DNA of 64,000 nt. Origin: Chitinophaga filiformis. GTDB taxonomy: Bacteria; Bacteroidota; Bacteroidia; Chitinophagales; Chitinophagaceae. The stretch covers positions 4,133,001-4,197,000 of the forward strand of contig NZ_CP095855.1 in assembly GCF_023100805.1 (NCBI RefSeq), given 5' to 3'. The number at the start of each line of letters is the position of its first letter. Position 1 is the first letter of the stretch. Shown here in pieces: positions 1-64,000 of the stretch. Under the pieces are notes generated by a model that was given only the letters and a program-made list of their open reading frames with translations, did no database searches and had not been told where the DNA came from. The translations under genes were made by a program, and so were the position numbers.

Positions 1-1760
1 TCTGTACGCTCAAGCGAGGCGTCCGGCGGGAGGGCTATATTACAGTTGATGGCTCCCAGGTCTTCATTGGGTACAAAACCCGTTGGCGTGCTTTTCGAAA
101 GGAAATATAATATGACAATAAAGATGCCCAGCGTGGAAAGCGGTATCCATACCTTCTTTGCCAGAAAGGCAACAGACCTCCTGTAGCGGGCAGTCAGCAG
201 CTCGAAGGAAGTATTGAACGCTGTATAGAACCGTTGCAGCATCCCTTTCTTCTTATGCTCTTCATGATGCGGTTTCAGGAATAAAGCACAGAGCGCCGGA
301 CTTAGAGTAAGCGCGTTGATAGCGGAAAGGACAATAGCGGTTGCCAATGTAAGGCCGAATTGTTTGTAGAATATACCTGAGGATCCCCCGATGAAACTTA
401 CAGGAATAAATACGGCAGACATTACCAGGGTAATGGAGATGATCGCTCCTGATATTTCGCTGAGTGCATCTGTGCTGGCTTTCTCCGCCGATTCATAGCC
501 TTCGTCCAGTTTGGCGTGGACAGCCTCCACCACCACAATGGCGTCGTCAACCACAATCCCGATGGCCAGTATGATAGCAAAAAGTGTCAGCAGGTTGATG
601 GTGAACCCAAACAGTTTCAGGAAGAAAAAAGTACCGATAATAGCTACCGGCACAGAAATAGCCGGTATCAATGTAGAACGGAAATCCTGGAGGAAGATAA
701 ATACGACGATAAATACAAGTATGAAGGCCTCTGCCAGCGTATGTAATACTTTGTCGATAGAGGCATTCAGAAAGTCATCTACATTTTGTAAAACCACGTA
801 CTTAAGACCGCTGGGAAAGCTTTTAGATGCATCATCCAGGGCTTTCAGTGTTTGCTGTATTACCTGATGGGCGTTGGAGCCAGCTACCTGTGCTACGTCT
901 ACAGAAACACCGGGATGTCCGTTCACGCGGCCCACGTTGAAATAACTCAATGCACCCAGTTCCACACGGGCAATGTCTTTCAGACGGAGGATGCGACCCC
1001 TCACGCTGGAACGTATCACAATATCTCCAAACTGTGCAGGATCGGTCAATGTACCCGGATAAGTGATCACATACTGGAAAGATTGTTTGCCCCGTTCGCC
1101 AAACTGCCCTGGTGCAGCCTGGATGTTCTGATCGGCCAGGGCCGCTGTGACATCGGAAGGTACCAGTCCATACGATGCCATGGCCTGGGTATTCAGCCAG
1201 ATACGCATGGAATAGTCCATCACGCTGGGCGAGGAGGCATCGCCTACGCCCTGGATACGCTTGATAACCGGCAGCACATTAATAGATGCGTAATTCTGTA
1301 TGAAGGTCTGGTCGAAAGCAGGGTTATCGCTATACAAGGCAAAGATCAGCAGGGTGCTGGTCTGCTTCTTCTGAACAGTAACACCTGCACGGGTTACTTC
1401 CTGTGGTAGCAGGGGAGTAGCGCGCGATACGGCATTCTGTACATTCACCGCCGCCATATTAGGATCGCTGCCTATCTTGAAGCTGATAGTGATATTGGCG
1501 CTGCCGTCATTGCCAGCGGTGGATGTGATATAATCCATATTTTCCACGCCATTGATCTGCTGTTCCAGCGGTACAATCACACTCTTCATTACAACATCCG
1601 CGTTTGCGCCGCTGTAGGTAGCCTGTACCTGTACGGTAGGAGGGGCGATGTCCGGATATTGTGATATCGGCAATGAGGTCAGCCCAAGTACCCCGAGTGT
1701 TACGATAATAATGGATATTACCGTGGATAATACCGGCCGTTCTATAAATCGCTTTAACAT
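1..1760 (-). CDS. RND multidrug efflux transporter, HAE1/AcrB type (partial, C-terminus off window)
   Basis: This is the inner-membrane proton-antiport pump of a tripartite drug efflux system. Translating the minus strand from the ATG at 1760 gives an open frame of about 586 residues running off the window start; AcrB-type pumps are about 1050 residues, so roughly the C-terminal half is missing. The protein begins MLKRFIERPVLSTVI, the usual first transmembrane helix of the family. The stretch AIGIVVDDAIVVVEAV in transmembrane helix 4 carries the paired aspartates of the proton relay. The periplasmic segment with QYPDIAPPTVQV and SRATPLLPQEV is also typical. It lies 25 bp downstream of the adaptor gene on the same strand, so the two are cotranscribed. 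No outer-membrane factor is visible; it could lie beyond the edge. The substrate cannot be told from sequence. Family assignment is secure. Confidence 0.93.
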   Translation of the reverse strand, partial: MLKRFIERPVLSTVISIIIVTLGVLGLTSLPISQYPDIAPPTVQVQATYSGANADVVMKSVIVPLEQQINGVENMDYITSTAGNDGSANITISFKIGSDPNMAAVNVQNAVSRATPLLPQEVTRAGVTVQKKQTSTLLIFALYSDNPAFDQTFIQNYASINVLPVIKRIQGVGDASSPSVMDYSMRIWLNTQAMASYGLVPSDVTAALADQNIQAAPGQFGERGKQSFQYVITYPGTLTDPAQFGDIVIRSSVRGRILRLKDIARVELGALSYFNVGRVNGHPGVSVDVAQVAGSNAHQVIQQTLKALDDASKSFPSGLKYVVLQNVDDFLNASIDKVLHTLAEAFILVFIVVFIFLQDFRSTLIPAISVPVAIIGTFFFLKLFGFTINLLTLFAIILAIGIVVDDAIVVVEAVHAKLDEGYESAEKASTDALSEISGAIISITLVMSAVFIPVSFIGGSSGIFYKQFGLTLATAIVLSAINALTLSPALCALFLKPHHEEHKKKGMLQRFYTAFNTSFELLTARYRRSVAFLAKKVWIPLSTLGIFIVILYFLSKSTPTGFVPNEDLGAINCNIALPPDASLERT

Positions 1761-1785
1761 ATCATTGTTTTAACAGGCAGGTTTA

Positions 1786-2946
1786 TCATAATAAGGTGAA
1801 TGCATCTGCTGCGCTGACAGGTTTCGGTTTTATGACCAGGCCTTCCCTTAAACTAGATATCCCGTCTGCAACGATTTTGTCGCCCGGCCTGATACCTGCG
1901 GTGACAACAAACGCCTGTCCTGCCGATGCTGTGGAAGTGATCTCGGCAGACCGTACTTTATTGCCTGCTTCCAGCACATACACAAACAATTTCCCCTGTA
2001 TCTGGTAGGTGGCTTTCTGAGGAACGAGCAAGGCTGTATCGATCTTTTCCGGGATGCGTACAAGGGCGCTGCTACCGCTATGTACCAGGCCTGCCGGATT
2101 AGGAAAGGTAGCTCTCATATTCAATGCACCGGTCTGCGTATTGATCAGACCACTGGCCGTTTCTACCTTTCCTTTGTCCGGAAGCAGTGTTCCGTTGGCA
2201 AGCACTAATGTTACAGGAGGAAGCGTTGCCAGCTTTTCCTGCATGGTTCTCCCCTTGGATGCGGTAAAGAAGTCCAGCCCCTGTTTCTCATTGATGGAAA
2301 AGTAAGCATAGATCTTGCTGATATTGGATACGGTAGTTAAAGGGTTCGGTGTTGTACTGTTGATAAGACTACCTATCTTGTAAGGTAGTACGCCGATCAC
2401 GCCATCGGCAGGGCTATAGATACACGTATAGCTCAGGTTCGTTTTCGCATTGCTTAATGCAGCCCTTGCCTGTGTAAGCGCTGCCTGCCTGGATTGCAGG
2501 GTGTATTGCGCCGCTTCTTCCGCGTATTTGCTGACAATATCTTTGTCTACAAGCGGTTTGACCTTGTTTAGCTCCATCTGTGCCGCATTCACATCTGCAC
2601 GCGCTATTTCGATGTTGGCTTCCGCCGTTTTAACTTCCTGCTCATATTGCGGTGCATTGATGCGGAAAAGCAATTGCCCCTTCTTTACGGCTGCTCCCTC
2701 ATCTACATAGATATCTTCCACATAGCCGTCAATCTTGGGACGTATTTCAATGTTCTGAATACCCTGGATAGTGGCTGGATAATCATTGTCTATTTCCGCC
2801 TGCTGATAAGCCATTTCAAGCACGGGGTACGTCTTTACATCATTTTTTGCAGGACTGCTTTTCTTATTGCCACAAGCCATAAGTTGAATCAGCATAATGC
2901 ATGTCAGCAGCTTTATAGTTATTGGTTTACTTATACGCATATACAT
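1786..2946 (-). CDS. Efflux RND transporter periplasmic adaptor subunit (AcrA-like lipoprotein)
   Basis: This is a membrane-fusion protein linking the RND pump to an outer-membrane channel. I chose the start at 2946 (a second Met lies at 2940) because it puts a lipoprotein signal peptide at the N-terminus, ending in LIQLMAC with the lipidated Cys; the open frame extends upstream to 3000 without a plausible signal sequence. The lipoyl/barrel-sandwich halves are visible as IRPKIDGYVEDIYVDEGAAV and YSPADGVIGVLPYKIGSL, flanking a helical hairpin rich in Ala/Glu/Lys. A beta-barrel region with VTLVLANGTLLPDKG follows, then the membrane-proximal domain. Length (about 386 aa) fits the family. It precedes the pump gene with a 25-bp gap. 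Known for the family: it forms a periplasmic hexamer. The partner channel is not in the window. Confidence 0.92.
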   Translation of the reverse strand: MYMRISKPITIKLLTCIMLIQLMACGNKKSSPAKNDVKTYPVLEMAYQQAEIDNDYPATIQGIQNIEIRPKIDGYVEDIYVDEGAAVKKGQLLFRINAPQYEQEVKTAEANIEIARADVNAAQMELNKVKPLVDKDIVSKYAEEAAQYTLQSRQAALTQARAALSNAKTNLSYTCIYSPADGVIGVLPYKIGSLINSTTPNPLTTVSNISKIYAYFSINEKQGLDFFTASKGRTMQEKLATLPPVTLVLANGTLLPDKGKVETASGLINTQTGALNMRATFPNPAGLVHSGSSALVRIPEKIDTALLVPQKATYQIQGKLFVYVLEAGNKVRSAEITSTASAGQAFVVTAGIRPGDKIVADGISSLREGLVIKPKPVSAADAFTLL

Positions 2947-3075
2947 TGAGGTAATGATGTCTATTATTGGCAATTCCCGGTATCCCGCCGGGCATGGCAT
3001 GGTTCCTGTTTACGAAGCGGCAAAACTATCAGCGGAATCTGTAATAATCCTGTAGGAATATCTCCGGTCAGGATA

Positions 3076-3567
3076 TTAAAATTCCTGGTTGCTGAACAAT
3101 TCCTTCTCCGGTACTTTTATAACAACGAAGGGATTGTTTGTTGCCTGATGACAACTATTACAGGTGTTGGTCATTAACAGGAAATGCTTTTGAAACAACT
3201 CTTTTCTCTGAGCCTTAATCGCGTCGTTTAAACTATCCAGTTCCGGGTAGATCATCTGCACGGCAGTTGCCTCCGGTGATCCTTTGTGAAACTTCTCCAC
3301 TCTTTTGAATCCGCCCGATAACAGGTGTAGCTCATATGCCGCAAGCGTCCAGTTGTTATTAGTGCCGGCAAGCCACAATTTCAGGTGATGCGGCTGAACA
3401 ATGCTGTTCATGATCTCTCCTGTGCCCGGTACATAGGCGGCATCCGCTTTTTCCTGTAAACTGTCGATACGGGCCAGTAATGCCTGCCTGTCTTTCTCTC
3501 CGGAGCTGCACGCTGCAATCAGCATAAATGGAATCGCTGTAAGTGTTGCTGTCAGTAGCCTCTTCAT
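3076..3567 (-). CDS. Small lipoprotein with a C-terminal CxxCH haem-binding motif
   Basis: This is a predicted exported lipoprotein of 163 aa. The start at 3567 gives MKRLLTATLTAIPFMLIAAC, a signal peptide ending in a lipobox; the frame stays open upstream to 3669 but that extension is hydrophilic. The body is helical (LARIDSLQEKADAAY near the N-terminus). Near the C-terminus is NTCNSCHQATNNPFVVIKVP, a CxxCH motif of the kind that attaches haem c covalently, with little sequence after it. A Met that could be the sixth ligand occurs just before the motif (LLMTNTC). It could be a small periplasmic c-type cytochrome-like electron carrier or sensor; the partner is unknown. It sits 130 bp upstream of the efflux adaptor on the same strand, which may be chance. 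Confidence 0.72.
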   Translation of the reverse strand: MKRLLTATLTAIPFMLIAACSSGEKDRQALLARIDSLQEKADAAYVPGTGEIMNSIVQPHHLKLWLAGTNNNWTLAAYELHLLSGGFKRVEKFHKGSPEATAVQMIYPELDSLNDAIKAQRKELFQKHFLLMTNTCNSCHQATNNPFVVIKVPEKELFSNQEF

Positions 3568-4049
3568 AAAATATACTATGTTGATGATCGCTTCGGCTTC
3601 GAAACTAATAGGCGTACGAGGATTCTCCCGGTGGTTTTCGCCGGAGAGGCAGGATGAATCGGTGAACAATGCCCGGTGACGTTTGAAATAGCCAGCCAGA
3701 ATGCTTAATTAGTTTAAAACGGGACGGTATTGCCGAAAACAGAAATTGCTGAGGCAATGGATAAAGCTTGATATGGCGTGGCAACAGATGAGAAAAAATG
3801 AAGCAATATGCTTATTTTTTATTTGTGATAGGCGCTTATATCCGGAAGAGAGGGCGTCTATTGCTTATACAATGATGTTCAGTACACACCGGTTGTAATT
3901 GTCTTTTAATACTGGTGACGATAATTTATCTGTGCCCGTTGTGGCACAACACAGTTTTAGCTGTTGAGTGAATGCGAACACGCAGAGCCGTACTATCAGA
4001 ATATTTGGGGTAAGCTCGAAACCGGCTGATGATCAGCGCCGACATCGTA
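3568..4049. other. Intergenic region without a recognised gene
   Basis: This 482-bp stretch separates the haem-motif lipoprotein from the AraC regulator. It is AT-rich in the middle and holds no credible coding frame. It must contain the promoter of the lipoprotein gene (read leftward), but no clear TAnnTTTG box was found. Nothing else was seen. Confidence 0.5.
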
Positions 4050-4868
4050 TCATTTTTTATCCAGTAATGCATTGGGCGGATACCCGAAGCGGCTTTTAAA
4101 GGCATATGAGAAATGGGACAGGTTTTCAAAGCCTACTTCTACATAAACGTCGATAGGTTTTCGGTGTTGTTCTGCTATCTGGTAATGCGCCAGGTCCAGC
4201 CGCTTTTCCGTTAGCCATTTCTGCGGAGTGGTATTGTAAGCCTTTTTAAAGTCCCGTCTGAATGTTGCCAGGCTGCGACCGGTGAGATAGCCAAACCTGT
4301 CCAGCGTCATGTTGAACATATAATGTCGCTCCATGAATTCGGTCAGACTGATCTTTCCCGGTTCTTCAAAATTGGCCAGTAACCCATCTACATCTTTGTC
4401 TATGGATCTTAAAATGCTGATCGCCTCCTCAATCTTAATAGCAGCGATATCGGGAGGAAGATGATCGCCCAGGTCAAAATAGGGAATAAGCGATGCGAGA
4501 CAGCTTTCCAGCAGAGGGTGCTTTCTGAAGCGATACACTTTTTGCAGTGGTTGTACCCTTGTTGTATTAACGGCCTTATGCCTGGAATAGAAATCCTCCA
4601 GCCGCTCCCTGGTCAGGTGCATGGCTACAGCTTTATGTGGCAGGCCATTTTTGGGGTAATTGATAACCGTAGCCAGCTGGTTACGTGGTATCAGGAAGGT
4701 ATCGCCTGCATTGAAAGTATAGGTGGCGTCGGCCTGTATGATTTTCGTTTCGCCCGAAATGAACCAGACCAGCATATGGTGCTCAAACATGACTTCCACT
4801 CTGAAAGACTTGCCTTTAAATTCAGACAGTTTAATATCAGGGGTGATATATTTTGTTTCAAATTCCAT
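4050..4868 (-). CDS. AraC family transcriptional regulator (module 1)
   Basis: This DNA-binding regulator (272 aa) has an N-terminal cupin-like sensing region (SGETKIIQADATYTFNAGDT, then FLIPRNQLATV) and a C-terminal double helix-turn-helix domain. That domain is visible as YLTGRSLATFRRDFKKAY, TTPQKWLTEKRLDLAHY and VGFENLSHFSYAFKSRFGYP, the AraC signature. The start at 4868 was chosen because the protein then begins like its paralog at 35634-36461; the upstream extension to 4913 has no similarity. The gene lies downstream of a short-chain dehydrogenase on the same strand, with a palindromic repeat array between them. The pair is duplicated at 35.6-37.6 kb. It probably controls the dehydrogenase gene through the direct repeats at 6289-6328 (inference). 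The effector is unknown. Confidence 0.88.
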   Translation of the reverse strand: MEFETKYITPDIKLSEFKGKSFRVEVMFEHHMLVWFISGETKIIQADATYTFNAGDTFLIPRNQLATVINYPKNGLPHKAVAMHLTRERLEDFYSRHKAVNTTRVQPLQKVYRFRKHPLLESCLASLIPYFDLGDHLPPDIAAIKIEEAISILRSIDKDVDGLLANFEEPGKISLTEFMERHYMFNMTLDRFGYLTGRSLATFRRDFKKAYNTTPQKWLTEKRLDLAHYQIAEQHRKPIDVYVEVGFENLSHFSYAFKSRFGYPPNALLDKK

Positions 4869-4918
4869 TGCGATAAATGATAAATCTACGAAAATAAAAT
4901 GTGCAGGGCACATTACGG

Positions 4919-5150
4919 TTCCCGGGGATTGTCACCCCGGGCTACAAACACATGCGCTCCTGACGGAGCTAAAATGCTGCGGGTGCTAATGTTCATCCAT
5001 TTCTGTTCCCGGGGTTTGTTTCCCCGGGCTGCAACCACATGTGCTCCTGATGGAGCTAAAATGCTGCGGATGCTAATGTTCATCCATTTCTGTTCCCGGG
5101 GTTTGTTTCCCCGGGCTGCAACCGCATGTGCTCCTGACCGGGTTGAATGC
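4919..5150. repeat. 87-bp-period palindromic repeat array (REP-like), about 2.6 units
   Basis: Three units begin with the same GC-rich palindrome, TTCCCGGGG...CCCCGGG, at 4919, 5006 and 5093, exactly 87 bp apart. Each palindrome is followed by GCTACAAACACATG-like sequence, then a second inverted repeat, GCTCCTGACGGAGC (4957 onward in unit 1), and the tail AAAATGCTGCGGGTGCTAATG. Units 1 and 2 are nearly identical; unit 3 diverges after GTGCTCCTGA. Open frames cross the array on both strands only because 87 is divisible by three. The form resembles the REP-type palindromes mobilised by Y1/RAYT transposases in Bacteroidota and Planctomycetes (inference). No transposase is nearby. Confidence 0.85.
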
Positions 5151-5224
5151 TGTTTCACAGGGTACACCCGGGAAACAGACAAAAGGCTTCACCGATGAGG
5201 AGCGCATGTGGTGGATGATCCGTA

Positions 5225-6241
5225 TTAGTTTGCAGGAAATGAAATGCCTGTCATCTCTTCACTCAGCGTCCATAATCTTTGCGCATTGGCTGCATCAACT
5301 GCATATGGCTTTACGCCCCGCAACGATGTCGGATCATCGTAATTATGGATGATATTTCCTTCATCCAATTCCGCCACATCGGCATCTTCGCAATACACAC
5401 CGCCAATGTCATTTAATTGCGGGCTGGTAGCACACCATACAGAAGTTGCCGCTCCCTGGTCTACAGTTTTGAGCCTGGCCGCCACTTCCGGATAAATGTT
5501 CCCGTTCTCGTCGTGCGTGCCCATTTGCTGGAATAAGGCCATAGGCGCTACGCGCCCCAGGTCGGTCCCCAGCACAGATCCGGGATGCAGGGAGAAGGCC
5601 CGTACACCGACACTTTTGCCACGATGGTCCAGTTCAACGGCAAAAAGATTGTTGGCGGTTTTGGATTGTCCATAGCCCTGCAGCGTTTCATACGCCCTTT
5701 CTTTGAAATTAGGATCTTCAAAGTTGAAGGGGGCCATCTGGTGCCCGAAGGAAGATACATTCACCACACGTGCACCATTTGCCTCCTTTAAGGCTGGCCA
5801 GAGCTTTGCAGTTAACTGAAAATGCCCCAGGTGATTGGTGGCCAGCTGGGATTCATATCCACGTTTATCGCGTTGCAGCGGTACCCACATGATGCCTGCA
5901 TTGTTGATAAGGATATCAAGCTTTTTATATGCAGTAAGGAATGCTGCTGCAAATGCGTTGATAGATGCCGGATCCATGAGGTCCATAGGAGCCACTGTTA
6001 CGTTACTGATGCCTTTTAAATTACTATTGGCCTTCTGTACATCACGTGCCGGTACTATTATAATAGCGCCTGCAGCTACCAGTGTTCTTACGGTTTCCAG
6101 TCCTATGCCTGCATAGCCGCCTGTAACGATCACGATTTTACCCGAAAGGTCAATTCCTTTTATAACATCATCAGTCGTTGATGTAGCGTTGAATCCTGAA
6201 TGGAGCGCCTGTTGTAATGCTCCGTTGTAGTTGTCTTTCAT
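5225..6241 (-). CDS. SDR family NAD(P)-dependent oxidoreductase (module 1)
   Basis: This is a cytoplasmic short-chain dehydrogenase of 338 aa, longer than the 250-residue classical core and closer to the retinol dehydrogenase/WWOX-like group. The N-terminal Rossmann motif is VTGGYAGIGLETV (TGxxxGxG), NNAGIMWVP is the NNAG motif, VNVSSFGHQMAP supplies the catalytic Ser, and YGQSKTANN is the YxxxK catalytic pair. About 38 residues precede the core. It starts at the ATG at 6241, just downstream (in its own direction) of two TTTGTT direct repeats. Its paralog at 36532-37557 has the same length, motifs and neighbour. The substrate is unknown; these enzymes act on aldehydes, ketones or alcohols. 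The AraC gene follows on the same strand. Confidence 0.93.
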   Translation of the reverse strand: MKDNYNGALQQALHSGFNATSTTDDVIKGIDLSGKIVIVTGGYAGIGLETVRTLVAAGAIIIVPARDVQKANSNLKGISNVTVAPMDLMDPASINAFAAAFLTAYKKLDILINNAGIMWVPLQRDKRGYESQLATNHLGHFQLTAKLWPALKEANGARVVNVSSFGHQMAPFNFEDPNFKERAYETLQGYGQSKTANNLFAVELDHRGKSVGVRAFSLHPGSVLGTDLGRVAPMALFQQMGTHDENGNIYPEVAARLKTVDQGAATSVWCATSPQLNDIGGVYCEDADVAELDEGNIIHNYDDPTSLRGVKPYAVDAANAQRLWTLSEEMTGISFPAN

Positions 6242-6288
6242 TTTCTAAAATTTTACAAGACAAAACTAAACACATCAACAGCAAGTCG

Positions 6289-6328
6289 CTTTGTTTAAAA
6301 CGTCAAACTACTTTGTTTAATGCGTCAA
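6289..6328 (-). promoter_or_regulatory. Direct-repeat operator candidate upstream of dehydrogenase 1
   Basis: Two copies of CTTTGTTTA-N3-CGTCAA start at 6289 and 6311, 22 bp apart, which places them on one face of the helix. They end about 48 bp upstream of the dehydrogenase start. AraC proteins commonly bind tandem direct half-sites of this spacing. A similar TTTGTT repeat lies in the same place before the paralogous gene (37606-37643). The sites are seen directly; binding is inferred. Confidence 0.5.
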
Positions 6329-6772
6329 TTTTAGGAAGACGGACAGGTAGGAACTGGCTCGTAAATAAGAGCGGGACTGGCCCGGTAATCACCAATTGAA
6401 AACGATATTTTATATATAGTGTCTTGATGACACCATTGGATAAAATATTATCTGAAAAAGTTAAAATATGGATATCCATATTTTGGTGGCTATGCTATTT
6501 TTATACCGTGCAGAAGTATGGTGTAATGAGCATCAGGAACCATATTATTAAAACTCAAAAGAACCATTCGCGGTATAGAAAAAGTGATACAACCCAGCTA
6601 TGGCGCTCTATTCTGCTATAGTTTTATTTTCATGCTGATGATTAATGCGAGAACCTATGAAGCAGTGAATTGAGTGCCCGCTTTTGGGATAACTGTGAAT
6701 TGAAAAACCCGTCGATGGTGATCTTAATAACGATCCAGGCTATCCTTTTTTCACCATTTAAAAGAACACACG
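6329..6772. other. Intergenic region with a perfect 22-bp palindrome
   Basis: This AT-rich stretch holds no credible gene. A frame of 65 codons at 6424-6621 has no family features. A perfect palindrome lies at 6463-6484 (AAAATATGGAT and its complement), and a short hairpin GTGTC-TTGAT-GACAC lies at about 6420-6434. The promoter of the secreted peptidase gene should be in the right-hand part. No exact TAnnTTTG box was found. Confidence 0.5.
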
Positions 6773-9100
6773 ATGCTAAAATTTACATGGACATCGCTAC
6801 TGTTGTTATTCGGTTGTGCGGTCGCATATTCACAAACGAATATTGCCCCACAGGCCACTTCAACAACATCGTATGTTTCCCCCTGGGAAACAATTACGGC
6901 GTTAAATGACAATTACACGCCGGCCAATTCGAACGACAAAAGCCATGGCGCCTATGGTAACTGGGACAACCCCAATTCCATTCAATGGGTACAGTATGAC
7001 TGGTCACAGACCTACGCTGTTACATCTGCGCAGGTATACTGGTTTGACGATGCCGGTGGCGTGCTGACGCCTACTACCGCATATCTGGAATACTGGAATG
7101 GCACTGCGTGGATACAACTGGCCAATGTACCTTTACAGAAGAATGCATTTAATACAGTGTCATTCACCGCAGTGGACGTGACAAAGCTCCGCCTGTCGAT
7201 GCGTAACACTTCCCAGTCAACAGGTATTCTCGAATGGCGGGTGTACGGTACAGCGGTAACAACGCCGCCACCTACAGGCGGCGACAGCAGCAACTACACC
7301 TGGCCGGCATACTCGCCTACCATCAGCTACGACTTCCGGACTGAATATCCTAATCTGGCTGAACCAGCACAGGTGCTGAACGATTGTCCGCAGGTAGTTG
7401 GCACCCAGTCGTCCGGCTGGTGGACATTCCGCTGGGGACCAAAGAAACGCGCTATGATCACTTCCGCTGCTATTACGCCAATGCTGGCCCGTTTAAACAG
7501 TGAATTCAAATACTTCCGCGATACAATGGGCTGGCCTGCTGACCTGAGGGCAAGAAGCGGTTATAAGAGCGCCGTATACCTCTATGGTTCTGGTCTTTGT
7601 ACCGACCAGGCAGATAGTACAGAGCAGGGTGGTTGGCAGAGTGGTATTTACTACAATGGTAAGAACTGGCCGATCATTCTTGCGTCTTACTATCCTGTAT
7701 ACGCATTTGATCCTGCATATAAAGGCAGCGATGGCGAATACCAGAGAAGCGCCATGGTACATGAAGGTATTCATGCTACCCTGGCAGACCTGCCTGGTGT
7801 GAAGAATTCCGCATGGTTCCATGAAGGCGGTAACGTGTGGTTCCAGCAAACAGCTGATGCACGCAGGTCGAACAACTACAGCTCCATGGGCTTCCTGAAC
7901 GGTACGGATTTTATTGCGCCCTTCATGCCGATCGAATGTTATTCAGGCTGGCTGCAGGATGGTAGTTTCGGCGGACCATCAGCTGAAGGCGTGAACATGT
8001 ATAACAGTTCCGGCCAGCAGCTTTGTACATGGCGCAGATTTCTGGGAGGGCACCAGTACAGCTCATCATTCCCTACTTTCCTGGGCAATACGCTGGGCGA
8101 CAATGCTGTTCCATGGATATGGCGTTATGCATCTTCCAGGGTGCTGGAAGGCATTGCAAGCGGCATCGGCGCCGCCCAGATGCGCAGACTGATCACCGAA
8201 TACAGGGCTAAACAGGCGATGGTTGATTTTGGTAAATGGAAGAGAGCTGTGGTGCAGTTACTCAATGATAATTTCGGTAGCTCTATCGGTGCTGAGTGGC
8301 AACCTTCCTGGTTAAATCCTGCTCCGTGGACGGCTACACCTTATGCTAAGACAACCAACACCAACGGCGTACTGAGACCTGATACTACCACATTGCCTGG
8401 TTGGTCTGGTGCTAACCAGATCCCTTTAACGGTGACCGGCAATACTGTTACTGTTAATTTTCAGCCTATCGGTGCCAATATGACCTGCCAGCTGGCTTAC
8501 TGGACAGCGAATGGTACGCCGGTGTACAGCCAGTATGTTTCCAGCGGCAATGTTACGCTGAAATTGATGGCTGCTCCGGCTAACAATGTGGTGATCGCCA
8601 TCATTACCAACACGGACTATATCTATTCCGGTGAAGCTACCAGAAAAGCGAAGTTCGACTACCGCCTGCAGCTGGTTACCGGTGTTACCGGCGCTGCAAG
8701 CGTGAACACAAAATGGTATACTGCTGCGCTGCTTTCCAGTGCCAGGACCAGCGACGCTCTTACTGAGGCGAAATCAGGTATAGACTGGTCTTTGTATTGC
8801 AACCAGCCATTCCATGGACAGGCAAGGCCGGAAGAGTACAAAGTTGCTTATGCTCATCCTGAGTTCCAGGTATATCCTAACCCGTCTGTAACTAACAATA
8901 GTGTGCAGATCCGCTTCTCCAATGCCAAAGCGGAAAGAAGCATTATCACTGTGTATAGCCTGACTGGTGAACTCATACTGCAGAAAATGACTACAGGAAC
9001 CAACTATACAATTGAACCTAAAGCATTGAAACCAGGCGTATACCTGGTAAAGATCGCGAATACGGTGCTCAACTCCACACAGAAGCTTGTGGTGCTTTAA
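6773..9100 (+). CDS. Secreted zinc peptidase-like protein with discoidin-like domain and type IX secretion tail
   Basis: This 775-aa protein begins with a signal peptide (MLKFTWTSLLLLFGCAVAYS). Residues about 25-160 resemble an F5/8 type C (galactose-binding) domain, with NIAPQATSTTSYVSPWETI and LEWRVYG at its ends. The central domain contains MVHEGIHATLADLPG; HEGIH (residues 330-334) fits the HExxH zinc-peptidase motif. A following WFHEGGNVWFQQ supplies Glu351 as a possible third ligand, as in gluzincins. The last 75 residues start FQVYPNPSV and end PGVYLVKIANT...LVVL, a typical type A C-terminal sorting domain of the type IX system. It is probably released or surface-attached. The exact peptidase family was not recognised; it recalls the basic-secretory-protein group. 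It stands alone, with a terminator behind it. Confidence 0.8.
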   Translation: MLKFTWTSLLLLFGCAVAYSQTNIAPQATSTTSYVSPWETITALNDNYTPANSNDKSHGAYGNWDNPNSIQWVQYDWSQTYAVTSAQVYWFDDAGGVLTPTTAYLEYWNGTAWIQLANVPLQKNAFNTVSFTAVDVTKLRLSMRNTSQSTGILEWRVYGTAVTTPPPTGGDSSNYTWPAYSPTISYDFRTEYPNLAEPAQVLNDCPQVVGTQSSGWWTFRWGPKKRAMITSAAITPMLARLNSEFKYFRDTMGWPADLRARSGYKSAVYLYGSGLCTDQADSTEQGGWQSGIYYNGKNWPIILASYYPVYAFDPAYKGSDGEYQRSAMVHEGIHATLADLPGVKNSAWFHEGGNVWFQQTADARRSNNYSSMGFLNGTDFIAPFMPIECYSGWLQDGSFGGPSAEGVNMYNSSGQQLCTWRRFLGGHQYSSSFPTFLGNTLGDNAVPWIWRYASSRVLEGIASGIGAAQMRRLITEYRAKQAMVDFGKWKRAVVQLLNDNFGSSIGAEWQPSWLNPAPWTATPYAKTTNTNGVLRPDTTTLPGWSGANQIPLTVTGNTVTVNFQPIGANMTCQLAYWTANGTPVYSQYVSSGNVTLKLMAAPANNVVIAIITNTDYIYSGEATRKAKFDYRLQLVTGVTGAASVNTKWYTAALLSSARTSDALTEAKSGIDWSLYCNQPFHGQARPEEYKVAYAHPEFQVYPNPSVTNNSVQIRFSNAKAERSIITVYSLTGELILQKMTTGTNYTIEPKALKPGVYLVKIANTVLNSTQKLVVL

Positions 9101-9123
9101 GTGAATTGATCTGTAAAAATGAT

Positions 9124-9155
9124 AAGGGCCGCCATTTGTGCGGCCTTTGTCTTTT
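9124..9155. terminator. Intrinsic terminator shared by convergent genes
   Basis: GGCCGC-CATTTGT-GCGGCC is flanked by AAG on the left and CTTTGTCTTTT on the right. It lies 24 bp after the peptidase stop and 15 bp past the end of the convergent exporter gene, and can serve both directions. Confidence 0.75.
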
Positions 9156-9169
9156 GTATGTGGGATAAC

Positions 9170-11359
9170 TCACACACCCAGTTCCAGCTGGTTCTTTACC
9201 AGCTCAAAATACTTCCCGCGGTTCTTTGTCAACCCGGCATGTGAACCTACCTCCACAATCTCGCCTTTTTCCAGCACCACGATCTGCGCGGCATTCTTTA
9301 CGGTACTCAGGCGGTGTGCAATGACCACCACTGTTTTCCCTTCGAAGAAACGTTCCAGGTTGTCCATGATCGCCCTTTCATTGTTGGAGTCGAGTGCATT
9401 GGTAGCTTCATCGAAAAAGATGATCCGGGGATTGTTATACACTGCCCGTGCAATGAATAGGCGCTGCTTTTGTCCGCCACTCAGTTCTACGCCAATACTG
9501 CCAAGTAATGTATTGTGCTGCTGCGGCAGGGAGTCGACAAATTCATCAAGACAGGCAATCTGCAGCGCCCTGCGCACCTTTGTGACATCAATATCCCTGT
9601 CTGTCATCGCGATATTTTGCGCAATGGAAGCACTGTAAATGTAACCGTCCTGCATCACTACACCACATTGCCTTCTGAGATCGTCGGTGTTGATCTTTTG
9701 CAGGTCGATGTCGTCGACCCGTATATGCCCATGCTGAGGGGCATAAAAGCCCAGGAGAAGCTTCATCAGGGTGGTCTTGCCGCTGCCGCTGGTGCCTACT
9801 ATGGCAGTGATCTTCCCTTTGGGAATAGAGAGATTGATATTGCGGAGCACATAGTTATTGTGAACGCCTGCATATTTGAAGGAAAGGTCGGTTATTTCAA
9901 ATCCTTCACTGAACCCTGGAGGGAAGTTCAATTTTTCTTCATCGTTTTCGTTGGCCTTTAGCTGTATCTCATTCAGCCTTTCGAATGAAGTCCTGGCATC
10001 CTGATAGTCCTGGAAGAAGTTCATTACCTCCTGCAATGGAATGGTCAGTTGTCCGATGATGTAGCTAATACTGAGCATCACACCGAAAGATATTTTATCG
10101 TTGATCACCCAGTAAGCGCAGAGGAAAGTAATAAAGATGTTCTTCAGCTGGTTGATCGTGTTGATCCCGTTCTGTTGAAGATGGGATAATTTAAGATTGC
10201 CCAGCTTGAATTCATACAGTTTGTTTTGCAACTCGCTCCATTGAGATACCCTGACAGCCTGTGCATTATTTAGTTTGATCTCCGTCATGCCTGAAATAAG
10301 ATCGTTCAGATAGTGGCGCTCTTCAATGGCCAGCCCGAAACGGCGGTAATCCAGTTCCTTCCGCTTGCCAAGGAACAGGAAGAACCAGGTAAAAGAAAGG
10401 AAGGTGAAAGCGATAAAACTGAACACAATGTATTTGTCAAAGAACAGCATCTGCACTACATACGAGATCAGCAGCGCTGCTGAGAAGATAAAGGTCACCA
10501 GTTTTGTAGAAAGGAAGGTTTCTACTCTTTCATGGTCGTCTATACGCTGATAGATATCCGCATGATTCTTTGTATCGAAAAATGATACAGGCAGCCGCAG
10601 CAGCTTGACAAGGAACTCGGAGATAATGCTGATACTCAGCTTTGTGCTGAGCTTTGCCTGGATCAGGTTCCTGATATAATTGGTGAACGTAAGGCTGCCG
10701 AACAACATGAACTGGAACAGGAGCATCTTCCAGATAATATGAATGTTTTTTTCCTGTACGCCATGATCCGTCATGTACTGTATCGTTCTGGGGATCAGTA
10801 GTGAGAGGAGACTGGCTACCAAAATGATCAGGAACAGGATAGCCGTTTTTGCCGCATGGGGTTTCATGAATTGCAGGAACTGCCGGGAGATATTCCTGGT
10901 ATGAGCCGGGGTGCTCACCGTATTATTCTTCCCTTCCGGATCAGGTTCTACGAAAAGGGCAATGCCTTTTTCCCCTCTGCCCAGCCAGGACTGTATAAAT
11001 TCCTCACGCGATAGTGTAGCGAGGCCATACCCGGGATCGGCAACGGTGTATCTCCCGTCCCTGATGGCATAAAGTACCACGTAGTGGTTTTCGCGCCAGT
11101 GTAAGATGCAGGGGAAGGGTTGGGATGCATTCAGGTATTCGTCTGTCGTTTTCAGCACCAGGGCTTTTAAACCGGTTTGTTCAGCAGCGAAGACAATATC
11201 GCCGATATTGGTGCCGAGCCGTGAGGTATTGCACCAGTCGCGCAGCACAAATATATTCGTCTCAATACGGTAGTACTCAGCGATCATTTTTAAACAGGCA
11301 GGTCCGCAGTCCATCGAATCCAGCTGTTTCTGAAAGGGGTAATGTTTAAAGTTCAGCAT
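9170..11359 (-). CDS. Peptidase-containing ABC transporter (C39) for RiPP export
   Basis: This 729-aa half-transporter cuts double-glycine leaders and exports the product. The N-terminal C39 peptidase shows the catalytic Cys18 in MDCGPACLKM, His92 in NHYVVLY and Asp108 in VADPGYGL. Six hydrophobic segments follow (about residues 160-440). The ATPase domain has Walker A GTSGSGKTT, signature LSGGQKQRLFIARA, Walker B IIFFDEATNALD and the switch His in IAHRLSTV. It is the last gene of the minus-strand operon and overlaps the upstream paralog by 7 bp. Its leader-cleavage specificity fits the Gly37-Gly38 of the small precursor at 16188-16397. No HlyD-type adaptor gene is present in the cluster, which is unusual for such exporters in Gram-negative bacteria. 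Confidence 0.95.
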   Translation of the reverse strand: MLNFKHYPFQKQLDSMDCGPACLKMIAEYYRIETNIFVLRDWCNTSRLGTNIGDIVFAAEQTGLKALVLKTTDEYLNASQPFPCILHWRENHYVVLYAIRDGRYTVADPGYGLATLSREEFIQSWLGRGEKGIALFVEPDPEGKNNTVSTPAHTRNISRQFLQFMKPHAAKTAILFLIILVASLLSLLIPRTIQYMTDHGVQEKNIHIIWKMLLFQFMLFGSLTFTNYIRNLIQAKLSTKLSISIISEFLVKLLRLPVSFFDTKNHADIYQRIDDHERVETFLSTKLVTFIFSAALLISYVVQMLFFDKYIVFSFIAFTFLSFTWFFLFLGKRKELDYRRFGLAIEERHYLNDLISGMTEIKLNNAQAVRVSQWSELQNKLYEFKLGNLKLSHLQQNGINTINQLKNIFITFLCAYWVINDKISFGVMLSISYIIGQLTIPLQEVMNFFQDYQDARTSFERLNEIQLKANENDEEKLNFPPGFSEGFEITDLSFKYAGVHNNYVLRNINLSIPKGKITAIVGTSGSGKTTLMKLLLGFYAPQHGHIRVDDIDLQKINTDDLRRQCGVVMQDGYIYSASIAQNIAMTDRDIDVTKVRRALQIACLDEFVDSLPQQHNTLLGSIGVELSGGQKQRLFIARAVYNNPRIIFFDEATNALDSNNERAIMDNLERFFEGKTVVVIAHRLSTVKNAAQIVVLEKGEIVEVGSHAGLTKNRGKYFELVKNQLELGV

Positions 11360-12231
11360 CTGAATGTTCCAAAATAAACCATGTTGATATCTAAGGCCGT
11401 ATTCCCTAAGGTGGAGCCGTCATGAAAACAGTTATCAGTCGGCGCAATGTAAAACTGGTAAGGCTGTTGAATGAATTTAATGACGGGGTAGTCGGGGAAA
11501 TGTTTGAAGAAGTGCGCAGATACATTGTAGATGTTCACCTGCTGCTCTTTCACGTCAATCTTTTCCGATAGCATATTGAGTGCCTGGATCATTGTCAGGT
11601 TCACAAAGTAGAAGATCCGCGATTGATTGCCGAGGTTAATGGTAATGCGGTTGCCTGCCTTATGGGTGGTGTGCAGGGTCATAAACTGTGTACCATCATT
11701 ATGCAGTCCTATATACCTTTTCTCGGGAACAGTAAAGTTTTCCCTTAGTCGCGTAATATCGCAGGCTACCATTTCAAGGTTGGGCAGATTGGCGGCTATG
11801 CAGTGAAAATGGAAAGGCTTATTGTCTGCAACTGTGCTCAGGAATTCCTGCATCTTTGTATTGAGCTGTTGGACGGTTTCCGGATGATCCCTGAACTTTT
11901 GCATCACTTCCTCCCTGTTTTTCGACTGCTCCAGCCCCAGCCGCCGGATAATGTACTGGAGCTCTGCCGGAATATAACCGGTAAATATTGTATTGTGGTC
12001 CTTACGGTCCGTTTTAGCGCGGATGATGGCAGATTCCTGCGTGTTCATTTTCCGCCAGTCCTTCTTCGGCAGATAGGCGTCCTCTTCAAACAGCGGAGTA
12101 AAATGCCAGTCCTGGAAGTCTACCTTCGCCAGGGTCTGCTCTTTATAAGATGAGGTGCCCGAGTTGATAAAAACGGCATCATATCCTTCCGGTAAGAGGC
12201 TGTATAATCTTATGCCTTGTTTCAGACGCAT
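11353..12231 (-). CDS. RiPP-cluster paralog A: putative 2OG-Fe(II)-oxygenase-like protein
   Basis: First to be read by its position next to the exporter, this 292-aa cytoplasmic protein is one of four tandem paralogs. The N-terminus MRLKQGIRLYSLLPEGYDA is shared by the family. The C-terminal half holds the conserved blocks YIGLHNDGT (His177, Asp179), AGNRITINLG, HFPDYPVIK and QPYQFYIAPTDNCFHDGSTL (His270), ending VYFGTF. An H-x-D pair followed about 90 residues later by a His, inside a strand-rich C-terminal domain, is how Fe(II)/2-oxoglutarate oxygenases bind iron. The Arg that usually binds 2-oxoglutarate about 10 residues after the second His is not evident. Its start lies 3 bp after the stop of paralog B. 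Oxygenase function is inference; such enzymes occur in some cyclophane RiPP clusters. Confidence 0.7.
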   Translation of the reverse strand: MRLKQGIRLYSLLPEGYDAVFINSGTSSYKEQTLAKVDFQDWHFTPLFEEDAYLPKKDWRKMNTQESAIIRAKTDRKDHNTIFTGYIPAELQYIIRRLGLEQSKNREEVMQKFRDHPETVQQLNTKMQEFLSTVADNKPFHFHCIAANLPNLEMVACDITRLRENFTVPEKRYIGLHNDGTQFMTLHTTHKAGNRITINLGNQSRIFYFVNLTMIQALNMLSEKIDVKEQQVNIYNVSAHFFKHFPDYPVIKFIQQPYQFYIAPTDNCFHDGSTLGNTALDINMVYFGTFRC

Positions 12232-12234
12232 ACA

Positions 12235-13116
12235 TTAATATTGAAAGTTGCCAAAATAAACCATAGTGACATCCAGCGTAGAGCTGCCCAGTGTTGAGCC
12301 ATCATGGAAACAGTTATCGGTTGGAGCAATATAGAACTGGTAAGGTTGCTGACGGATCTTTAAAACCGGATAATCGGGGTAATGCTGGAAGAAGAAGCGG
12401 CCAATATTAGCGATGTTGACATTGTGCTCCACTATATCTATTTTCTTCTTCAGCATGTTGATAGCCTGTACCATAGAGAGGTTTACAAACAGGAATGACC
12501 TGCTTTCCTCTCCGATATTGATGGAGATCCTGTTGCCGGCTTTATTGGCAGTATAGATGGTCATATCTTTTGTACCATCATTGTGCATGCCCATATACCT
12601 GATATCCTGCGGTTTGTAGCCCGCCGGCAGTTTGGTGGTATTACAGGCCACCAGCTCAATATTGGGGAAGTTGATGCCGATACAATGGAATTTGAACGGC
12701 TGTTTATTGGCCAGTGGTTGTAAGAATGCATTGAGCTGTTCACTGAGCGCTTTGGTCTTTTCCGGGCTTGCCGCCAGTTTTTCCATTACTTCATCCCTGT
12801 TCGCAGCTCCGGCTAAAGAGAGCGACTGGAATTGTTCTTTGAGCTTTCCCGGAATATCGCCCAGGTAGACGGTATTGTAATCATTACGGCGACCGTTTGC
12901 CTGCAGGCACCTGATCTCCGCATCATTCAATGCCCGCCAGTCCCTTTTGATGACATACGCGTCATCATTATATCGGGGTACATAGTTAAAGCCCTGGAAG
13001 CTGACAGCTGGCGCTGTTTGTGTCGCATGGTGAACTGTTCCTGAATTGATGCTGATGGCATCATAGTTTTCAGGCAGCTGGTTATAGATAGTGATCCCTT
13101 TTTTTAATTGTGTCAT
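12235..13116 (-). CDS. RiPP-cluster paralog B: putative 2OG-Fe(II)-oxygenase-like protein
   Basis: This 293-aa protein is the closest in layout to paralog A. The start at 13116 gives MTQLKKGITIYNQLPENYDA, matching the other three N-termini; an upstream in-frame Met at 13152 would overlap the preceding gene and adds unrelated residues. The putative iron set is His178/Asp180 in MGMHNDGT and His271 in TDNCFHDGSTLG. Other family blocks are AGNRISINIG, FFFQHYPDYPVLKI and VYFGNF. The middle region (residues about 85-140) is predicted helical and is the most divergent part among paralogs, so it may contact the substrate (inference). It sits 23 bp after paralog C in the same operon. It has no signal peptide, so it would act on the precursor before export. 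Confidence 0.7.
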   Translation of the reverse strand: MTQLKKGITIYNQLPENYDAISINSGTVHHATQTAPAVSFQGFNYVPRYNDDAYVIKRDWRALNDAEIRCLQANGRRNDYNTVYLGDIPGKLKEQFQSLSLAGAANRDEVMEKLAASPEKTKALSEQLNAFLQPLANKQPFKFHCIGINFPNIELVACNTTKLPAGYKPQDIRYMGMHNDGTKDMTIYTANKAGNRISINIGEESRSFLFVNLSMVQAINMLKKKIDIVEHNVNIANIGRFFFQHYPDYPVLKIRQQPYQFYIAPTDNCFHDGSTLGSSTLDVTMVYFGNFQY

Positions 13117-13139
13117 GTTTAACAGGTTTGAAGGGTGTG

Positions 13140-14024
13140 TCAGGGCTGGCAACGGAACATGCCGAAATAGACCAGGATGATGTCCAGCGACTTCATGCCC
13201 AGCGTGGATCCGTCATGGAAACAATTATCCGTCGGGGCAATGTAGTACTGGTATGGATGCTGTGTGATCTTCACCACGGGATAATCAGGGAAATATCTGA
13301 AGAAATATTCCGCAATGTTGATGATGTCTATCTTATGATTGTTCACATCCATTACCTGCTTCAGCTTATTCAGCGCCTGTACCATAGTGAGGTTCAGGAA
13401 GAGGAAGGAGCGGGGTTCTGCACCAAGATTGATCGTCAGCCTGTTCCCGAGTTTATGCAACTGGTAGGGAGACACATACGCCGTACCATCGTTATGGATG
13501 CCCATATACTTCTTATCCTGCTCCTTGTAACCTGCCGGCATGACGGTAGTGTCGCAGGCTGTTACTTCAAGATCGGGCAGATTGGTGCCAAGGTAATGGA
13601 ACCTGAATGGATACCCATTGGATTTGCCCTGGAGGAACTGATCAGTCAATCTGTTGATTTCGGTAGTCAGCGCGGGATTGTCCCTGAATGCTGCAAAGAC
13701 ATCCTCCCTGTTTCTGCACTGCTCCAGGTGCAACTGTTCGAACAGCGATCGCAGGTCGTCCGGGATATCTCCCAGGCAGATCGTTTTGCCAATATCATGT
13801 TTACCCACGGGCTTTAGTATATTTATTTCTGTACTGTCCAGCGGCCGCCAGTTCCGCTTTGGCAGGAATGCGCCTTCTTCAAAGTCAGGCACGAAGGAAA
13901 GCCCTTCGTAATTGACCGCCTGTTTGTCCTGGCCGGCATGATGTAATACTCCTGTGTTGATGGAAACAGCACGATACCCATCAGCGGTCTGGCTATGTAA
14001 GCGTATGCCTTTGATCATTTTCAT
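13140..14024 (-). CDS. RiPP-cluster paralog C: putative 2OG-Fe(II)-oxygenase-like protein
   Basis: This 294-aa member begins MKMIKGIRLHSQTADGYRA. It has the same C-terminal blocks as A and B: MGIHNDGT (His177, Asp179), LGNRLTINLG, YFPDYPVVKI and YIAPTDNCFHDGSTLG (His270), then VYFGMFRCQP. A Met at residue 3 is an alternative start. The gene begins 3 bp after the stop of paralog D and ends 23 bp before paralog B. Spacing between the H-x-D pair and the second His (91 residues from Asp to His) is the same in A, B and C, which argues for a conserved fold and active site. The high divergence elsewhere indicates old duplications rather than a recent array. Confidence 0.7.
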   Translation of the reverse strand: MKMIKGIRLHSQTADGYRAVSINTGVLHHAGQDKQAVNYEGLSFVPDFEEGAFLPKRNWRPLDSTEINILKPVGKHDIGKTICLGDIPDDLRSLFEQLHLEQCRNREDVFAAFRDNPALTTEINRLTDQFLQGKSNGYPFRFHYLGTNLPDLEVTACDTTVMPAGYKEQDKKYMGIHNDGTAYVSPYQLHKLGNRLTINLGAEPRSFLFLNLTMVQALNKLKQVMDVNNHKIDIINIAEYFFRYFPDYPVVKITQHPYQYYIAPTDNCFHDGSTLGMKSLDIILVYFGMFRCQP

Positions 14025-14027
14025 ACA

Positions 14028-14870
14028 CTAGTTGTTTAGGCTTACCTTGTCAAAAATGCCCGTGTAAACGATGGTTACATCTATTTCCCTGTTACCCAGT
14101 GTAGTGGCATCATGAAAGAAATTGTCCGTGGGCGCTATGTAATATTGATAAGGTTTGATCTCAATTTTAAGAGCCGGATAATCTGAATAGTGCTGAAAGA
14201 AATAATAGGCGATATTGTCGGGGTTCACTTCAGACACATCCATCTTTTCTCTCAACATATTTACCACCTGCCGCATAGAAAGGTTAATGAAAGCCAGCCA
14301 GCGGTTCTCTTTACTCAGGTTAATGGAAATGCGGTTGCCCGACCTATAGGCAGTATGTGGTGTAAAACGTTTACTCTGGTCGATATGTAAGCCGATATAG
14401 ATGAACTGTTCATCAATATAATGACAGGTGATGGTTTCACGGTTAGGCATTGCCCTTGTAATACGGTGAAACTTATAATTCCTGCTGGCAGACAATGGGC
14501 GCAGGAATGCTTCCAGTTCTTCTGTTATCTGCTTTACGATGCTTTCATTCTCTTTGAGCGCCGGGTACACTTTGTCCAGTTCCTTCACCTGGTCAAGGCC
14601 AAGTGTTGCGAAAGAGCGCCTGAGCGTTTCCGGTATTTCTCCCACGTAGATGCTTTTGCTGAAATCTGTGCCGGCAGCAGTATTGCTTACTAATAATTTT
14701 GATTCGGCCGGCTGCAGATGTCTCCATTCATGTCTGGGAATATATGAGCCGGGATGGTAATAAAGCCCGGTGTCTGCTGTGGCAGGGATGGTGCCGGCGT
14801 TAATATACAACTGGTCATTAATGCCGGGCAGCTTGCTGTACAAGCCGATTCCTTTTTTTAGCTCCATCAT
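14028..14870 (-). CDS. RiPP-cluster paralog D (most divergent): putative 2OG-Fe(II)-oxygenase-like protein
   Basis: At 280 aa this is the shortest and most divergent paralog and the first read after the radical SAM gene. Its ATG at 14870 overlaps the radical SAM stop (ATGA), implying coupled translation. The N-terminus MMELKKGIGLYSKLPG fits the family. The putative iron set persists as His162/Asp164 in YIGLHIDQS and His253 in YIAPTDNFFHDATTLG, although Asn-Asp-Gly-Thr and Cys of the other paralogs are changed. SGNRISINLS and FFQHYSDYPALKI are also kept. The C-terminus runs on as DKVSLNN. Retention of just these His/Asp residues in the outlier supports their being functional. It may act at a different site on the peptide (inference). 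Confidence 0.68.
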   Translation of the reverse strand: MMELKKGIGLYSKLPGINDQLYINAGTIPATADTGLYYHPGSYIPRHEWRHLQPAESKLLVSNTAAGTDFSKSIYVGEIPETLRRSFATLGLDQVKELDKVYPALKENESIVKQITEELEAFLRPLSASRNYKFHRITRAMPNRETITCHYIDEQFIYIGLHIDQSKRFTPHTAYRSGNRISINLSKENRWLAFINLSMRQVVNMLREKMDVSEVNPDNIAYYFFQHYSDYPALKIEIKPYQYYIAPTDNFFHDATTLGNREIDVTIVYTGIFDKVSLNN

Positions 14871-16120
14871 GATAGTTGTTTAAATGAAGTTAATTTTTGT
14901 TGTACGTGCTTGTCAATCCTGTTGAGGGCAGGTCTTTTCAGCTCTTCCATTACTTCTTCGTAAGACATCTTCTCAACACCTATCTGTTCAACCGTTTCAT
15001 GCGGAAGGCTTTCCAGAATATCGTTCTGCAGGAAACTGACCAGGCGGATAATATCTTTGCAGTAAATAGTGGGATTATCAAAGCCATTGGCCTCCGAAAA
15101 CCTGTTGCCCAGGAAGCCGCCACCACAGATGTCGTAAACAGGGCAGTTCAGGCATTGCTCGCAAACCATTTCATGGGAGTTGTAGAAGAGCTCAAAAACA
15201 TCGTCTCCGAAAAGATCTTCTATCTTTCCTGTATGTACATTGATATTGTTCCTTGTGATGCCCTCATAACAAGCCCTTAATGAATCAACCACCTCTATTC
15301 CGCCGTTGGTCTCTATGACGGCAACGCCATTGGTTTTCTTTCCTATGGCCTGGTTACCGATATGCTCATTGCCCATCAGCAGGGCGATGAGGTTCTCAAA
15401 AAGCCGGATGGCTGGTCTGCTCTTATCCTTTTTCCATAATACGAACAATGCGATGAGCCAGTCTGCATAAGGCGTATATTCTTCTTCGGATACTCTTTTA
15501 AGGTCAAATCCTCCCGGTAATTTGCTGTGATGACCATCGGGAAATAGAAGGTTCAGGTTCCTTACGCCCAGCTGTTTGATCTCCTCGTAAAATTCGGCGG
15601 GCGGTATATCCACGTTCAGGACCATCAGTATGCCGGTAAGGCCATTGTCTTTTCCCAGCCTCACAGCTTTTGCTACTTCTTCGTAGGAACCTTTCCCGTT
15701 ATGAAATACCCTGTAACGGTCATGTTGTTGCCGCGGACCATCAAAGCTGATCCCTATCTTCACCTGGTACTCATTAAAGAAATGATACCAGTCGCTGTCC
15801 AGCTGTACGCCATTGGTTTGAATGGTATAGGAGAATTCGATATCAGGGCAGGTGCTGGTAAAGATCTCAATGCTTTCGCGGAAAAATTCTTTACTCAGCA
15901 GCAGGGGTTCACCTCCATGGAAGACGATCTGTACAAACCTTATATCTGCAGCGCTGCAGTATGACCGTAATCTGTCTGCCAGCGCGCTGATAGTATCGAT
16001 AGACATGAACTTAGGCTGGTTCATATAGGTCTTGTCGCCCAGGTTATACATGTAACAGTACGAACAGTTGAGATTACACCGGCTGGCAATTTTGAGCACG
16101 AATGAGCTTATCTTTTTCAT
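14867..16120 (-). CDS. Radical SAM/SPASM peptide maturase, cyclophane-forming type
   Basis: This 417-aa enzyme should bind one AdoMet-cleaving [4Fe-4S] cluster at Cys15, Cys19 and Cys22 (CNLNCSYCYMYNLGDKTY) and auxiliary clusters in a C-terminal SPASM domain: Cys284, Cys320, Cys323, Cys326, Cys332 and Cys354, in MVCEQCLNCPVYDICGGG and NGFDNPTIYC. FHGGEPLL is the GGEP motif. The opening around CYMYNLGD plus the CGGG...NGFDNP ending is what I know from FxsB/GrrM/XyeB-like maturases, which join an aromatic ring to the beta-carbon two residues on. It lies 67 bp after the precursor, separated by a perfect hairpin, and overlaps paralog D. The fold is certain; the cyclophane chemistry is inferred from the subfamily. 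Confidence 0.9.
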   Translation of the reverse strand: MKKISSFVLKIASRCNLNCSYCYMYNLGDKTYMNQPKFMSIDTISALADRLRSYCSAADIRFVQIVFHGGEPLLLSKEFFRESIEIFTSTCPDIEFSYTIQTNGVQLDSDWYHFFNEYQVKIGISFDGPRQQHDRYRVFHNGKGSYEEVAKAVRLGKDNGLTGILMVLNVDIPPAEFYEEIKQLGVRNLNLLFPDGHHSKLPGGFDLKRVSEEEYTPYADWLIALFVLWKKDKSRPAIRLFENLIALLMGNEHIGNQAIGKKTNGVAVIETNGGIEVVDSLRACYEGITRNNINVHTGKIEDLFGDDVFELFYNSHEMVCEQCLNCPVYDICGGGFLGNRFSEANGFDNPTIYCKDIIRLVSFLQNDILESLPHETVEQIGVEKMSYEEVMEELKRPALNRIDKHVQQKLTSFKQLS

Positions 16121-16143
16121 AGTAGAAACGGGGTTGAGTATAG

Positions 16144-16175
16144 ATAGCCAATCTATCTGCTGATAGATTGGCTAT
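16144..16175 (-). promoter_or_regulatory. Intercistronic hairpin between precursor and maturase genes
   Basis: A perfect 14-bp inverted repeat (16144-16157 and 16162-16175, arm ATAGCCAATCTATC) with a 4-nt loop fills the 67-bp gap between the precursor stop and the radical SAM start. On the minus strand no U-run follows, so it is more likely a partial attenuator or an RNA 3'-end stabiliser. Either would give more precursor than enzyme, a common arrangement in peptide natural-product operons (inference). Confidence 0.7.
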
Positions 16176-16187
16176 ACTGCCGGTTAA

Positions 16188-16397
16188 TTAACCAATTGCC
16201 TGTAAGAAAGTATCGTGCTTATCGTAAGCAGATGCTCTTGAACGCAGATTGCTAACGGCAACAACAGGACAGTCAGCGCCTACGCCACCAAAAATAGCTT
16301 TGTAGAGGTCAAGCTGCTCGTTCTGTGAAGACTTCAGTGCTTCATCAATGATACTTTTCTGTTCGGGTTGTGGTGCGATCCTGGTTTTTTTCTTCAT
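16188..16397 (-). CDS. RiPP precursor peptide with double-glycine leader
   Basis: This 69-aa gene is the likely substrate of the cluster. Residues 1-38 form a polar, helix-prone leader ending in NEQLDLYKAIFGG, matching the Leu/Ile-rich pattern before Gly-Gly that C39 exporters cut. The predicted core (39-69) starts VGADCPVV and ends SAYDKHDTFLQAIG. It contains one Cys (43) and three aromatic-type residues, Tyr58, His61 and Phe64, spaced exactly three apart: YDK, HDT, FLQ. Each triplet fits the aromatic-X-X pattern crosslinked by three-residue-cyclophane maturases (inference). The gene is first in the minus-strand operon, 67 bp before the radical SAM gene. The ATG at 16397 begins MKKKTRIAPQ. 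No second precursor was found. Product activity is unknown. Confidence 0.85.
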   Translation of the reverse strand: MKKKTRIAPQPEQKSIIDEALKSSQNEQLDLYKAIFGGVGADCPVVAVSNLRSRASAYDKHDTFLQAIG

Positions 16398-16530
16398 AAA
16401 ATTTCAGGTTTAAAGAATAAAAAAATTGTGCCATCGGTAAGGACATGGCAATTGCCCTTTCATTTATCGGGATTGAAATGAAACTAAAGAAACGCCTGTA
16501 ACAGCAGATGGATTCAGGGGTGTTGGTTAA

Positions 16531-18939
16531 CTACATAATTCTTCCTTTTACGTCATCGTTTCCGGTGTCCCGGTCTCTTTTACTCTTTACTGTCGATTTG
16601 CCGAAATTATAGCTTACCGAAAGCGCTACACTGCGCGTATCGTGATAGTTCTTGTCGATGATCCGCAGACCGTCCAGCACAATGTTATATCTGTCCATAT
16701 TGCTTTTGAACAGGTCCTGTGCGGACAGCACAATGTTGAAGCTTTGTATGGTCTTTCTCAGTCTGATCTCGGTTTCCAGCCTGTTGGAGATCCTGGTATT
16801 GACGATAGTTACCGGGAATGTGTTCTTTGCGATCACTGTACAGGAAAGCCCTTTTTTCTTTGAGATGCTAAAGGTCTGATTGGCGGAAAGGCTCACTACG
16901 AAAGATTCATTGTCTATATTGACACTGTCTGCATATTTTCCCCGGGAGATGACATATCCTGTCAATACGGAGCCGGACAGTGTCCACCAGGGAAGGAGCT
17001 TATTGTAATACACCATCGCGCCGGAATAACTGTATTTGTTACCGTAGTTTGTTTTCCTGTTGGCAATAATATTTCCTGAAGGATTGTAGGGCAATGCATA
17101 GAACTCGTCCAACAGCTGGCTGGCAGCTACCTGGAAGGTGTAAGTGCCTGTTTTTCCTTCCAGTGTATGACTGAGTTCCTGCCTGTAATATTTTGAGGGC
17201 TTCAGGAAGGGATTACCTTCGAAATAGGTCTGGTCTGTGGTATAAGTCCTGAAGGGGTTCACATCCCAGAAACCTGGCCGGGTGATCCTGCTGGATACGG
17301 CCAGTACATATGTCCTGTTTTTAGCTGTAGTGTATTTCAGAAATGCCGTAGGAAAGACATTGGTATAGTTCCTGTCTACAACTCTTGATCCGTTCAGCCA
17401 TCCTTTGGCCACAGTATTCTCTACTCTCATCCCCAGCTGATAGCTCCATTGGGTATTTATTTCGCTGTTCCATATGGCATACAGGGAACTGATGTTCTCG
17501 TCATATTTGAACAGGTTACTCCTGGTGGGGTCATGTACCCAGGTGTAGTCCGGCGTCCAGTTTTCGAACACGAGATTATTATCGATCGATGACAGTGACA
17601 CCTTTGCGCCCAGGTCGAGAGACGATTTTTTACCTATAGGCCATTCGAGATCCGCTTTTGCAGATTTGTTACTGATATTTTGTGGAGCAGAGCTCCTGAA
17701 CCAGTCTGTTGTTAGAATGGATTTATAGGTGTCTATATCAAGTACTTCTGTTTTACTGAGCGATTTATTGCCGGACCTGTATTCCAGTATATCCAGGTCT
17801 ACACTGAGCGTAGTACCTGTGGAATCGAGCTTTCCCTGGTAGTTGAGATTCAGTGAATATGTCTGGGAATTGAGATCGTCTTTGTTGCTGGTGAACCGGA
17901 GGGAATCTGCGTGCCCATAGTGGTCGCGACTATAGGCATCCCGTGTTTCCTTATGCCAGTCGCCGGAATAGTCGAACAACACACCTATCACGTTGTTACG
18001 ATTGAGCTGATAATCCACACCCAGGTTGGCCCCGGGATACAATACCCGGAACTCGTTGGAAGCGTGAATGTTTCTTTGCACGAGACCATCACCGTCGCCG
18101 GCAGGGTAGTGGATGTTTTTATTAAAATCCGGTTTTCTTTTCCTGTTCCCTGCATAGAGATCAGTATAAATATTCCATTTCCCCTTGCGGTGATTGAGAT
18201 ATATGCTGGCGGCCTGTGAATTGACAGCGCTTTGTCTGGCGCTCAGCACGGAATTGCCGTTAAGGCCCTCTGCTTTATTCTTTTTGATGATGATGTTGAT
18301 GATGCCTGCGCCACCTTCGGCGTCGTACTTGCTGGGTGGGGTGGTCATCACTTCGATGGCTTCAAGATTATCCGACGGAATGCTACTAAGGTAGTTTTTA
18401 AGTGCATTTCCGCTGAGTATTTTCTTTTTATTGTTGATGTAGACAATTGCGTTGGCTGTACCACTGATCTCGAGTGTACCATCGGAAGAAGCGTTGACCA
18501 GCGGTGTTTTTTCAAGGACGTCCCATATATTGTTGCCGAATACAAGATCAGTACCTGCTACGTTAAACCGCAGACGGTCAATGGTCCGTTCGAAGACAGG
18601 TTTTTGGGATCGTATCACCACTTCCGATAATGTTTGTATTTTGTCGTACGATATATGTAGTGTTGTGTCTTTGTGGATTGCGAGCGGTATAATAGTGTCC
18701 CTGAATGTGCCCGGGCGAACAAGCAGTTTATATTCCCCTGGTTTTATATTGGAGAGTAAATAATGACCCGTGCTGTCTGTAAGCGTATTATAAACAACGA
18801 TCTTTCCCTGTTGCATGCTCACGGTGGCAAATGCCAGCGGGTTCCGGTTATTGTCAGTCACTTTGCCTTGAACTGAAACCTGCGCATAAGTGGAAATGAG
18901 TATGAGGGAAAAAATTATTGTGGCAGCGATCTTTAACAT
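16531..18939 (-). CDS. Outer-membrane beta-barrel protein, TonB-receptor-like with N-terminal carboxypeptidase-regulatory domain
   Basis: This 802-aa exported protein has a signal peptide (MLKIAATIIFSLILISTYAQ), a carboxypeptidase-D regulatory-like domain at about 22-95 (VQGKVTDNNRNPLAFATVSM), a plug-like region at about 105-220 (LSEVVIRSQKPVFER, then KYDAEGGAGIINIIIKK), and a long barrel. The barrel ends SVSYNFGKS, but a basic 20-residue tail (KSKRDRDTGNDDVKGRIM) follows the last strand. The family (outer membrane beta-barrel, OMP_b-brl_3 type) lacks a typical SusC signature. It lies 133 bp upstream of the precursor on the same strand. Related barrels often accompany RiPP loci in Bacteroidota, so it could pass the peptide out or take something in; this is inference. 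It may have its own transcript. Confidence 0.85.
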   Translation of the reverse strand: MLKIAATIIFSLILISTYAQVSVQGKVTDNNRNPLAFATVSMQQGKIVVYNTLTDSTGHYLLSNIKPGEYKLLVRPGTFRDTIIPLAIHKDTTLHISYDKIQTLSEVVIRSQKPVFERTIDRLRFNVAGTDLVFGNNIWDVLEKTPLVNASSDGTLEISGTANAIVYINNKKKILSGNALKNYLSSIPSDNLEAIEVMTTPPSKYDAEGGAGIINIIIKKNKAEGLNGNSVLSARQSAVNSQAASIYLNHRKGKWNIYTDLYAGNRKRKPDFNKNIHYPAGDGDGLVQRNIHASNEFRVLYPGANLGVDYQLNRNNVIGVLFDYSGDWHKETRDAYSRDHYGHADSLRFTSNKDDLNSQTYSLNLNYQGKLDSTGTTLSVDLDILEYRSGNKSLSKTEVLDIDTYKSILTTDWFRSSAPQNISNKSAKADLEWPIGKKSSLDLGAKVSLSSIDNNLVFENWTPDYTWVHDPTRSNLFKYDENISSLYAIWNSEINTQWSYQLGMRVENTVAKGWLNGSRVVDRNYTNVFPTAFLKYTTAKNRTYVLAVSSRITRPGFWDVNPFRTYTTDQTYFEGNPFLKPSKYYRQELSHTLEGKTGTYTFQVAASQLLDEFYALPYNPSGNIIANRKTNYGNKYSYSGAMVYYNKLLPWWTLSGSVLTGYVISRGKYADSVNIDNESFVVSLSANQTFSISKKKGLSCTVIAKNTFPVTIVNTRISNRLETEIRLRKTIQSFNIVLSAQDLFKSNMDRYNIVLDGLRIIDKNYHDTRSVALSVSYNFGKSTVKSKRDRDTGNDDVKGRIM

Positions 18940-19166
18940 AATGCTATAGTTATTTCAAAGGGAATCAGCGCATTCCTGCTATCGGGGTAAAACCAAACTT
19001 TAATACCAAATTTCGAATGATTATTTAATTCGGGTATATAGAGTTCTCACAAACAAAGCGGGTTAATAAATTGCGTTATTTGTAATAGTAAGTTAATAGA
19101 AAAATAATAATAAAAAAAATTTTTAGACGAACCTGGCGGAAAAAAATAGTACATAAAGCATACAAT

Positions 19167-19733
19167 ATGAGAAAAGTGATCTTAAATCTTGCAGTAACGC
19201 TGGACGGCTTCATTGAAGGACCCAATGGCGAGATAGACTGGTGTATCACTGATGACGGACCAGGGTCGGAGGAGGGTATTACGTCGCATTTCAACGAGTT
19301 TCTGGCGCGGATCGATACGATCTTTTACGGGAGATTGAGTTACGATTTGTGGGGGCAATATCAACCTGCTGCTGATGCATCTTTAGCGGAAAAGAAACTA
19401 TGGGAGAGCGTGCATAGTAAAAACAAGTATGTTTTTTCAACGCAACAGAATGAAAGCGACGATGCAGTATATATTACCTCGGATATTGCTGATAGGGTGA
19501 ATGAATTGAAAGACCGACCCGGAAAGGATATCTGGCTTTATGGCGGCGCAAAGCTGATCACCACTTTTGTTAACCTGGGACTTGTTGATAATTATCTGCT
19601 GGCGATGCATCCTGTGATCCTGGGCGGAGGAAAGCCGCTCTTTTCGGATCTGAAAAGCAGGACAGATCTGAAACTCAGGCGGACTGTTACGTCGACATCT
19701 GGTGTGATCCTGCTTGATTATGAAAAATTATAA
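19167..19733 (+). CDS. Dihydrofolate reductase family protein (RibD C-terminal-like)
   Basis: This 188-aa cytoplasmic protein belongs to the DHFR/RibD C-terminal reductase superfamily. The N-terminus MRKVILNLAVTLDGFIEGPN carries the SLDGFI-like start. Further on are DTIFYGRLSYDLWGQY (the substrate/NADPH pocket strand and helix), GKDIWLYGGAKLITTFVNL (the GG nucleotide-binding turn) and MHPVILGGGKPLF near the end. Length fits the single-domain members. These proteins are distinct from true FolA and their physiological substrate is generally unknown. It stands alone, with an AT-rich upstream region and an inverted repeat behind it. Confidence 0.9.
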   Translation: MRKVILNLAVTLDGFIEGPNGEIDWCITDDGPGSEEGITSHFNEFLARIDTIFYGRLSYDLWGQYQPAADASLAEKKLWESVHSKNKYVFSTQQNESDDAVYITSDIADRVNELKDRPGKDIWLYGGAKLITTFVNLGLVDNYLLAMHPVILGGGKPLFSDLKSRTDLKLRRTVTSTSGVILLDYEKL

Positions 19734-19789
19734 AGTGAAGGTTATTGAAAGCATGTTTTGGTCGGAGGATATTACGAATAGGTAACGGG

Positions 19790-19864
19790 CATATGACCAG
19801 CATTAACCCCCGATAGTCTTTCGATTCGATGAGCGGAATACCGGCGGTTAATGTCGGTCATATG
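19790..19864. repeat. Imperfect inverted repeat, 22-bp arms
   Basis: Arms at 19790-19811 (CATATGACCAGCATTAACCC..) and 19843-19864 pair with three mismatches across a 31-bp spacer. The element lies between convergent genes. It could be a small mobile palindrome or a weak bidirectional terminator; no U-run follows either side. Confidence 0.6.
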
Positions 19865-19937
19865 CTGATCCTATGCAACTTATATGAGCTTAAATGAGGG
19901 TGCTGATTTTGCCCCGGAAGTTAGCCACGGTAATACC

Positions 19938-21185
19938 TCAGGTTCCGGCTTCTTCCCTTACCCAGTAACGGGGCTTGCTGATATGGCCCGAGCTGAGATC
20001 CCATATATAAGTACAGGCATCCAGTGTGCCCACTACCCAAACTTCCCATTCATTTTCGTTGAGGCGGCGTGCATAGCTATTTACACCGAATATGGCATTG
20101 TATTGCACTCGTCTCGCATAATCTTTTGCGCTTATTTCAAAGTAGGGAAGCGCTGCCATCTGAATGGCAGAGCCCCATTGATGTGGATGAAGGAGAGTAG
20201 CGGCATTGTAGGCGCTATCTCTGTAGGGTGTGATATCGTCCGCTATGGTAGTCAGCTCCCTGAAGCCTGTTAGTGCGGGTGGTGGTGGTGCCAGCGAGCG
20301 CAGCTCCTGTTCCCTTGCTGCCTTGTAACGCCTGCGATTGCTGCTGAGGAAGGCTGCCAGTTTTTCAGTTTGTTGTTGCCTGTGAACGTAAAGGAGATCA
20401 TCGCTGCCATATCCCGAGGCTGGATAGCTGTTCCAGATCGACTGCAAAAGATCATCCATAAGTTGGACGGTTTCATCTGCTGGTTTTACGATGGAACGAG
20501 ACCATATGATCTTCGTATATGCCGGATCATCCAGCTTAGTCCGGCTGGGCGCTGAGATAATTCCCCGTCTCAGATCATACCGGAAAGACACTGCCAGCGT
20601 ACGGTCTGCCGCCCAAACCTGCCAGAGGTCGCCGGAAAGAAGCTGCGTATACACCTGCATGCCATACAGTCCTTTTGTACGGTAGTAACGAAGTGCGTGT
20701 TCCTGTAATGTAGAATCAGAAAATATGGCAGCGGCAAACATGGAGTTGGCGATCTGTGCAGTCATTGCAGGATCAAATGTTCTGAGAAGCGCCACTGAAA
20801 ACAGATCAATGTTACCGGTCAGGCTGCCCGCATTGCGGAGGCTGGTGGTGTCCCAGTCAAGGGCCAGCAACGCCGCCGGAGGAGGCGCATATTGCGCAAA
20901 CTTTGACATGCGTACTGCTGCATACTGATCGCCATTTGCCTGTGCGAACGAATTGAATGCTTTGATGAAAGGTGCATTGCGGAATTTTTCCGTACGTTGT
21001 ACAATTTCGCTGTCGGGAAGGCTGTTCATCAGTGTTTCCAGGTCATACCATCCTTGCCGGTTCGTGTTGGTGAAAACGTCAATCTTCTTCAACAGTTCTT
21101 TTTCTTCTGTTGTTTTGACAGCCTGAGAATATACAAGGCCTGTGATCATGCTCAATATGATTGTCAGGCCGACACGTTTTGTCAT
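19938..21185 (-). CDS. Secreted protein of unknown function
   Basis: This 415-aa product starts with a signal peptide (MTKRVGLTIILSMITGLVYS-Q). I do not recognise the family. The N-terminal part is helical and polar, with EEKELLKKIDVFTNTNRQGW. The middle has LRTFDPAMTAQIANSMFAAA and a tyrosine-rich helix (HALRYYRTKGLYGMQVY). A low-complexity APPPPALTGF linker (about residue 305) separates a C-terminal domain ending WEVWVVGTLDACTYIWDLSS. The first half has APPPAALLALDWDTTSL, another proline-rich turn. No Cys pairs, lipobox or sorting tail were seen, so it is probably periplasmic. It is a single gene convergent with the reductase gene. Confidence 0.7.
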   Translation of the reverse strand: MTKRVGLTIILSMITGLVYSQAVKTTEEKELLKKIDVFTNTNRQGWYDLETLMNSLPDSEIVQRTEKFRNAPFIKAFNSFAQANGDQYAAVRMSKFAQYAPPPAALLALDWDTTSLRNAGSLTGNIDLFSVALLRTFDPAMTAQIANSMFAAAIFSDSTLQEHALRYYRTKGLYGMQVYTQLLSGDLWQVWAADRTLAVSFRYDLRRGIISAPSRTKLDDPAYTKIIWSRSIVKPADETVQLMDDLLQSIWNSYPASGYGSDDLLYVHRQQQTEKLAAFLSSNRRRYKAAREQELRSLAPPPPALTGFRELTTIADDITPYRDSAYNAATLLHPHQWGSAIQMAALPYFEISAKDYARRVQYNAIFGVNSYARRLNENEWEVWVVGTLDACTYIWDLSSGHISKPRYWVREEAGT

Positions 21186-21595
21186 AGTGCAGGGTTTCAG
21201 TGAACGAATAATTACCGTGTAATCGGCGACACAAGATAGTAAACAGTCGCTGAATTCATTGATGAGTTACTGTTACTGAATATATTTTGTTTAGTCAGCG
21301 GATATTTTTCGTTTTTGGTTTTTAAAATAATTCCTAACTTTGCATCGCAATAGAAGAAGAAATCAGCAATTACTTTGTCATGTAATGTTTAGCATCGGTT
21401 CAACATAACGATGCCTGCCAATGAAGCCCAACGGAAGAGCATAAGACATATCGGAGAGCATATTGAAAAACAGCGGAAGAATACCACAACGGATCGAATT
21501 TATTTACACACGTAATTAATCTGAATAATCACAACATTCGTGGACGGTTTGAGTGACCGTGCCCAAAATTTTAACCGTATCCTTTATTAGCAAAC
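21186..21595 (+). other. Divergent intergenic region with a candidate promoter
   Basis: This 410-bp gap separates the divergent secreted unknown and the beta-helix lipoprotein. A TAACTTTG box at 21335-21342 matches the Bacteroidota -7 consensus TAnnTTTG, with TTTG at 21314-21317 at a slightly short spacing of 17 bp. If used, the beta-helix mRNA would have a leader of about 245 nt. Nothing else was seen. Confidence 0.45.
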
Positions 21596-22990
21596 ATGAA
21601 GAATCTTAACAACATTGTCCAATCAATGATTGGCGCAGCTGTACTTTTTCTCGCTGCAAGCTGCCAAAAAGAAGACATTTTAACGGAAAAGCTATCCACA
21701 GACAACAATCTGGCTGTTACCGCAACAACAGGAAGACAATTTACACTTGTTCCTGACGCATACGGACGCCTGTTGATCGACAACACGGCCAAAACCTACC
21801 AGCCAGGAGATGTCATCAACCTGAAAGGCTCATTTAAAGCGATCCAGGTAGTGAATCTCAGTGGAAGCGCCTCAGCGCCGATCATTATCCGCAACCTTGC
21901 TGGCAGCACAGTAACGATCGGCAATCCGTCATGGAATGGTGGCGCCTATAGCGTAGCATGTGTTTTCTGGAATAGCCATTATATCCGTTTCGGTGGACAG
22001 TCAGGACAGTCGCAGGTTATCATCAGTGGTTCAACCCAGGCTGCAAGAGAGGCTTATTATGATCTGCAGATCGGTAATAAGAGTGATAATATTGAAGTGT
22101 CCAATCTGACTATTCAGAACGGTGGTAATGGTATTGTAGCGAAAACAGATCCTGTCAGCGGCGATGCTACTACAGTGTATCCGAATACCACGATGAATAA
22201 TCTGCTGATACATGACCTGGTGATCCGCAACACGGCAAATGAAGCGATGTATATCGGTCATACAGCTACCTACTGGGATCTCACTGCCAATGCGCCCTAC
22301 TATGGAGCCACGTCCGCAATGACTACAAGTCATCAGTATGTGCAGCCTATTATGTGGAGGAACGTGAAGATTTATAACAATAAGGTAAAGGACATTGGCA
22401 AGGATGGTATACAGACCGCTGCTATCGACCGGTTGGAGGTTTACAACAATGAAGTGACCAACTGGGCAATGGAAAAAAATTCTGCACATAATGGCGGTAT
22501 CCTGATCGGTGGACGCACCCTTAATACGAACACACACGACAACTATGTGCATGATGGCTGGGGCGAACTTTGTCAGTTTTATGGTTCAGGAGGAAGCGGT
22601 GTTACGCATATCATCCACAATAACCTGTTCAGGAATGGATCGCTTGATGGTGTGAGCATGAGAGGATATGCGAATGCGATCGTACAGTTCACCAACAATA
22701 CCATTGCATATACAATGGGAAACAGCCTGCGTATCAATGGCAGCACTGGTCAGACAGGCGTGAACATCATTAATGGGAATGCCTTTATCAGACCGCACAA
22801 TGCTGTATCTCCCATCTACGACAAATATTACATTTACCTGGAACAGAATGCTAAAGCACAGGAAGGAACCGGTGTACTGGTGAATGCGAAATTCCCCACC
22901 TGGGCATCTGCAAAAGTAGACGCAGCTAATTACTATCTGCCACTTCCGGGTTCGCTGATGGGAAGCGCAGGTTACAGGAAACTGTATTAA
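21596..22990 (+). CDS. Right-handed parallel beta-helix lipoprotein
   Basis: This 464-aa protein has a lipoprotein signal peptide ending AVLFLAASC and is probably surface- or periplasm-exposed. After a linker, GRLLIDNTAKTYQPGDVINL starts a beta-helix made of short strands with Asn/Gly turns, such as NIEVSNLTIQNGGNGIV, DRLEVYNNEVTNWAM and HIIHNNLFRNGSLDGVSMRG. These look like PbH1 rungs (pectate-lyase/chondroitinase-B-like fold). The last 60 residues (PLPGSLMGSAGYRKLY) cap the helix. Such proteins are usually polysaccharide lyases or glycan binders, but no catalytic Lys/Arg pattern could be fixed by eye. It has no CAZyme neighbours. A terminator lies 36 bp downstream. Confidence 0.82.
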   Translation: MKNLNNIVQSMIGAAVLFLAASCQKEDILTEKLSTDNNLAVTATTGRQFTLVPDAYGRLLIDNTAKTYQPGDVINLKGSFKAIQVVNLSGSASAPIIIRNLAGSTVTIGNPSWNGGAYSVACVFWNSHYIRFGGQSGQSQVIISGSTQAAREAYYDLQIGNKSDNIEVSNLTIQNGGNGIVAKTDPVSGDATTVYPNTTMNNLLIHDLVIRNTANEAMYIGHTATYWDLTANAPYYGATSAMTTSHQYVQPIMWRNVKIYNNKVKDIGKDGIQTAAIDRLEVYNNEVTNWAMEKNSAHNGGILIGGRTLNTNTHDNYVHDGWGELCQFYGSGGSGVTHIIHNNLFRNGSLDGVSMRGYANAIVQFTNNTIAYTMGNSLRINGSTGQTGVNIINGNAFIRPHNAVSPIYDKYYIYLEQNAKAQEGTGVLVNAKFPTWASAKVDAANYYLPLPGSLMGSAGYRKLY

Positions 22991-23022
22991 TGATACCCTT
23001 TAATTAATCGATTCGTTATAAT

Positions 23023-23052
23023 AAGGCCCGGGCAATTTGTCCGGGCTTTATT
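23023..23052 (+). terminator. Intrinsic terminator after the beta-helix gene
   Basis: GCCCGG-GCAATTTGT-CCGGGC, followed by TTTATTATATTTAT, sits 36 bp after the stop codon. Confidence 0.75.
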
Positions 23053-23098
23053 ATATTTATATTCGGCCAGGTCCTGGCAATCAATAAAAAGTCAGATT

Positions 23099-23464
23099 AT
23101 GAAACATAAAGCTGTATCTATCCGCCCATTTATCGGAGCGAAGAACTTCGAACAGTCCCGTAACTTTTACAGGGATCTGGGTTTTGAGGAAGGTGTTTTG
23201 TCGCCCGACATGTCCGTTTTCACAACCGGCGAACTGGCCTTTTACCTCCAGCGCGCATATGTACAGGACTGGATAGATAATTCTATGATCTTCCTGGAAG
23301 TGGAAGATGTAGAACATTTCTGGGAAGAGTTGCTGAAACTGGACCTGCCTGCCAAATACGAGGGCGTAAAGCTGACACCCATACGAACATATGATTGGGG
23401 GAAGGAGTGTTTTGTACACGACCCCTCAGGCATTCTCTGGCACTTCGGGCAGTTTTCCGATTAA
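23099..23464 (+). CDS. VOC family (glyoxalase/bleomycin-resistance-like) protein
   Basis: This 121-aa single vicinal-oxygen-chelate domain shows the usual betaalphabetabetabeta halves: IRPFIGAKNFEQSRNFYRDL near the start and FVHDPSGILWHFGQF at the end. The latter is the DP(S/D)G-x-(L/I)-WHF motif. Metal ligands in such domains come from a His near the start and a Glu/His at the end; here His20-like ligand is not obvious, so it may be a binding rather than a catalytic protein. It is oriented away from the beta-helix gene and separated by that gene's terminator. The substrate is unknown. Confidence 0.88.
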   Translation: MKHKAVSIRPFIGAKNFEQSRNFYRDLGFEEGVLSPDMSVFTTGELAFYLQRAYVQDWIDNSMIFLEVEDVEHFWEELLKLDLPAKYEGVKLTPIRTYDWGKECFVHDPSGILWHFGQFSD

Positions 23465-23518
23465 CACATGCCGGGAGAAACACGCTCTTTCCGTATGCCC
23501 CGCATGCGCCGACAGGGG

Positions 23519-23935
23519 CTATTTCTCTGCATGTAAACCAATCCTGTTTCCTTCTGTGTCTTCAATGACCGCAATCAGGCCCGCTCTGATCTGCATTTTA
23601 GGCACAACAATTTTGCCGCCGGCTCCTTCAACCCTGTTTAATACCAGATCAATCTCAGGATAGGCATTCAGATAAACTTTTGTGCCTTCGGCTGAGGGCT
23701 TTGCATGCTCCGATTTTGTTAATGCGCCGCTAACGCGTCCGGATGTCGCCTGAACAACGGAAGGATCGGATGGGAAGAAGGTTAACTCTTCATTTGTTTC
23801 GTCCAGGTGAAGCGTCTGCATCTGGATATCCAGGATGGTTTCGTAAAATGCTTTTGCCCTGGCAGAGTCCAGCACGGGAATTTCAAACCAGGTGATAACA
23901 TTGGTTTCCGCGTCGATTTTTCTAAGTTTTGACAT
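23519..23935 (-). CDS. VOC family protein
   Basis: This 138-aa protein begins MSKLRKIDAETNVITWFEIP and continues DSARAKAFYETILDI, the start of a vicinal-oxygen-chelate domain. It ends GLIAVIEDTEGNRIGLHAEK, the second conserved strand pair. The middle carries VVPKMQIRAG, typical of the YdeI/CarP-like single-domain group. It converges on the other VOC gene but shares little sequence with it. It follows the Crp-like regulator gene at 24012-24584 on the same strand, with a 76-bp gap. The function is unknown beyond the fold. Confidence 0.87.
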   Translation of the reverse strand: MSKLRKIDAETNVITWFEIPVLDSARAKAFYETILDIQMQTLHLDETNEELTFFPSDPSVVQATSGRVSGALTKSEHAKPSAEGTKVYLNAYPEIDLVLNRVEGAGGKIVVPKMQIRAGLIAVIEDTEGNRIGLHAEK

Positions 23936-24011
23936 GTGTTTTACTTTTTTGCGATGAGCACAAAGTTCTGTACATCTCCACTTTCAACGCTGTGACGATC
24001 GTCACAAAATA

Positions 24012-24584
24012 TCAGGACACCGCGCGGCGTTTCCTGATCCTGCTGAGCGTTTCTCTGGCCACTCCCAGGAACGACGAGAGTTGGGTCAGGGAAACCCTTT
24101 GCAACATATGGGGATGATGTTTTTCAATGTATGCCAGCCGCTCACTGGCGGAATATAGCTTGAAGAGCGAGGAGAACTCTTCCTGCTTGGAAGCGAATAA
24201 ACGGATGCATAAACGTCCCAGGGTCTCTATTTCCGGAACCTTGGCAGCGGCCCGGAATAACTCGCCCTTATCGAAAACAATGGCGTTTAATGGCTCGCAG
24301 GCAATGATACTGAAGCCAGATCTTTTCCCGCTGCCAAAGCTGTTGATATTGGTGGCGATGTCATTCTCAAAAAAGAAGCCGGTATTTTTTTCGACGCCAT
24401 CAATTACATGATAACTTCTGCAAAAGCCGGTGTCAATATAAAACAGGGCATTACACACCTGACCTTCCTGTAACAGGTACTCATTTTTCCTGAATTCCCG
24501 CCTGCTCAGCGCAGGCATCAATGCCGTCACGCCCTCAGCTGACAGTGGCATTAGTGTATTGAGATATCTCAGCAGGTTTTCCAT
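24012..24584 (-). CDS. Crp/Fnr family transcriptional regulator
   Basis: This 190-aa protein has an N-terminal cyclic-nucleotide-binding-like barrel (residues about 25-115: FRKNEYLLQEGQVCNALFYI) and a C-terminal winged helix (RVSLTQLSSFLGVARETLSR). The group with YIDTGFCRSYHV and FASKQEEFSSLF is common in Bacteroidota; it does not conserve the Arg-Ser cAMP pocket, so the ligand is unknown. It begins 8 bp after the serine hydrolase stop and is probably cotranscribed with it. Confidence 0.9.
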   Translation of the reverse strand: MENLLRYLNTLMPLSAEGVTALMPALSRREFRKNEYLLQEGQVCNALFYIDTGFCRSYHVIDGVEKNTGFFFENDIATNINSFGSGKRSGFSIIACEPLNAIVFDKGELFRAAAKVPEIETLGRLCIRLFASKQEEFSSLFKLYSASERLAYIEKHHPHMLQRVSLTQLSSFLGVARETLSRIRKRRAVS

Positions 24585-24592
24585 GCGTACAT

Positions 24593-25723
24593 TTATTTCT
24601 CTGCAGCAGGAACAATATAATCCCTCATAATGGCTGCACTATTTTTCTTTATGCTCCATTTATTATAGTTCCCTGCGGTAATAACGACCACCAGGTCGTG
24701 CTCCTTGTCAAAGATGATGCGTTGGTCACCATTACCGACACAGTTTACGGTGGTTATCGGCTTGTTGTCCACCTTATCTTCCCATATCCAGAACTGGTAG
24801 CCATAGGCGCCGCCGGGGTGCTTTACATGGGGCTGAAAAGAGGCTTTTACCCATTGGGCAGGAACGATCTGTTTGCCCTGCCATATGCCGTTGTTATTGT
24901 ACAGCAACCCGAACTTCAGCAGGTCCCGGGAACGGAGGCGCAACCCTGATGCTGCGGCAGGCATGGTGGTGCCTGGATATTTTACCCATTCAAAAGTAGT
25001 AATACCTAAGGGTTTAAAGAGATATTCACGGGCAAACTGGTCCACCGGCATGCCGGTAGTGCGTTCAATGATCGCGGCCAGTAACTGCGTGGTTCCGCCA
25101 TTGTATTTCCAGACCTGCCCTGCAGGCGCTTCCATCGGCTGGCTGAGCACATAGCCTACGGGATCAGGGCTCGAGATCATTCTTATTTCGCTGTTTTCCG
25201 GGTTATCGTAGGGGACGTCTTCGTTCCATACAAGGCCAGAGCTCATGGTAAGCAGGTGTTTAATAGTGAGCGCCGATTTCATGCCCGTATCCTGTGCGGC
25301 ATAAGCGGGAAAGAAACTAAATACCTTTTGGTCAACACTTTTGATCTTGCCTTGTTGAATAGCGATCCCTACACAGGCAGACACGATACTTTTCGAGATG
25401 CTCCTGATATCATGCAGGCTGTCCCGCTCGTGTGGCACCATGCCCATGGAATTGCCCCAATGCTGATCTTCGCCAGGCCAGTAATGTTCGTATAACAGCT
25501 TGTTGTGCCGGCTAATCAGCAGACTGTGAATGTTGGGATAAGTATTTTTGCCAATCTCTTCAGCCAGCATATTTATCTTGTTCCCATCCATCTTTTCGTC
25601 TTTCAGTGCTGCAATGGAAATGCCGTCTGTCAGTTTCGCAGGACTATCATTTGTTGTTCCCCGCTGGGAGAACACTTGGGCGACGATCAATAGTAAAAGT
25701 AAGGTCGTAATGAGATTTTTCAT
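24593..25723 (-). CDS. Serine hydrolase, beta-lactamase/penicillin-binding-like
   Basis: This 376-aa exported enzyme has a signal peptide (MKNLITTLLLLLIVAQVFS). The catalytic SxxK is SISK in DIRSISKSIVSACVG. A Tyr-containing motif follows in WKYNGGTTQLLAAIIE (YxN-like) and a third motif occurs near VNCVGNGDQRIIF. MSSGLVWNEDVPYDNPENSE and PLGITTFEWVKYPG are typical of the class C-like serine hydrolase group (beta-lactamase, EstB, D-aminopeptidase relatives). The natural substrate is not predictable; these are often esterases or peptidases rather than resistance enzymes. The gene is followed at 8 bp by the Crp-like regulator and preceded by a broken HxlR gene. Confidence 0.9.
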   Translation of the reverse strand: MKNLITTLLLLLIVAQVFSQRGTTNDSPAKLTDGISIAALKDEKMDGNKINMLAEEIGKNTYPNIHSLLISRHNKLLYEHYWPGEDQHWGNSMGMVPHERDSLHDIRSISKSIVSACVGIAIQQGKIKSVDQKVFSFFPAYAAQDTGMKSALTIKHLLTMSSGLVWNEDVPYDNPENSEIRMISSPDPVGYVLSQPMEAPAGQVWKYNGGTTQLLAAIIERTTGMPVDQFAREYLFKPLGITTFEWVKYPGTTMPAAASGLRLRSRDLLKFGLLYNNNGIWQGKQIVPAQWVKASFQPHVKHPGGAYGYQFWIWEDKVDNKPITTVNCVGNGDQRIIFDKEHDLVVVITAGNYNKWSIKKNSAAIMRDYIVPAAEK

Positions 25724-25769
25724 GGATTAACTGCTGATGTTGAAATGAAATATAAGGCTTTTTCCCGGA

Positions 25770-26033
25770 TTATGCATTGGCAGATGCTGCCGTGACCATC
25801 TCTCTGTGCCGGGTACCCCAGCGAACCATTGCGTCAATTACTTCCATCAATGATCTGCTGTATGGCGTGGCTGAATATTCGACCGTCACCGGCTTGGTAT
25901 TACAAACCTTGCGGGTGATCAGGAGGTTCATTTCAAGTTCCTGCAACTCTTTTGAAAGTATTCTCGGAGAGATCTCCGCTTCACGTACCAGTTCTCCAAA
26001 ACGAAAAAGTGGCGGAATTTGCACCCGGTGCAC
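25770..26033 (-). pseudogene. HxlR-type regulator lacking its N-terminal third
   Basis: The open frame (87 codons) encodes the second half of an HxlR winged-helix domain: RFGELVREAEISPRILSKEL, then VEYSATPYSRSLMEVIDAM and VRWGTRH. The usual first 35-40 residues (a Cys near the start and the GGKW segment with the first two helices) are absent. The only available ATG lies inside the inverted repeat at 26011-26079, which abuts the homologous part by two bases. Only about 45 bp separate that repeat from the next gene, so the missing part is not nearby. It was probably broken by the palindromic element or by a deletion around it. Confidence 0.72.
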
Positions 26034-26079
26034 ATTGAAGGTAAGTTACTCTTAATGTACACCAGTGCAGAATTCCGCC
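26011..26079. repeat. 69-bp inverted-repeat element at the broken HxlR gene
   Basis: Arms at 26011-26036 (GGCGGAATTTGCACCCGGTG..) and 26054-26079 pair over 26 bp with four mismatches around a 17-bp centre. The left end abuts the HxlR remnant. It may be a small non-autonomous mobile palindrome. No target duplication was seen. Confidence 0.7.
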
Positions 26080-26123
26080 GTTGTAGAGGGATAGGATAGG
26101 TTGTTTTAATCTTTTTTAGCGGA

Positions 26124-28358
26124 TCATTTATTTTGATATGCTTCTTCTATGACTGTTCTGTATTTATCATACAACCTCCGGGCAGTCTGTATACTGTTGC
26201 CCTGTGGGCTAACTGCGAATGCCTGCTGACGGTTGACCCACTGCCATTCCCAGGCGCGTATCTGTTTGTCGAAGGCGGCCAGGTCGGGCGTTGTCCCTGT
26301 TTGCAGGGAGTGCTGCAGTATTTGAAAGAATTGTTTCCAGCGGGGCTTGTAGAAATCGTTCAGCAAGCCGCTCCACTGGCGGTTGGCATATTCGTGCAGC
26401 GGACTGTTGGCATCGCCCCATAAGGTGATGAGATCACGTGCATTGTGTTCATACAGCGCTTTTTCTGCACTGGTAGCTCCCCAGCTACGGGCAGTAGACA
26501 GCCAGGGTCCAAGCATAAAATCTTTGCGGGTAGCTAATAAGTTATCCATATCGCTGATCAGCGCCAGGTACCGGCTGCTGTATGTGTTGAAGGCGGCATT
26601 GTCTTTTTCCCTGAAGGCACGCACCCAACGCTGTTGCAGAGGGAGTGCATAGTTTGCCAGTACCTGTCTGCTGATATCTACCAGGTCATAACAGAAACCG
26701 TCGGTGTTGATACCCGCGGCAGCAGCTTTGATGAAGAGGTCCCAGGCAGGTAGTAGTTCCAGCGGTGGGTAATTGAGGCGGGTACGTGTCCATTCGGCAG
26801 TGGAATCGAAAGTAGGGCGGCCGGTAATGATGGATTCCGCGCCGTCCCTGATAGCCTGACCGTTGTAGACAGTATGCTTCAGGATGTCCCAGGCTTTGAC
26901 CAGGTCTGCATTTTCGCTACGATAGCGGTTACGGATATATTTGCGCAACCAGTCATCCAGCGGGACAGGCTGGGATTGCCAGGTATGTTCCATCATCAGC
27001 TCATACAGCACCGGGTTCTGTTCGATCGCTTCCATGGTAAGACCAATGCCAGCCATGTTACCTGAACTGGCATCATTCAATGCAAGTGCGGGACCTGAGG
27101 CGGCTCCTTCCATTCTTCCGAACAGGTTGACATTCCCACCGAAGTTGTTCAGCATATTCCAGATCCAGGGTTTGCCATAGAAGGCATCCGTTCTTTTCCA
27201 TACCGGCTCAATTTCAGCGGCCAGGTCCAGCAGGATCATTTTATCGTTTGGTACGGCTTTTAGCAAAGCTTCCACCTGCGGGGCTTTCCAGAACTTCCTG
27301 TCGCTATAGAACAACCAGCCCTGCATGACCCATACAGCGGCAGTATCTGCCTGTTTCATGCCTTCATAGACCCTTGCGCTCAATCCGGAGAGGAAGGAAG
27401 GATCATCGGAGGGCGGTTCGTTTTCGTTGAACGTATCCGCAGAGTATAAATGATCAGTACCGTACAACTGTGTTTGCTTTTCCAGGAATTTTTTACCCAG
27501 CATGGCGAAAAGCGGATCAGCCGCATCCAGGATCTCCGTATCGGCAAAGCCGTTCTTCCAGTTGGTCGTTATCAGTTTTGCAGCAGGAAATCTCTTTTTG
27601 AAAGCTGTAGGCACATGGCCGGTAAAGGCGGGCAATACGGGCTTCATACCCAAAGCCCTTTCCCTTTGCAGGATCTTTACCTGTAAGGCATGATGGCTTT
27701 TCATCCAGCTAAGGGGCAGGGGACCGCCCCAGCCATCCAGGTTGCCCATCCAGAACCAGGCGAAATAGGCGGGGCCGCTGAAGAAGTCTTGTAACTCTGC
27801 ATCAGTAAATCCCAGGTCTTTATATACAAGGTACCAGGTATACTCTTCTCCCGTGATCGCCAGCGGCATATTAATGCCATGCAATGCCATCCAGTCTATT
27901 TCTTTTTCCCAGCGTTCCCAGTTCCACCAGCTCATCGAATAATTGAACGTACAGTAATTCAGGTAGTAACGGTACTGATATGGTGAACGCCTTTGCACTT
28001 GTTGCGGTACAAGGGGCAGGCGATCGGGCAGACGCAGGTTGGTGCCGTTCCAGGTGATCTGGCAATGCGCGTATTCAGCCAGGTAATGGTACAGGGCTGA
28101 GGCAATGGCCACGCCGTTATTCCCTCTTAAAATGATCTTTCCCCCGTTGCTCTCTATCTCGAAGGAATCCCTGGCCGCTTTTGCCGGCAGACTTTCGACC
28201 TTGAACGCAGCTGCTTTGCCCGGCAGTATCCTGCCGATGAGTGCAGTGGCTTCCGCTTTGTTAAGCTGTGCAGCTGCATGAGTATAGCAGCAAAAGGACA
28301 GGAACAGGGCCATGTAATACCGGCGTTGGCGCGCTTTGGCTGGGAAAGAGATCTTCAT
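26124..28358 (-). CDS. GH89 alpha-N-acetylglucosaminidase (NAGLU-like), secreted
   Basis: This exported glycosidase (744 aa from the Met at 28358, which gives MKISFPAKARQRRYYMALFL and a signal peptide; the frame runs on to 28424) removes terminal alpha-linked N-acetylglucosamine. It shows the NAGLU pattern throughout: an N-terminal small domain, then the barrel with SWWNWERWEKEIDWMALHGI, NMPLAITGEEYTWYLVYKDL, GNLDGWGGPLPLSWM, LPAFTGHVP and TFNENEPPSDD, which carries acidic active-site candidates. The helical C-terminal domain follows. It is the last gene of the sigma/FecR/SusCD operon. Natural substrates could be heparan-type chains or mucin/gastric-type alpha-GlcNAc glycans (inference from the family). 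Confidence 0.93.
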   Translation of the reverse strand: MKISFPAKARQRRYYMALFLSFCCYTHAAAQLNKAEATALIGRILPGKAAAFKVESLPAKAARDSFEIESNGGKIILRGNNGVAIASALYHYLAEYAHCQITWNGTNLRLPDRLPLVPQQVQRRSPYQYRYYLNYCTFNYSMSWWNWERWEKEIDWMALHGINMPLAITGEEYTWYLVYKDLGFTDAELQDFFSGPAYFAWFWMGNLDGWGGPLPLSWMKSHHALQVKILQRERALGMKPVLPAFTGHVPTAFKKRFPAAKLITTNWKNGFADTEILDAADPLFAMLGKKFLEKQTQLYGTDHLYSADTFNENEPPSDDPSFLSGLSARVYEGMKQADTAAVWVMQGWLFYSDRKFWKAPQVEALLKAVPNDKMILLDLAAEIEPVWKRTDAFYGKPWIWNMLNNFGGNVNLFGRMEGAASGPALALNDASSGNMAGIGLTMEAIEQNPVLYELMMEHTWQSQPVPLDDWLRKYIRNRYRSENADLVKAWDILKHTVYNGQAIRDGAESIITGRPTFDSTAEWTRTRLNYPPLELLPAWDLFIKAAAAGINTDGFCYDLVDISRQVLANYALPLQQRWVRAFREKDNAAFNTYSSRYLALISDMDNLLATRKDFMLGPWLSTARSWGATSAEKALYEHNARDLITLWGDANSPLHEYANRQWSGLLNDFYKPRWKQFFQILQHSLQTGTTPDLAAFDKQIRAWEWQWVNRQQAFAVSPQGNSIQTARRLYDKYRTVIEEAYQNK

Positions 28359-28452
28359 TATCTGATGGTGAGGTGATATTGAAAAAAAATGATTGCGGGA
28401 GCGCCGGACGTATATCAGACGCATCCTGCGGTGAAATTAAATAACTGCGGAT

Positions 28453-28490
28453 AAATTTACACCCGGTGTTGTTACGCCGGGTGTAAATTT
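28453..28490 (-). promoter_or_regulatory. Perfect intercistronic hairpin between susD-like and GH89 genes
   Basis: AAATTTACACCCGG (28453-28466) pairs perfectly with 28477-28490 around a 10-nt loop, directly after the SusD stop. On the minus strand no U-run follows, so it may stabilise the SusC/SusD part of the message over the enzyme part (inference). Confidence 0.65.
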
Positions 28491-28507
28491 TGTGTTGTAC
28501 AATGCTT

Positions 28508-30127
28508 TTATTGCGGATATCCCGGGTTCTGGCTAAGCGCCGGGTTGAGCTGAAAGGCGGTAGTTGGAATAGGGAAAATGCGGTGATTGGGATCTGCATC
28601 CGTTTTGAATCCCCATTTTCCTTCATACTTGCCAAAGCGGATCACATCATTCCTGTGCCAGGATTCCCAGGCAAATTCACGGGCCCTTTCTGCATAGATG
28701 TCTTCGAGTGTGACAGCTGACCATGCCGGCGAAGTGCTGCGCTCTGCCCTCAGCTGGTTAACCAGTGAAAGTGCAGTCTGGCCCAGTGTGGATGCTCCGC
28801 CCCTTAATATAGCTTCCGCTTTCATCAGGAGAACATCTGAGTAACGGAAGAAGGGGATATCATTTTTCTGGTTCCTGTTCAGCGATGTAGCGTCCGGGAA
28901 GATCTTGGTGTTACGGTAACCCATGTTCCAGGCAATTTCGTCATTGCCCGCGTCAAAAGAAGCTACATCCTGGCGCAGGGTCACTTCCGGCTTCAGATCG
29001 ATCTGATAGGTGAAAGGGGCCGAACCATCCGCACCGGTATAGAACTGATCATATCCCTTCTTTGTGGTAGTAACAGTAGCAGGTGTTACCCCATCGTCCA
29101 GGTATTGCAGGCCAGTGAGCCATTGTTTGTTCCTGATATCACCGGGATCGTTGAAATTGACATAGTATTCCGGCAGGGTACAGATTGCGCCATCTGGTGT
29201 AAAGGGAAGATGATACTTCTGTTGCGCAAGCCCTCTCGGAATATCATAGCGTGCATGCAGGTTCTGTGACCTGAAGGGCATGGTGTTTGCCCAGGAAGGA
29301 TCAAAAGGTATAGCGAAAATGAACTCTTTCATCTGAGGCCCGTTATTGGGATAGAACATCTGCAGATATGTGTTTTTAGGTTCCAGCGCATATTGATTGG
29401 ATTGTATCACATTATCGCAGGCTGCGATGCAGTCATTGTTCCTTTCGGTACCTGTGTATATTTGAGCATTCAGGTACATTTTTGCCAGTAGGGTATAAGC
29501 CATCCATTTATTGGCCCTGCCATATGTGGCTATAGGGTCAGTGCCAAGGTCAGGAATGCAGGCTTTGATTTCCTGTTCCACGAAAGTAAACACCTGTGCC
29601 CGGGGAACATTAGGTTTTGGACTAAAGTCGCCATTCACTGTATCAAGAGGTACATTACCATAATTGTCCATCATCATGAAATAAGCCAGCGCACGGATCA
29701 TCCTGAGTTCTGCAATAGTTCTCTGTTTAAAAGCTCCCTCCGGAACATTTTTAGACAGTATCGACAGGGATTGGTTCGTTGTTCCTATGATCGTGGAAAG
29801 CCAGGTCCAGTTGCCGTTTACCAGGCCATTGTCTTTTGTCCAGGTGTGGTAGTGCAATTGCTGGAATTCTGCACCGTTGTACCAGTTGCCTCCCCTGGCA
29901 GGGAAGATGGCTTCATCGGTGGACAATGTCTGCAGAAAGAAGTATTCCACCGAAATGTTTCCTCTTAAAGCTACATAGGCCGGGCCTGAGGCTGCAACAA
30001 ACTGTGCGCTGTCCCGCGGAAATACATCCGGCGTCAATTCAGTTGTGATGGGTACATCCAGTTTATAACAGGCGCCCAATACGCTCATCAGCAAAGGAAT
30101 GCTTATATATTGAAGTAATTTTTTCAT
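28508..30127 (-). CDS. SusD/RagB-like nutrient-binding outer-membrane lipoprotein (GH89 locus)
   Basis: This 539-aa surface lipoprotein has the signal peptide MKKLLQYISIPLLMSVLGAC with the lipid Cys at 20. The TPR-like core shows IAELRMIRALAYFMMMDNYG (the conserved R-A-F/Y-Y segment), ANKWMAYTLLAKMYLNAQIY and the C-terminal YSDVLLMKAEAILRGG and ERAREFAWESWHRNDVIRFG. It sits 23 bp after its SusC partner and caps that transporter. It would bind the glycan fragments released by, or destined for, the GH89 enzyme encoded next. Length and layout are normal. Confidence 0.95.
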   Translation of the reverse strand: MKKLLQYISIPLLMSVLGACYKLDVPITTELTPDVFPRDSAQFVAASGPAYVALRGNISVEYFFLQTLSTDEAIFPARGGNWYNGAEFQQLHYHTWTKDNGLVNGNWTWLSTIIGTTNQSLSILSKNVPEGAFKQRTIAELRMIRALAYFMMMDNYGNVPLDTVNGDFSPKPNVPRAQVFTFVEQEIKACIPDLGTDPIATYGRANKWMAYTLLAKMYLNAQIYTGTERNNDCIAACDNVIQSNQYALEPKNTYLQMFYPNNGPQMKEFIFAIPFDPSWANTMPFRSQNLHARYDIPRGLAQQKYHLPFTPDGAICTLPEYYVNFNDPGDIRNKQWLTGLQYLDDGVTPATVTTTKKGYDQFYTGADGSAPFTYQIDLKPEVTLRQDVASFDAGNDEIAWNMGYRNTKIFPDATSLNRNQKNDIPFFRYSDVLLMKAEAILRGGASTLGQTALSLVNQLRAERSTSPAWSAVTLEDIYAERAREFAWESWHRNDVIRFGKYEGKWGFKTDADPNHRIFPIPTTAFQLNPALSQNPGYPQ

Positions 30128-30150
30128 AATGAAGATTTTAACTTGTTCAC

Positions 30151-33100
30151 TTACAGGGATATGTTCGCGCCGAATAAGAAAGTGCGTGTCTTAGGATAGA
30201 AGTTATTGTAATCTACCCCCGGTGCTATACCGCCCTGGTTCACTTCAGGGTCTACGCCGTGAAAGCCTGTAATAACAAAAAGATTGTTGGCAGTTACATA
30301 TAATCTGAGTCCTTTGATATATGGTCCCAGGTTCTTGAAATTGTAGGAAAGGCTGGCATTGTCAAATCTCAGGTAGCTGCCGCTTTCTACAAAGCGGTCG
30401 GAATAGAGGTAGGCGTTAAAGTCAGCAGTACTTTCACTGGCCGCATCTTTCAGGATGTTGGTATATTGGGCAGTGGAAGGTCTGAACAGGTCTGCTCGTG
30501 TAGCATTGAATATCTTGTTGCCAAAAACACCTCTCAGGAAGATGCTCAGGTCCCACTGACGATAGTGGAAACTGTTGGCCCATCCCATCAGCAGTTTAGG
30601 TTGTGCATTGCCTATGTAGTGATAGTCTGTTCCTACTACCGGGGTGGTAGTCAGTTTGCCGTCGCCGCCCACATATTGTGAAACGCCATTGGCGTCCTTA
30701 CCGGCATAGACCAGGGAGAAGAACTGTCCCAGTGGTTTACCTTCTTTCAGTATCTGTAAAGAGTGGCCCGACTGGCCGGCGCCTTCTGGGAAGGCCAGCA
30801 GTACGGAGTCGCCGCCCGCAAAGAGCGGGTTGCTCAGACTGGTGATCCTGTTCTGGTTGTGCGCAACATTCAGGCTGCTGGTCCAGCTGAAGTTTTTATT
30901 CTGTACCGGTGTGGCATTGATGCTCACTTCAATCCCTTTGTTTCGCATACTGCCGCCATTGGCAACAATAGTGCCTGTAGGAACAAGTATCGGGTCTACC
31001 CTGTAGGAGTAGATCATGCCGGTTGTCTTTTTGTTATACGCGTCTACTGAAACATTAAGTTTGCCCTTCAGGATGGCAAAGTCCACACCTATATTGGAAG
31101 TAGCCGTCTTTTCCCATTTCAGGTCAGGATTTGCTGCCTGTACAGGGCCGCTGGCTGCTATTGACATACCGTTATAGTAGTAGGTACCAAGGGTGCCCGA
31201 GATGAACCTGGATGTGTAGGCATTGAAGCCGGATGCGTTACCCGTTACGCCATAACTGGCTCTCAGCTTTACGTCTGTCAGAGCGGTGATGCCTTTCATG
31301 AAATTTTCCTCACTGAGGCGCCATGCAAGACCAACAGACGGGAAATAACCCCATTGATTGTTGGTACCGAACACGGAACTACCGTCTCTTCTTACAGATC
31401 CCTGCAGCAGATATTTATTACCGTAGTTATAGTTCAGACGGGCAAAGTTCGATATCAGCCTGTTCTCCTGGTAAACGCCATCAGGGCCAAATCCTACCTG
31501 GAAGCCTGATATGGCGTAAGGATTACTCAATGCCAGATTGTTATACCCGATATTGTCCACAGGGAAATTGCTGGTGGTGACCTGGAATCCGTCTCCTATT
31601 TTATTGTTTTGCCAGGAGTACCCCAGCACCATGTTGATGATATGACGTCCGAAGGTTTTATCCCATGTCAGGAAAGTTTCCAGCACTTTGGTGGTATTCT
31701 GGTAAGAATTCCTGGTGGCCTGTCCATTCTGGCCGAAGGTCTGAGGACTATGAAAACCCAATCCGGGATTGGGATTGTCATACATGCTGTTATAATTTGT
31801 CGTGAAATATTTGTTGTAGTATTCACCATGAGTAGAGGTGAACCCGATATAGGAAAGATTAAGATCGTAGGTAAATCCGAATGGCAGTTTCACCTGTGTG
31901 GTGAAGCTTCCTACAAGATTGTTGTATTTGGTGTTCATCTGGCTGTTATTCATCATTGCAACAGGGTTATAATAGCCCTGCGTAGTGAAGTTCTCAAACC
32001 AGGATCCGTCGGCATTTTTTATAGGCGAAACAGGCAGGTGCAGGGCTGATTGCAGCAGCACTACGTTACGGTACGGAATGTCGTCAGCACTGCTGTTGGA
32101 GTTCATCACATTCACGCCGAATTTCACCCTGTCGTTCAAGGCATATTGTTCCAGCTGCAGGCGGGCAATAACGCGTTCAAGATCGCTGTTCAGCAGGATA
32201 CCTTCTTTTTTGGTGTAGTTCAGGCTTGCCACATAAGTGCTATGTTCTGAGCCGCCGCTCAGGGAAAGGTTGTGGTTATGCGATACGGCGGTCTTTCTTT
32301 GTATGGCTGCCTGCCAGTCGGTATTAGCGCCTTTGTCGTCGGCAGGGGAAAAGGACTGGCCATTCTTTGTAAGGAAACTGCGCAATTCTTCCGCAGTCAT
32401 CATCTTCAGGTTGTTGGATACTTTTTCGATGCCAGCATATCCGCTGTATGACACCTGCAATTGCCCCTTTTTCCCCCTTTTGGTAGTTACCATGATCACG
32501 CCGTTGGCAGCACGGTTACCATAGATGGCGGTAGCAGCGGCATCTTTAAGTACATCTATAGAAGCAATATCGTCGGGCGCAATAACAGAGATATCAGCCC
32601 CCGGAATACCATCAATAACATAGAATGGCCCCTGTGAAGCATTCAGTGTGGAAGCGCCGCGCAGTACTACGGCCGCAACCGCATTCGGATCGCCGCTCGC
32701 AGATACGTTCAGGCCGGGTACTTTACCCTGCAACAACTGCCCTACATCGGTAATAGCGCCTTTGTTCAAATCGTCGGCTTTTACGGTGTTGACAGCGCTG
32801 ATCAGGTTCTGGCGGGATTGTTTACCGTAGCCCACCACTACCACATCTCCCAGGCCAAGCGCGCCTGAGGAGAGGGTAACAGTAATGGTATTGCGTCCGT
32901 TCACCGGTATTTCCTGTGGCTGGAAGCCTATATAGCGGAACACCAGGACGGCATTGTCTGCCAGGCCGGATAACTGGTATTCTCCGTTAGTATTGGTTTG
33001 TGTGCCTTTGGAGGTACCTTTTACCTGCACGGACACGCCAGGCAGCGGATGTCCCTTTTCATCGGTCACCCTTCCGGAAACATTACCGGCGGGCGCTTCG

Positions 33101-33540
33101 TCAGGCATCACCATCAGCAGGTCTGATTGCCGGGGCTTTACCACTACTGTTTTATTTACGATCTCGTAGGTAAAGGGTTGTTTATTGAATATAAGGTCCA
33201 GCACATACCGCAGATCGCCATTCTCCACCTGCACACTTACCTTATGGGCATTTTTCAGCATACCTATCTTATAAAAGAACAGGTAGCCGGTTTTCTCTTT
33301 GATCTCCCGGAACACGTCCTCTAACGGCCGGTCTTTTGCGGATAAGCTCAGCTTTTGGGCGTAGCCGGCAGCGCTTACCTGCAAACAGGCGATTGTCATT
33401 AAAATAACGATCATTTTCATAACTAGGAGCATTTTGCGCATAGGGAATAGTCTCAGTTTTTCTACTATGCTGCGATGTTCAATTTTGGTTGGTGAAAGCC
33501 CGGGTACACCTATGGCTTTCACATAATCATACAATTGCAT
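30151..33540 (-). CDS. SusC/RagA TonB-dependent transporter with N-terminal STN signalling domain
   Basis: At 1129 aa this is a large SusC. After a basic N-terminal stretch and a signal segment (about 37-62, MLLVMKMIVILMTIACLQVS) comes an STN domain (about 65-115: RPLEDVFREIKEKTGYLFFY), used for contact with a FecR anti-sigma factor. Then come a carboxypeptidase-regulatory domain (VSGRVTDEKGHPLPGVSVQV), the plug (DVVVVGYGKQSRQNLISAVN, then IDVLKDAAATAIYGNRAANG) and the 22-strand barrel. The FecR and sigma genes lie immediately upstream, so the three form a cell-surface signalling chain. The start at 33540 adds a 33-residue cytosolic leader; the Met at residue 34 is an alternative. Confidence 0.95.
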   Translation of the reverse strand: MQLYDYVKAIGVPGLSPTKIEHRSIVEKLRLFPMRKMLLVMKMIVILMTIACLQVSAAGYAQKLSLSAKDRPLEDVFREIKEKTGYLFFYKIGMLKNAHKVSVQVENGDLRYVLDLIFNKQPFTYEIVNKTVVVKPRQSDLLMVMPDEAPAGNVSGRVTDEKGHPLPGVSVQVKGTSKGTQTNTNGEYQLSGLADNAVLVFRYIGFQPQEIPVNGRNTITVTLSSGALGLGDVVVVGYGKQSRQNLISAVNTVKADDLNKGAITDVGQLLQGKVPGLNVSASGDPNAVAAVVLRGASTLNASQGPFYVIDGIPGADISVIAPDDIASIDVLKDAAATAIYGNRAANGVIMVTTKRGKKGQLQVSYSGYAGIEKVSNNLKMMTAEELRSFLTKNGQSFSPADDKGANTDWQAAIQRKTAVSHNHNLSLSGGSEHSTYVASLNYTKKEGILLNSDLERVIARLQLEQYALNDRVKFGVNVMNSNSSADDIPYRNVVLLQSALHLPVSPIKNADGSWFENFTTQGYYNPVAMMNNSQMNTKYNNLVGSFTTQVKLPFGFTYDLNLSYIGFTSTHGEYYNKYFTTNYNSMYDNPNPGLGFHSPQTFGQNGQATRNSYQNTTKVLETFLTWDKTFGRHIINMVLGYSWQNNKIGDGFQVTTSNFPVDNIGYNNLALSNPYAISGFQVGFGPDGVYQENRLISNFARLNYNYGNKYLLQGSVRRDGSSVFGTNNQWGYFPSVGLAWRLSEENFMKGITALTDVKLRASYGVTGNASGFNAYTSRFISGTLGTYYYNGMSIAASGPVQAANPDLKWEKTATSNIGVDFAILKGKLNVSVDAYNKKTTGMIYSYRVDPILVPTGTIVANGGSMRNKGIEVSINATPVQNKNFSWTSSLNVAHNQNRITSLSNPLFAGGDSVLLAFPEGAGQSGHSLQILKEGKPLGQFFSLVYAGKDANGVSQYVGGDGKLTTTPVVGTDYHYIGNAQPKLLMGWANSFHYRQWDLSIFLRGVFGNKIFNATRADLFRPSTAQYTNILKDAASESTADFNAYLYSDRFVESGSYLRFDNASLSYNFKNLGPYIKGLRLYVTANNLFVITGFHGVDPEVNQGGIAPGVDYNNFYPKTRTFLFGANISL

Positions 33541-33615
33541 AGATTTGCAGTGTTTGGGTGTGAGTGATAATTGATCTTCAGCGGATTATTTATTGCCTGT
33601 ATAGCTCAAACGTGG

Positions 33616-33639
33616 CAGGGGCGGGCTCAATCGCCCCTG
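33616..33639. terminator. GC-rich hairpin between fecR-like and susC-like genes
   Basis: CAGGGGCG-GGCTCAAT-CGCCCCTG is followed by TTTTATT on the plus-strand side. On the minus strand, in which the operon is read, no U-run follows, so it would act as an attenuator or processing stem there; a plus-strand terminator is also possible. Confidence 0.5.
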
Positions 33640-33730
33640 TTTTATTACAGGTATACAGACAGGCGGATTCAAGGTGCATTATCCATACCTGCATTCAATT
33701 TTGGTTGATAAAAATGTTGTCTTTCCTTTA

Positions 33731-34897
33731 TCAGGATCTTACCAGTATTTTATGTCCCTGTACGGTGAATTTAACCCCGCTGGCCTCCAGTATTTTCAGT
33801 ACGGCCGTTATATCTGAGCTTCTGTCTATTTCCCCCTGGAAGCGGTCCTGTGGAATGCCATCCGGGTATACGATCTCCGCGTCGAACCAGCGGGCTACCT
33901 GTCGCATTACTTCTTCAATGGAGGCATTGTTGAAGCTGAACAGGCCATTCTTCCAGGCAATGACAGCATCCAGGTCGGCATGAACTACCTGTACCTTGCC
34001 TGCGTGATCCATTTTAGCCTGTTGTCCCGGTTTCAGCAACGCTTCTCCTGTGGTACTCTGTATTTTCACTGCCCCCTGTAATAGTGTGGTGTTTACAGAC
34101 TGTTCATCGTTGTAGGCCATAATATTAAAATGTGTCCCCAATACCTTTACCTGCATGTCTCCGACCTTTACGCTAAAGGGACGGGATGGGTCGGTAGCTA
34201 CCTCGAAATATGCTTCACCACTTAAAGTGACCTGCCGTTCCTTATCTGTAAAGGCAGCAGGAAAGGTGAGGCTGCTTGCAGCATTTAGCCATACCACTGT
34301 ACCGTCGGCAAGCGTGATGTTATATTTGCCGCCACGGGGCACGGAAAGGGTATTGAAGACGGCAGGCGCATTGCCTGATTTTTCCTGTTCGCTGTTATAA
34401 ACAAGCTGACCGTTATTCAGCTTAATGATCTTTGTGTTGTTCTGTTGTCCAAGGGCGCCGTTCTGTTCATCTTCGAGCGCTATGACATTGCCATTGGCCA
34501 GTGTTAGGGTGGCTTTGTTACCGCCGGGTTTGAGCTGGATATTGTTTTTAATATTGCCCGCAGCAAGTTGAGATGGCGCCTGTTTTTTGACGCTAAACCA
34601 GTAAATGCCGGCGGCAATGATCAGCAGAGCTACCGCCGCCGCTGCACGGAGGTACCGGGCTGGCATCCGGCGGTATAAAGAAAGAGGCCTTTTCTCTTCC
34701 ATCCGTTCACTGATCTGTTGCAGCAGGTGTTCACGAAGTGCCTGGCGGGAATGCGCCGTTTCGTCGTTCCAGTCAATAGTTCCTTCAGGTACACTATTAT
34801 ACCATGCTTCAAACAAAGCCTTTTCTTCCTGGCTGATAGTTCCTTTCAACCATTTATCGGCAAGCCGGGATATCTGTTCTGATGTCAGATCGCTCAT
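33731..34897 (-). CDS. FecR family anti-sigma factor
   Basis: This inner-membrane regulator (388 aa) has a cytoplasmic N-terminal sigma-binding part (about 1-80), one transmembrane helix (about 84-103, YLRAAAAVALLIIAAGIYWF), a periplasmic FecR domain (VPRGGKYNITLADGTVVWLN, then LSGEAYFEVATDPSRPFSVK) and a C-terminal STN-like/DUF4974 segment (NNASIEEVMRQVARWFDAEI). It relays the signal from the STN domain of the SusC protein to the sigma factor. It follows the sigma gene by 67 bp on the same strand. All family parts are present. Confidence 0.95.
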   Translation of the reverse strand: MSDLTSEQISRLADKWLKGTISQEEKALFEAWYNSVPEGTIDWNDETAHSRQALREHLLQQISERMEEKRPLSLYRRMPARYLRAAAAVALLIIAAGIYWFSVKKQAPSQLAAGNIKNNIQLKPGGNKATLTLANGNVIALEDEQNGALGQQNNTKIIKLNNGQLVYNSEQEKSGNAPAVFNTLSVPRGGKYNITLADGTVVWLNAASSLTFPAAFTDKERQVTLSGEAYFEVATDPSRPFSVKVGDMQVKVLGTHFNIMAYNDEQSVNTTLLQGAVKIQSTTGEALLKPGQQAKMDHAGKVQVVHADLDAVIAWKNGLFSFNNASIEEVMRQVARWFDAEIVYPDGIPQDRFQGEIDRSSDITAVLKILEASGVKFTVQGHKILVRS

Positions 34898-34964
34898 TGT
34901 AGGGCCTCTTTTATATATAGTCTTGGGATAAAAGCGGTTTCCCTTAGTGCACCAAAAAAAATTT

Positions 34965-35528
34965 TTACCAGAGGAAAAAGGAGTGGAGATGCTGAAGGGA
35001 GGTGCGCAGCGTTTTCAGCGCCTTGGAGATATGGGCTTCTACTGTCTTAATGGAAATATTAAGGGTGCTGGCTATCTGTTTTTCACTCATGCCTTTCTCC
35101 CTGCTCAGGCGAAATACCAGGCGGCATTTCTCGGGAAGGGTTTGTACGGTTTGCTCCAGCTCCTGGCGTAACTGCTGGTAGCTAAGCCATTGTTCTGTAC
35201 TGGCATCGGCTTCATCGCATACCAATAGCGCGCTTTTTTCCTGTTCGTTTTTGCGTTTTGCTAAGAGTGTCAGTATTTTATATTTGAGTGCGGCGGATAT
35301 ATATGTATGGAAAGAATGTTCCAGAGAGATATTTTCTGCTCTTTTCCAGATGTCGAGGAAAACTTCCTGTACTACTTCCTGGGCATCTGCAGATGATTGA
35401 AGGCGCATGTAGGCAAGTGTAAGCAGCTTTTCCCAGTAACGCTCATATAAAGCGGTAAAAGCGGCAGCATCCTTGTTTAATTGGATCTGCTCCAGTAGTT
35501 CTTCATCACTGTGGGAATTTTTACGCAT
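34965..35528 (-). CDS. ECF-type RNA polymerase sigma factor (FecI-like)
   Basis: This 187-aa extracytoplasmic-function sigma factor shows region 2 as LLTLAYMRLQSSADAQEVVQ and EVFLDIWKRAENI, and region 4 as EKGMSEKQIASTLNISIKTV with EAHISKALKTLR. It is the promoter-proximal gene of the locus and should direct transcription of the SusC/SusD/GH89 genes once freed by its FecR partner. Its C-terminal residues (LHSFFLW) are hydrophobic. No exact TAnnTTTG box was found upstream. Confidence 0.95.
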   Translation of the reverse strand: MRKNSHSDEELLEQIQLNKDAAAFTALYERYWEKLLTLAYMRLQSSADAQEVVQEVFLDIWKRAENISLEHSFHTYISAALKYKILTLLAKRKNEQEKSALLVCDEADASTEQWLSYQQLRQELEQTVQTLPEKCRLVFRLSREKGMSEKQIASTLNISIKTVEAHISKALKTLRTSLQHLHSFFLW

Positions 35529-35633
35529 GACAATCTAAGATACGTAGCCGGTATAAATATACAAAAAGGCTGGATATTTGTCGTATATACAATAAAAAGG
35601 GATTAAGATAAAAAAGATGTTTAGCAGGCGTGA

Positions 35634-36461
35634 TTAAGTAGTGCGAATTTTCTGCCTGTAACCTACAGCTTCTGTCGGCGAATAGCCAAAGTGCTTTTTG
35701 AAAGCAAAAGAGAAGTGTGAGAGGTTTTCGAATCCCACTTCGAGGTAGACATCTGCCGGTTTACGGTTTTTTTCACTGAGATAATAGTGTGCCAGTTCCA
35801 GTCTTTTCTGCGTGAGCCATCGTTGGGGGCTGATTTGAAACGCCTTTTTAAAATCTGTTTTAAACGTAGTCAGGCTGCGGCCCGTAAAGTAGGCGAATTT
35901 TTGCAGCGGCATGTTAAACATAAAGTTATTCTCCATGAACTCACACAGGTCGATCTTTCCAGGTTCGGAGAAATTTGCGAGACATCGGTCAATGCCGGTA
36001 TCAAGTGTACGCAGAATGGTAATCGCTTCCTCTATTTTTACTGCTACTATCGGCGGGGGAACACCTTCTTCCATTTCAAAGTAAGGAAGGAGTGAGCCAA
36101 AAAAACTATCAAGTAATGGATGACGCTCATAATATCTGATGCCATGAGTTTGGTCAGATGTCGGTATGAGTTCATGGCGGGTATAATAGTCTTTCAAACG
36201 CTCTGTTCTCAGGCTGATAGTGACCGATCTGTAAGGTTGCCCATCTTTGGCATATTTGATGAATGTTGTCAGCTGGTTGCGCGGACAGAACCAGGTGTCG
36301 CCAGGCTTCAGGGTATGGGTTTGATTGGCAATAATAACCTTTACTTCCCCTGATATAAGGTGACCGAAAGTATGATCGCCGGAAAGTAACTCGTACTTGA
36401 AATATTTATCCCGGATGCAGGGCAGCATAATTTCCTGCGCAGAAGTCCAGTACGTTGACAT
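35634..36461 (-). CDS. AraC family transcriptional regulator (module 2)
   Basis: This 275-aa regulator is a paralog of the one at 4050-4868: the sensing region (SGEVKVIIANQTHTLKPGDT, FCPRNQLTTFIKY), the linker (RHPLLDSFFGSLLPYFEM) and the AraC helix-turn-helix domain (YFTGRSLTTFKTDFKKAF, VGFENLSHFSFAFKKHFGYS) align along the whole length. It follows its dehydrogenase gene by 70 bp on the same strand; a stem-loop lies in that gap. It probably acts at the direct repeats before the dehydrogenase gene (37606-37643). The differences in the sensing region suggest a different effector. Confidence 0.9.
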   Translation of the reverse strand: MSTYWTSAQEIMLPCIRDKYFKYELLSGDHTFGHLISGEVKVIIANQTHTLKPGDTWFCPRNQLTTFIKYAKDGQPYRSVTISLRTERLKDYYTRHELIPTSDQTHGIRYYERHPLLDSFFGSLLPYFEMEEGVPPPIVAVKIEEAITILRTLDTGIDRCLANFSEPGKIDLCEFMENNFMFNMPLQKFAYFTGRSLTTFKTDFKKAFQISPQRWLTQKRLELAHYYLSEKNRKPADVYLEVGFENLSHFSFAFKKHFGYSPTEAVGYRQKIRTT

Positions 36462-36487
36462 AGTTGAAAGCTTTTGATATTACAAAA

Positions 36488-36520
36488 GAACGCACAAATT
36501 CTCATTGAGCATGTGCGTTC
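36488..36520. terminator. Hairpin between dehydrogenase 2 and its AraC gene
   Basis: GAACGCACA (36488-36496) pairs with TGTGCGTTC (36512-36520) over a 15-nt loop. On the minus strand it is followed by TTTTGTAAT, so it may terminate most dehydrogenase transcripts before the regulator gene; the plus side reads CTTTAATT. Confidence 0.6.
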
Positions 36521-36531
36521 CTTTAATTGTG

Positions 36532-37557
36532 TTATTCCGCGGCGAATGCAATGCCGGTCAGGGCCTCACTGATTGACCAGAGCCTTTGTGCATTTTCTGC
36601 GTCAACGGCCTCCGGCGTTACGCCTTTTGTCATTACAAATTCCTCAGGATGGTATCCTTTCCATTCCTCGTCAAGCGGTGCTATGTCCGTGTCTTCACAA
36701 TACACGCCGCCGATGTTTTCGAGTGTAGGACTGGTGGCACACCAAACGGTGGTAGATGCGCCTTCTCCCAGGGTTTTATAACCATTGTAAGGATCGTGGC
36801 GGAAATTACCTTCTTCGTCATATATCCCTAAAGCGGCTAAGGTTTCTCTGGATAGCTCCCTGCCGAGATCTGTGGCCGATATGGCGCCAGGGTGCAGAGA
36901 ATAAGCCCTTACACCAGAAGCTTGCGCCCGTTTATCCAGTTCCACCGTAAACAGGATATTGGCTGCTTTTGCACGTGCATAAGCAACAGTGGGATCATAA
37001 GGCTGATGTTCAAAATTGGGATCTTCCAGGTCGACAGACGCCATATGATGCCCCCAGGAAGAGACATTGACAATGCGAGCGCTGCCGGCGCTTTTTAAAG
37101 CTGGCCATAATTGTGCGGTCAGCTGGAAATGCCCCAGGTGATTGGTAGAGAACTGTGACTCATAGCCACGTGCATCACGTCGTAAAGGTGTCCACATAAT
37201 ACCTGCGTTGTTGATCAGCAGATGCAAGTCTTTTTTCAGGGCCAGAAACCTTTCAGAAAAAACCTTGATCGAAGGAGCGTTCATCAGATCCATTTCCAGC
37301 ACTGTCACATTGGATAAGCCACTGAGATTCTTCTCTGCCTTCCCGACAGTTCTGGCAGGTACATACACTTGCGCCCCTGCCGCAAGCAATGCCTTCACGG
37401 CTTCCAGTCCAATGCCTGAATAGCCGCCTGTAACAATAGCCGTTTTGCCGGTAAGATCTATACCTTTGATAACCTCAATAGCTGTTGATGCTGCGTCGAA
37501 TCCTGAACCTATGGGATGCTGCAGGGCGCCATAGTAATTATTTGCTTTACTTTCCAT
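36532..37557 (-). CDS. SDR family NAD(P)-dependent oxidoreductase (module 2)
   Basis: This 341-aa paralog of the dehydrogenase at 5225-6241 keeps every motif: VTGGYSGIGLEAV (cofactor), NNAGIMWTPL, VNVSSWGHHMAS (catalytic Ser) and YARAKAANILF (YxxxK). Both paralogs begin with a similar tail (YYGALQHPIGSGFDAASTA here) and end QRLWSISEALTGIAF, so the similarity covers the full length. Both have the same neighbour regulator. The substrate is unknown. A TTTGTT direct repeat lies 49 bp upstream of the start. Confidence 0.93.
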   Translation of the reverse strand: MESKANNYYGALQHPIGSGFDAASTAIEVIKGIDLTGKTAIVTGGYSGIGLEAVKALLAAGAQVYVPARTVGKAEKNLSGLSNVTVLEMDLMNAPSIKVFSERFLALKKDLHLLINNAGIMWTPLRRDARGYESQFSTNHLGHFQLTAQLWPALKSAGSARIVNVSSWGHHMASVDLEDPNFEHQPYDPTVAYARAKAANILFTVELDKRAQASGVRAYSLHPGAISATDLGRELSRETLAALGIYDEEGNFRHDPYNGYKTLGEGASTTVWCATSPTLENIGGVYCEDTDIAPLDEEWKGYHPEEFVMTKGVTPEAVDAENAQRLWSISEALTGIAFAAE

Positions 37558-37605
37558 AATAATGGTTTTGTTAAAGCAAAGTTCGGAAGCAGAGCGTCCG
37601 GCTGG

Positions 37606-37643
37606 TTTGTTCAGAAGACGAAATAAACTTTGTTGAAAAGGCG
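37606..37643 (-). promoter_or_regulatory. Direct-repeat operator candidate upstream of dehydrogenase 2
   Basis: TTTGTTCAGAAGACG (from 37606) and TTTGTTGAAAAGGCG (from 37629) are direct repeats 23 bp apart. The TTTGTT core and the CG end match the repeats before dehydrogenase 1 (6289-6328), and the distance to the start codon is similar. Binding by the AraC protein of the module is inferred. Confidence 0.5.
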
Positions 37644-37677
37644 GTACGGGTGGCCTGATTGGTATAATTTTGCCTGA

Positions 37678-37905
37678 TCATATTTGTCCCTGCTCTTGCT
37701 CTTCCCTTCTGTACTCAAGTATGTCGCCTGGTTGGCAATCCAGCACTTTGCAGATAGATTCGAGCGTCTCAAATCTTACGCCTTTTGCCTTTCCGTTCTT
37801 TAAAATTGATAAGTTCACATTGGTAAGGCCTACCTGCTTTGACAGTTCGTTCAGTGAGATCTTTCTCTTAGCCATCATCACATCAAGATTAACGATTATT
37901 GCCAT
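37678..37905 (-). CDS. Helix-turn-helix transcriptional regulator, YozG-like (Cro/CI type)
   Basis: This 75-aa protein is almost entirely one Xre-type helix-turn-helix: VNLDVMMAKRKISLNELSKQ, VGLTNVNLSILKNGKAKGVR and LESICKVLDCQPGDILEYR. The form with NLDVMMAKRK and a short C-terminal tail is the YozG-like group that is habitually encoded next to DUF2975 membrane proteins, as here (2-bp gap). It likely represses its own two-gene operon (inference). Confidence 0.92.
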   Translation of the reverse strand: MAIIVNLDVMMAKRKISLNELSKQVGLTNVNLSILKNGKAKGVRFETLESICKVLDCQPGDILEYRREEQEQGQI

Positions 37906-37907
37906 AG

Positions 37908-38447
37908 CTAAATAAATGATTCGTTTTCCTTTTTAACTTGCAGGGCCTGCATAACAAATTGCCGGACACCCCACAATATCGCTCCCAGTAATAAATACAT
38001 TGTTTGCGGTTCCTTTAACACCAACAATCGGGTAAAGAACCGGAACAACAGATTGGAAATACTCCATAAGGAGTTCCATTGTTCAATATGTAGTTCGTCA
38101 GTGTTTTCGCAGATCGTATTGATAAACCCTAAGAAAGCCAGGGACAGACAAGCAATGATAACGCTGTTTAATAAACGGATGCTGTCCTGCTCAAAATAGC
38201 CGGATCTTCGATATTTTTTATATAGTTTAAGCAGAAGCACACTTACCCATAAAAAGATAAGATTACTCGCAATCTTCGTAATAAACCACAACTGGGAATT
38301 TTTGACAGGAGGGGCGATGAAAGAATGATGGTCCGTCAGCGATGGAATAAACCACCTTACATAGTATATTATGGCCTGAGCTGATAACAACACAGCAGCC
38401 CATCCAATAAGGGCAATAAGAAGATCACCTCGTCGCAATGTTTTCAT
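37908..38447 (-). CDS. DUF2975 family membrane protein
   Basis: This 179-aa integral membrane protein has four hydrophobic segments: near residues 8-28 (LLIALIGWAAVLLSAQAIIY), 55-75 (FITKIASNLIFLWVSVLLL), 92-110 (NSVIIACLSLAFLGFINTI) and 145-168. FEQDSIRLLNSVI between segments two and three is the family's usual loop. The family's role is unknown; it is nearly always paired with a YozG-type regulator, which follows at 2 bp. Confidence 0.88.
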   Translation of the reverse strand: MKTLRRGDLLIALIGWAAVLLSAQAIIYYVRWFIPSLTDHHSFIAPPVKNSQLWFITKIASNLIFLWVSVLLLKLYKKYRRSGYFEQDSIRLLNSVIIACLSLAFLGFINTICENTDELHIEQWNSLWSISNLLFRFFTRLLVLKEPQTMYLLLGAILWGVRQFVMQALQVKKENESFI

Positions 38448-38695
38448 GGCTATTTTTTAAGCTAAGGTATAAAAAAATTAAAATAAAACGATAAAAATTT
38501 ACTGTCATATTTAAATTGTCTATCCAGAATGGGGCAAGGCTTAATGCCGGATATTTAATCGATCGGCAAACGATAGGTCCTACCGGAGGCGAAGGTGTTT
38601 CGAAAAAACGCACTCTATACCCGCTTTCATGAGGTGGATATCGCGGAGGCAGATTATAGGGATTACTGTTGTATTTTTACTGCCCAAATCCAGTC

Positions 38696-39409
38696 ATGAA
38701 GAAGAAAACGTTTGCCGACCACGTCATAGAATTTAATACGAACCTTCATTACACCGGCTCCCTGCCTCCGGGCATCAGGATCATGAACCCTTTCCGTGAG
38801 CAGCCACAGGTAATGGATATTATGCAACAATTTTATCGGAAGTACTATAACGATCATCACCGGCGCCGTATGATCATGGGGATCAATCCCGGCCGGCTGG
38901 GCTCCGGTGCAACCGGTATTCCCTTTACGGATACCAAAAGACTGACAGAAGTGCTCGGCATCAGCATAGAAGGGGTGAAGACACATGAACCTTCATCTGT
39001 GTACGTTTATGATGTGATCAGCGCCTATGGGGGCCCTATGGCTTTTTATCACGATTTCTATTTCGCATCCGTTTCTCCACTGGGATTTACTTCGGTAAAG
39101 CCGGATGGTTCCGAGATCAATTATAACTATTACGACAGTAAAGCCTTGACCAATGCGGTTTACGATTTTATGGTGAAGAGCATTCGTCAGCAACTGGAAT
39201 TTGGGATAGATACCCGGGTTTGTTACTGTTTTGGCACCGGTAAGAATGCGGCCTTCCTGAAACAGCTGAACGAAAAAGAACGTTTCTTTGAAACTATTGT
39301 ACCGCTCGAACATCCCCGGTTTATCATGCAGTACCGCCTTAAACGTAAAGAAGAGTATATCGGAAAATACCTGGAAGCTTTTGCCGCCTATAACGAAAAA
39401 GAGCATTAG
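38696..39409 (+). CDS. SMUG2-family uracil-DNA glycosylase-like protein
   Basis: This 237-aa protein should be a base-excision repair enzyme of the uracil-DNA glycosylase superfamily. RRRMIMGINPGRLGSGATGI contains the GINPG active-site motif with Asn, and LEHPRFIMQYRLKRK near the C-terminus is the His-Pro DNA-intercalation motif. GIPFTDTKRL and YCFGTGKNAAFLKQL are typical of the SMUG2 (DUF4918) group in Bacteroidota. I chose the Met at 38696 because the nine residues before it (from 38669) are not family-like. It is a single gene with a hairpin at its stop codon. Confidence 0.88.
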   Translation: MKKKTFADHVIEFNTNLHYTGSLPPGIRIMNPFREQPQVMDIMQQFYRKYYNDHHRRRMIMGINPGRLGSGATGIPFTDTKRLTEVLGISIEGVKTHEPSSVYVYDVISAYGGPMAFYHDFYFASVSPLGFTSVKPDGSEINYNYYDSKALTNAVYDFMVKSIRQQLEFGIDTRVCYCFGTGKNAAFLKQLNEKERFFETIVPLEHPRFIMQYRLKRKEEYIGKYLEAFAAYNEKEH

Positions 39410-39427
39410 TTTACGCAACCAATGCTC
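39401..39427 (+). terminator. Hairpin overlapping the glycosylase stop codon
   Basis: GAGCATT (39401-39407) pairs with AATGCTC (39421-39427), with GTT/AAC extending the stem. The U-run is poor, so termination is uncertain. Confidence 0.45.
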
Positions 39428-39544
39428 TGCTAAAAAACCACAAAGCCTCCTTCGTTTAGCTGTTTCTATGTCAAATTATTAATCAGACATTTACATTAAC
39501 TCCAAACACTACTGCAGGAGGCTACGCTAAATCAGCACAAACTC

Positions 39545-39925
39545 TTAGGCCAGACCGATGCTTTGGTCTACTTCGGGTATGGAAAAGTTCCCCTTGGTGA
39601 TTGGAAGTGAAGACCGCAAATCTGTTGCCTTATTACCTGCATTCCATTCAAACTCCGGATTCGCTACTGAAAGTAGCGAATCGGAAGATATGAAGGTAAT
39701 GTCCTCATTTTCAAATAAGCGCTTAAAGTCCAGAGAAATTGGAATCCAATATTTGTCCAGTGCCTCGTTGTTGTAATATTCGTTTACTGGCGTCAACTCA
39801 ACAACGTGGGTATTGATTACGTCATTATACGCATACTTTATTGCAATTGTTTTGAATGCGTTGGCTAAAAGTGCCAGTTTCTCCTTAATAAATTCAATGG
39901 ATGCGCTATTTGATTTGTTAAACAT
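39545..39925 (-). CDS. Hypothetical protein next to HEPN gene
   Basis: This 126-aa protein is not recognised. The start at 39925 gives MFNKSNSASIEFIKEKLALL, 4 bp after the stop of the HEPN-type gene; the frame runs on to 39982 inside that gene. It is mixed helix/strand, with a helical N-terminus (KLALLANAFKTIAIKYAYND) and a C-terminal half holding WIPISLDFKRLFENEDITFI. It has no nucleotidyltransferase GS motif, signal peptide or membrane segment. The region is clearly AT-richer than its surroundings. Tight spacing suggests it works with the HEPN protein, perhaps as its antitoxin or cognate partner (inference). Confidence 0.6.
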   Translation of the reverse strand: MFNKSNSASIEFIKEKLALLANAFKTIAIKYAYNDVINTHVVELTPVNEYYNNEALDKYWIPISLDFKRLFENEDITFISSDSLLSVANPEFEWNAGNKATDLRSSLPITKGNFSIPEVDQSIGLA

Positions 39926-39929
39926 AAAA

Positions 39930-40334
39930 TTAGATTTTATTAACGAGTGAAATAATGCTGTTTGCTTTGTTAAAGGCGTCATACACCTCTTCCTGTATTA
40001 TAAATTCATCCGAGTAGTCTGCTTTTTCTCTCAGATGCTTCAGTTCCGGATACTGTTTTTGAAACCATTTGTAATCCCTGAAATCACTGCTGGCTATTTC
40101 ATTGCCAATTAACTTGAATGCCTGAATATGCGAGCTGATACCATTATGTTTACTCTTTGCAATGAACTCTGTTTTAATGATCTTTTTCTTTGTAAACAAG
40201 ACGTGGAACATTGTTTGTAAACAGGAGTAAAAAGAACAATGTACGCTGCTGCAATATGTCTTTTTTTTGATCAGATATCTCGCTGAAAGGAGATTTTGAT
40301 TCGATTTTTCTTTAAAGGATAGAATATTACTCAT
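39930..40334 (-). CDS. HEPN domain-like protein
   Basis: This 134-aa protein, from the Met at 40334, begins MSNILSFKEKSNQNLLSARY and has the layout of HEPN domains: an N-terminal helix with NLLSARYLIKKKTYCSSVHC, a second with HNGISSHIQAFKLIGN, and a final YPELKHLREKADYSDEF, whose LRxxADY string is a hallmark of HEPN proteins linked to toxin-antitoxin and abortive-infection systems. The RNase-type RxxxxH motif is not visible. The usual nucleotidyltransferase (MNT) partner is absent; an unknown gene follows at 4 bp. Base composition is AT-rich, consistent with transfer. The assignment is by eye. Confidence 0.6.
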   Translation of the reverse strand: MSNILSFKEKSNQNLLSARYLIKKKTYCSSVHCSFYSCLQTMFHVLFTKKKIIKTEFIAKSKHNGISSHIQAFKLIGNEIASSDFRDYKWFQKQYPELKHLREKADYSDEFIIQEEVYDAFNKANSIISLVNKI

Positions 40335-40639
40335 ATATACACTAAATTTCAATAGATAAGAGATATGGTGAAATTATTTGCCCCTTAGGACATTAAAACA
40401 ATGGCAAAGTGAATCTGCCACAATACTACACATTGTTTTCCGGACTACTTACACCCCACCATAAAATGAACAAAATGGCTTTTAAAAAATCCTACTGAAA
40501 AAAATGAACAATCATTAAAACTCCTTATCTGTTATAAGGCAAAGCGTTAATGGGCAAGGGATTGCCAGCTATGCCTGCACCAATAACAAAAAACAGCACA
40601 GACCTTCCGATCTGTGCTGTCTTTGTCTAAACCAACAAA
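40335..40639. other. AT-rich intergenic region containing a terminator
   Basis: No gene is seen in these 305 bp. At 40593-40620 a perfect ACAGCACAGA/TCTGTGCTGT hairpin with an 8-nt loop is followed on the minus strand by TTTTTTGTTATT; it terminates the alpha/beta hydrolase gene. The promoter of the HEPN gene should lie in the left half. Confidence 0.7.
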
Positions 40640-41563
40640 TTATTCTCCGAGAAAATCATTTACCTCTTGTACAAACTGCTCAGGGTATTGGAAGAATGCT
40701 GCATGTCCTGCATCCGGATAGATCACCAGCCTGTCATTCGGTATATGCTGTGACATATTGATCGCATTGACCACAGGTACAGGCTTGTCTTTCTGACCCT
40801 GTATATGAAGCACCGGTTGAGTAACGGCTTCCAGTTCCTTCAGTGCATCCGGATATGGTTGCGCCCATGCCAGAACCGCTGTCAGCTGGGCGGTATTGCT
40901 TTCCGCACTTACTGCACTGTCCCGGTCAATCGTACGTTTATGTACTCTCTCATAAGAAAGCTTGCCGGCAGCCCTGCTGGCGTCAGACGTTGTAAACCCG
41001 AAGTAAAGGTAGGACTCCAGCGGATTAAGACCAGCGCCGCCAACGAGTATGTCCGGCAGATTGGCCAGACCCTCACTACCTTTAGGACCAGTTCCGGTCA
41101 GTACCACCTTATTCACCAACGCCGGTTCAGTAAGTACTATCTGCTGCGTAATGAAACCTCCCATTGAAAATCCCATCAGGTTCACTTTACTATATCCCAG
41201 TACTTTTATAAATGCCACGGCTCCCTTGGCCATGTCTGCGATAGTAGCGGGTGTTTTTCCTGTGGATGCGCCAACTCCCTGGTTGTCGAAGATGATCACC
41301 CTGTACTTTTGCGCAAGCCCATTGGTAATTGCAGGATCCCAGTCATCCATTGTGCTGCCCAGGGGCGACAGCATAACCAGCGGCATACCGCCCTTGTCTC
41401 CCAGTACACGGTAGGCATATTTCGTATCGCCCGAGGTAACGAATTGTGTGGTGGCTGTCTGATGATAGTCGATAACAGTTTCCTGGCCATTACCTGGTGC
41501 ATCGTCTTTCTTACAGGATACAATGCCTAATGCCAGCACGGCAAATAAAATAAGATGTTTCAT
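40640..41563 (-). CDS. Alpha/beta hydrolase lipoprotein
   Basis: This 307-aa exported enzyme has a lipoprotein signal peptide (MKHLILFAVLALGIVSC, lipid Cys 17). The alpha/beta-hydrolase fold is shown by the nucleophile elbow LMGFSMGGFITQQI (Ser in GFSMGG), an oxyanion segment near MLSPLGSTMDDWDP, an acid in LHIQGQKDKPVPVV and the His in YPDAGHAAFFQYPEQF. It resembles the haloperoxidase/esterase-like members. Its lipidation and envelope location suggest processing of an external or periplasmic ester, but no neighbour indicates which. It is followed by a strong terminator. Confidence 0.9.
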   Translation of the reverse strand: MKHLILFAVLALGIVSCKKDDAPGNGQETVIDYHQTATTQFVTSGDTKYAYRVLGDKGGMPLVMLSPLGSTMDDWDPAITNGLAQKYRVIIFDNQGVGASTGKTPATIADMAKGAVAFIKVLGYSKVNLMGFSMGGFITQQIVLTEPALVNKVVLTGTGPKGSEGLANLPDILVGGAGLNPLESYLYFGFTTSDASRAAGKLSYERVHKRTIDRDSAVSAESNTAQLTAVLAWAQPYPDALKELEAVTQPVLHIQGQKDKPVPVVNAINMSQHIPNDRLVIYPDAGHAAFFQYPEQFVQEVNDFLGE

Positions 41564-42259
41564 AGCAATACTTGTTTTTTTAGTTTCCGGGTTTAGTTTT
41601 AATGCTGTCTGTGATTGACAGCGGCAAAACTATAGCCGTGTGCTCCGGAGGACAATAAACAAGTAGCTTAAGTGGACTAATTCTATCGCGAACAGGGCAT
41701 ATGCACGCCTGAACCAACAGTGTGAACATACCATATGAAAAACGCCTACTTATATGAGCAATAGACTGGGGATATGTAATAACGATATAAAATTTATTAG
41801 TACATTAATTTGGTGGACTAATAATTACTTTCTATTTTTGATTCGAAATAATAGCGTACTTCCCTGTAATATATTGCCAAATGACACAAAAGGGATCAAC
41901 CAAATATCAAACAACAGACATCTGCAACAGTAAAACTGATTGCTGCTGTTGTTGTTGCTGAAGTACAACAAAACGCTAATCCTGGCCATATTTTCGCCCA
42001 AACTTCCACCTAACGCTCACGTCAGTAAAAGCATTCCCTGCATAGGGGATTGATATATTTATAAACTAAAAATTATGTTGTTGAACAATGCTATGTATGG
42101 TAAATAATCGGGGTGCACCTGTTGTATGCCTGTAATGGTATAAAAGTTAGCCGGCACTGCGGGAACAGTGCCGGCCTGACTAAACAAATCTCTGGATGTA
42201 CTACTCTGCGAATGATCGCGGGGCGGTATCGTATTGTCTAATCACTAATCGCAAATTTA
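41564..42259 (+). other. Long intergenic region upstream of SusC (sulfatase locus)
   Basis: Nearly 700 bp without a gene separates the divergent hydrolase and SusC genes. Besides the promoter at 41809-41840 it holds a GCTGCTGTTGTTGTTGCTG run near 41941. The predicted transcript leader of about 410 nt is long. No riboswitch or regulatory RNA was recognised in it. Confidence 0.5.
41809..41840 (+). promoter_or_regulatory. Bacteroidota-type promoter (TTTG-N20-TATTTTTG)
   Basis: TTTG at 41809-41812 and TATTTTTG at 41833-41840 are separated by 20 bp, matching the Bacteroidota -33/-7 consensus TTTG...TAnnTTTG. It points toward the SusC gene starting at 42260. Confidence 0.6.
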
Positions 42260-45200
42260 ATGAAAAAAGTTCTCTTGCTTATCTCCTGGTTATCAGGAAT
42301 AGCACCTGTAACGTTCTATGCTCAATCTCCCTCCGATCCTGTAATTAATTCTACACTCACCGGTATTGTACTTGACAGTAAAACGGCCAGCCCCATTATT
42401 GGCGCCTTAGTCAGAATTAAAGGCACCACCAACCAGGTGTTGACCGACGCGAAAGGAAATTTTCGGTTTAAAACAGGCCAGAAGCTGCCATACATTATAG
42501 AAGCCGTTTTCATAGGCTATAAAAAGCAGGAGATCCAGGCGGATGGTGCTCCGCTGAAGATCCTCCTGCAGGAAAATGAAAGTCAGTTGAATGAAGTCGT
42601 TGTGGTGGGATATGGCACACAGCGTAAAAGTGATATCACCGGATCGGTGGCCAGCGTTTCCAAGGTGTTACTGGCCCAACCTGCTGCTGCATTCGACAAT
42701 CTGCTACAGGGCAGCGTACCGGGGGTTGCTGTAACACAGAGCTCCGGACAGCCTGGAAGCACCGCTACCATCCGCGTACGTGGTGGAAACTCTATCAGCT
42801 TCGGGAATGCGCCCTTATATGTGATAGACGGTTTTATTGTCTATAATAACAATGATTATGCAAATACAGGCGCTTCCAATGGTTCAGGCGTCAATGCACT
42901 CTCAACCATCAACCCCAGCGATATCGCTTCTATTGAAGTGTTGAAAGATGCTGCTGCAACCGCTATCTACGGCTCCCGCGGAGCAAATGGTGTGATCATC
43001 ATCACTACTAAAAGAGGTCGCCGGGGCCACGATGAAGTGAGCTATAGCACATATGCCGGTACGCAGCAGGTAAGAAAAAAGCTGGACCTGCTGAATGCAA
43101 AACAGTGGGGTGAGCTCGTAAATGATATTAACGTGAGTACCGGAAGCGCTAAAACATACAATGAGGCTGATCTTGCCGCACTTGGTAAAGGTTCCGACTG
43201 GCAAAGCGCGGCGCTCAGGAAAAAAGCATTACAGAACCATGAACTTTCCTTTTCAGGAGGAGATGAGAAGTCGAGGTACCTTATTTCTGCCAACTACTTC
43301 GATCAGGGAGGTATTATCATCAATACGGGGTTTAAACGTTACTCAGGCCGTGTGAACTATGAACGTACGGTATCAGACAGGCTGAAACTCGCTACCAACA
43401 TATTCGGTAGCCAGTCAATAGAGGACAAGTTATATGGCAATGCGTACAACAGCCTTAATTTCCAGAGTACAGCCTTTGCCAATCTGTTACAGGTATCACC
43501 GGTGGCGAAGATCCGGAATGAGGATGGCAGCTACAATACAAGCAGTCCCTATTCCTCCATTCCAACTAACCCGATCCAGGATTTTCAGTCTACGATCAAT
43601 AAAACCTACCTGAGAAGGATATTAGCCAATACCTCACTGGAATATAAACTGCTGACAGAACTCACGCTGAAAGTAACAGGTGGGGCAGACCTCCTCAATA
43701 CAAAACAGAATTATTATTCGCCCGGTTATGCCGGTTCACCCGGCGGCAGCGCTACGGGGTATGCCGCAGGGGGATACGCGTCTGTCGGTAATCTGAGCGC
43801 TACCACCTGGATCAATGAGAACACGCTGACCTACGATCATGCCTTCGGTGAAACACATTTCCTGAACGTACTGGCCGGGTATACCATGCAGCATCAGAAG
43901 GATGAATCGGCCGTGGCGAGTGCGCAGAAATTTCCCAATGACCTTACTTCCTTTAATAACCTGAACTATGCCAGTACGCCGGTATTATCTGTTTCCGACG
44001 GACATGAGTCTTCACTGAATTCCTACCTGGCCAGGGTGAATTATTCCTATCAGCACAAATACAATTTTACGCTGTCATTACGCGCCGATGGATCCTCCAG
44101 GCTGGGAGCAAACAATCGTTGGGGATATTTTCCCTCTATTGGCTTTTCCTGGAATGCGGGAAAGGAGGTGTTTGCTGAACGATGGGGCAGTACTGTCAGC
44201 GATCTGAAGCTCCGCCTGTCTGCCGGCAGAACAGGTAATTCTGAAGTACCGCCATATAGCTCACTCGCGGCACTGTCGCCAACAAACTATTATTTCAACG
44301 GAGCCCTGGTAACGGGCATCGCTCCCGTGCAGATCGCTAATCCCGACCTGAAATGGGAAACAACTACACAGTACAATGGCGGTATCGACTTTGGCCTGGT
44401 CAATAAACGTATCAATGTGTCGTTTGATGCCTATTATAAGAAGACGACAGACCTGCTCCTTAACGTTCCCTTCCCGCTGTATACAGGATATGCCAGCGTT
44501 TTACAAAATGTAGGCAGTGTAGAAAATAAGGGCTGGGAACTAAGTGTTACCTCCGACAATATCAAGGGAAAGGATTTTAACTGGAAATCAACATTGGTGC
44601 TGGCTGCCAACAGGAATAGAATAATAAACCTGGGTAATGGTACTGACTATTATTTCCCGCTGGCGCCTACCGGGTATGTTTCTCCGGTGATCGTAAAAGT
44701 AGGACTGCCTGTTGCAACCTTCTGGGGATATAACACTAATGGCCTGATCACAAAAGAAGATCTGCAGAAGGGCATACCTGTGCTGACAGGTGTTTCCCAG
44801 CAGGTGGGCGATACGAAGTATGTGGATACCAATGGAGATGGGTTGATCACTACGGCCGACAAGCATAATCTCGGTAGCGCACAACCGAAGCTGACATTCG
44901 GTTTCACCAATACCCTCAACTATAAGGCCTTCGACCTGTCATTTGTTTTCCAGGGCAGTTATGGCAACAAGATATTCAACTTCCTCCAGCAGAAACTGGA
45001 AATACCTACACTATCGCTGAATGCTTCGGCTGTATTGCTGGACCGCTACAGTGATGCTAATCCGGAGGGAAAAGTGGCCAGGGCAACCAATGCACCGGTA
45101 GCCCAGGTAACCGATCGTTATGTAGAGAATGGGTCCTTTGTAAAGCTCAAGAATCTTTCCCTGGGTTATAGTCTCCCGGGAGGCGTACTGGAGAAGATCC

Positions 45201-45376
45201 ATGCGAAACAATTGCGGATCTACATAACAGCGCAGAACATACTGACATGGACCGATTATTCGGGTCTGGATCCTGAGGTGAACTTCTATGACAATGATAA
45301 CACCAAGCAGGGAATTGACTATGGCGCCTACCCAAGCTCCAAAAGTTTCCTGGCCGGCTTAAGTGTTACATTCTGA
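42260..45376 (+). CDS. SusC/RagA TonB-dependent transporter (sulfatase locus)
   Basis: This 1038-aa outer-membrane transporter has a signal peptide (MKKVLLLISWLSGIAPVTFY), a carboxypeptidase-regulatory domain (LTGIVLDSKTASPIIGALVR), the TonB-plug junction LNEVVVVGYGTQRKSDITGS and the SusC signature IEVLKDAAATAIYGSRGANG. The barrel ends SSKSFLAGLSVTF. It has no STN domain, so it is not driven by a FecR partner, and no regulator lies beside it. The SusD gene follows by 46 bp. The cargo is probably a sulfated compound, judged only from the sulfatase gene downstream. Confidence 0.95.
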   Translation: MKKVLLLISWLSGIAPVTFYAQSPSDPVINSTLTGIVLDSKTASPIIGALVRIKGTTNQVLTDAKGNFRFKTGQKLPYIIEAVFIGYKKQEIQADGAPLKILLQENESQLNEVVVVGYGTQRKSDITGSVASVSKVLLAQPAAAFDNLLQGSVPGVAVTQSSGQPGSTATIRVRGGNSISFGNAPLYVIDGFIVYNNNDYANTGASNGSGVNALSTINPSDIASIEVLKDAAATAIYGSRGANGVIIITTKRGRRGHDEVSYSTYAGTQQVRKKLDLLNAKQWGELVNDINVSTGSAKTYNEADLAALGKGSDWQSAALRKKALQNHELSFSGGDEKSRYLISANYFDQGGIIINTGFKRYSGRVNYERTVSDRLKLATNIFGSQSIEDKLYGNAYNSLNFQSTAFANLLQVSPVAKIRNEDGSYNTSSPYSSIPTNPIQDFQSTINKTYLRRILANTSLEYKLLTELTLKVTGGADLLNTKQNYYSPGYAGSPGGSATGYAAGGYASVGNLSATTWINENTLTYDHAFGETHFLNVLAGYTMQHQKDESAVASAQKFPNDLTSFNNLNYASTPVLSVSDGHESSLNSYLARVNYSYQHKYNFTLSLRADGSSRLGANNRWGYFPSIGFSWNAGKEVFAERWGSTVSDLKLRLSAGRTGNSEVPPYSSLAALSPTNYYFNGALVTGIAPVQIANPDLKWETTTQYNGGIDFGLVNKRINVSFDAYYKKTTDLLLNVPFPLYTGYASVLQNVGSVENKGWELSVTSDNIKGKDFNWKSTLVLAANRNRIINLGNGTDYYFPLAPTGYVSPVIVKVGLPVATFWGYNTNGLITKEDLQKGIPVLTGVSQQVGDTKYVDTNGDGLITTADKHNLGSAQPKLTFGFTNTLNYKAFDLSFVFQGSYGNKIFNFLQQKLEIPTLSLNASAVLLDRYSDANPEGKVARATNAPVAQVTDRYVENGSFVKLKNLSLGYSLPGGVLEKIHAKQLRIYITAQNILTWTDYSGLDPEVNFYDNDNTKQGIDYGAYPSSKSFLAGLSVTF

Positions 45377-45422
45377 TAATTGCGCCTGCATAAAACAGTC
45401 CTGTTTTTTAATATTCAATACA

Positions 45423-46883
45423 ATGACCAGATTATATCCGATGCTATTGATCGCCGGAGTGCTGATGGCCTCCTGCAATAAATTAGATGAATCGCCATCC
45501 TCTCTTATCACGGCTTCGCAGTTTTACAAAACACAGGCAGATGCCCTTGCTGCTGTATCTGCGATATACAGCACTTTGAACACAGACGCAGCGGGTGACT
45601 TTCCCATGTATGGCAGAAACCTGAACCTTTTAACAGGGAATGCAAGCGACGACCAGGTGTTCAGTCCGTCGAACACCAACACGGACGTACGTGCCTTAGG
45701 TACAGCCACCTATGTGGCGGCCAATGACCGGGTGAAGAAGAACTGGCAGCAGCATTATTTTGGGATCAGCCGGGCAAATATTGCGATTGACAATATTCCG
45801 TCAATCGACTTTGATACCACCACGAGGGCAAGGCTGGTGAGAGAAGCTAAGTTCCTGCGCGGATTGCTGTATTTCAATATTGTGCGTTTCTGGGGAGATG
45901 CACCGCTTATCCTGCATGATCCTTCTTCTATCGATGTAAATGCACAAAAGGTGAAACGGGCGCCGAAAGACAGTGTATATGCCCAGATCATTGCCGATCT
46001 GACAGCCGCTACACTGTTGCCAAAAACATATACAGGGGCAGATATCGGGCGTGCCACCAGCGGGGCTGCACACGCATTGCTGGCGAAGGTGTATGTGACC
46101 CGCAGGGAATGGAGTAAAGCGTTGGCCGAGATCAATGAAGTGACCAACGGTGGGTATGGCTATGCTTTATTCGAGAATTACCTGGATGCCTTTCAGCAGA
46201 AAACAAAGAATGGTAAGGAGCATATTTTCTCCGTACAGTTTGGAACAAACCTGGGCGCTAAGAATAGTACCCAGTCATTAAGCAGTGGCAATTTTTCTTC
46301 TTTTAATGCCGCTGTTTATCCGGGCGATCTTCCTGCCGACAGTACGCTGTTTCAACTATTTGCAGCAACGGACACACGCAGGGACGTTACATTTTTGACC
46401 CGCATTTACAACGCGGCTACAGGCAACTATGTCATCTTCAGTCCTGCCCGTTTTGCCAAGTTCATAGACTACTCGCTGACGCCGCTGACCAATCAGGCGC
46501 AGAGTGGCATTAACTTCCCTGTGATCAGGTATGCGGATATCCTGTTGCTGAAAGCAGAGGTGCTCAACGAATTGAACAGCGGCCCTACTGCAGATGCTTA
46601 TGCGGCAATTAATGCCGTAAGAGGTCGCGCTAACGTGGGTGGACTGACCACAGGATTGAACCAGGCCGATTTCCGTGATTCCGTCTTCCTGGAAAGAAGG
46701 AAGGAATTTATACAGGAAGGAATGCGCTGGTTTGATCTGTCAAGAAGAGGTGGAAGTTATCTCTACGACGCCTTGAAGAAGATACCTGCAAAAACGGGAG
46801 CTGCATTAAAAGATACGCTTTTCCCAATCCCCCAGTCGGAGATAGACATTAACGGGGAGCTGACCAATAATCCCGGCTGGTAA
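45423..46883 (+). CDS. SusD/RagB-like outer-membrane lipoprotein (sulfatase locus)
   Basis: From the Met at 45423 this 486-aa protein has the lipoprotein signal MTRLYPMLLIAGVLMASC; the frame is open upstream to 45363 but overlaps the SusC end. The SusD core is seen in VREAKFLRGLLYFNIVRFWG, GAAHALLAKVYVTRREWSKA, FPVIRYADILLLKAEVLNEL and ERRKEFIQEGMRWFDLSRRG. It would bind the substrate above the SusC pore. The sulfatase gene follows by 30 bp. Confidence 0.94.
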   Translation: MTRLYPMLLIAGVLMASCNKLDESPSSLITASQFYKTQADALAAVSAIYSTLNTDAAGDFPMYGRNLNLLTGNASDDQVFSPSNTNTDVRALGTATYVAANDRVKKNWQQHYFGISRANIAIDNIPSIDFDTTTRARLVREAKFLRGLLYFNIVRFWGDAPLILHDPSSIDVNAQKVKRAPKDSVYAQIIADLTAATLLPKTYTGADIGRATSGAAHALLAKVYVTRREWSKALAEINEVTNGGYGYALFENYLDAFQQKTKNGKEHIFSVQFGTNLGAKNSTQSLSSGNFSSFNAAVYPGDLPADSTLFQLFAATDTRRDVTFLTRIYNAATGNYVIFSPARFAKFIDYSLTPLTNQAQSGINFPVIRYADILLLKAEVLNELNSGPTADAYAAINAVRGRANVGGLTTGLNQADFRDSVFLERRKEFIQEGMRWFDLSRRGGSYLYDALKKIPAKTGAALKDTLFPIPQSEIDINGELTNNPGW

Positions 46884-46913
46884 TTACATCATCATAAAAA
46901 CTAATTACGCAAC

Positions 46914-48752
46914 ATGAAATTTCTCGTTTTAAGTGCATTAACATTAATGACCGGCTTTGCATTACGGGCACAGCAACCATACCAGGGTACAGTAGGTCGT
47001 ACGCTGGCGGAATCAAAGGAGTGGTGGCCTGCACCAGCGAAACCTCCGGCTGGTTCTCCTAACGTTATCTGGATATTGCTGGACGATGTAGGCTTCGGCG
47101 CTACCAGTACTTTCGGCGGTGTGATCAGCACACCTACATTCGACAGCCTGGCCAATAACGGGCTGCGCTATACTAATTTTCATACAGCTGCTATCTGTGC
47201 GCCTACACGGGCGGCATTGATGACAGGCAGGAACCATCATGCAGTACATATGGGCGGCTTCGCGCATTACTTTTCATCTGCCGGTTTCCCGGGATATGAC
47301 GGGCGGATACCTTCCAGCTCCGGAACAATTGCAGAGATCCTGAAAGAGAACGGATATAACACCTTTGCCGTAGGTAAATACGGGCTCACTCCGGATGAAG
47401 ATACCTCTGACGCAGGGCCTTTTGACCGCTGGCCTTCCGGCAAAGGATTTGAACATTTCTTCGGCTTCCTGGGCTCCGCTACCGATCAATATAAACCGGC
47501 ATTGGTGGAAGATAATGCAAACATCAAACCTGATGGCAGGCATCTCAGTGAGCAGATCACAGATAAGGCTATTAGCTACATTGCCAGGCAGAAGGCTGCT
47601 GCGCCCGATAAGCCTTTCTTCCTGTATTATGCGCCGGCGGCTACCCATTCTCCCCACCAGGTGGCTACAGAATGGAGCGACCGGTATAAGGGAAAATTTG
47701 ACGATGGCTGGGATGCATTCAGAGAGAAAGTCTTCGCTAATCAGAAAAAGCTGGGCATCGTTCCTGCCAACGCAAAATTGCCGGAGAGAAACCCATATAT
47801 ACAGGCCTGGAACGAGCTGAAACCCGATCAGAAAAAACTGTATGCACGCTTTATGGAAGTGTACGCGGGTTACCTGACTTATACAGACTACCAGGTAAGC
47901 CGCGTGGTCAATTACCTGCGATCCATCAACCAGCTGGATAATACCTTAATCTTTGTTGTGATTGGTGACAATGGAGCAAGTAAAGAAGGCTCCCTGGAAG
48001 GAGTGGTGACAGATGCCCATTCTCCCAGGAGGAATAAGACGCTGTCACGCGATTCTGCGAGGTTATTCAATGAGGCACATATAGCGGAGATAGGTACGCC
48101 GGCATCCAGCGCCAATTATCCTTTAGGATGGGCGCAGGCTGCAAACACCCCGTTTAAGTACTGGAAACAGGATGCCAATTCAGAAGGAGGAACGCGGAAC
48201 CCGCTGATCGTATTTTATCCTAAAGGGATCAAAGCCAAAGGTGAAATACGCACACAATATGGATATGTAACAGACCTCTTGCCTACGACCATTGAATTTT
48301 TAGGCATTCCTTTCCCTCAACAGATCAGGGGAATCAAACAGGACAGCCTGCATGGAACTTCCCTGGTCTATTCATTTACTGACGCTAATGCACCATCCCG
48401 GCATACGGAACAGTACTATTATATCTTCGGCTCCAGGGCTATTTACAAAGACGGATGGAAAGCAGGAGCAGCACATCATCCGAATTATGAAGACCTGAAT
48501 GGTTTTTCAGACGCAGGCAAAGCTGTTACAAAAGACTTTGACAAGGATGTATGGGAACTCTATAACCTGAATGATGATTTCAATGAACGGGTAAACCTGG
48601 CAGATAAATATCCGGAGAAACTGGCTGAATTGAAACGCCTCTTCGAGCAGGATGCGAAGAAGTATAACATCTATCCGTTCATCGATTGGGATGATGTGTT
48701 CAAAGCAAGGCTGATCAACTCAAGGAAATTACTCACCGCTGCTCCTAAATGA
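46914..48752 (+). CDS. Arylsulfatase (S1 family, type I), secreted
   Basis: This 612-aa exported enzyme has a signal peptide (MKFLVLSALTLMTGFALRAQ). NVIWILLDDVGFG (Asp57/Asp58) binds the metal, and AAICAPTRAALMTGRNHH contains the sulfatase signature CxPTR with Cys95 as the residue converted to formylglycine. Further metal and sulfate residues fit in VGKYGLTPDE, YYAPAATHSPHQ and IGDNGAS. The form with CAPTR and GRNHH is like the large arylsulfatases (S1_4 group). It would release sulfate from an aryl or alkyl ester after SusCD uptake. The Cys-type sulfatase needs an anaerobic-type or FGE maturase, which is not in this window. Confidence 0.93.
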   Translation: MKFLVLSALTLMTGFALRAQQPYQGTVGRTLAESKEWWPAPAKPPAGSPNVIWILLDDVGFGATSTFGGVISTPTFDSLANNGLRYTNFHTAAICAPTRAALMTGRNHHAVHMGGFAHYFSSAGFPGYDGRIPSSSGTIAEILKENGYNTFAVGKYGLTPDEDTSDAGPFDRWPSGKGFEHFFGFLGSATDQYKPALVEDNANIKPDGRHLSEQITDKAISYIARQKAAAPDKPFFLYYAPAATHSPHQVATEWSDRYKGKFDDGWDAFREKVFANQKKLGIVPANAKLPERNPYIQAWNELKPDQKKLYARFMEVYAGYLTYTDYQVSRVVNYLRSINQLDNTLIFVVIGDNGASKEGSLEGVVTDAHSPRRNKTLSRDSARLFNEAHIAEIGTPASSANYPLGWAQAANTPFKYWKQDANSEGGTRNPLIVFYPKGIKAKGEIRTQYGYVTDLLPTTIEFLGIPFPQQIRGIKQDSLHGTSLVYSFTDANAPSRHTEQYYYIFGSRAIYKDGWKAGAAHHPNYEDLNGFSDAGKAVTKDFDKDVWELYNLNDDFNERVNLADKYPEKLAELKRLFEQDAKKYNIYPFIDWDDVFKARLINSRKLLTAAPK

Positions 48753-48759
48753 TTACCAT

Positions 48760-48876
48760 ATGATAGTACAGGATATTTTACTGCTGATCAGAAAGATCAT
48801 TGTAGGCATAATCATTTTTTTGATACCCTTGTTTATTATCGCTGGCGCCTTGTGGCTGATCCAGCATTGGCTCTGA
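48760..48876 (+). CDS. Small single-span membrane protein (38 aa)
   Basis: An ATG 8 bp after the sulfatase stop opens a 38-codon frame beginning MIVQDILLLIRKIIVGIII and ending AGALWLIQHWL. Two-thirds of it is one long hydrophobic segment with a basic RK pair before it, which predicts a single membrane span. It is read with its neighbours and ends 18 bp before the next small gene. It has no recognised family. Its place in the operon and a complete start and stop support it, but so short a frame could be accidental. Confidence 0.5.
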   Translation: MIVQDILLLIRKIIVGIIIFLIPLFIIAGALWLIQHWL

Positions 48877-48894
48877 CATGAAAATATAATCATC

Positions 48895-49056
48895 ATGAAA
48901 ACAGATAATATCACAAAGCAGCGAATTATCAGGGATGCGCTGATAAGTATTGTGCTGTATGCCTTGCCTGTATTGCTCATGTTGTTATCGTTCAGGATAA
49001 GCGGCGAAAAACCGTGGAAGCAACATCCGCAACCGGCTGTAAAAGCATCGAGATAA
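48895..49056 (+). CDS. Small single-span membrane protein (53 aa)
   Basis: This 53-codon frame starts MKTDNITKQRIIRDALISIV, has one hydrophobic segment (about 14-33, ending ALPVLLMLLSF) and a basic, proline-containing tail (RISGEKPWKQHPQPAVK). It therefore predicts an N-in or C-in anchored peptide. It lies 18 bp after the 38-aa frame and 46 bp before the hydroxylase-like gene. Two such genes in a row in a tight operon are more likely real than not; the function is unknown. Confidence 0.55.
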   Translation: MKTDNITKQRIIRDALISIVLYALPVLLMLLSFRISGEKPWKQHPQPAVKASR

Positions 49057-49102
49057 CATTTTAATACCCGTGCCGGTGTACCGGTGCTTAAAACTTTATC
49101 TA

Positions 49103-50020
49103 ATGTTACATTATATAGAACTGATCTTCACCAACCTGAATGGCTGGGGCCTGCCAGTGATCATGCTGATCATTGGCGTAGTTGAATTCTCCTTCGGACT
49201 ATATGAGAACCACTGGACCAATAATGAAAGGATACTGGACATCGTATGTTTTGTGGTGCCCAGGATCGTTGTACGCCCGCTGATCGCTTACCTGGGTGTA
49301 CTATTATTGCCCACGCTGCTGCCCGATGCAAAGAATATATTCGCCTGGGTACCTTTCTGGTGGGGATTTGCAATTATTGCGGTAGGAGATGACCTGACAC
49401 AATACTGGTATCACCGCCTGCATCACCAGCTGCCCTGGTTATGGCGCTTCCATCGTACACACCATTCGGCTCCCTATATGGGCATGGCAATGGCCAGCAG
49501 GCAGAATATTATCTACACCATCTTCTTTTCACAGATCTATCTGACTACAACCCTGGTATACCTGGGACTTGGATACCCAGTCTTGTTTGTAACAGGCATC
49601 AAAGCCTTGATCACGACCGGGGCACATTCCAGTATCAAATGGGATAAACCCTTCTATACCATCCGCTGGCTAAAACCGGTTGGTTGGGTGATGGAAAGAG
49701 TAATATCTACGCCGGCTACCCATCATGCACATCATGCAGATAGCAGCGATGATGGCGTTGGATATTATAAAGGAAATTTTGGAAATATGTTCTTTATCTG
49801 GGATATCATATTCGGGACCGGGATCATCACCAGGCAGTATCCCAGCGGATATGGCATCAAACACTACAAGCAGGAGGAGTGGTACGCACAATTCCTCTGG
49901 CCTATATTTAAGTCCAGGCGGAAGGGCAGTGAACTGTCTGCCGGAGGCCCGATGGTAGGCGACAGTGTGCCGGTTACACCAGCAATATCAGCTTTACCGG
50001 TTACTGTTGCAGAAGCATAA
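49103..50020 (+). CDS. Fatty acid hydroxylase/sterol desaturase family membrane protein
   Basis: This 305-aa inner-membrane di-iron enzyme begins at the Met at 49103 (MLHYIELIFTNLNGWG); an upstream Met at 49070 adds residues without family character. Four hydrophobic spans surround the His-box ligands: YWYHRLHHQLPWLWRFHRTH continuing HSAP, and ATHHAHHADSSDDGVGYY. It belongs to the superfamily that hydroxylates or desaturates fatty acyl chains, sterols and carotenoids. The last 40 residues are polar and low complexity. It closes the sulfatase operon before a strong terminator. A role in modifying membrane lipids, or an imported sulfated lipid, is possible but unproven. Confidence 0.9.
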   Translation: MLHYIELIFTNLNGWGLPVIMLIIGVVEFSFGLYENHWTNNERILDIVCFVVPRIVVRPLIAYLGVLLLPTLLPDAKNIFAWVPFWWGFAIIAVGDDLTQYWYHRLHHQLPWLWRFHRTHHSAPYMGMAMASRQNIIYTIFFSQIYLTTTLVYLGLGYPVLFVTGIKALITTGAHSSIKWDKPFYTIRWLKPVGWVMERVISTPATHHAHHADSSDDGVGYYKGNFGNMFFIWDIIFGTGIITRQYPSGYGIKHYKQEEWYAQFLWPIFKSRRKGSELSAGGPMVGDSVPVTPAISALPVTVAEA

Positions 50021-50043
50021 ATCTGAAGCCGGATAAAATAAGC

Positions 50044-50077
50044 GCTCCCGGGGGAATATCCTCCGGGAGCTTTTTTT
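50044..50077 (+). terminator. Strong intrinsic terminator of the sulfatase operon
   Basis: GCTCCCGG-GGGAATATCCT-CCGGGAGC is followed by seven T residues, 23 bp after the hydroxylase stop. Confidence 0.9.
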
Positions 50078-50119
50078 AAAATAAAATCGCTATTTTAACC
50101 GCAAATTAGCGCTTACAGA

Positions 50120-53100
50120 ATGCGGTGGACAATGTTGATATGGATGACCATTTCCGTAAATGGTCTCTTTGCTGCTGAACAACCTTTGCGGTATCTAAGT
50201 ATAGAAAATGGGCTTTCCAATAATGCAGTCGTAAATGTTTACCAGGATTATAAAGGTTTCATGTGGTTTGGAACCTACGATGGACTGAACCGGTATGATG
50301 GTTACAAATTCAGGATCTACAGGAACAGGATAGGCGACAGTACTTCTCTTATAGATAACGGTATTTATACAATTGATGGTGATACCGATCATCGGTTATG
50401 GTTGGGCGGGCGAAAAGGGGTAAGCATTTTTGACCCGGTGAATGAGCACTTCTCCGTGGCCAGGAATGCAAGTACCGGCAAGCCTGTGGACGGGAATATC
50501 CATGTCATCAAAGCAGGGAATGATGGCATGGTACTCGTGGGCTCCGAGAGCAGGGGCTTATTGCTGTTCAACAGGCACGCGGCCGCAGGCCGCCAGATAC
50601 CGGTGGATAATAACCTGAATTATGAAGTAACAGGCATAGACTTCAATGCAGACAAGACGGCGGCTTATATATTCGTCCAGGACCTGGGATTGTGTAAATA
50701 TGATTGCGGTAAAGCCCTTATTACAGTCATCAGCCGGGAGCTGAAGCAGGCCAATTGCCTGAAGGTAGATAAAAATGGCGACCTCTGGATCGGGACAGAT
50801 AAGGGACTTTTTAAATATAATGGTACTTACTCGGAAAATTATCTGAAAGAAAAAAGCAAGATCGTTAATCTCTGTTCAGACAGCCAGGGTACACTGTGGG
50901 CAGCTTCCGATGGTCATGGGATATTTGTGGTCAGGAATGGCGAAGCCAGGCATAGCGACTATACATTGAGCAGCAATGCCGTTTACTCCATCTGCGAAGA
51001 CAGGGAAGGCCGTAAGTGGATCGGTACCCTTCGGGGAGGCGTTAATATTATTGATAACCGCCGTAATTTATTTGAACAACACTCCTTTAAGGGAAGTACG
51101 GTAGACAACTTCATTCTTTCTTTTTGCGAAGCAGACGGAAAGAATATATGGATAGGTACAGATGGCGGCGGACTGAAATACTGGAACCGCGAGAACAATA
51201 CTGTTAAGAATTACAACTACGACCCGGGCAACAAACAGGCTATCAGCAGCAATTTTATTACCGGTATGCTGCAGGATTCCTATGGCAATCTGTGGATCGC
51301 TACCTGGTTTGGAGGCATCAACCGGTATAATAGAAACCGGGACGCCTTTGATCACTATGCCTGTTTTAATCCCTTTACCAAAGCTGCAGAGAACAATGTC
51401 TGGGTGATCTATGAAGATGCACAGAAACGATTGTGGGCCAGTACAACAAATAATGGTACCCTGTACACTTTTAACCGTCAGACCGACACTTTTGAGCTTT
51501 TCGACAGGTCGCTGGTAAATATTCAATGCCTGGCGGAAGACCACAAGGGAAACATGTGGGCTGGAAACTATTCCTCGCTGATCAAAGTAGACCGTAATCA
51601 GAAGCAGCACCGCATATTTCCGGTAGGGTATACCGTCCGCACTATCCATGAGGACCGGCGGGGAAACCTGTGGGTAGGTACCGAAGGAGGAGGCTTGTTG
51701 CTCTTCAATGCAACTACCGGTAAGTTCAGGCGTTTCTCCGAAGCGGAAGGGCTGCCGGGCAATACAGTGCTCCGTCTGCTGGAAGACGATAAAGGCGATC
51801 TCTGGATCAGTACCTTCAACGGCCTGACAAAGTTTGACCCGGTACGGTATACCTGCCGCAATTTCTCGCAGACAGACGGATTACAAAGTAACCAGTTCTC
51901 CTTTAATGCCGCCCTGCGACTGAGATCGGGGGAATTCCTTTTCGGAGGTATCAAGGGGTTCAACATCTTCCATCCCGATAGTATCTATGAGCGGAGTAAC
52001 TTTTCGCCTGTTTTCCTGACAGCTATCCGCCTGAATAATGTTCCTGCCGCGCAGAATAGTGACTATATCTCGAAAAGGTCCCTGGAGAACATTGAGGAGA
52101 TCACCGTCCCATATGATAAGGCGGCGGTTTCGCTGGACTTTGTAGCCCTGGAATATACCTCTCCCGATAAGATCGGGTACAGTTACCTGCTGGAAGGCTG
52201 GGATAAGGGCTGGAATGACGCCAGGGAATCCCGCACGGCCAATTACACCCACCTGCCGGAGGGGAATTACAATTTTATGATCAAGGTGACGAATGCTGAC
52301 GGGAAGTGGGGAGATGAACGGCAATTGCTGCGGATCATTGTATTGCCTCCCTGGTACCGCACACCCTGGGCCTATGGCGTTTACATAGCGCTTATCATGG
52401 GGCTCATCTACCTTTATATACAATATAAGTCCCGCCAGGAAAGATTGCGATACGAGATCCGCCTGGCACACCTGGAAAGTGAAAAGGAAAAGGAGATCAA
52501 CGAGAAGAAATTGTCCTTCTTCACGAATATTTCCCACGAATTCCGTACTCCGCTCACGCTGATCATCAATCCGCTGAAAGAGCTGAAAGACAACGAAAAG
52601 CTAGGGGTAGTATACAGGAACGCCCGGCGTTTACTAAGCCTGGTAGACCAGCTGTTATTATTCCGGAGGGCTGACAATGAGGAACTTAAAGTGACTAAGT
52701 TTGATATTACTTCATTATGCGAAGAGGTATTTCTCTGTTTTACCCAACAGGCCGAATCCAGGAATATCCGGTACCGGTTTCTGGCAGATAATAATGGTCC
52801 CCTGGAGATCTATGCCAATTACGAGCAGATAGAGATAGCCTTCTTCAATTTATTGTCAAACGCCTTTAAGTTTACCCCGGATGGGGGAGAGATCTCTTTC
52901 AGTATCCAGCTGACGGCAGGTGGCGTTGATATCGTCCTGAAGGATTCAGGAGCCGGTATCCCCGAGAGCATAGGGAATAGGATATTTGATAAGTTCCAGC
53001 ATGGGGATAGTCATAGCTCAGGGTTTGGGATAGGGCTATACCTGGTGAAGAAATTCATTGAAAATCATAAAGGCAGTGTTTCCTATACCAGCAAGGTCAA

Positions 53101-54079
53101 TGAGGGGACCACTTTCTTTGTTCACCTGAAAACGGGGACGGCGCATTTCGATACGGTGGCGCTGAAAGAAGAACCGGTTAAGAAATCGGCGATCCTCGAT
53201 GAACTGATAGACGATGCGTACCGGAAACCGGAGCCCGAAAAACCAATAGCCCCGGCAGAAATGATCACAGAAAAGCGGTCCGTCCTGCTGATTGATGACA
53301 ATGCCGAGATAAGGGAATACCTGCACCGGCTTTTCGCAGATAAATATATTGTCTATGAAGCGGAGAACGGGACCGAAGGATTTGTGGCTGTAGAAAAGTA
53401 CATGCCCGACCTGGTGATCAGCGACATCCACATGGAGGGCATGAATGGTATTGAACTGTGCCGGAAGATCAAGGAGACAGATACGACCAGCCATATCCCG
53501 GTCATTCTGCTCACCTCCGCCTCCTCTTCCGAGGCGAAAATGGAAGGAATTGAAGGCGGCGCCGATGACTATATCACTAAGCCCTTCGATAGCGCCCTGC
53601 TGCTGGTAAAAGTCCAGACCATTATCAGGAACCGTAACCTGTTACAGCAATATTTCCAGGAAAACATCACCCTCAGAACCAGTTATGTAAAGGTGCCTGC
53701 CGAATACCAGGATTTTTTAAAGAGATGCATAGAAATAGTCGAAGCTAACCTGGGAAATGAAGATTTTACCATCAAGACATTCACCCAGGCTATCGGCATG
53801 AGCCATTCCAGCCTTTATAAGAAAGTAAAATCGATCTCCGGGCAGACAATCAATGCCTTTATCCGTTCCATCCGGCTCAGGAAAGCGGCCGTTTTAATGT
53901 TAAAGGAGAATTATACAGTCAACCAGGCTGCCTTTCAGGTAGGAATCGCTGATATTAAATATTTCAGGGAACAGTTTCACAAGCTATTTGGGATGAATCC
54001 TTCGGCTTATGTCAAAAAGTACAGGCATTCTTTCAACCAGGATCTGAACGTGGTGAAATCAGACAATTCTGCAGTCTGA
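50120..54079 (+). CDS. Hybrid two-component system sensor/regulator (HTCS)
   Basis: This 1319-aa one-protein sensor-regulator has a signal peptide (MRWTMLIWMTISVNGLFAA), a periplasmic propeller of about a dozen repeats (MWFGTYDGLNRYDG, LWIGTDKGLFKYN, IWIGTDGGGLKYWN, LWISTFNGLTKFD and more), a Y_Y_Y immunoglobulin-like domain, and one membrane helix near 750-772. Then come a histidine kinase with ISHEFRTPLTL (His806) and GIGLYLVKKF, a receiver domain with DD1059-1060 and the phospho-acceptor Asp1102 in DLVISDIHMEGMNG, and an AraC DNA-binding domain at the C-terminus. Such proteins sense a glycan fragment and switch on the adjacent SusCD genes. It lies 133 bp before SusC with direct repeats between. 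Confidence 0.96.
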   Translation: MRWTMLIWMTISVNGLFAAEQPLRYLSIENGLSNNAVVNVYQDYKGFMWFGTYDGLNRYDGYKFRIYRNRIGDSTSLIDNGIYTIDGDTDHRLWLGGRKGVSIFDPVNEHFSVARNASTGKPVDGNIHVIKAGNDGMVLVGSESRGLLLFNRHAAAGRQIPVDNNLNYEVTGIDFNADKTAAYIFVQDLGLCKYDCGKALITVISRELKQANCLKVDKNGDLWIGTDKGLFKYNGTYSENYLKEKSKIVNLCSDSQGTLWAASDGHGIFVVRNGEARHSDYTLSSNAVYSICEDREGRKWIGTLRGGVNIIDNRRNLFEQHSFKGSTVDNFILSFCEADGKNIWIGTDGGGLKYWNRENNTVKNYNYDPGNKQAISSNFITGMLQDSYGNLWIATWFGGINRYNRNRDAFDHYACFNPFTKAAENNVWVIYEDAQKRLWASTTNNGTLYTFNRQTDTFELFDRSLVNIQCLAEDHKGNMWAGNYSSLIKVDRNQKQHRIFPVGYTVRTIHEDRRGNLWVGTEGGGLLLFNATTGKFRRFSEAEGLPGNTVLRLLEDDKGDLWISTFNGLTKFDPVRYTCRNFSQTDGLQSNQFSFNAALRLRSGEFLFGGIKGFNIFHPDSIYERSNFSPVFLTAIRLNNVPAAQNSDYISKRSLENIEEITVPYDKAAVSLDFVALEYTSPDKIGYSYLLEGWDKGWNDARESRTANYTHLPEGNYNFMIKVTNADGKWGDERQLLRIIVLPPWYRTPWAYGVYIALIMGLIYLYIQYKSRQERLRYEIRLAHLESEKEKEINEKKLSFFTNISHEFRTPLTLIINPLKELKDNEKLGVVYRNARRLLSLVDQLLLFRRADNEELKVTKFDITSLCEEVFLCFTQQAESRNIRYRFLADNNGPLEIYANYEQIEIAFFNLLSNAFKFTPDGGEISFSIQLTAGGVDIVLKDSGAGIPESIGNRIFDKFQHGDSHSSGFGIGLYLVKKFIENHKGSVSYTSKVNEGTTFFVHLKTGTAHFDTVALKEEPVKKSAILDELIDDAYRKPEPEKPIAPAEMITEKRSVLLIDDNAEIREYLHRLFADKYIVYEAENGTEGFVAVEKYMPDLVISDIHMEGMNGIELCRKIKETDTTSHIPVILLTSASSSEAKMEGIEGGADDYITKPFDSALLLVKVQTIIRNRNLLQQYFQENITLRTSYVKVPAEYQDFLKRCIEIVEANLGNEDFTIKTFTQAIGMSHSSLYKKVKSISGQTINAFIRSIRLRKAAVLMLKENYTVNQAAFQVGIADIKYFREQFHKLFGMNPSAYVKKYRHSFNQDLNVVKSDNSAV

Positions 54080-54089
54080 AATATGAAAA

Positions 54090-54118
54090 TACCCCCTTTT
54101 TTAAGCGATTTACCCCCT
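54090..54118 (+). promoter_or_regulatory. Direct-repeat operator candidate for the HTCS
   Basis: TACCCCCT occurs at 54090-54097 and 54111-54118, exactly 21 bp apart, that is two helical turns. The repeats lie between the HTCS stop and the SusC start, the expected position for an AraC-type activator site. Binding is inferred. Confidence 0.5.
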
Positions 54119-54212
54119 CTGCGGGTCCTTTTTATCCACCTAATTTAGTCACATAATTACCACGTAATCATAGTGCTACCAACTATCAATCAATTTTAAA
54201 GGAATGTACGTT

Positions 54213-57200
54213 ATGAAAAAAAGTCTATCCACGGTAGTGAAATTAGTGTCACTACGACAGTTGCTGATGATCTTCCTTTTTTCCCTGTCCCTGATACCTG
54301 AATTAAGGGCGCAAAAGTTAAATATAACAGGGAAAGTGTCTGAAGGAAGTGGGGGTGTTCCGGGTGTAAGTGTTCGCATAAAAGGGACCAACCAGGGAAC
54401 GCTGACAAATGAGGAGGGTAAATTTTCCCTGCCGGCGAGTATAGGAGATACGCTCGTTTTTAATCACGTCTCATATGTGACCCAGGCCATTGCCGTAAAA
54501 GGTAATTCCCCGGTAAATGTATCGCTTACTGCCGTGAGCCAGAATGTCAATGAAGTAGTAGTGGTGGGTTACGGTACCCAGAAAAAGGCTACCCTTACCG
54601 GTTCTATTTCAGTGGTAAAAGGCGCCGATATCGTAAAAAGCCCTCAGCCCAACGTGTCTAACGCGCTGGCTGGTCGCTTTTCCGGTGTGATCGCTAACAA
54701 CAGGTCCGGTGAGCCCGGTTACGACGGTTCCAACATCAGCATCCGCGGACAGGCAACTACCGGTAATAATGATGTACTGGTAGTGGTAGATGGGGTGCCC
54801 GGACAGATCGGTGGTCTGGAAAGGCTGGATCCCAATGATATAGAAAGCATCAGCGTATTGAAAGATGCGTCTGCTGCGGTATATGGTAGCCGTGCAGCAA
54901 ACGGGGTGATCCTGGTAACCACTAAAAGAGGTAAAACAGGTAAGCCTGTGATCTCTTACAGCTTCAACCAGGGATTTACCTCTCCAACCCGTCTGCCTAA
55001 AATGGCAGATGCGGCAACATATGCCACTATCAGGAACGAGATCCAGTACTATGCGCTGCCGGCAAATGGTATGAATCAGGTGTACTCTGCTGACCAGATA
55101 CAGAAATTCAGGGATGGTTCCGATCCGCTGCATTATCCGAATACCGACTGGCAGAAAGAAACACTGAAGAATACCGCCCTGCAGAGCCAGCATAGCTTGT
55201 CTGTGAACGGAGGCGGTGAAAATGTAAGATACTATGTGTCCCTGGGCATGATCAAACAGGACGGTATCTATAAACATGGTGTAACAGATTATAACCAGTA
55301 TAACTTCAGGTCAAATATTGACGCAGACGTTACCAAAAGACTGAAAGTAAGTCTCTATCTGTCAGGTCGCGAAGAAGACCGTATGTATCCGGTAACCGGT
55401 GCGGGAGATATCTTCCGTTCTATCTACCGTGCTTATCCGACAGTAGCAGCGCGTTATCCTAATGGCTTACCGACTTCCGGTATTGAGAACAATAACCCGA
55501 TACTGCAGGCAACCGACATTGGTGGTACCAACAGAAATCCAACACAGGTGTTCAATGGTATCCTGAAAGGTAGCTATGCAATTCCTGGTGTAGACGGTCT
55601 TTCGCTTGACGGATTTGTCTCTATCGACAAATCATGGAGCTTCGGCAAATCGTTTGCTAAGCCTTACGCAGTATACGACTTTGTGGAAGCAACCAACACT
55701 TATAAGAAAACGGTGATCGGTGGGTCCAACCAAATGGCTACCCTGTCCGAAGGACAGTTGAACAAGGCGCTGATCACTTCCAACATCAAGCTGAATTATG
55801 CACGTAAGTTTGGCAAACATGATGTAAGCGCATTTATAGCGTACGAACAGAGTAAAACATCCCTGGATAGCCTCGGCGCCTACAGGATGAACTTTCCGAC
55901 TACGCTGACACCTGAATTGTCACAGGGCGGTGCCGCTGCAACAGATAAAGATAACTCCGGTAAGAGCTACACCTTTACCAGAAAGAGCTATTTCGGCAGA
56001 TTGGCCTATAACTACCAGGAAAAATATCTCCTGGAAGCACAGGCCCGTATTGATGGTTCTTCTACATTCCCGAAAGGCGAACAATATGGTTTCTTCCCAT
56101 CTGTATCTGCGGGATGGCGCATGTCACAGGAAGAATGGTTTAAGTCTTCTGTGGGCTTTATCAATGACCTGAAACTACGTGCTTCATACGGTACACTGGG
56201 TAATGATAACGTGGGACTGTTCCAGTACTTCGACAACTATTCCCTGAGCAATCAATATGTGATCGGTTCTGTTATTCACTCTGGTATTGATCTGACCAAA
56301 CTGGGTAACCCAAACATTACCTGGGAAGTAGCGAAGAAACTGGACGTGGGTTTCAATGCACAGGTCCTGAAGCACCTGTCAATGGAATTCATTTATTTCC
56401 AGCAAAAACGTAGCGACATTCTCACACCAAGGAATGCCTCTATTCCGCAGATATCAGGTATCGTAAATCCATACGGCTCCGATCCGCTGGTGCCTTCTGA
56501 AAATATCGGAAAGGTGAACAGCAATGGTATAGAAGCCACCTTGGGATATGACAACCGCACCGCCAGCGGCGTTGGTTATCATATCAGCACAAACTTTACC
56601 TATGCGAAGAACAAAGTGATTTTTATGGACGAAGCTGCAGGAACACTGGATTATCAGCGTAAAACCGGCAGGCCACTGAATACAGAACTGCTGTATAATG
56701 CGATAGGTATTTTCAGATCACAGGCAGACCTGGATAAGTATCCGCATGTAAAAGGCGCGCAGATCGGTGACCTGATCTACGAAGATTACAACAAGGACGG
56801 CAAGATCACTGCAGACGACCAGACAAGAATGCCTTATAGCAATATTCCCCAGATCACCTATGGTGCTGTATTGGGTGCTGATTACAAAGGCTTTGATGTG
56901 TCCGTGGTATTTGCAGGACAGTCACGTGTAAGCCAATATGTATTACCAGAGTCAGGTACTATCGGTAACTACTACAGCAGCTGGGCCGACAACCGTTGGA
57001 GCCCGTCAAATCCTAACGGAACATATCCCAGGGTAGACGAAAGAGCTTCTTCTTCAAACAACGGAGGGCTGTATAAAAACTCCTTCTGGCTGAATAATGC
57101 ATCCTTCCTCCGTCTGAAGAACGTTGAGCTTGGCTATAATGTGAATGCAGGTATTTTGTCCCGTATGAATATCTCCGGCCTGAGAATATACGCCAGCGCT

Positions 57201-57317
57201 TTCAACCTGTTCACAATTACTAAGGTGAAAGATTATGACCCGGAAGGTACCAGTGGCAGCGGCCAGTTCTATCCGCAGCAACGTATCGTGAATGTGGGTG
57301 CGAATGTTAAGTTTTAA
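54213..57317 (+). CDS. SusC/RagA TonB-dependent transporter (galactan locus)
   Basis: This 1034-aa transporter starts at 54213 (MKKSLSTVVKLVSLRQLLM), where AGGA lies about nine bases upstream; an ATG three codons earlier is an alternative. After the signal segment come a carboxypeptidase-regulatory domain (LNITGKVSEGSGGVPGVSVR), the plug entry VNEVVVVGYGTQKKATLTGS and ISVLKDASAAVYGSRAANGV. The barrel ends RIVNVGANVKF. No STN domain is present, in keeping with control by the HTCS. It imports oligosaccharides across the outer membrane with the SusD partner 18 bp downstream. Confidence 0.95.
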   Translation: MKKSLSTVVKLVSLRQLLMIFLFSLSLIPELRAQKLNITGKVSEGSGGVPGVSVRIKGTNQGTLTNEEGKFSLPASIGDTLVFNHVSYVTQAIAVKGNSPVNVSLTAVSQNVNEVVVVGYGTQKKATLTGSISVVKGADIVKSPQPNVSNALAGRFSGVIANNRSGEPGYDGSNISIRGQATTGNNDVLVVVDGVPGQIGGLERLDPNDIESISVLKDASAAVYGSRAANGVILVTTKRGKTGKPVISYSFNQGFTSPTRLPKMADAATYATIRNEIQYYALPANGMNQVYSADQIQKFRDGSDPLHYPNTDWQKETLKNTALQSQHSLSVNGGGENVRYYVSLGMIKQDGIYKHGVTDYNQYNFRSNIDADVTKRLKVSLYLSGREEDRMYPVTGAGDIFRSIYRAYPTVAARYPNGLPTSGIENNNPILQATDIGGTNRNPTQVFNGILKGSYAIPGVDGLSLDGFVSIDKSWSFGKSFAKPYAVYDFVEATNTYKKTVIGGSNQMATLSEGQLNKALITSNIKLNYARKFGKHDVSAFIAYEQSKTSLDSLGAYRMNFPTTLTPELSQGGAAATDKDNSGKSYTFTRKSYFGRLAYNYQEKYLLEAQARIDGSSTFPKGEQYGFFPSVSAGWRMSQEEWFKSSVGFINDLKLRASYGTLGNDNVGLFQYFDNYSLSNQYVIGSVIHSGIDLTKLGNPNITWEVAKKLDVGFNAQVLKHLSMEFIYFQQKRSDILTPRNASIPQISGIVNPYGSDPLVPSENIGKVNSNGIEATLGYDNRTASGVGYHISTNFTYAKNKVIFMDEAAGTLDYQRKTGRPLNTELLYNAIGIFRSQADLDKYPHVKGAQIGDLIYEDYNKDGKITADDQTRMPYSNIPQITYGAVLGADYKGFDVSVVFAGQSRVSQYVLPESGTIGNYYSSWADNRWSPSNPNGTYPRVDERASSSNNGGLYKNSFWLNNASFLRLKNVELGYNVNAGILSRMNISGLRIYASAFNLFTITKVKDYDPEGTSGSGQFYPQQRIVNVGANVKF

Positions 57318-57335
57318 TCCGTAAAAATTCCATCA

Positions 57336-59009
57336 ATGAAAACTAGTAAGAATATATTATACACAATGCTTCTTGCCGGAGGAATATTTACCTCCTGTAA
57401 AAAGAATTACCTGGATATCGTACCTTCTGATAAGATCGCGGATGTGGCAGTATTGGCTGATTCCTCTTTGTTTGAGAACTATGTCATTAACCGTTACATG
57501 GGCGTGAAATTGCAGGATAAAGAAGCAGAGGGCACTCCTCCCGGCTTCGGAAGGGGTTTTGAGTATGCGATGTGGAGCTCTCTGACAGACGAATCCATAT
57601 ACAATAACGATGATAATACCTGGCTGATACAAAGAGGCCTGCTGGCGCCTGAAAATACCGGTATCGCCGGTACCCTCTGGGGCAGGAGCTACCGCAGTAT
57701 CCGCGAATGTAACTATGGCCTGAACAACATTATGCAGGTGGGAATGAGCGAACAGTTAAGAAATAAGCTGAGAGGTGAACTGCATTTTATCAGGGCCTTC
57801 CGTTACCATGACCTTATCCGGAACTATGGCGGCGTTATTTTGATGGGCGATAAGGTGTATAATCTGGGCGATAACATGAGCGATCCCGCCCTTTATACCA
57901 AGTCCTCCCTGAAACAATGTATGGATTATGCAGTGGCCGAGCTGGATTCTGCTGCGCAGTACCTGCCTGCAGCTAATGATAACAACTGGCAATCCGGCAG
58001 GGCAACCAAAGGTGCAGCACTGGCATTAAAAGCACGTCTGTTGCTGTATGCAGCTAGTCCCCTGTATAACATAGGTAGCTGGGATGCAGCAGCAGCTGCT
58101 GCAAAGGCGGTGATGGACATGAACCAGTACTCAATTGCATCAGATTATGCTAAATTGTTCCTGACTCCCGGCAGCAACGAGATTATCTTCGCCAGACAAT
58201 ATGCAATAGGTGCACGTCACGTCTGCCTGGAAATTTCAAACGGTCCGAATGGTTACAATGGCTGGGGTGGAAATATACCGCTGCAGAATCTGGTGGATGC
58301 TTATGAAATGAAGAATGGTAAACCGATCACAGATGCCGCTTCCGGATATGATGCAACCAATCCTTATGCAAATCGTGATGCCCGTTTTTATGCCACCGTG
58401 CTTTATAATGGTGCTATTTACAGGAATGACACAGTTAAAGTGTATACGCCCGGTGGAAAAGACAGTAAAGATGGTCCTTCTAACTGGAACACTTCTAAAA
58501 CCGGTTATTACCTGCGTAAATTCATGGATGACAATAATCCTATTGATAACCCATGGAACGTAGCCGGCTTACAGCCATGGATCTATCTCCGCTACGCAGA
58601 AGTGTTGCTGAACTATGCAGAAGCACAGAACGAAGCAGTAGGTCCGGATGCATCAGTATATGCTGCAGTGAACCAGGTAAGACAACGTGCAAGCGTTATG
58701 CAGCCACCGCTGGCAGCAGGCCTGTCTAAAGACCAGATGAGGGATGCGATCAGGAGAGAAAGACAGGTGGAACTGGCTTTTGAAGAACATCGCTTTTATG
58801 ATGTACGCCGCTGGAAGATCGCTATGGAGACAGAGAACGTTCCTGCTTATGGCATAACAGTGGAATTGGATAGCAATAAAAAGCCTGTATACACCAGGAA
58901 AGTGGCATTGAGCAACCGTTCTTTCGCAGAAAAGAACTACTGGCTGCCTATTCCGAGAACAGAGATCCAGGCTTCTAATAACAAGCTGGAACAAACAAGC
59001 GGATATTAA
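57336..59009 (+). CDS. SusD/RagB-like outer-membrane lipoprotein (galactan locus)
   Basis: This 557-aa lipoprotein has the signal MKTSKNILYTMLLAGGIFTSC. The SusD core is visible in LRGELHFIRAFRYHDLIRNY, AALALKARLLLYAASPLYNI, YLRYAEVLLNYAEAQNEAVG and RERQVELAFEEHRFYDVRRW. It belongs to the longer SusD type with inserted loops (GFGRGFEYAMWSSLTDE), often found with complex plant or host glycans. The GH30 gene follows by 2 bp. Confidence 0.95.
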   Translation: MKTSKNILYTMLLAGGIFTSCKKNYLDIVPSDKIADVAVLADSSLFENYVINRYMGVKLQDKEAEGTPPGFGRGFEYAMWSSLTDESIYNNDDNTWLIQRGLLAPENTGIAGTLWGRSYRSIRECNYGLNNIMQVGMSEQLRNKLRGELHFIRAFRYHDLIRNYGGVILMGDKVYNLGDNMSDPALYTKSSLKQCMDYAVAELDSAAQYLPAANDNNWQSGRATKGAALALKARLLLYAASPLYNIGSWDAAAAAAKAVMDMNQYSIASDYAKLFLTPGSNEIIFARQYAIGARHVCLEISNGPNGYNGWGGNIPLQNLVDAYEMKNGKPITDAASGYDATNPYANRDARFYATVLYNGAIYRNDTVKVYTPGGKDSKDGPSNWNTSKTGYYLRKFMDDNNPIDNPWNVAGLQPWIYLRYAEVLLNYAEAQNEAVGPDASVYAAVNQVRQRASVMQPPLAAGLSKDQMRDAIRRERQVELAFEEHRFYDVRRWKIAMETENVPAYGITVELDSNKKPVYTRKVALSNRSFAEKNYWLPIPRTEIQASNNKLEQTSGY

Positions 59010-59011
59010 GT

Positions 59012-60490
59012 ATGAAATTGATCATTGTATCGGCATTGCTTTATACATGTATGCAAACCGCGGCGGGACAGACCGCCGCGGTGCATATAAGCATCGATCC
59101 GGATGTGACTTATCAGACGATTGACAATTTTGGCGCTTCAGATGCCTGGTCCACGCAATTCGTAGGCAACTGGCCGGCAGAGAAGAAGAACAGGATGGCA
59201 GACTGGCTGTTTAGCATAGACACTACTTCCGGCGGGCAGCCTAAGGGTATCGGATTATCTCTCTGGCGCTACAATATCGGTGCCGGCAGTACTGAACAGG
59301 GCGACAGCAGTGGCATTCCCGATGAATGGCACCGGGCTTCCAGGTGGCAGGCCCCATCAGGACAATACTGGTTCCTGCAGGCGGCAAAAGAAAGAAAGGT
59401 AAAGCAATTCCTGGCCTTCCTGAATAGCCCTCCTGTCAATCTGACCCTCACCGGCAAAGCATTTGCCCGGAAGGGAATTTCTAATATCAGTCCTGATAAC
59501 TACGATGCTTTTGCCACCTATATAGCAGATGCGCTGGAAGGCGTACATAAGACCACCGGTATCCGTTTTGACTTCATCAGTCCTGTGAATGAACCGCAAT
59601 GGGACTGGAGTGATAACAAACAGGAGGGATGCCCCTACAACAATGATCAGATCAGCGCGCTGACGAGAAGCCTGAGTAAAACGCTCATAGCCCGTAAGCT
59701 GCCTGTAAAAATAGTGATCGGTGAAGCCGGTCAGCTGAATTACCTGTTCGATGGAAGAGATAAGCCCGCAAAAGGAAAACAGATCACTGCCTTCTTTGAC
59801 AGCAGTTCTCCCGAATACCTGGGAAACCTGCCAAATGTGGATCACAATATTTTAGGGCACAGCTATTTTACGACCTCACCCGCTAACATTGCGTTGAAGG
59901 TAAGGGAAGAAGTAGCAAAGGAGGTGAAGAAAGTAAATGGCCTGGGATTCTGGCAATCAGAATATTGCATACTGGGCGATAACGCCGGCGAGATCAATGG
60001 TCAAAAGAGAGATTATGGCATGGACGCAGCATTGTACCTGGCCCGTGTCATCCACTACGACCTTACCGTCGCGAATGCTGCAGCCTGGCATTTCTGGCTG
60101 GCAATATCTCCGTATGATTATAAGGATGGATTGATCTATATAGATAAGAACAAAGCCGACGGACAGTTCCACGACAGCAAAATGTTATGGACACTGGGTA
60201 ACTACAGCCGCTTTGTAAGACCCGGAGCGAAAAGGATCAGTGCCGGCATAAGCGGAGACAGTACATTGCTGGTCTCTGCATATAAAAATACCGATCGTAC
60301 GATCAGTATAGTGATCGTCAATAGTGCAAACGACAACAAACGTATTTCACTGAACCGTAAGAAGGGACAGCTCCGGAGGCTTCGCGCTTATGTGACTTCC
60401 GAGGCGGATAACCTGGTCCCTCTTGCTGTAAATAATAGCCTTACGATACCCGCCCGGGCTGTTGTTACGGTGACGGAAAGTATTAATTAA
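59012..60490 (+). CDS. GH30-family glycoside hydrolase, probable endo-beta-1,6-galactanase
   Basis: This 492-aa exported enzyme has a signal peptide ending QTAAGQ. It has a TIM barrel plus a beta side domain, as in GH30. The acid/base is Glu194 in FISPVNEPQWDWS and the nucleophile Glu317 in LGFWQSEYCILG. QTIDNFGASDAWSTQFVGNW and LSLWRYNIGAGST match the group with beta-1,6-galactanase activity more than glucocerebrosidases (from memory of the family, not searched). The side domain is at 400-492. It is cotranscribed with SusCD (2 bp) and GH35 (13 bp). Confidence 0.85.
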   Translation: MKLIIVSALLYTCMQTAAGQTAAVHISIDPDVTYQTIDNFGASDAWSTQFVGNWPAEKKNRMADWLFSIDTTSGGQPKGIGLSLWRYNIGAGSTEQGDSSGIPDEWHRASRWQAPSGQYWFLQAAKERKVKQFLAFLNSPPVNLTLTGKAFARKGISNISPDNYDAFATYIADALEGVHKTTGIRFDFISPVNEPQWDWSDNKQEGCPYNNDQISALTRSLSKTLIARKLPVKIVIGEAGQLNYLFDGRDKPAKGKQITAFFDSSSPEYLGNLPNVDHNILGHSYFTTSPANIALKVREEVAKEVKKVNGLGFWQSEYCILGDNAGEINGQKRDYGMDAALYLARVIHYDLTVANAAAWHFWLAISPYDYKDGLIYIDKNKADGQFHDSKMLWTLGNYSRFVRPGAKRISAGISGDSTLLVSAYKNTDRTISIVIVNSANDNKRISLNRKKGQLRRLRAYVTSEADNLVPLAVNNSLTIPARAVVTVTESIN

Positions 60491-60503
60491 TAAAAGACCA
60501 AGG

Positions 60504-62330
60504 ATGAAAAGGATTGGCTTAATTGCTTTGCTGGCAGCACTGCTCAGTACGACTGCAGGCGCACAGCAAACGGGGAAACATACGTTCGAACTGGGAGATA
60601 CTGCATTCCTGCTGGACGGTAAACCCTTCCTGATGATATCGGGCGAGATGCATTATCCCCGGGTGCCACGCGAATGCTGGCGCGAGAGAATGAAGATGGC
60701 GAAAGCAATGGGGTTGAATACCATTGGCACCTACGTATTCTGGAATGTACATGAGCCGGAGAAAGGACAGTATGATTTTTCAGGCAACAATGATATTGCC
60801 GCTTTTGTGAAAACAGCGCAGGAAGAAGGATTGTGGGTGGTTTTAAGGCCCAGCCCTTATGTATGTGCGGAGTGGGAATTTGGCGGATATCCATACTGGC
60901 TGCAGCAAATAAAGGGACTGACGGTGCGTAGCAAAGAGCCGCAGTACCTGCAGGCCTACCGGAATTATATCAAAGCCGTTGGTAAGCAGTTGTCGCCCTT
61001 ACTGGTGAATCATGGCGGTAATATACTGATGGTGCAGATAGAGAATGAATACGGCTCTTATTCGAACGATAAAGACTATCTTGATATCAACCGCAAAATG
61101 TTCATAGAAGCGGGATTCGACGGTCTGCTATATACCTGCGATCCTGAACCTGCTATTAAAGACGGACACCTGCCAGGGTTGTTACCGGCTATTAATGGTG
61201 TAGATGATCCCGCGAAGGTGAAGAAGCTGATCAATGAGAATCATAATGGAAAAGGACCTTATTACATCGCTGAATGGTATCCTGCCTGGTTTGACTGGTG
61301 GGGAACGAAACATCATACCGTTCCCTATGAGAAGTACCTGGGAAAACTGGATAGCGTATTGTCGGCAGGCATCTCCATCAACATGTATATGTTCCATGGA
61401 GGCACCACCAGAGACTTCATGAATGGGGCTAACGCCAACGATCATTCGCCCTACGAACCGCAGATCAGTAGTTATGATTATGATGCGCCGCTCGACGAAG
61501 CGGGGAATGCTACCGAAAAGTTCAGGCAATTCCGTAACGTGATCGCCAAACATTTACCCGCCGGAACTGTATTGCCGGAAATACCTGCAGCAAGACCTGC
61601 GATTGCAATACCAGACATCCGGTTCACACGTTCAACACCATTGTTCAGCTTTTTACCGGCGCCTGTCAGCAGTGCAAGACCGCTCACTTTTGAAGATCTC
61701 GGACAGGCATATGGATGGGTACTGTACAGCACAACGCTGGACGGTAATAAGAAAGCCTTGTTAAAGCTGAAAGAGCTGAGAGATTATTGTATCGTGATGG
61801 TGAACGGTAAAAGAGTGGGAGTGCTGGACAGAAGATCCGGGTTGGATAGTGTAGAACTGCAATTGCCTGCAGGAAAAGTGAAACTGGACCTGCTGGTAGA
61901 GAACCTGGGGCGTATCAACTTTGGTCCTTATCTGCTGACAAATAAAAAAGGAATTACAGAAGAGGTGCTGTGGGCCGGTAAAGCAGTCCGGAACTGGAAG
62001 ATTTACAAATTGCCATTTGACAGGCTGCCGGCAGTAAAGGCACAAAAGCAACTTGCAGGTACAAATGCACCGGTATTGAAAGAGGGTACATTTGTATTGG
62101 ACAAGCCCGGAGATACATACCTGGACATGAGCAACTGGGGTAAAGGCGCTGTATGGATCAATGGACATCATCTCGGCAGATACTGGGAAGTAGGTCCGCA
62201 GCAGACGATATATGTTCCGGCGGAATGGCTCCGTAAAGGCACAAACAATATTGCTGTGATGGAATTGATCAAGCCGGAAATGAACAAATTATCGGGAATT
62301 ACACATCCGGTACTGGATGTGCTGAAATAA
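60504..62330 (+). CDS. GH35 beta-galactosidase, exported
   Basis: This 608-aa enzyme has a signal peptide (MKRIGLIALLAALLSTTAGA). The barrel shows FLMISGEMHYPRVPRECWRE, GLNTIGTYVFWNVHEPEKGQ, LRPSPYVCAEWEFGGYPYWL and the acid/base Glu182 in MVQIENEYGSY. The nucleophile is Glu257 in YYIAEWYPAWFDWWG. C-terminal beta-sandwich domains follow, with GAVWINGHHLGRYW near the end. It would trim terminal galactose from fragments made by the GH30 enzyme. It is the last gene of the locus, 13 bp after GH30. Confidence 0.95.
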   Translation: MKRIGLIALLAALLSTTAGAQQTGKHTFELGDTAFLLDGKPFLMISGEMHYPRVPRECWRERMKMAKAMGLNTIGTYVFWNVHEPEKGQYDFSGNNDIAAFVKTAQEEGLWVVLRPSPYVCAEWEFGGYPYWLQQIKGLTVRSKEPQYLQAYRNYIKAVGKQLSPLLVNHGGNILMVQIENEYGSYSNDKDYLDINRKMFIEAGFDGLLYTCDPEPAIKDGHLPGLLPAINGVDDPAKVKKLINENHNGKGPYYIAEWYPAWFDWWGTKHHTVPYEKYLGKLDSVLSAGISINMYMFHGGTTRDFMNGANANDHSPYEPQISSYDYDAPLDEAGNATEKFRQFRNVIAKHLPAGTVLPEIPAARPAIAIPDIRFTRSTPLFSFLPAPVSSARPLTFEDLGQAYGWVLYSTTLDGNKKALLKLKELRDYCIVMVNGKRVGVLDRRSGLDSVELQLPAGKVKLDLLVENLGRINFGPYLLTNKKGITEEVLWAGKAVRNWKIYKLPFDRLPAVKAQKQLAGTNAPVLKEGTFVLDKPGDTYLDMSNWGKGAVWINGHHLGRYWEVGPQQTIYVPAEWLRKGTNNIAVMELIKPEMNKLSGITHPVLDVLK

Positions 62331-62631
62331 AATTAAAACAAGAAGAAGATTGTCACGTGAAGGGACTTAATAACAGGGGGGAATATAGAACAGTGGACTG
62401 GTTTTTTTTATGTGTATCAGCAGACTTTTAATAGCGATAGCTATTTAATTTATTGGATTTTACGTGGAAACGACCGGGGCTTCATTTTTGAAGCCCTTCG
62501 TGTTTTATAAAGGCAGCAGGAACAGCGGCGTTGCCCCGTCGTTTTGGGGCATTAGGGCTAAGAATAGGTTTTTGCCCGTATTTACAGTATCTTGTACCAC
62601 ATTCCACACTATAACTCCCAAAAACAGCGAT
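62331..62631. other. Intergenic region with two hairpins
   Basis: No gene is seen in these 301 bp. A perfect GGGCTTCA/TGAAGCCC stem with a TTTT loop lies at 62477-62496, and a GCCCC/GGGGC stem lies at 62533-62550. The first may terminate the galactan operon late; both may be remnants of palindromic repeats. An open frame from 62464 into the next gene crosses them and was not accepted as coding. Confidence 0.5.
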
Positions 62632-62841
62632 ATGTCAAAATACAAAGACGTTGAAGTAACCGTTACTAAAAAGCATCCGGAAACCGGCGAACCCGCTTCC
62701 TCAGGTCATTCTTTCATTGTCGGAGTACTGGGGAAAAAGAAAGGTTTTTACGAAATAGAGACCGAGCAATTGAACAGGCTGAAAAATGAAGACCTGCAGA
62801 TAGCATTATTTAAGCTGATACATCCCCAGACACATCACTAG
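62632..62841 (+). CDS. Small hypothetical protein (69 aa)
   Basis: From the Met at 62632 this small acidic/basic protein begins MSKYKDVEVTVTKKHPETGE and ends QIALFKLIHPQTHH. It mixes strands (VEVTVTKKH, GHSFIVGVLG, FYEIETEQL) with a helix (NRLKNEDLQIALFKLI). No family is recognised. The regular period of charged residues and the clean start make it likely to be real; the frame upstream of 62632 is the hairpin region and lacks protein-like sequence. It is a single gene. Confidence 0.6.
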   Translation: MSKYKDVEVTVTKKHPETGEPASSGHSFIVGVLGKKKGFYEIETEQLNRLKNEDLQIALFKLIHPQTHH

Positions 62842-62942
62842 ATGGGGGGCCTCTTAATTAAGACCTGACCATAATATCTCGTTTTTTAATAATAATATAA
62901 ACCCCGGCGAAAATTATATAACAAATTCTCGGGGATTACGGC

Positions 62943-62950
62943 TATTTTTG
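62943..62950 (+). promoter_or_regulatory. Candidate -7 promoter box
   Basis: TATTTTTG matches TAnnTTTG and ends only 7 bp before the ATG of the HYC_CC_PP gene at 62958. If used, the transcript would be nearly leaderless. No good -33 TTTG was found. Confidence 0.4.
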
Positions 62951-62957
62951 CCCTTGG

Positions 62958-63356
62958 ATGAAGAAGCTATTTACACTCATACTGGCCATTCTTTACATGG
63001 GGTCGTCTACCGGCGCTACCTTCCACATGCATTATTGCATGGGAAAACTGGTAGAAGTGAAACTGTGGCATAAAGAAGGGCAGAAGTGCAGTAAATGCGG
63101 TGCTGAACCTACATCCGCATGTGCTAAGAAGTGCTGTAAGGACGAGCATAAAACAGTAAAACTGGAAAAAGACCAGAAAGCTGTTGAAAACATCTTCTCT
63201 GTTATCCAGGCGCCTGCTATTGCCAGCCCGCTTACCTATGCAGAGCAGCCGGAAACGCATGTAGTTTCCCTGCTGGAAGAATTCCCGGTCAGCAACGCGC
63301 CGCCGCGAAGCAACAAAGTACATACACATATATTGAACTGCACATTCCGCATCTGA
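62958..63356 (+). CDS. HYC_CC_PP family protein (exported, Cys-rich)
   Basis: This 132-aa exported protein has a signal peptide (MKKLFTLILAILYMGSSTGA), then the motifs that give the family its name: FHMHYCMGKLVEVKLW (HYC), CAKKCCKDEHKTVKL (CC) and NAPPRSNKVHTHILNC (PP). KCSKCGAEPTSAC adds two further Cys. The Cys/His content suggests metal binding. It precedes a CusA-type metal pump gene by 190 bp in the same direction, which is the usual context and supports a role in copper or similar metal handling (inference). Confidence 0.9.
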   Translation: MKKLFTLILAILYMGSSTGATFHMHYCMGKLVEVKLWHKEGQKCSKCGAEPTSACAKKCCKDEHKTVKLEKDQKAVENIFSVIQAPAIASPLTYAEQPETHVVSLLEEFPVSNAPPRSNKVHTHILNCTFRI

Positions 63357-63546
63357 TACCCCATCGGGCGTACAATTCTTATCTCCTTATTCGTACGCCA
63401 TCATCTCCACTATTAATTATCTGATCATCAGGCGTATTGCCAGGCTGTTATCATGCCTTGCATTAACATCTGTCAGATAAACGTTCTTATTAATTGATTG
63501 TCAGCGTATGCCCTTATCCTGCGCATATGCTTCGAAAAGCACCTGT

Positions 63547-64000
63547 ATGGTACATAGAATAATCGAATGGTCTTTACGCAACCGTTTCATCGTGTTATTG
63601 ATGGCAGCGGGCATATTTGCCTGGGGGATCTTTGCTGTTAAAAAGAACCCGATAGATGCCATCCCCGATCTCTCGGAAAACCAGGTGATTGTATTTACGG
63701 AATGGATGGGTCGTGGCCCTCAGCTCATAGAAGACCAGGTTACTTATCCGCTGGTTACAAACCTGCAGGGATTGCCGCGTATCAAATACGTTCGCGGTAC
63801 TTCCATGTTTGGTATGAGCTTTATCTACGTGATATTCAACGATGATGTCGATATCTACTGGGCGAGGGAAAGAGTGCTGGAAAGACTAAGTACCGTTACC
63901 CGCACCCTGCCCAATGGTGTAACGCCACAGCTGGGTCCCGACGGTACCGGCGTCGGGCATATACTATGGTATACACTTGACGCGCCTGATATGGACCTCG
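63547..64000 (+). CDS. Heavy-metal efflux RND transporter, CusA/CzcA type (partial, N-terminus only)
   Basis: The first 151 residues of a metal-efflux RND pump are visible; the rest (family length about 1030-1040) lies beyond the window. They begin [20 protein letters not shown], the first membrane helix, followed by [40 protein letters not shown] and [20 protein letters not shown], which are diagnostic for CusA/CzcA. The start was set at 63547; an in-frame Met at 63508 would add 13 residues unlike the family. It likely exports copper, silver, zinc, cobalt or cadmium; which one cannot be told from this part. Confidence 0.93.

Follow-up and report, generated by a model that had tools for sequence, protein, structure and literature searches.

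An operon of Chitinophaga filiformis is a biosynthetic unit for a ribosomal peptide, and it is best explained by a pathway, in our judgement a probable one, in which cyclophanes are formed in the precursor, oxidation by four oxygenases follows and the product leaves through a C39 exporter. The operon lies in a window of 64,000 nucleotides of contig NZ_CP095855.1, and all coordinates are positions in this window (Table 1). It occupies 9170-16397 on the minus strand, with seven genes in the order precursor, radical SAM enzyme (rSAM), oxygenases D, C, B and A, and C39 peptidase-exporter. The rSAM and D genes overlap by 4 bp and the A and exporter genes by 7 bp, with gaps of 3 bp between D and C, 23 bp between C and B, and 3 bp between B and A; the gene order, strand and spacing given in the first-pass annotation, both overlaps included, are borne out by the coordinates. 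The B gene also has an in-frame TTG at 13152. The same order of all seven genes is found in two further Chitinophaga species and dN/dS is low throughout (0.03-0.09 across every operon gene), which argues against a chance arrangement.

Table 1. Features of the operon and its upstream neighbour in the window
Feature	Position	Strand	Length	Remark
C39 peptidase / ABC exporter	9170..11359	-	729 aa	
Oxygenase A	11353..12231	-	292 aa	
Oxygenase B	12235..13116	-	293 aa	counted from ATG
Oxygenase C	13140..14024	-	294 aa	
Oxygenase D	14028..14870	-	280 aa	first after rSAM
Radical SAM/SPASM-like peptide maturase	14867..16120	-	417 aa	
Inter-gene hairpin	16121..16187	-		between precursor and rSAM genes
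Precursor peptide gene	16188..16397	-	69 aa	
Outer-membrane beta-barrel protein, CarboxypepD_reg domain	16531..18939	-	802 aa	PF14905, 259 bits

Precursor peptide, export and flanking elements

The precursor gene is present as a single copy in the genome, and its product is 96-97% identical in two other Chitinophaga species. It is composed of a leader ending in EQLDLYKAIFGG and a core of 31 residues, VGADCPVVAVSNLRSRASAYDKHDTFLQAIG. The leader closes with a double-glycine site (...YKAIFGG), and the predicted cut falls after Gly37-Gly38. The exporter contains the domains PF03412, PF00664 and PF00005, and its motifs (C39 QLDSMDCGPAC, Walker A, LSGGQ and Walker B) are intact. Cleavage site and intact C39-ABC exporter together place the peptide among the double-glycine RiPPs. 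The loci of Kordia, Aquimarina, Tenacibaculum and Chryseobacterium lack a linked C39 exporter like the one here, so export may differ in these four genera.

Comparison of 36 homologous cores indicates that the anatomy of leader and core is kept. The constant features of the core, present in all 36, are a Cys and the segments Y-[DNS]-[KR] and F-L-x, the latter two being aromatic-X-X motifs of the triceptide type. The Cys-Tyr distance ranges from 12 to 18. Three residues ahead of the Phe, just nine of the 36 cores carry a His, which weakens His61 as a fixed cross-link donor, and the Chryseobacterium cores with FLL are a poor fit to the usual cross-link acceptor.

The hairpin behind the precursor gene has the stem AGCCAATCTATC/GATAGATTGGCT and a fold of -22 kcal/mol (z -5.4). 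A hairpin lies between the precursor and rSAM genes in 18 of 18 relatives examined, with differing stem sequences, and it is a probable mRNA processing or attenuation element, which could hold the precursor mRNA in excess. The beta-barrel gene directly upstream of the operon is part of the conserved neighbourhood, being found there in 13 of the 14 loci that have three or four oxygenases; its product may serve in immunity, uptake or release.

The radical SAM enzyme

The rSAM belongs to the radical SAM superfamily, with 62.1 bits for PF04055 against a gathering score of 29.5 and the cluster motif CNLNCSYC (CxxxCxxC; C15, C19 and C22). Its nearest models are YhhB (NF041707, 325.8 bits under a curated cut-off of 445) and FxsB (TIGR04269, 304.7 bits under 370), and its closest solved relative is the rSAM domain of ChlB in the PDB (E 9e-55). 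Since both scores lie below the cut-offs, it is a relative of YhhB and FxsB and not a member, and an assignment as YhhB equivalog was rejected. The rSAM is in fact short of every curated cyclophane-maturase cut-off, that of XyeB included. The first-pass annotation had placed the enzyme near the cyclophane-forming maturases, which YhhB, FxsB and ChlB bear out, and had mentioned a "Yhh type" of cyclophane cluster; what stands of the latter is a resemblance and not a membership. A comparable YhhB-like locus lacking any oxygenase also exists.

YhhB itself carries out Tyr-to-Arg cross-linking (PMC11002830). The triceptide clusters of YhhB, XncB and OscB/GrrM (PMC11002830) likewise have a short precursor, a SPASM-type rSAM and C-terminal aromatic-X-X motifs, whereas clusters of the present type have two to four tandem oxygenases, an invariant core Cys and, in the window, an rSAM that falls short of the curated scores for YhhB, FxsB and XyeB. 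By analogy, the rSAM most likely makes three-residue cyclophanes.

Four oxygenases of the MicC family

The four paralogs share about 35-51% identity with one another, and none has a Pfam or NCBIfam match. A profile of the paralog family matches PDB entry 9vkm over its full length (273 residues, E 3.8e-55, 190 bits), and a profile from the four window paralogs alone also finds it (E 8.7e-31). This entry is MicC, described as an alpha-ketoglutarate-dependent non-heme iron oxygenase. An HxD...H triad (H178, D180 and H271 in B numbering) is invariant in 72 relatives, including all four window copies, as is R206, a candidate cosubstrate ligand; all four residues are also kept in MicC. The conserved end IAP(T/A)(D/E)N..HDG(S/T) is likewise shared with MicC, from which the paralogs differ in an identity of about 25-30% and in R196 and T266 of the family, which are Ile and Ala in MicC.

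An AlphaFold2 model of B (pLDDT 96.6) has a double-stranded beta-helix fold. Its matches by Foldseek (best KdoO, E 2.3e-4) and VIA (best Z 9.2) are mostly Fe/2OG dioxygenases, the VIA matches listed being Fe/2OG oxygenases, with low whole-length TM-scores (0.38); 9vkm is absent among the fold-library matches listed. By homology, fold and metal ligands, A-D are Fe(II)/alpha-ketoglutarate oxygenases of the MicC family, and an oxidation of the peptide is their predicted reaction. The first-pass annotation had called them oxygenase-like and had set an AlphaFold check beforehand; homology to MicC, the 2OG dioxygenase-like model of B and the triad in all four agree with it, and an unrelated fold, which would have spoken against it, did not appear. 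D was also considered as an HExxH hydroxylase and rejected as such, as its HEWRH is HGWRH in the ortholog of locus L019 and is absent from C, B and A. Searches of the literature, of plasmids and of 227 genomes from the class yielded neither the organism nor the precursor of MicC, and the literature search gave neither a product nor an enzyme reaction for this oxygenase subfamily. In the plasmid records examined the family is annotated "hypothetical protein".

Duplication is generally known to yield degenerate copies or substrate-binding helpers, and some paralogs could be of this kind, with one or two catalysts only. This is very improbable, given that triad and candidate cosubstrate Arg are invariant in all four groups and that dN/dS is 0.04-0.09 for the four oxygenases, on all of which purifying selection acts.

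Distribution of the oxygenases

D, C, B and A form four ortholog groups, whose order D-C-B-A is fixed in Chitinophaga, Kordia, Aquimarina and Tenacibaculum. These cross-family groups, the intact triads and the dN/dS values led us to reject recent tandem duplication or dead copies. D is never missing from a tandem-oxygenase locus of this kind. Chryseobacterium loci contain D and one pre-duplication relative, and A, B and C branch after this single gene. In a genome scan, an rSAM gene lies within 3 kb of the oxygenases at all 38 loci that were not truncated by the end of a contig; on a Nostoc plasmid, the rSAM beside such an oxygenase carries the NCBI name GrrM/OscB. A set of four oxygenases had initially been judged unusual, but tandem arrays of two to four recur in more than 20 species and are not unique to this locus. 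Several bacterial families share the gene set in an unchanged order, so that a heavily modified natural product, probably cross-linked by the rSAM, is the likely result.

The fixed gene order, the close packing and the branching of A, B and C after the one gene that is the sole partner of D in Chryseobacterium could also be accommodated if the four enzymes formed obligate complexes or acted sequentially on one site, iteratively or as hetero-oligomers. This reading is nevertheless improbable, as three-oxygenase loci mostly lack A or C while the others remain (L028-L031) and every copy has a full metal triad of its own.

Which residue for which enzyme

Each oxygenase most likely modifies its own site after cross-linking, but few evolutionary events underlie the matching of residues to single enzymes. 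A is restricted to loci with an Arg four residues before the core Tyr (Arg54 here). The pairing of A with this Arg is a lead that rests on one to three evolutionary changes (three if the best rSAM tree is followed, one if its well-supported branches are counted), a number with which a sign test cannot reach 0.05, and the Arg trait was scored by hand on the same partition as the core comparison. The column seven before the Tyr and the Cys-Tyr distance, which is 15 in all A-positive cores, split the same loci.

The Cys and the Tyr are among the few invariant residues (36/36 cores), and according to PMC12636437 an alpha-ketoglutarate enzyme making a Cys-Tyr cross-link in a RiPP has been reported; at least one oxygenase might then be a cyclase that closes an oxidative thioether ring from Cys43 to Tyr58 or another residue, beyond the cyclophanes. 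We consider this unlikely, because the Cys-Tyr spacing is inconstant and hydroxylation is the commoner reaction. Moreover, divergent oxygenase clusters of the same family (L021 and L023) have likely precursors without Cys, so that Cys is not the common substrate of the family. A joint reading, with one enzyme per site, A acting on Arg54, C on the residue four after the Phe and one member bonding oxidatively at Cys43, is equally doubtful.

Proposed pathway and known systems

In the pathway that we favour, the rSAM would bind the precursor leader and, as triceptide synthases do, link an aromatic ring with the C-beta atom of the second residue after it, giving cross-links at Tyr58-Asp-Lys60 and Phe64-Leu-Gln66 and perhaps also at His61-Asp-Thr63. 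Each of the four oxygenases would then oxidise one or more target residues of its own in this core, hydroxylation being the simplest outcome. D would act on something that all cores share, either the Cys or the Y-x-K/D-x-F-L block. The other three enzymes would have been gained by duplication, their sites coming and going with them. Finally, the C39 exporter would cleave after Gly37-Gly38 and export the 31-residue product.

The proposed order has a parallel in ChlB, which, according to PMC12636437, forms cyclophanes before an alpha-ketoglutarate partner domain beta-hydroxylates Asp and His. ChlB/ChlH is a fusion of an rSAM and an alphaKG-HExxH hydroxylase with a zincin-like HExxH fold in ChlH, whereas each window oxygenase is a protein by itself, with a double-stranded beta-helix and HxD...H. 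A second cluster of the same genome (about 2.477-2.489 Mb, L021) also has YhhB-like rSAMs, MicC-family oxygenases, a C39 exporter and an OMP_b-brl_3 protein, but differs in its two rSAM genes, its two divergent oxygenases set apart and its different likely precursor.

Few alpha-ketoglutarate oxygenases have been characterised in ribosomal peptide pathways (PMC12636437). A single precursor family accompanied by two, three or four orthologous oxygenases is a natural comparison series, useful for learning how enzymes split the sites of a small peptide and which residue each takes. The oxygenase family has no Pfam or NCBIfam name, and a profile built from these sequences would reveal many more clusters. 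If the joint reading, with its bond at Cys43, is true, gain and loss of enzymes would track gain and loss of their targets in the core, and the pathway would yield a polycyclic triceptide with four-fold oxidation, a new structural class.

The operon and its oxygenases

The seven genes of the first-pass annotation were all recovered on the minus strand, with the same overlaps and gaps, when the genes of the window were read. The same operon is present in two other Chitinophaga genomes, the four-gene locus being found in only 3 of the 79 genomes of the genus. Purifying selection on the operon is evident from the dN/dS values across the three Chitinophaga loci (0.04-0.09 for each oxygenase, 0.03-0.06 for the radical SAM enzyme and the exporter).

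Positions of the features discussed
Feature	Coordinates	Strand	Remarks
Window in the 8.26 Mb genome G000	G000:C1:4133001-4197000
Seven-gene operon	window 9170-16397	(-)
Oxygenase B start	ATG at 13116	(-)	alternative longer frame from TTG at 13152
Second cluster of the same genome, L021	G000:C1:2470000-2489900
Niastella locus L030	6424-6886		two adjacent precursor genes, different cores
Mucilaginibacter locus L039	3756-3962		second precursor, ahead of outer-membrane gene
Locus of another Chitinophaga, L024	9057-9287		oxygenase C-terminal remnant, 76-aa frame
Methylocystis parvus plasmid locus, L151	3950-4963		distant family member

Neither Pfam nor NCBIfam gave a match to paralogs A-D, even up to E=10. 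When a profile built from all four was run against solved structures, a single one scored convincingly, the alpha-ketoglutarate-dependent non-heme iron oxygenase MicC (9vkm, E 8.7e-31), and the addition of relatives brought this to E 3.8e-55 over profile positions 4-276. The structure prediction called for at the outset was run on B with AlphaFold2 (pLDDT 96.6, from an alignment of 72 relatives) and gave an Fe/2OG-type core fold. In particular, Foldseek ranked the Kdo hydroxylase KdoO first (E 2.3e-4) with other 2OG enzymes next, and in a VIA comparison Fe/2OG oxygenases occurred throughout the top 50 (best Z 9.2); whole-length TM-scores were low, so the agreement lies in the core of the fold. 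The iron triad (H178, D180 and H271 in B numbering) is invariant in 72/72 rows, including all four window copies, as are R206, N200 and Y262. Profile homology, fold and triad thus bear out the earlier description of the paralogs as oxygenase-like.

The radical SAM enzyme and the precursor

The radical SAM enzyme had been placed near the cyclophane maturases. Its best NCBIfam models are indeed YhhB and FxsB, at 325.8 and 304.7 bits, under the respective cut-offs of 445 and 370 bits, and its relatives score similarly. The nearest solved protein is the radical SAM domain of ChlB (E 9e-55). ChlB is a multiple cyclophane synthase, and its alpha-ketoglutarate partner hydroxylates Asp and His at the beta position after the cyclophane has formed (PMC12636437). 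On this precedent, the radical SAM enzyme would cross-link the core first and the oxygenases would oxidise it afterwards; this proposed order is an analogy, and the folds of the oxygenases are different.

Wherever the DNA of such a locus is complete, a precursor lies upstream of the radical SAM gene, its leader ending in LDLYKAIFGG or near it. In 36 cores, one Cys, the Tyr, the Phe and the Leu after Phe are invariant, and Tyr+2 is always Lys or Arg; Val at Cys+2 (34/36) and Asp at Phe-2 (32/36) are nearly so, and the His of YDKHD showed no conservation. YhhB links Tyr-C3 to Arg-C-beta (PMC11002830), and Y-x-K/R in the core is compatible with such a link. Aromatic-X-X cores also occur in putative precursors, by our own assignment, of other clusters of the family, PWAKSTFSKD (L023) and AFGQAHISGGWLRS (L021). 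The latter cluster contains two tandem YhhB-like radical SAM enzymes, a MicC-family and a second oxygenase, an OMP_b-brl_3 protein, a family 11 glycosyltransferase, a C39 exporter, an HlyD-like protein and a small GG peptide. The two Niastella precursors share one radical SAM enzyme and three oxygenases.

Flanking elements

A perfect 12-bp hairpin (z -5.4) lies between precursor and radical SAM gene, and a hairpin of differing stem sequence is found at the equivalent place in 18/18 relatives examined, followed in Kordia by a T-run. This fits attenuation or mRNA processing favouring precursor supply. In 13/14 three- or four-oxygenase loci with complete DNA, the gene immediately upstream of the precursor encodes an outer-membrane beta-barrel protein (PF14905), which may have a role in the pathway; no relative was found near the Chryseobacterium loci.

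The four-oxygenase loci of Kordia, Aquimarina and Tenacibaculum (L035, L036, L032) have no window-type C39 exporter linked within the DNA examined, and their exporter must be elsewhere or of a different type. By ORF reading, the two-oxygenase clusters of Chryseobacterium (L041 and others) have no linked exporter and lie directly downstream of carbohydrate-use genes, which on inspection appear SusD-like, outer-membrane binding protein-like and GH97-like glucosidase.

Distribution and history of the array

A genome scan with the conserved motif YIAPT[DE]N gave 41 loci, mostly in Bacteroidota; Nostoc, Calothrix, Variovorax, Streptomyces and Cellvibrio are the outliers. A radical SAM gene lies within 3 kb in 38/38 loci uncut by a contig edge, being only a distant relative of the window enzyme in the outliers. 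Distant relatives have a single oxygenase gene. Two in tandem are found in Chryseobacterium and a related genus, the two-gene type occurring in 21/296 genomes of the family to which Chryseobacterium belongs; Flavobacterium omnivorum, Longitalea, Niastella and Mucilaginibacter have three, and Chitinophaga, Kordia, Tenacibaculum, Aquimarina and one MAG have four.

In a flavobacterial genome (L148 of G483), a YhhB-like radical SAM locus with exporter and small precursor carries a different gene at the oxygenase position, which makes the oxygenase an optional partner. The L024 remnant adjoins an outer-membrane beta-barrel gene, no radical SAM gene was found there, and it is probably a decayed cluster. 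The Methylocystis member, amid TonB receptor, iron ABC transporter and nitrogenase-like genes and without an annotated radical SAM gene, may represent a non-RiPP use of the family.

In a maximum-likelihood tree, group D is the first gene after the radical SAM gene in every tandem locus of the window type, and groups C, B and A, which span Chitinophagaceae, Flavobacteriaceae and Sphingobacteriaceae, fill the other positions. Groups A and C each have a support of 95; B is less well supported, the join between its two halves being uncertain. Group A is missing from F. omnivorum, Longitalea and Niastella, and C from Mucilaginibacter L031; L039 has D, A and one early-branching copy, and the second Chryseobacterium oxygenase diverges ahead of the split into C, B and A. 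Branching and missing groups together indicate that the array grew via old duplications and was later trimmed; its horizontal transfer is likely.

Group A coincides with Arg at Tyr-4 (13/13 cores with A, 0/23 without) and a Cys-Tyr distance of exactly 15, and group C with Ala, Ile or Pro at Phe+4. On the radical SAM tree A changed at least three times, or only once if well-supported branches alone are counted. The A-Arg association is unable to reach significance on these changes, and about 33 features were checked for each of three enzymes, so these pairings of enzyme and residue are only leads as to where each may act.

Collectively, the operon is well formed and conserved, a biosynthetic locus of the cyclophane RiPP kind whose array of four oxygenases is both old and unusual. 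The genes, the homology, fold and triads of the oxygenases, their orthology and the selection on them are shown; where the core is cross-linked and oxidised, in which order, and what the hairpin and outer-membrane protein do are inferred. Both the enzyme family, via MicC, and the cross-linking class are already known; their combination, and the orthologous four-part division of the oxygenases, are undescribed in the literature and databases examined.
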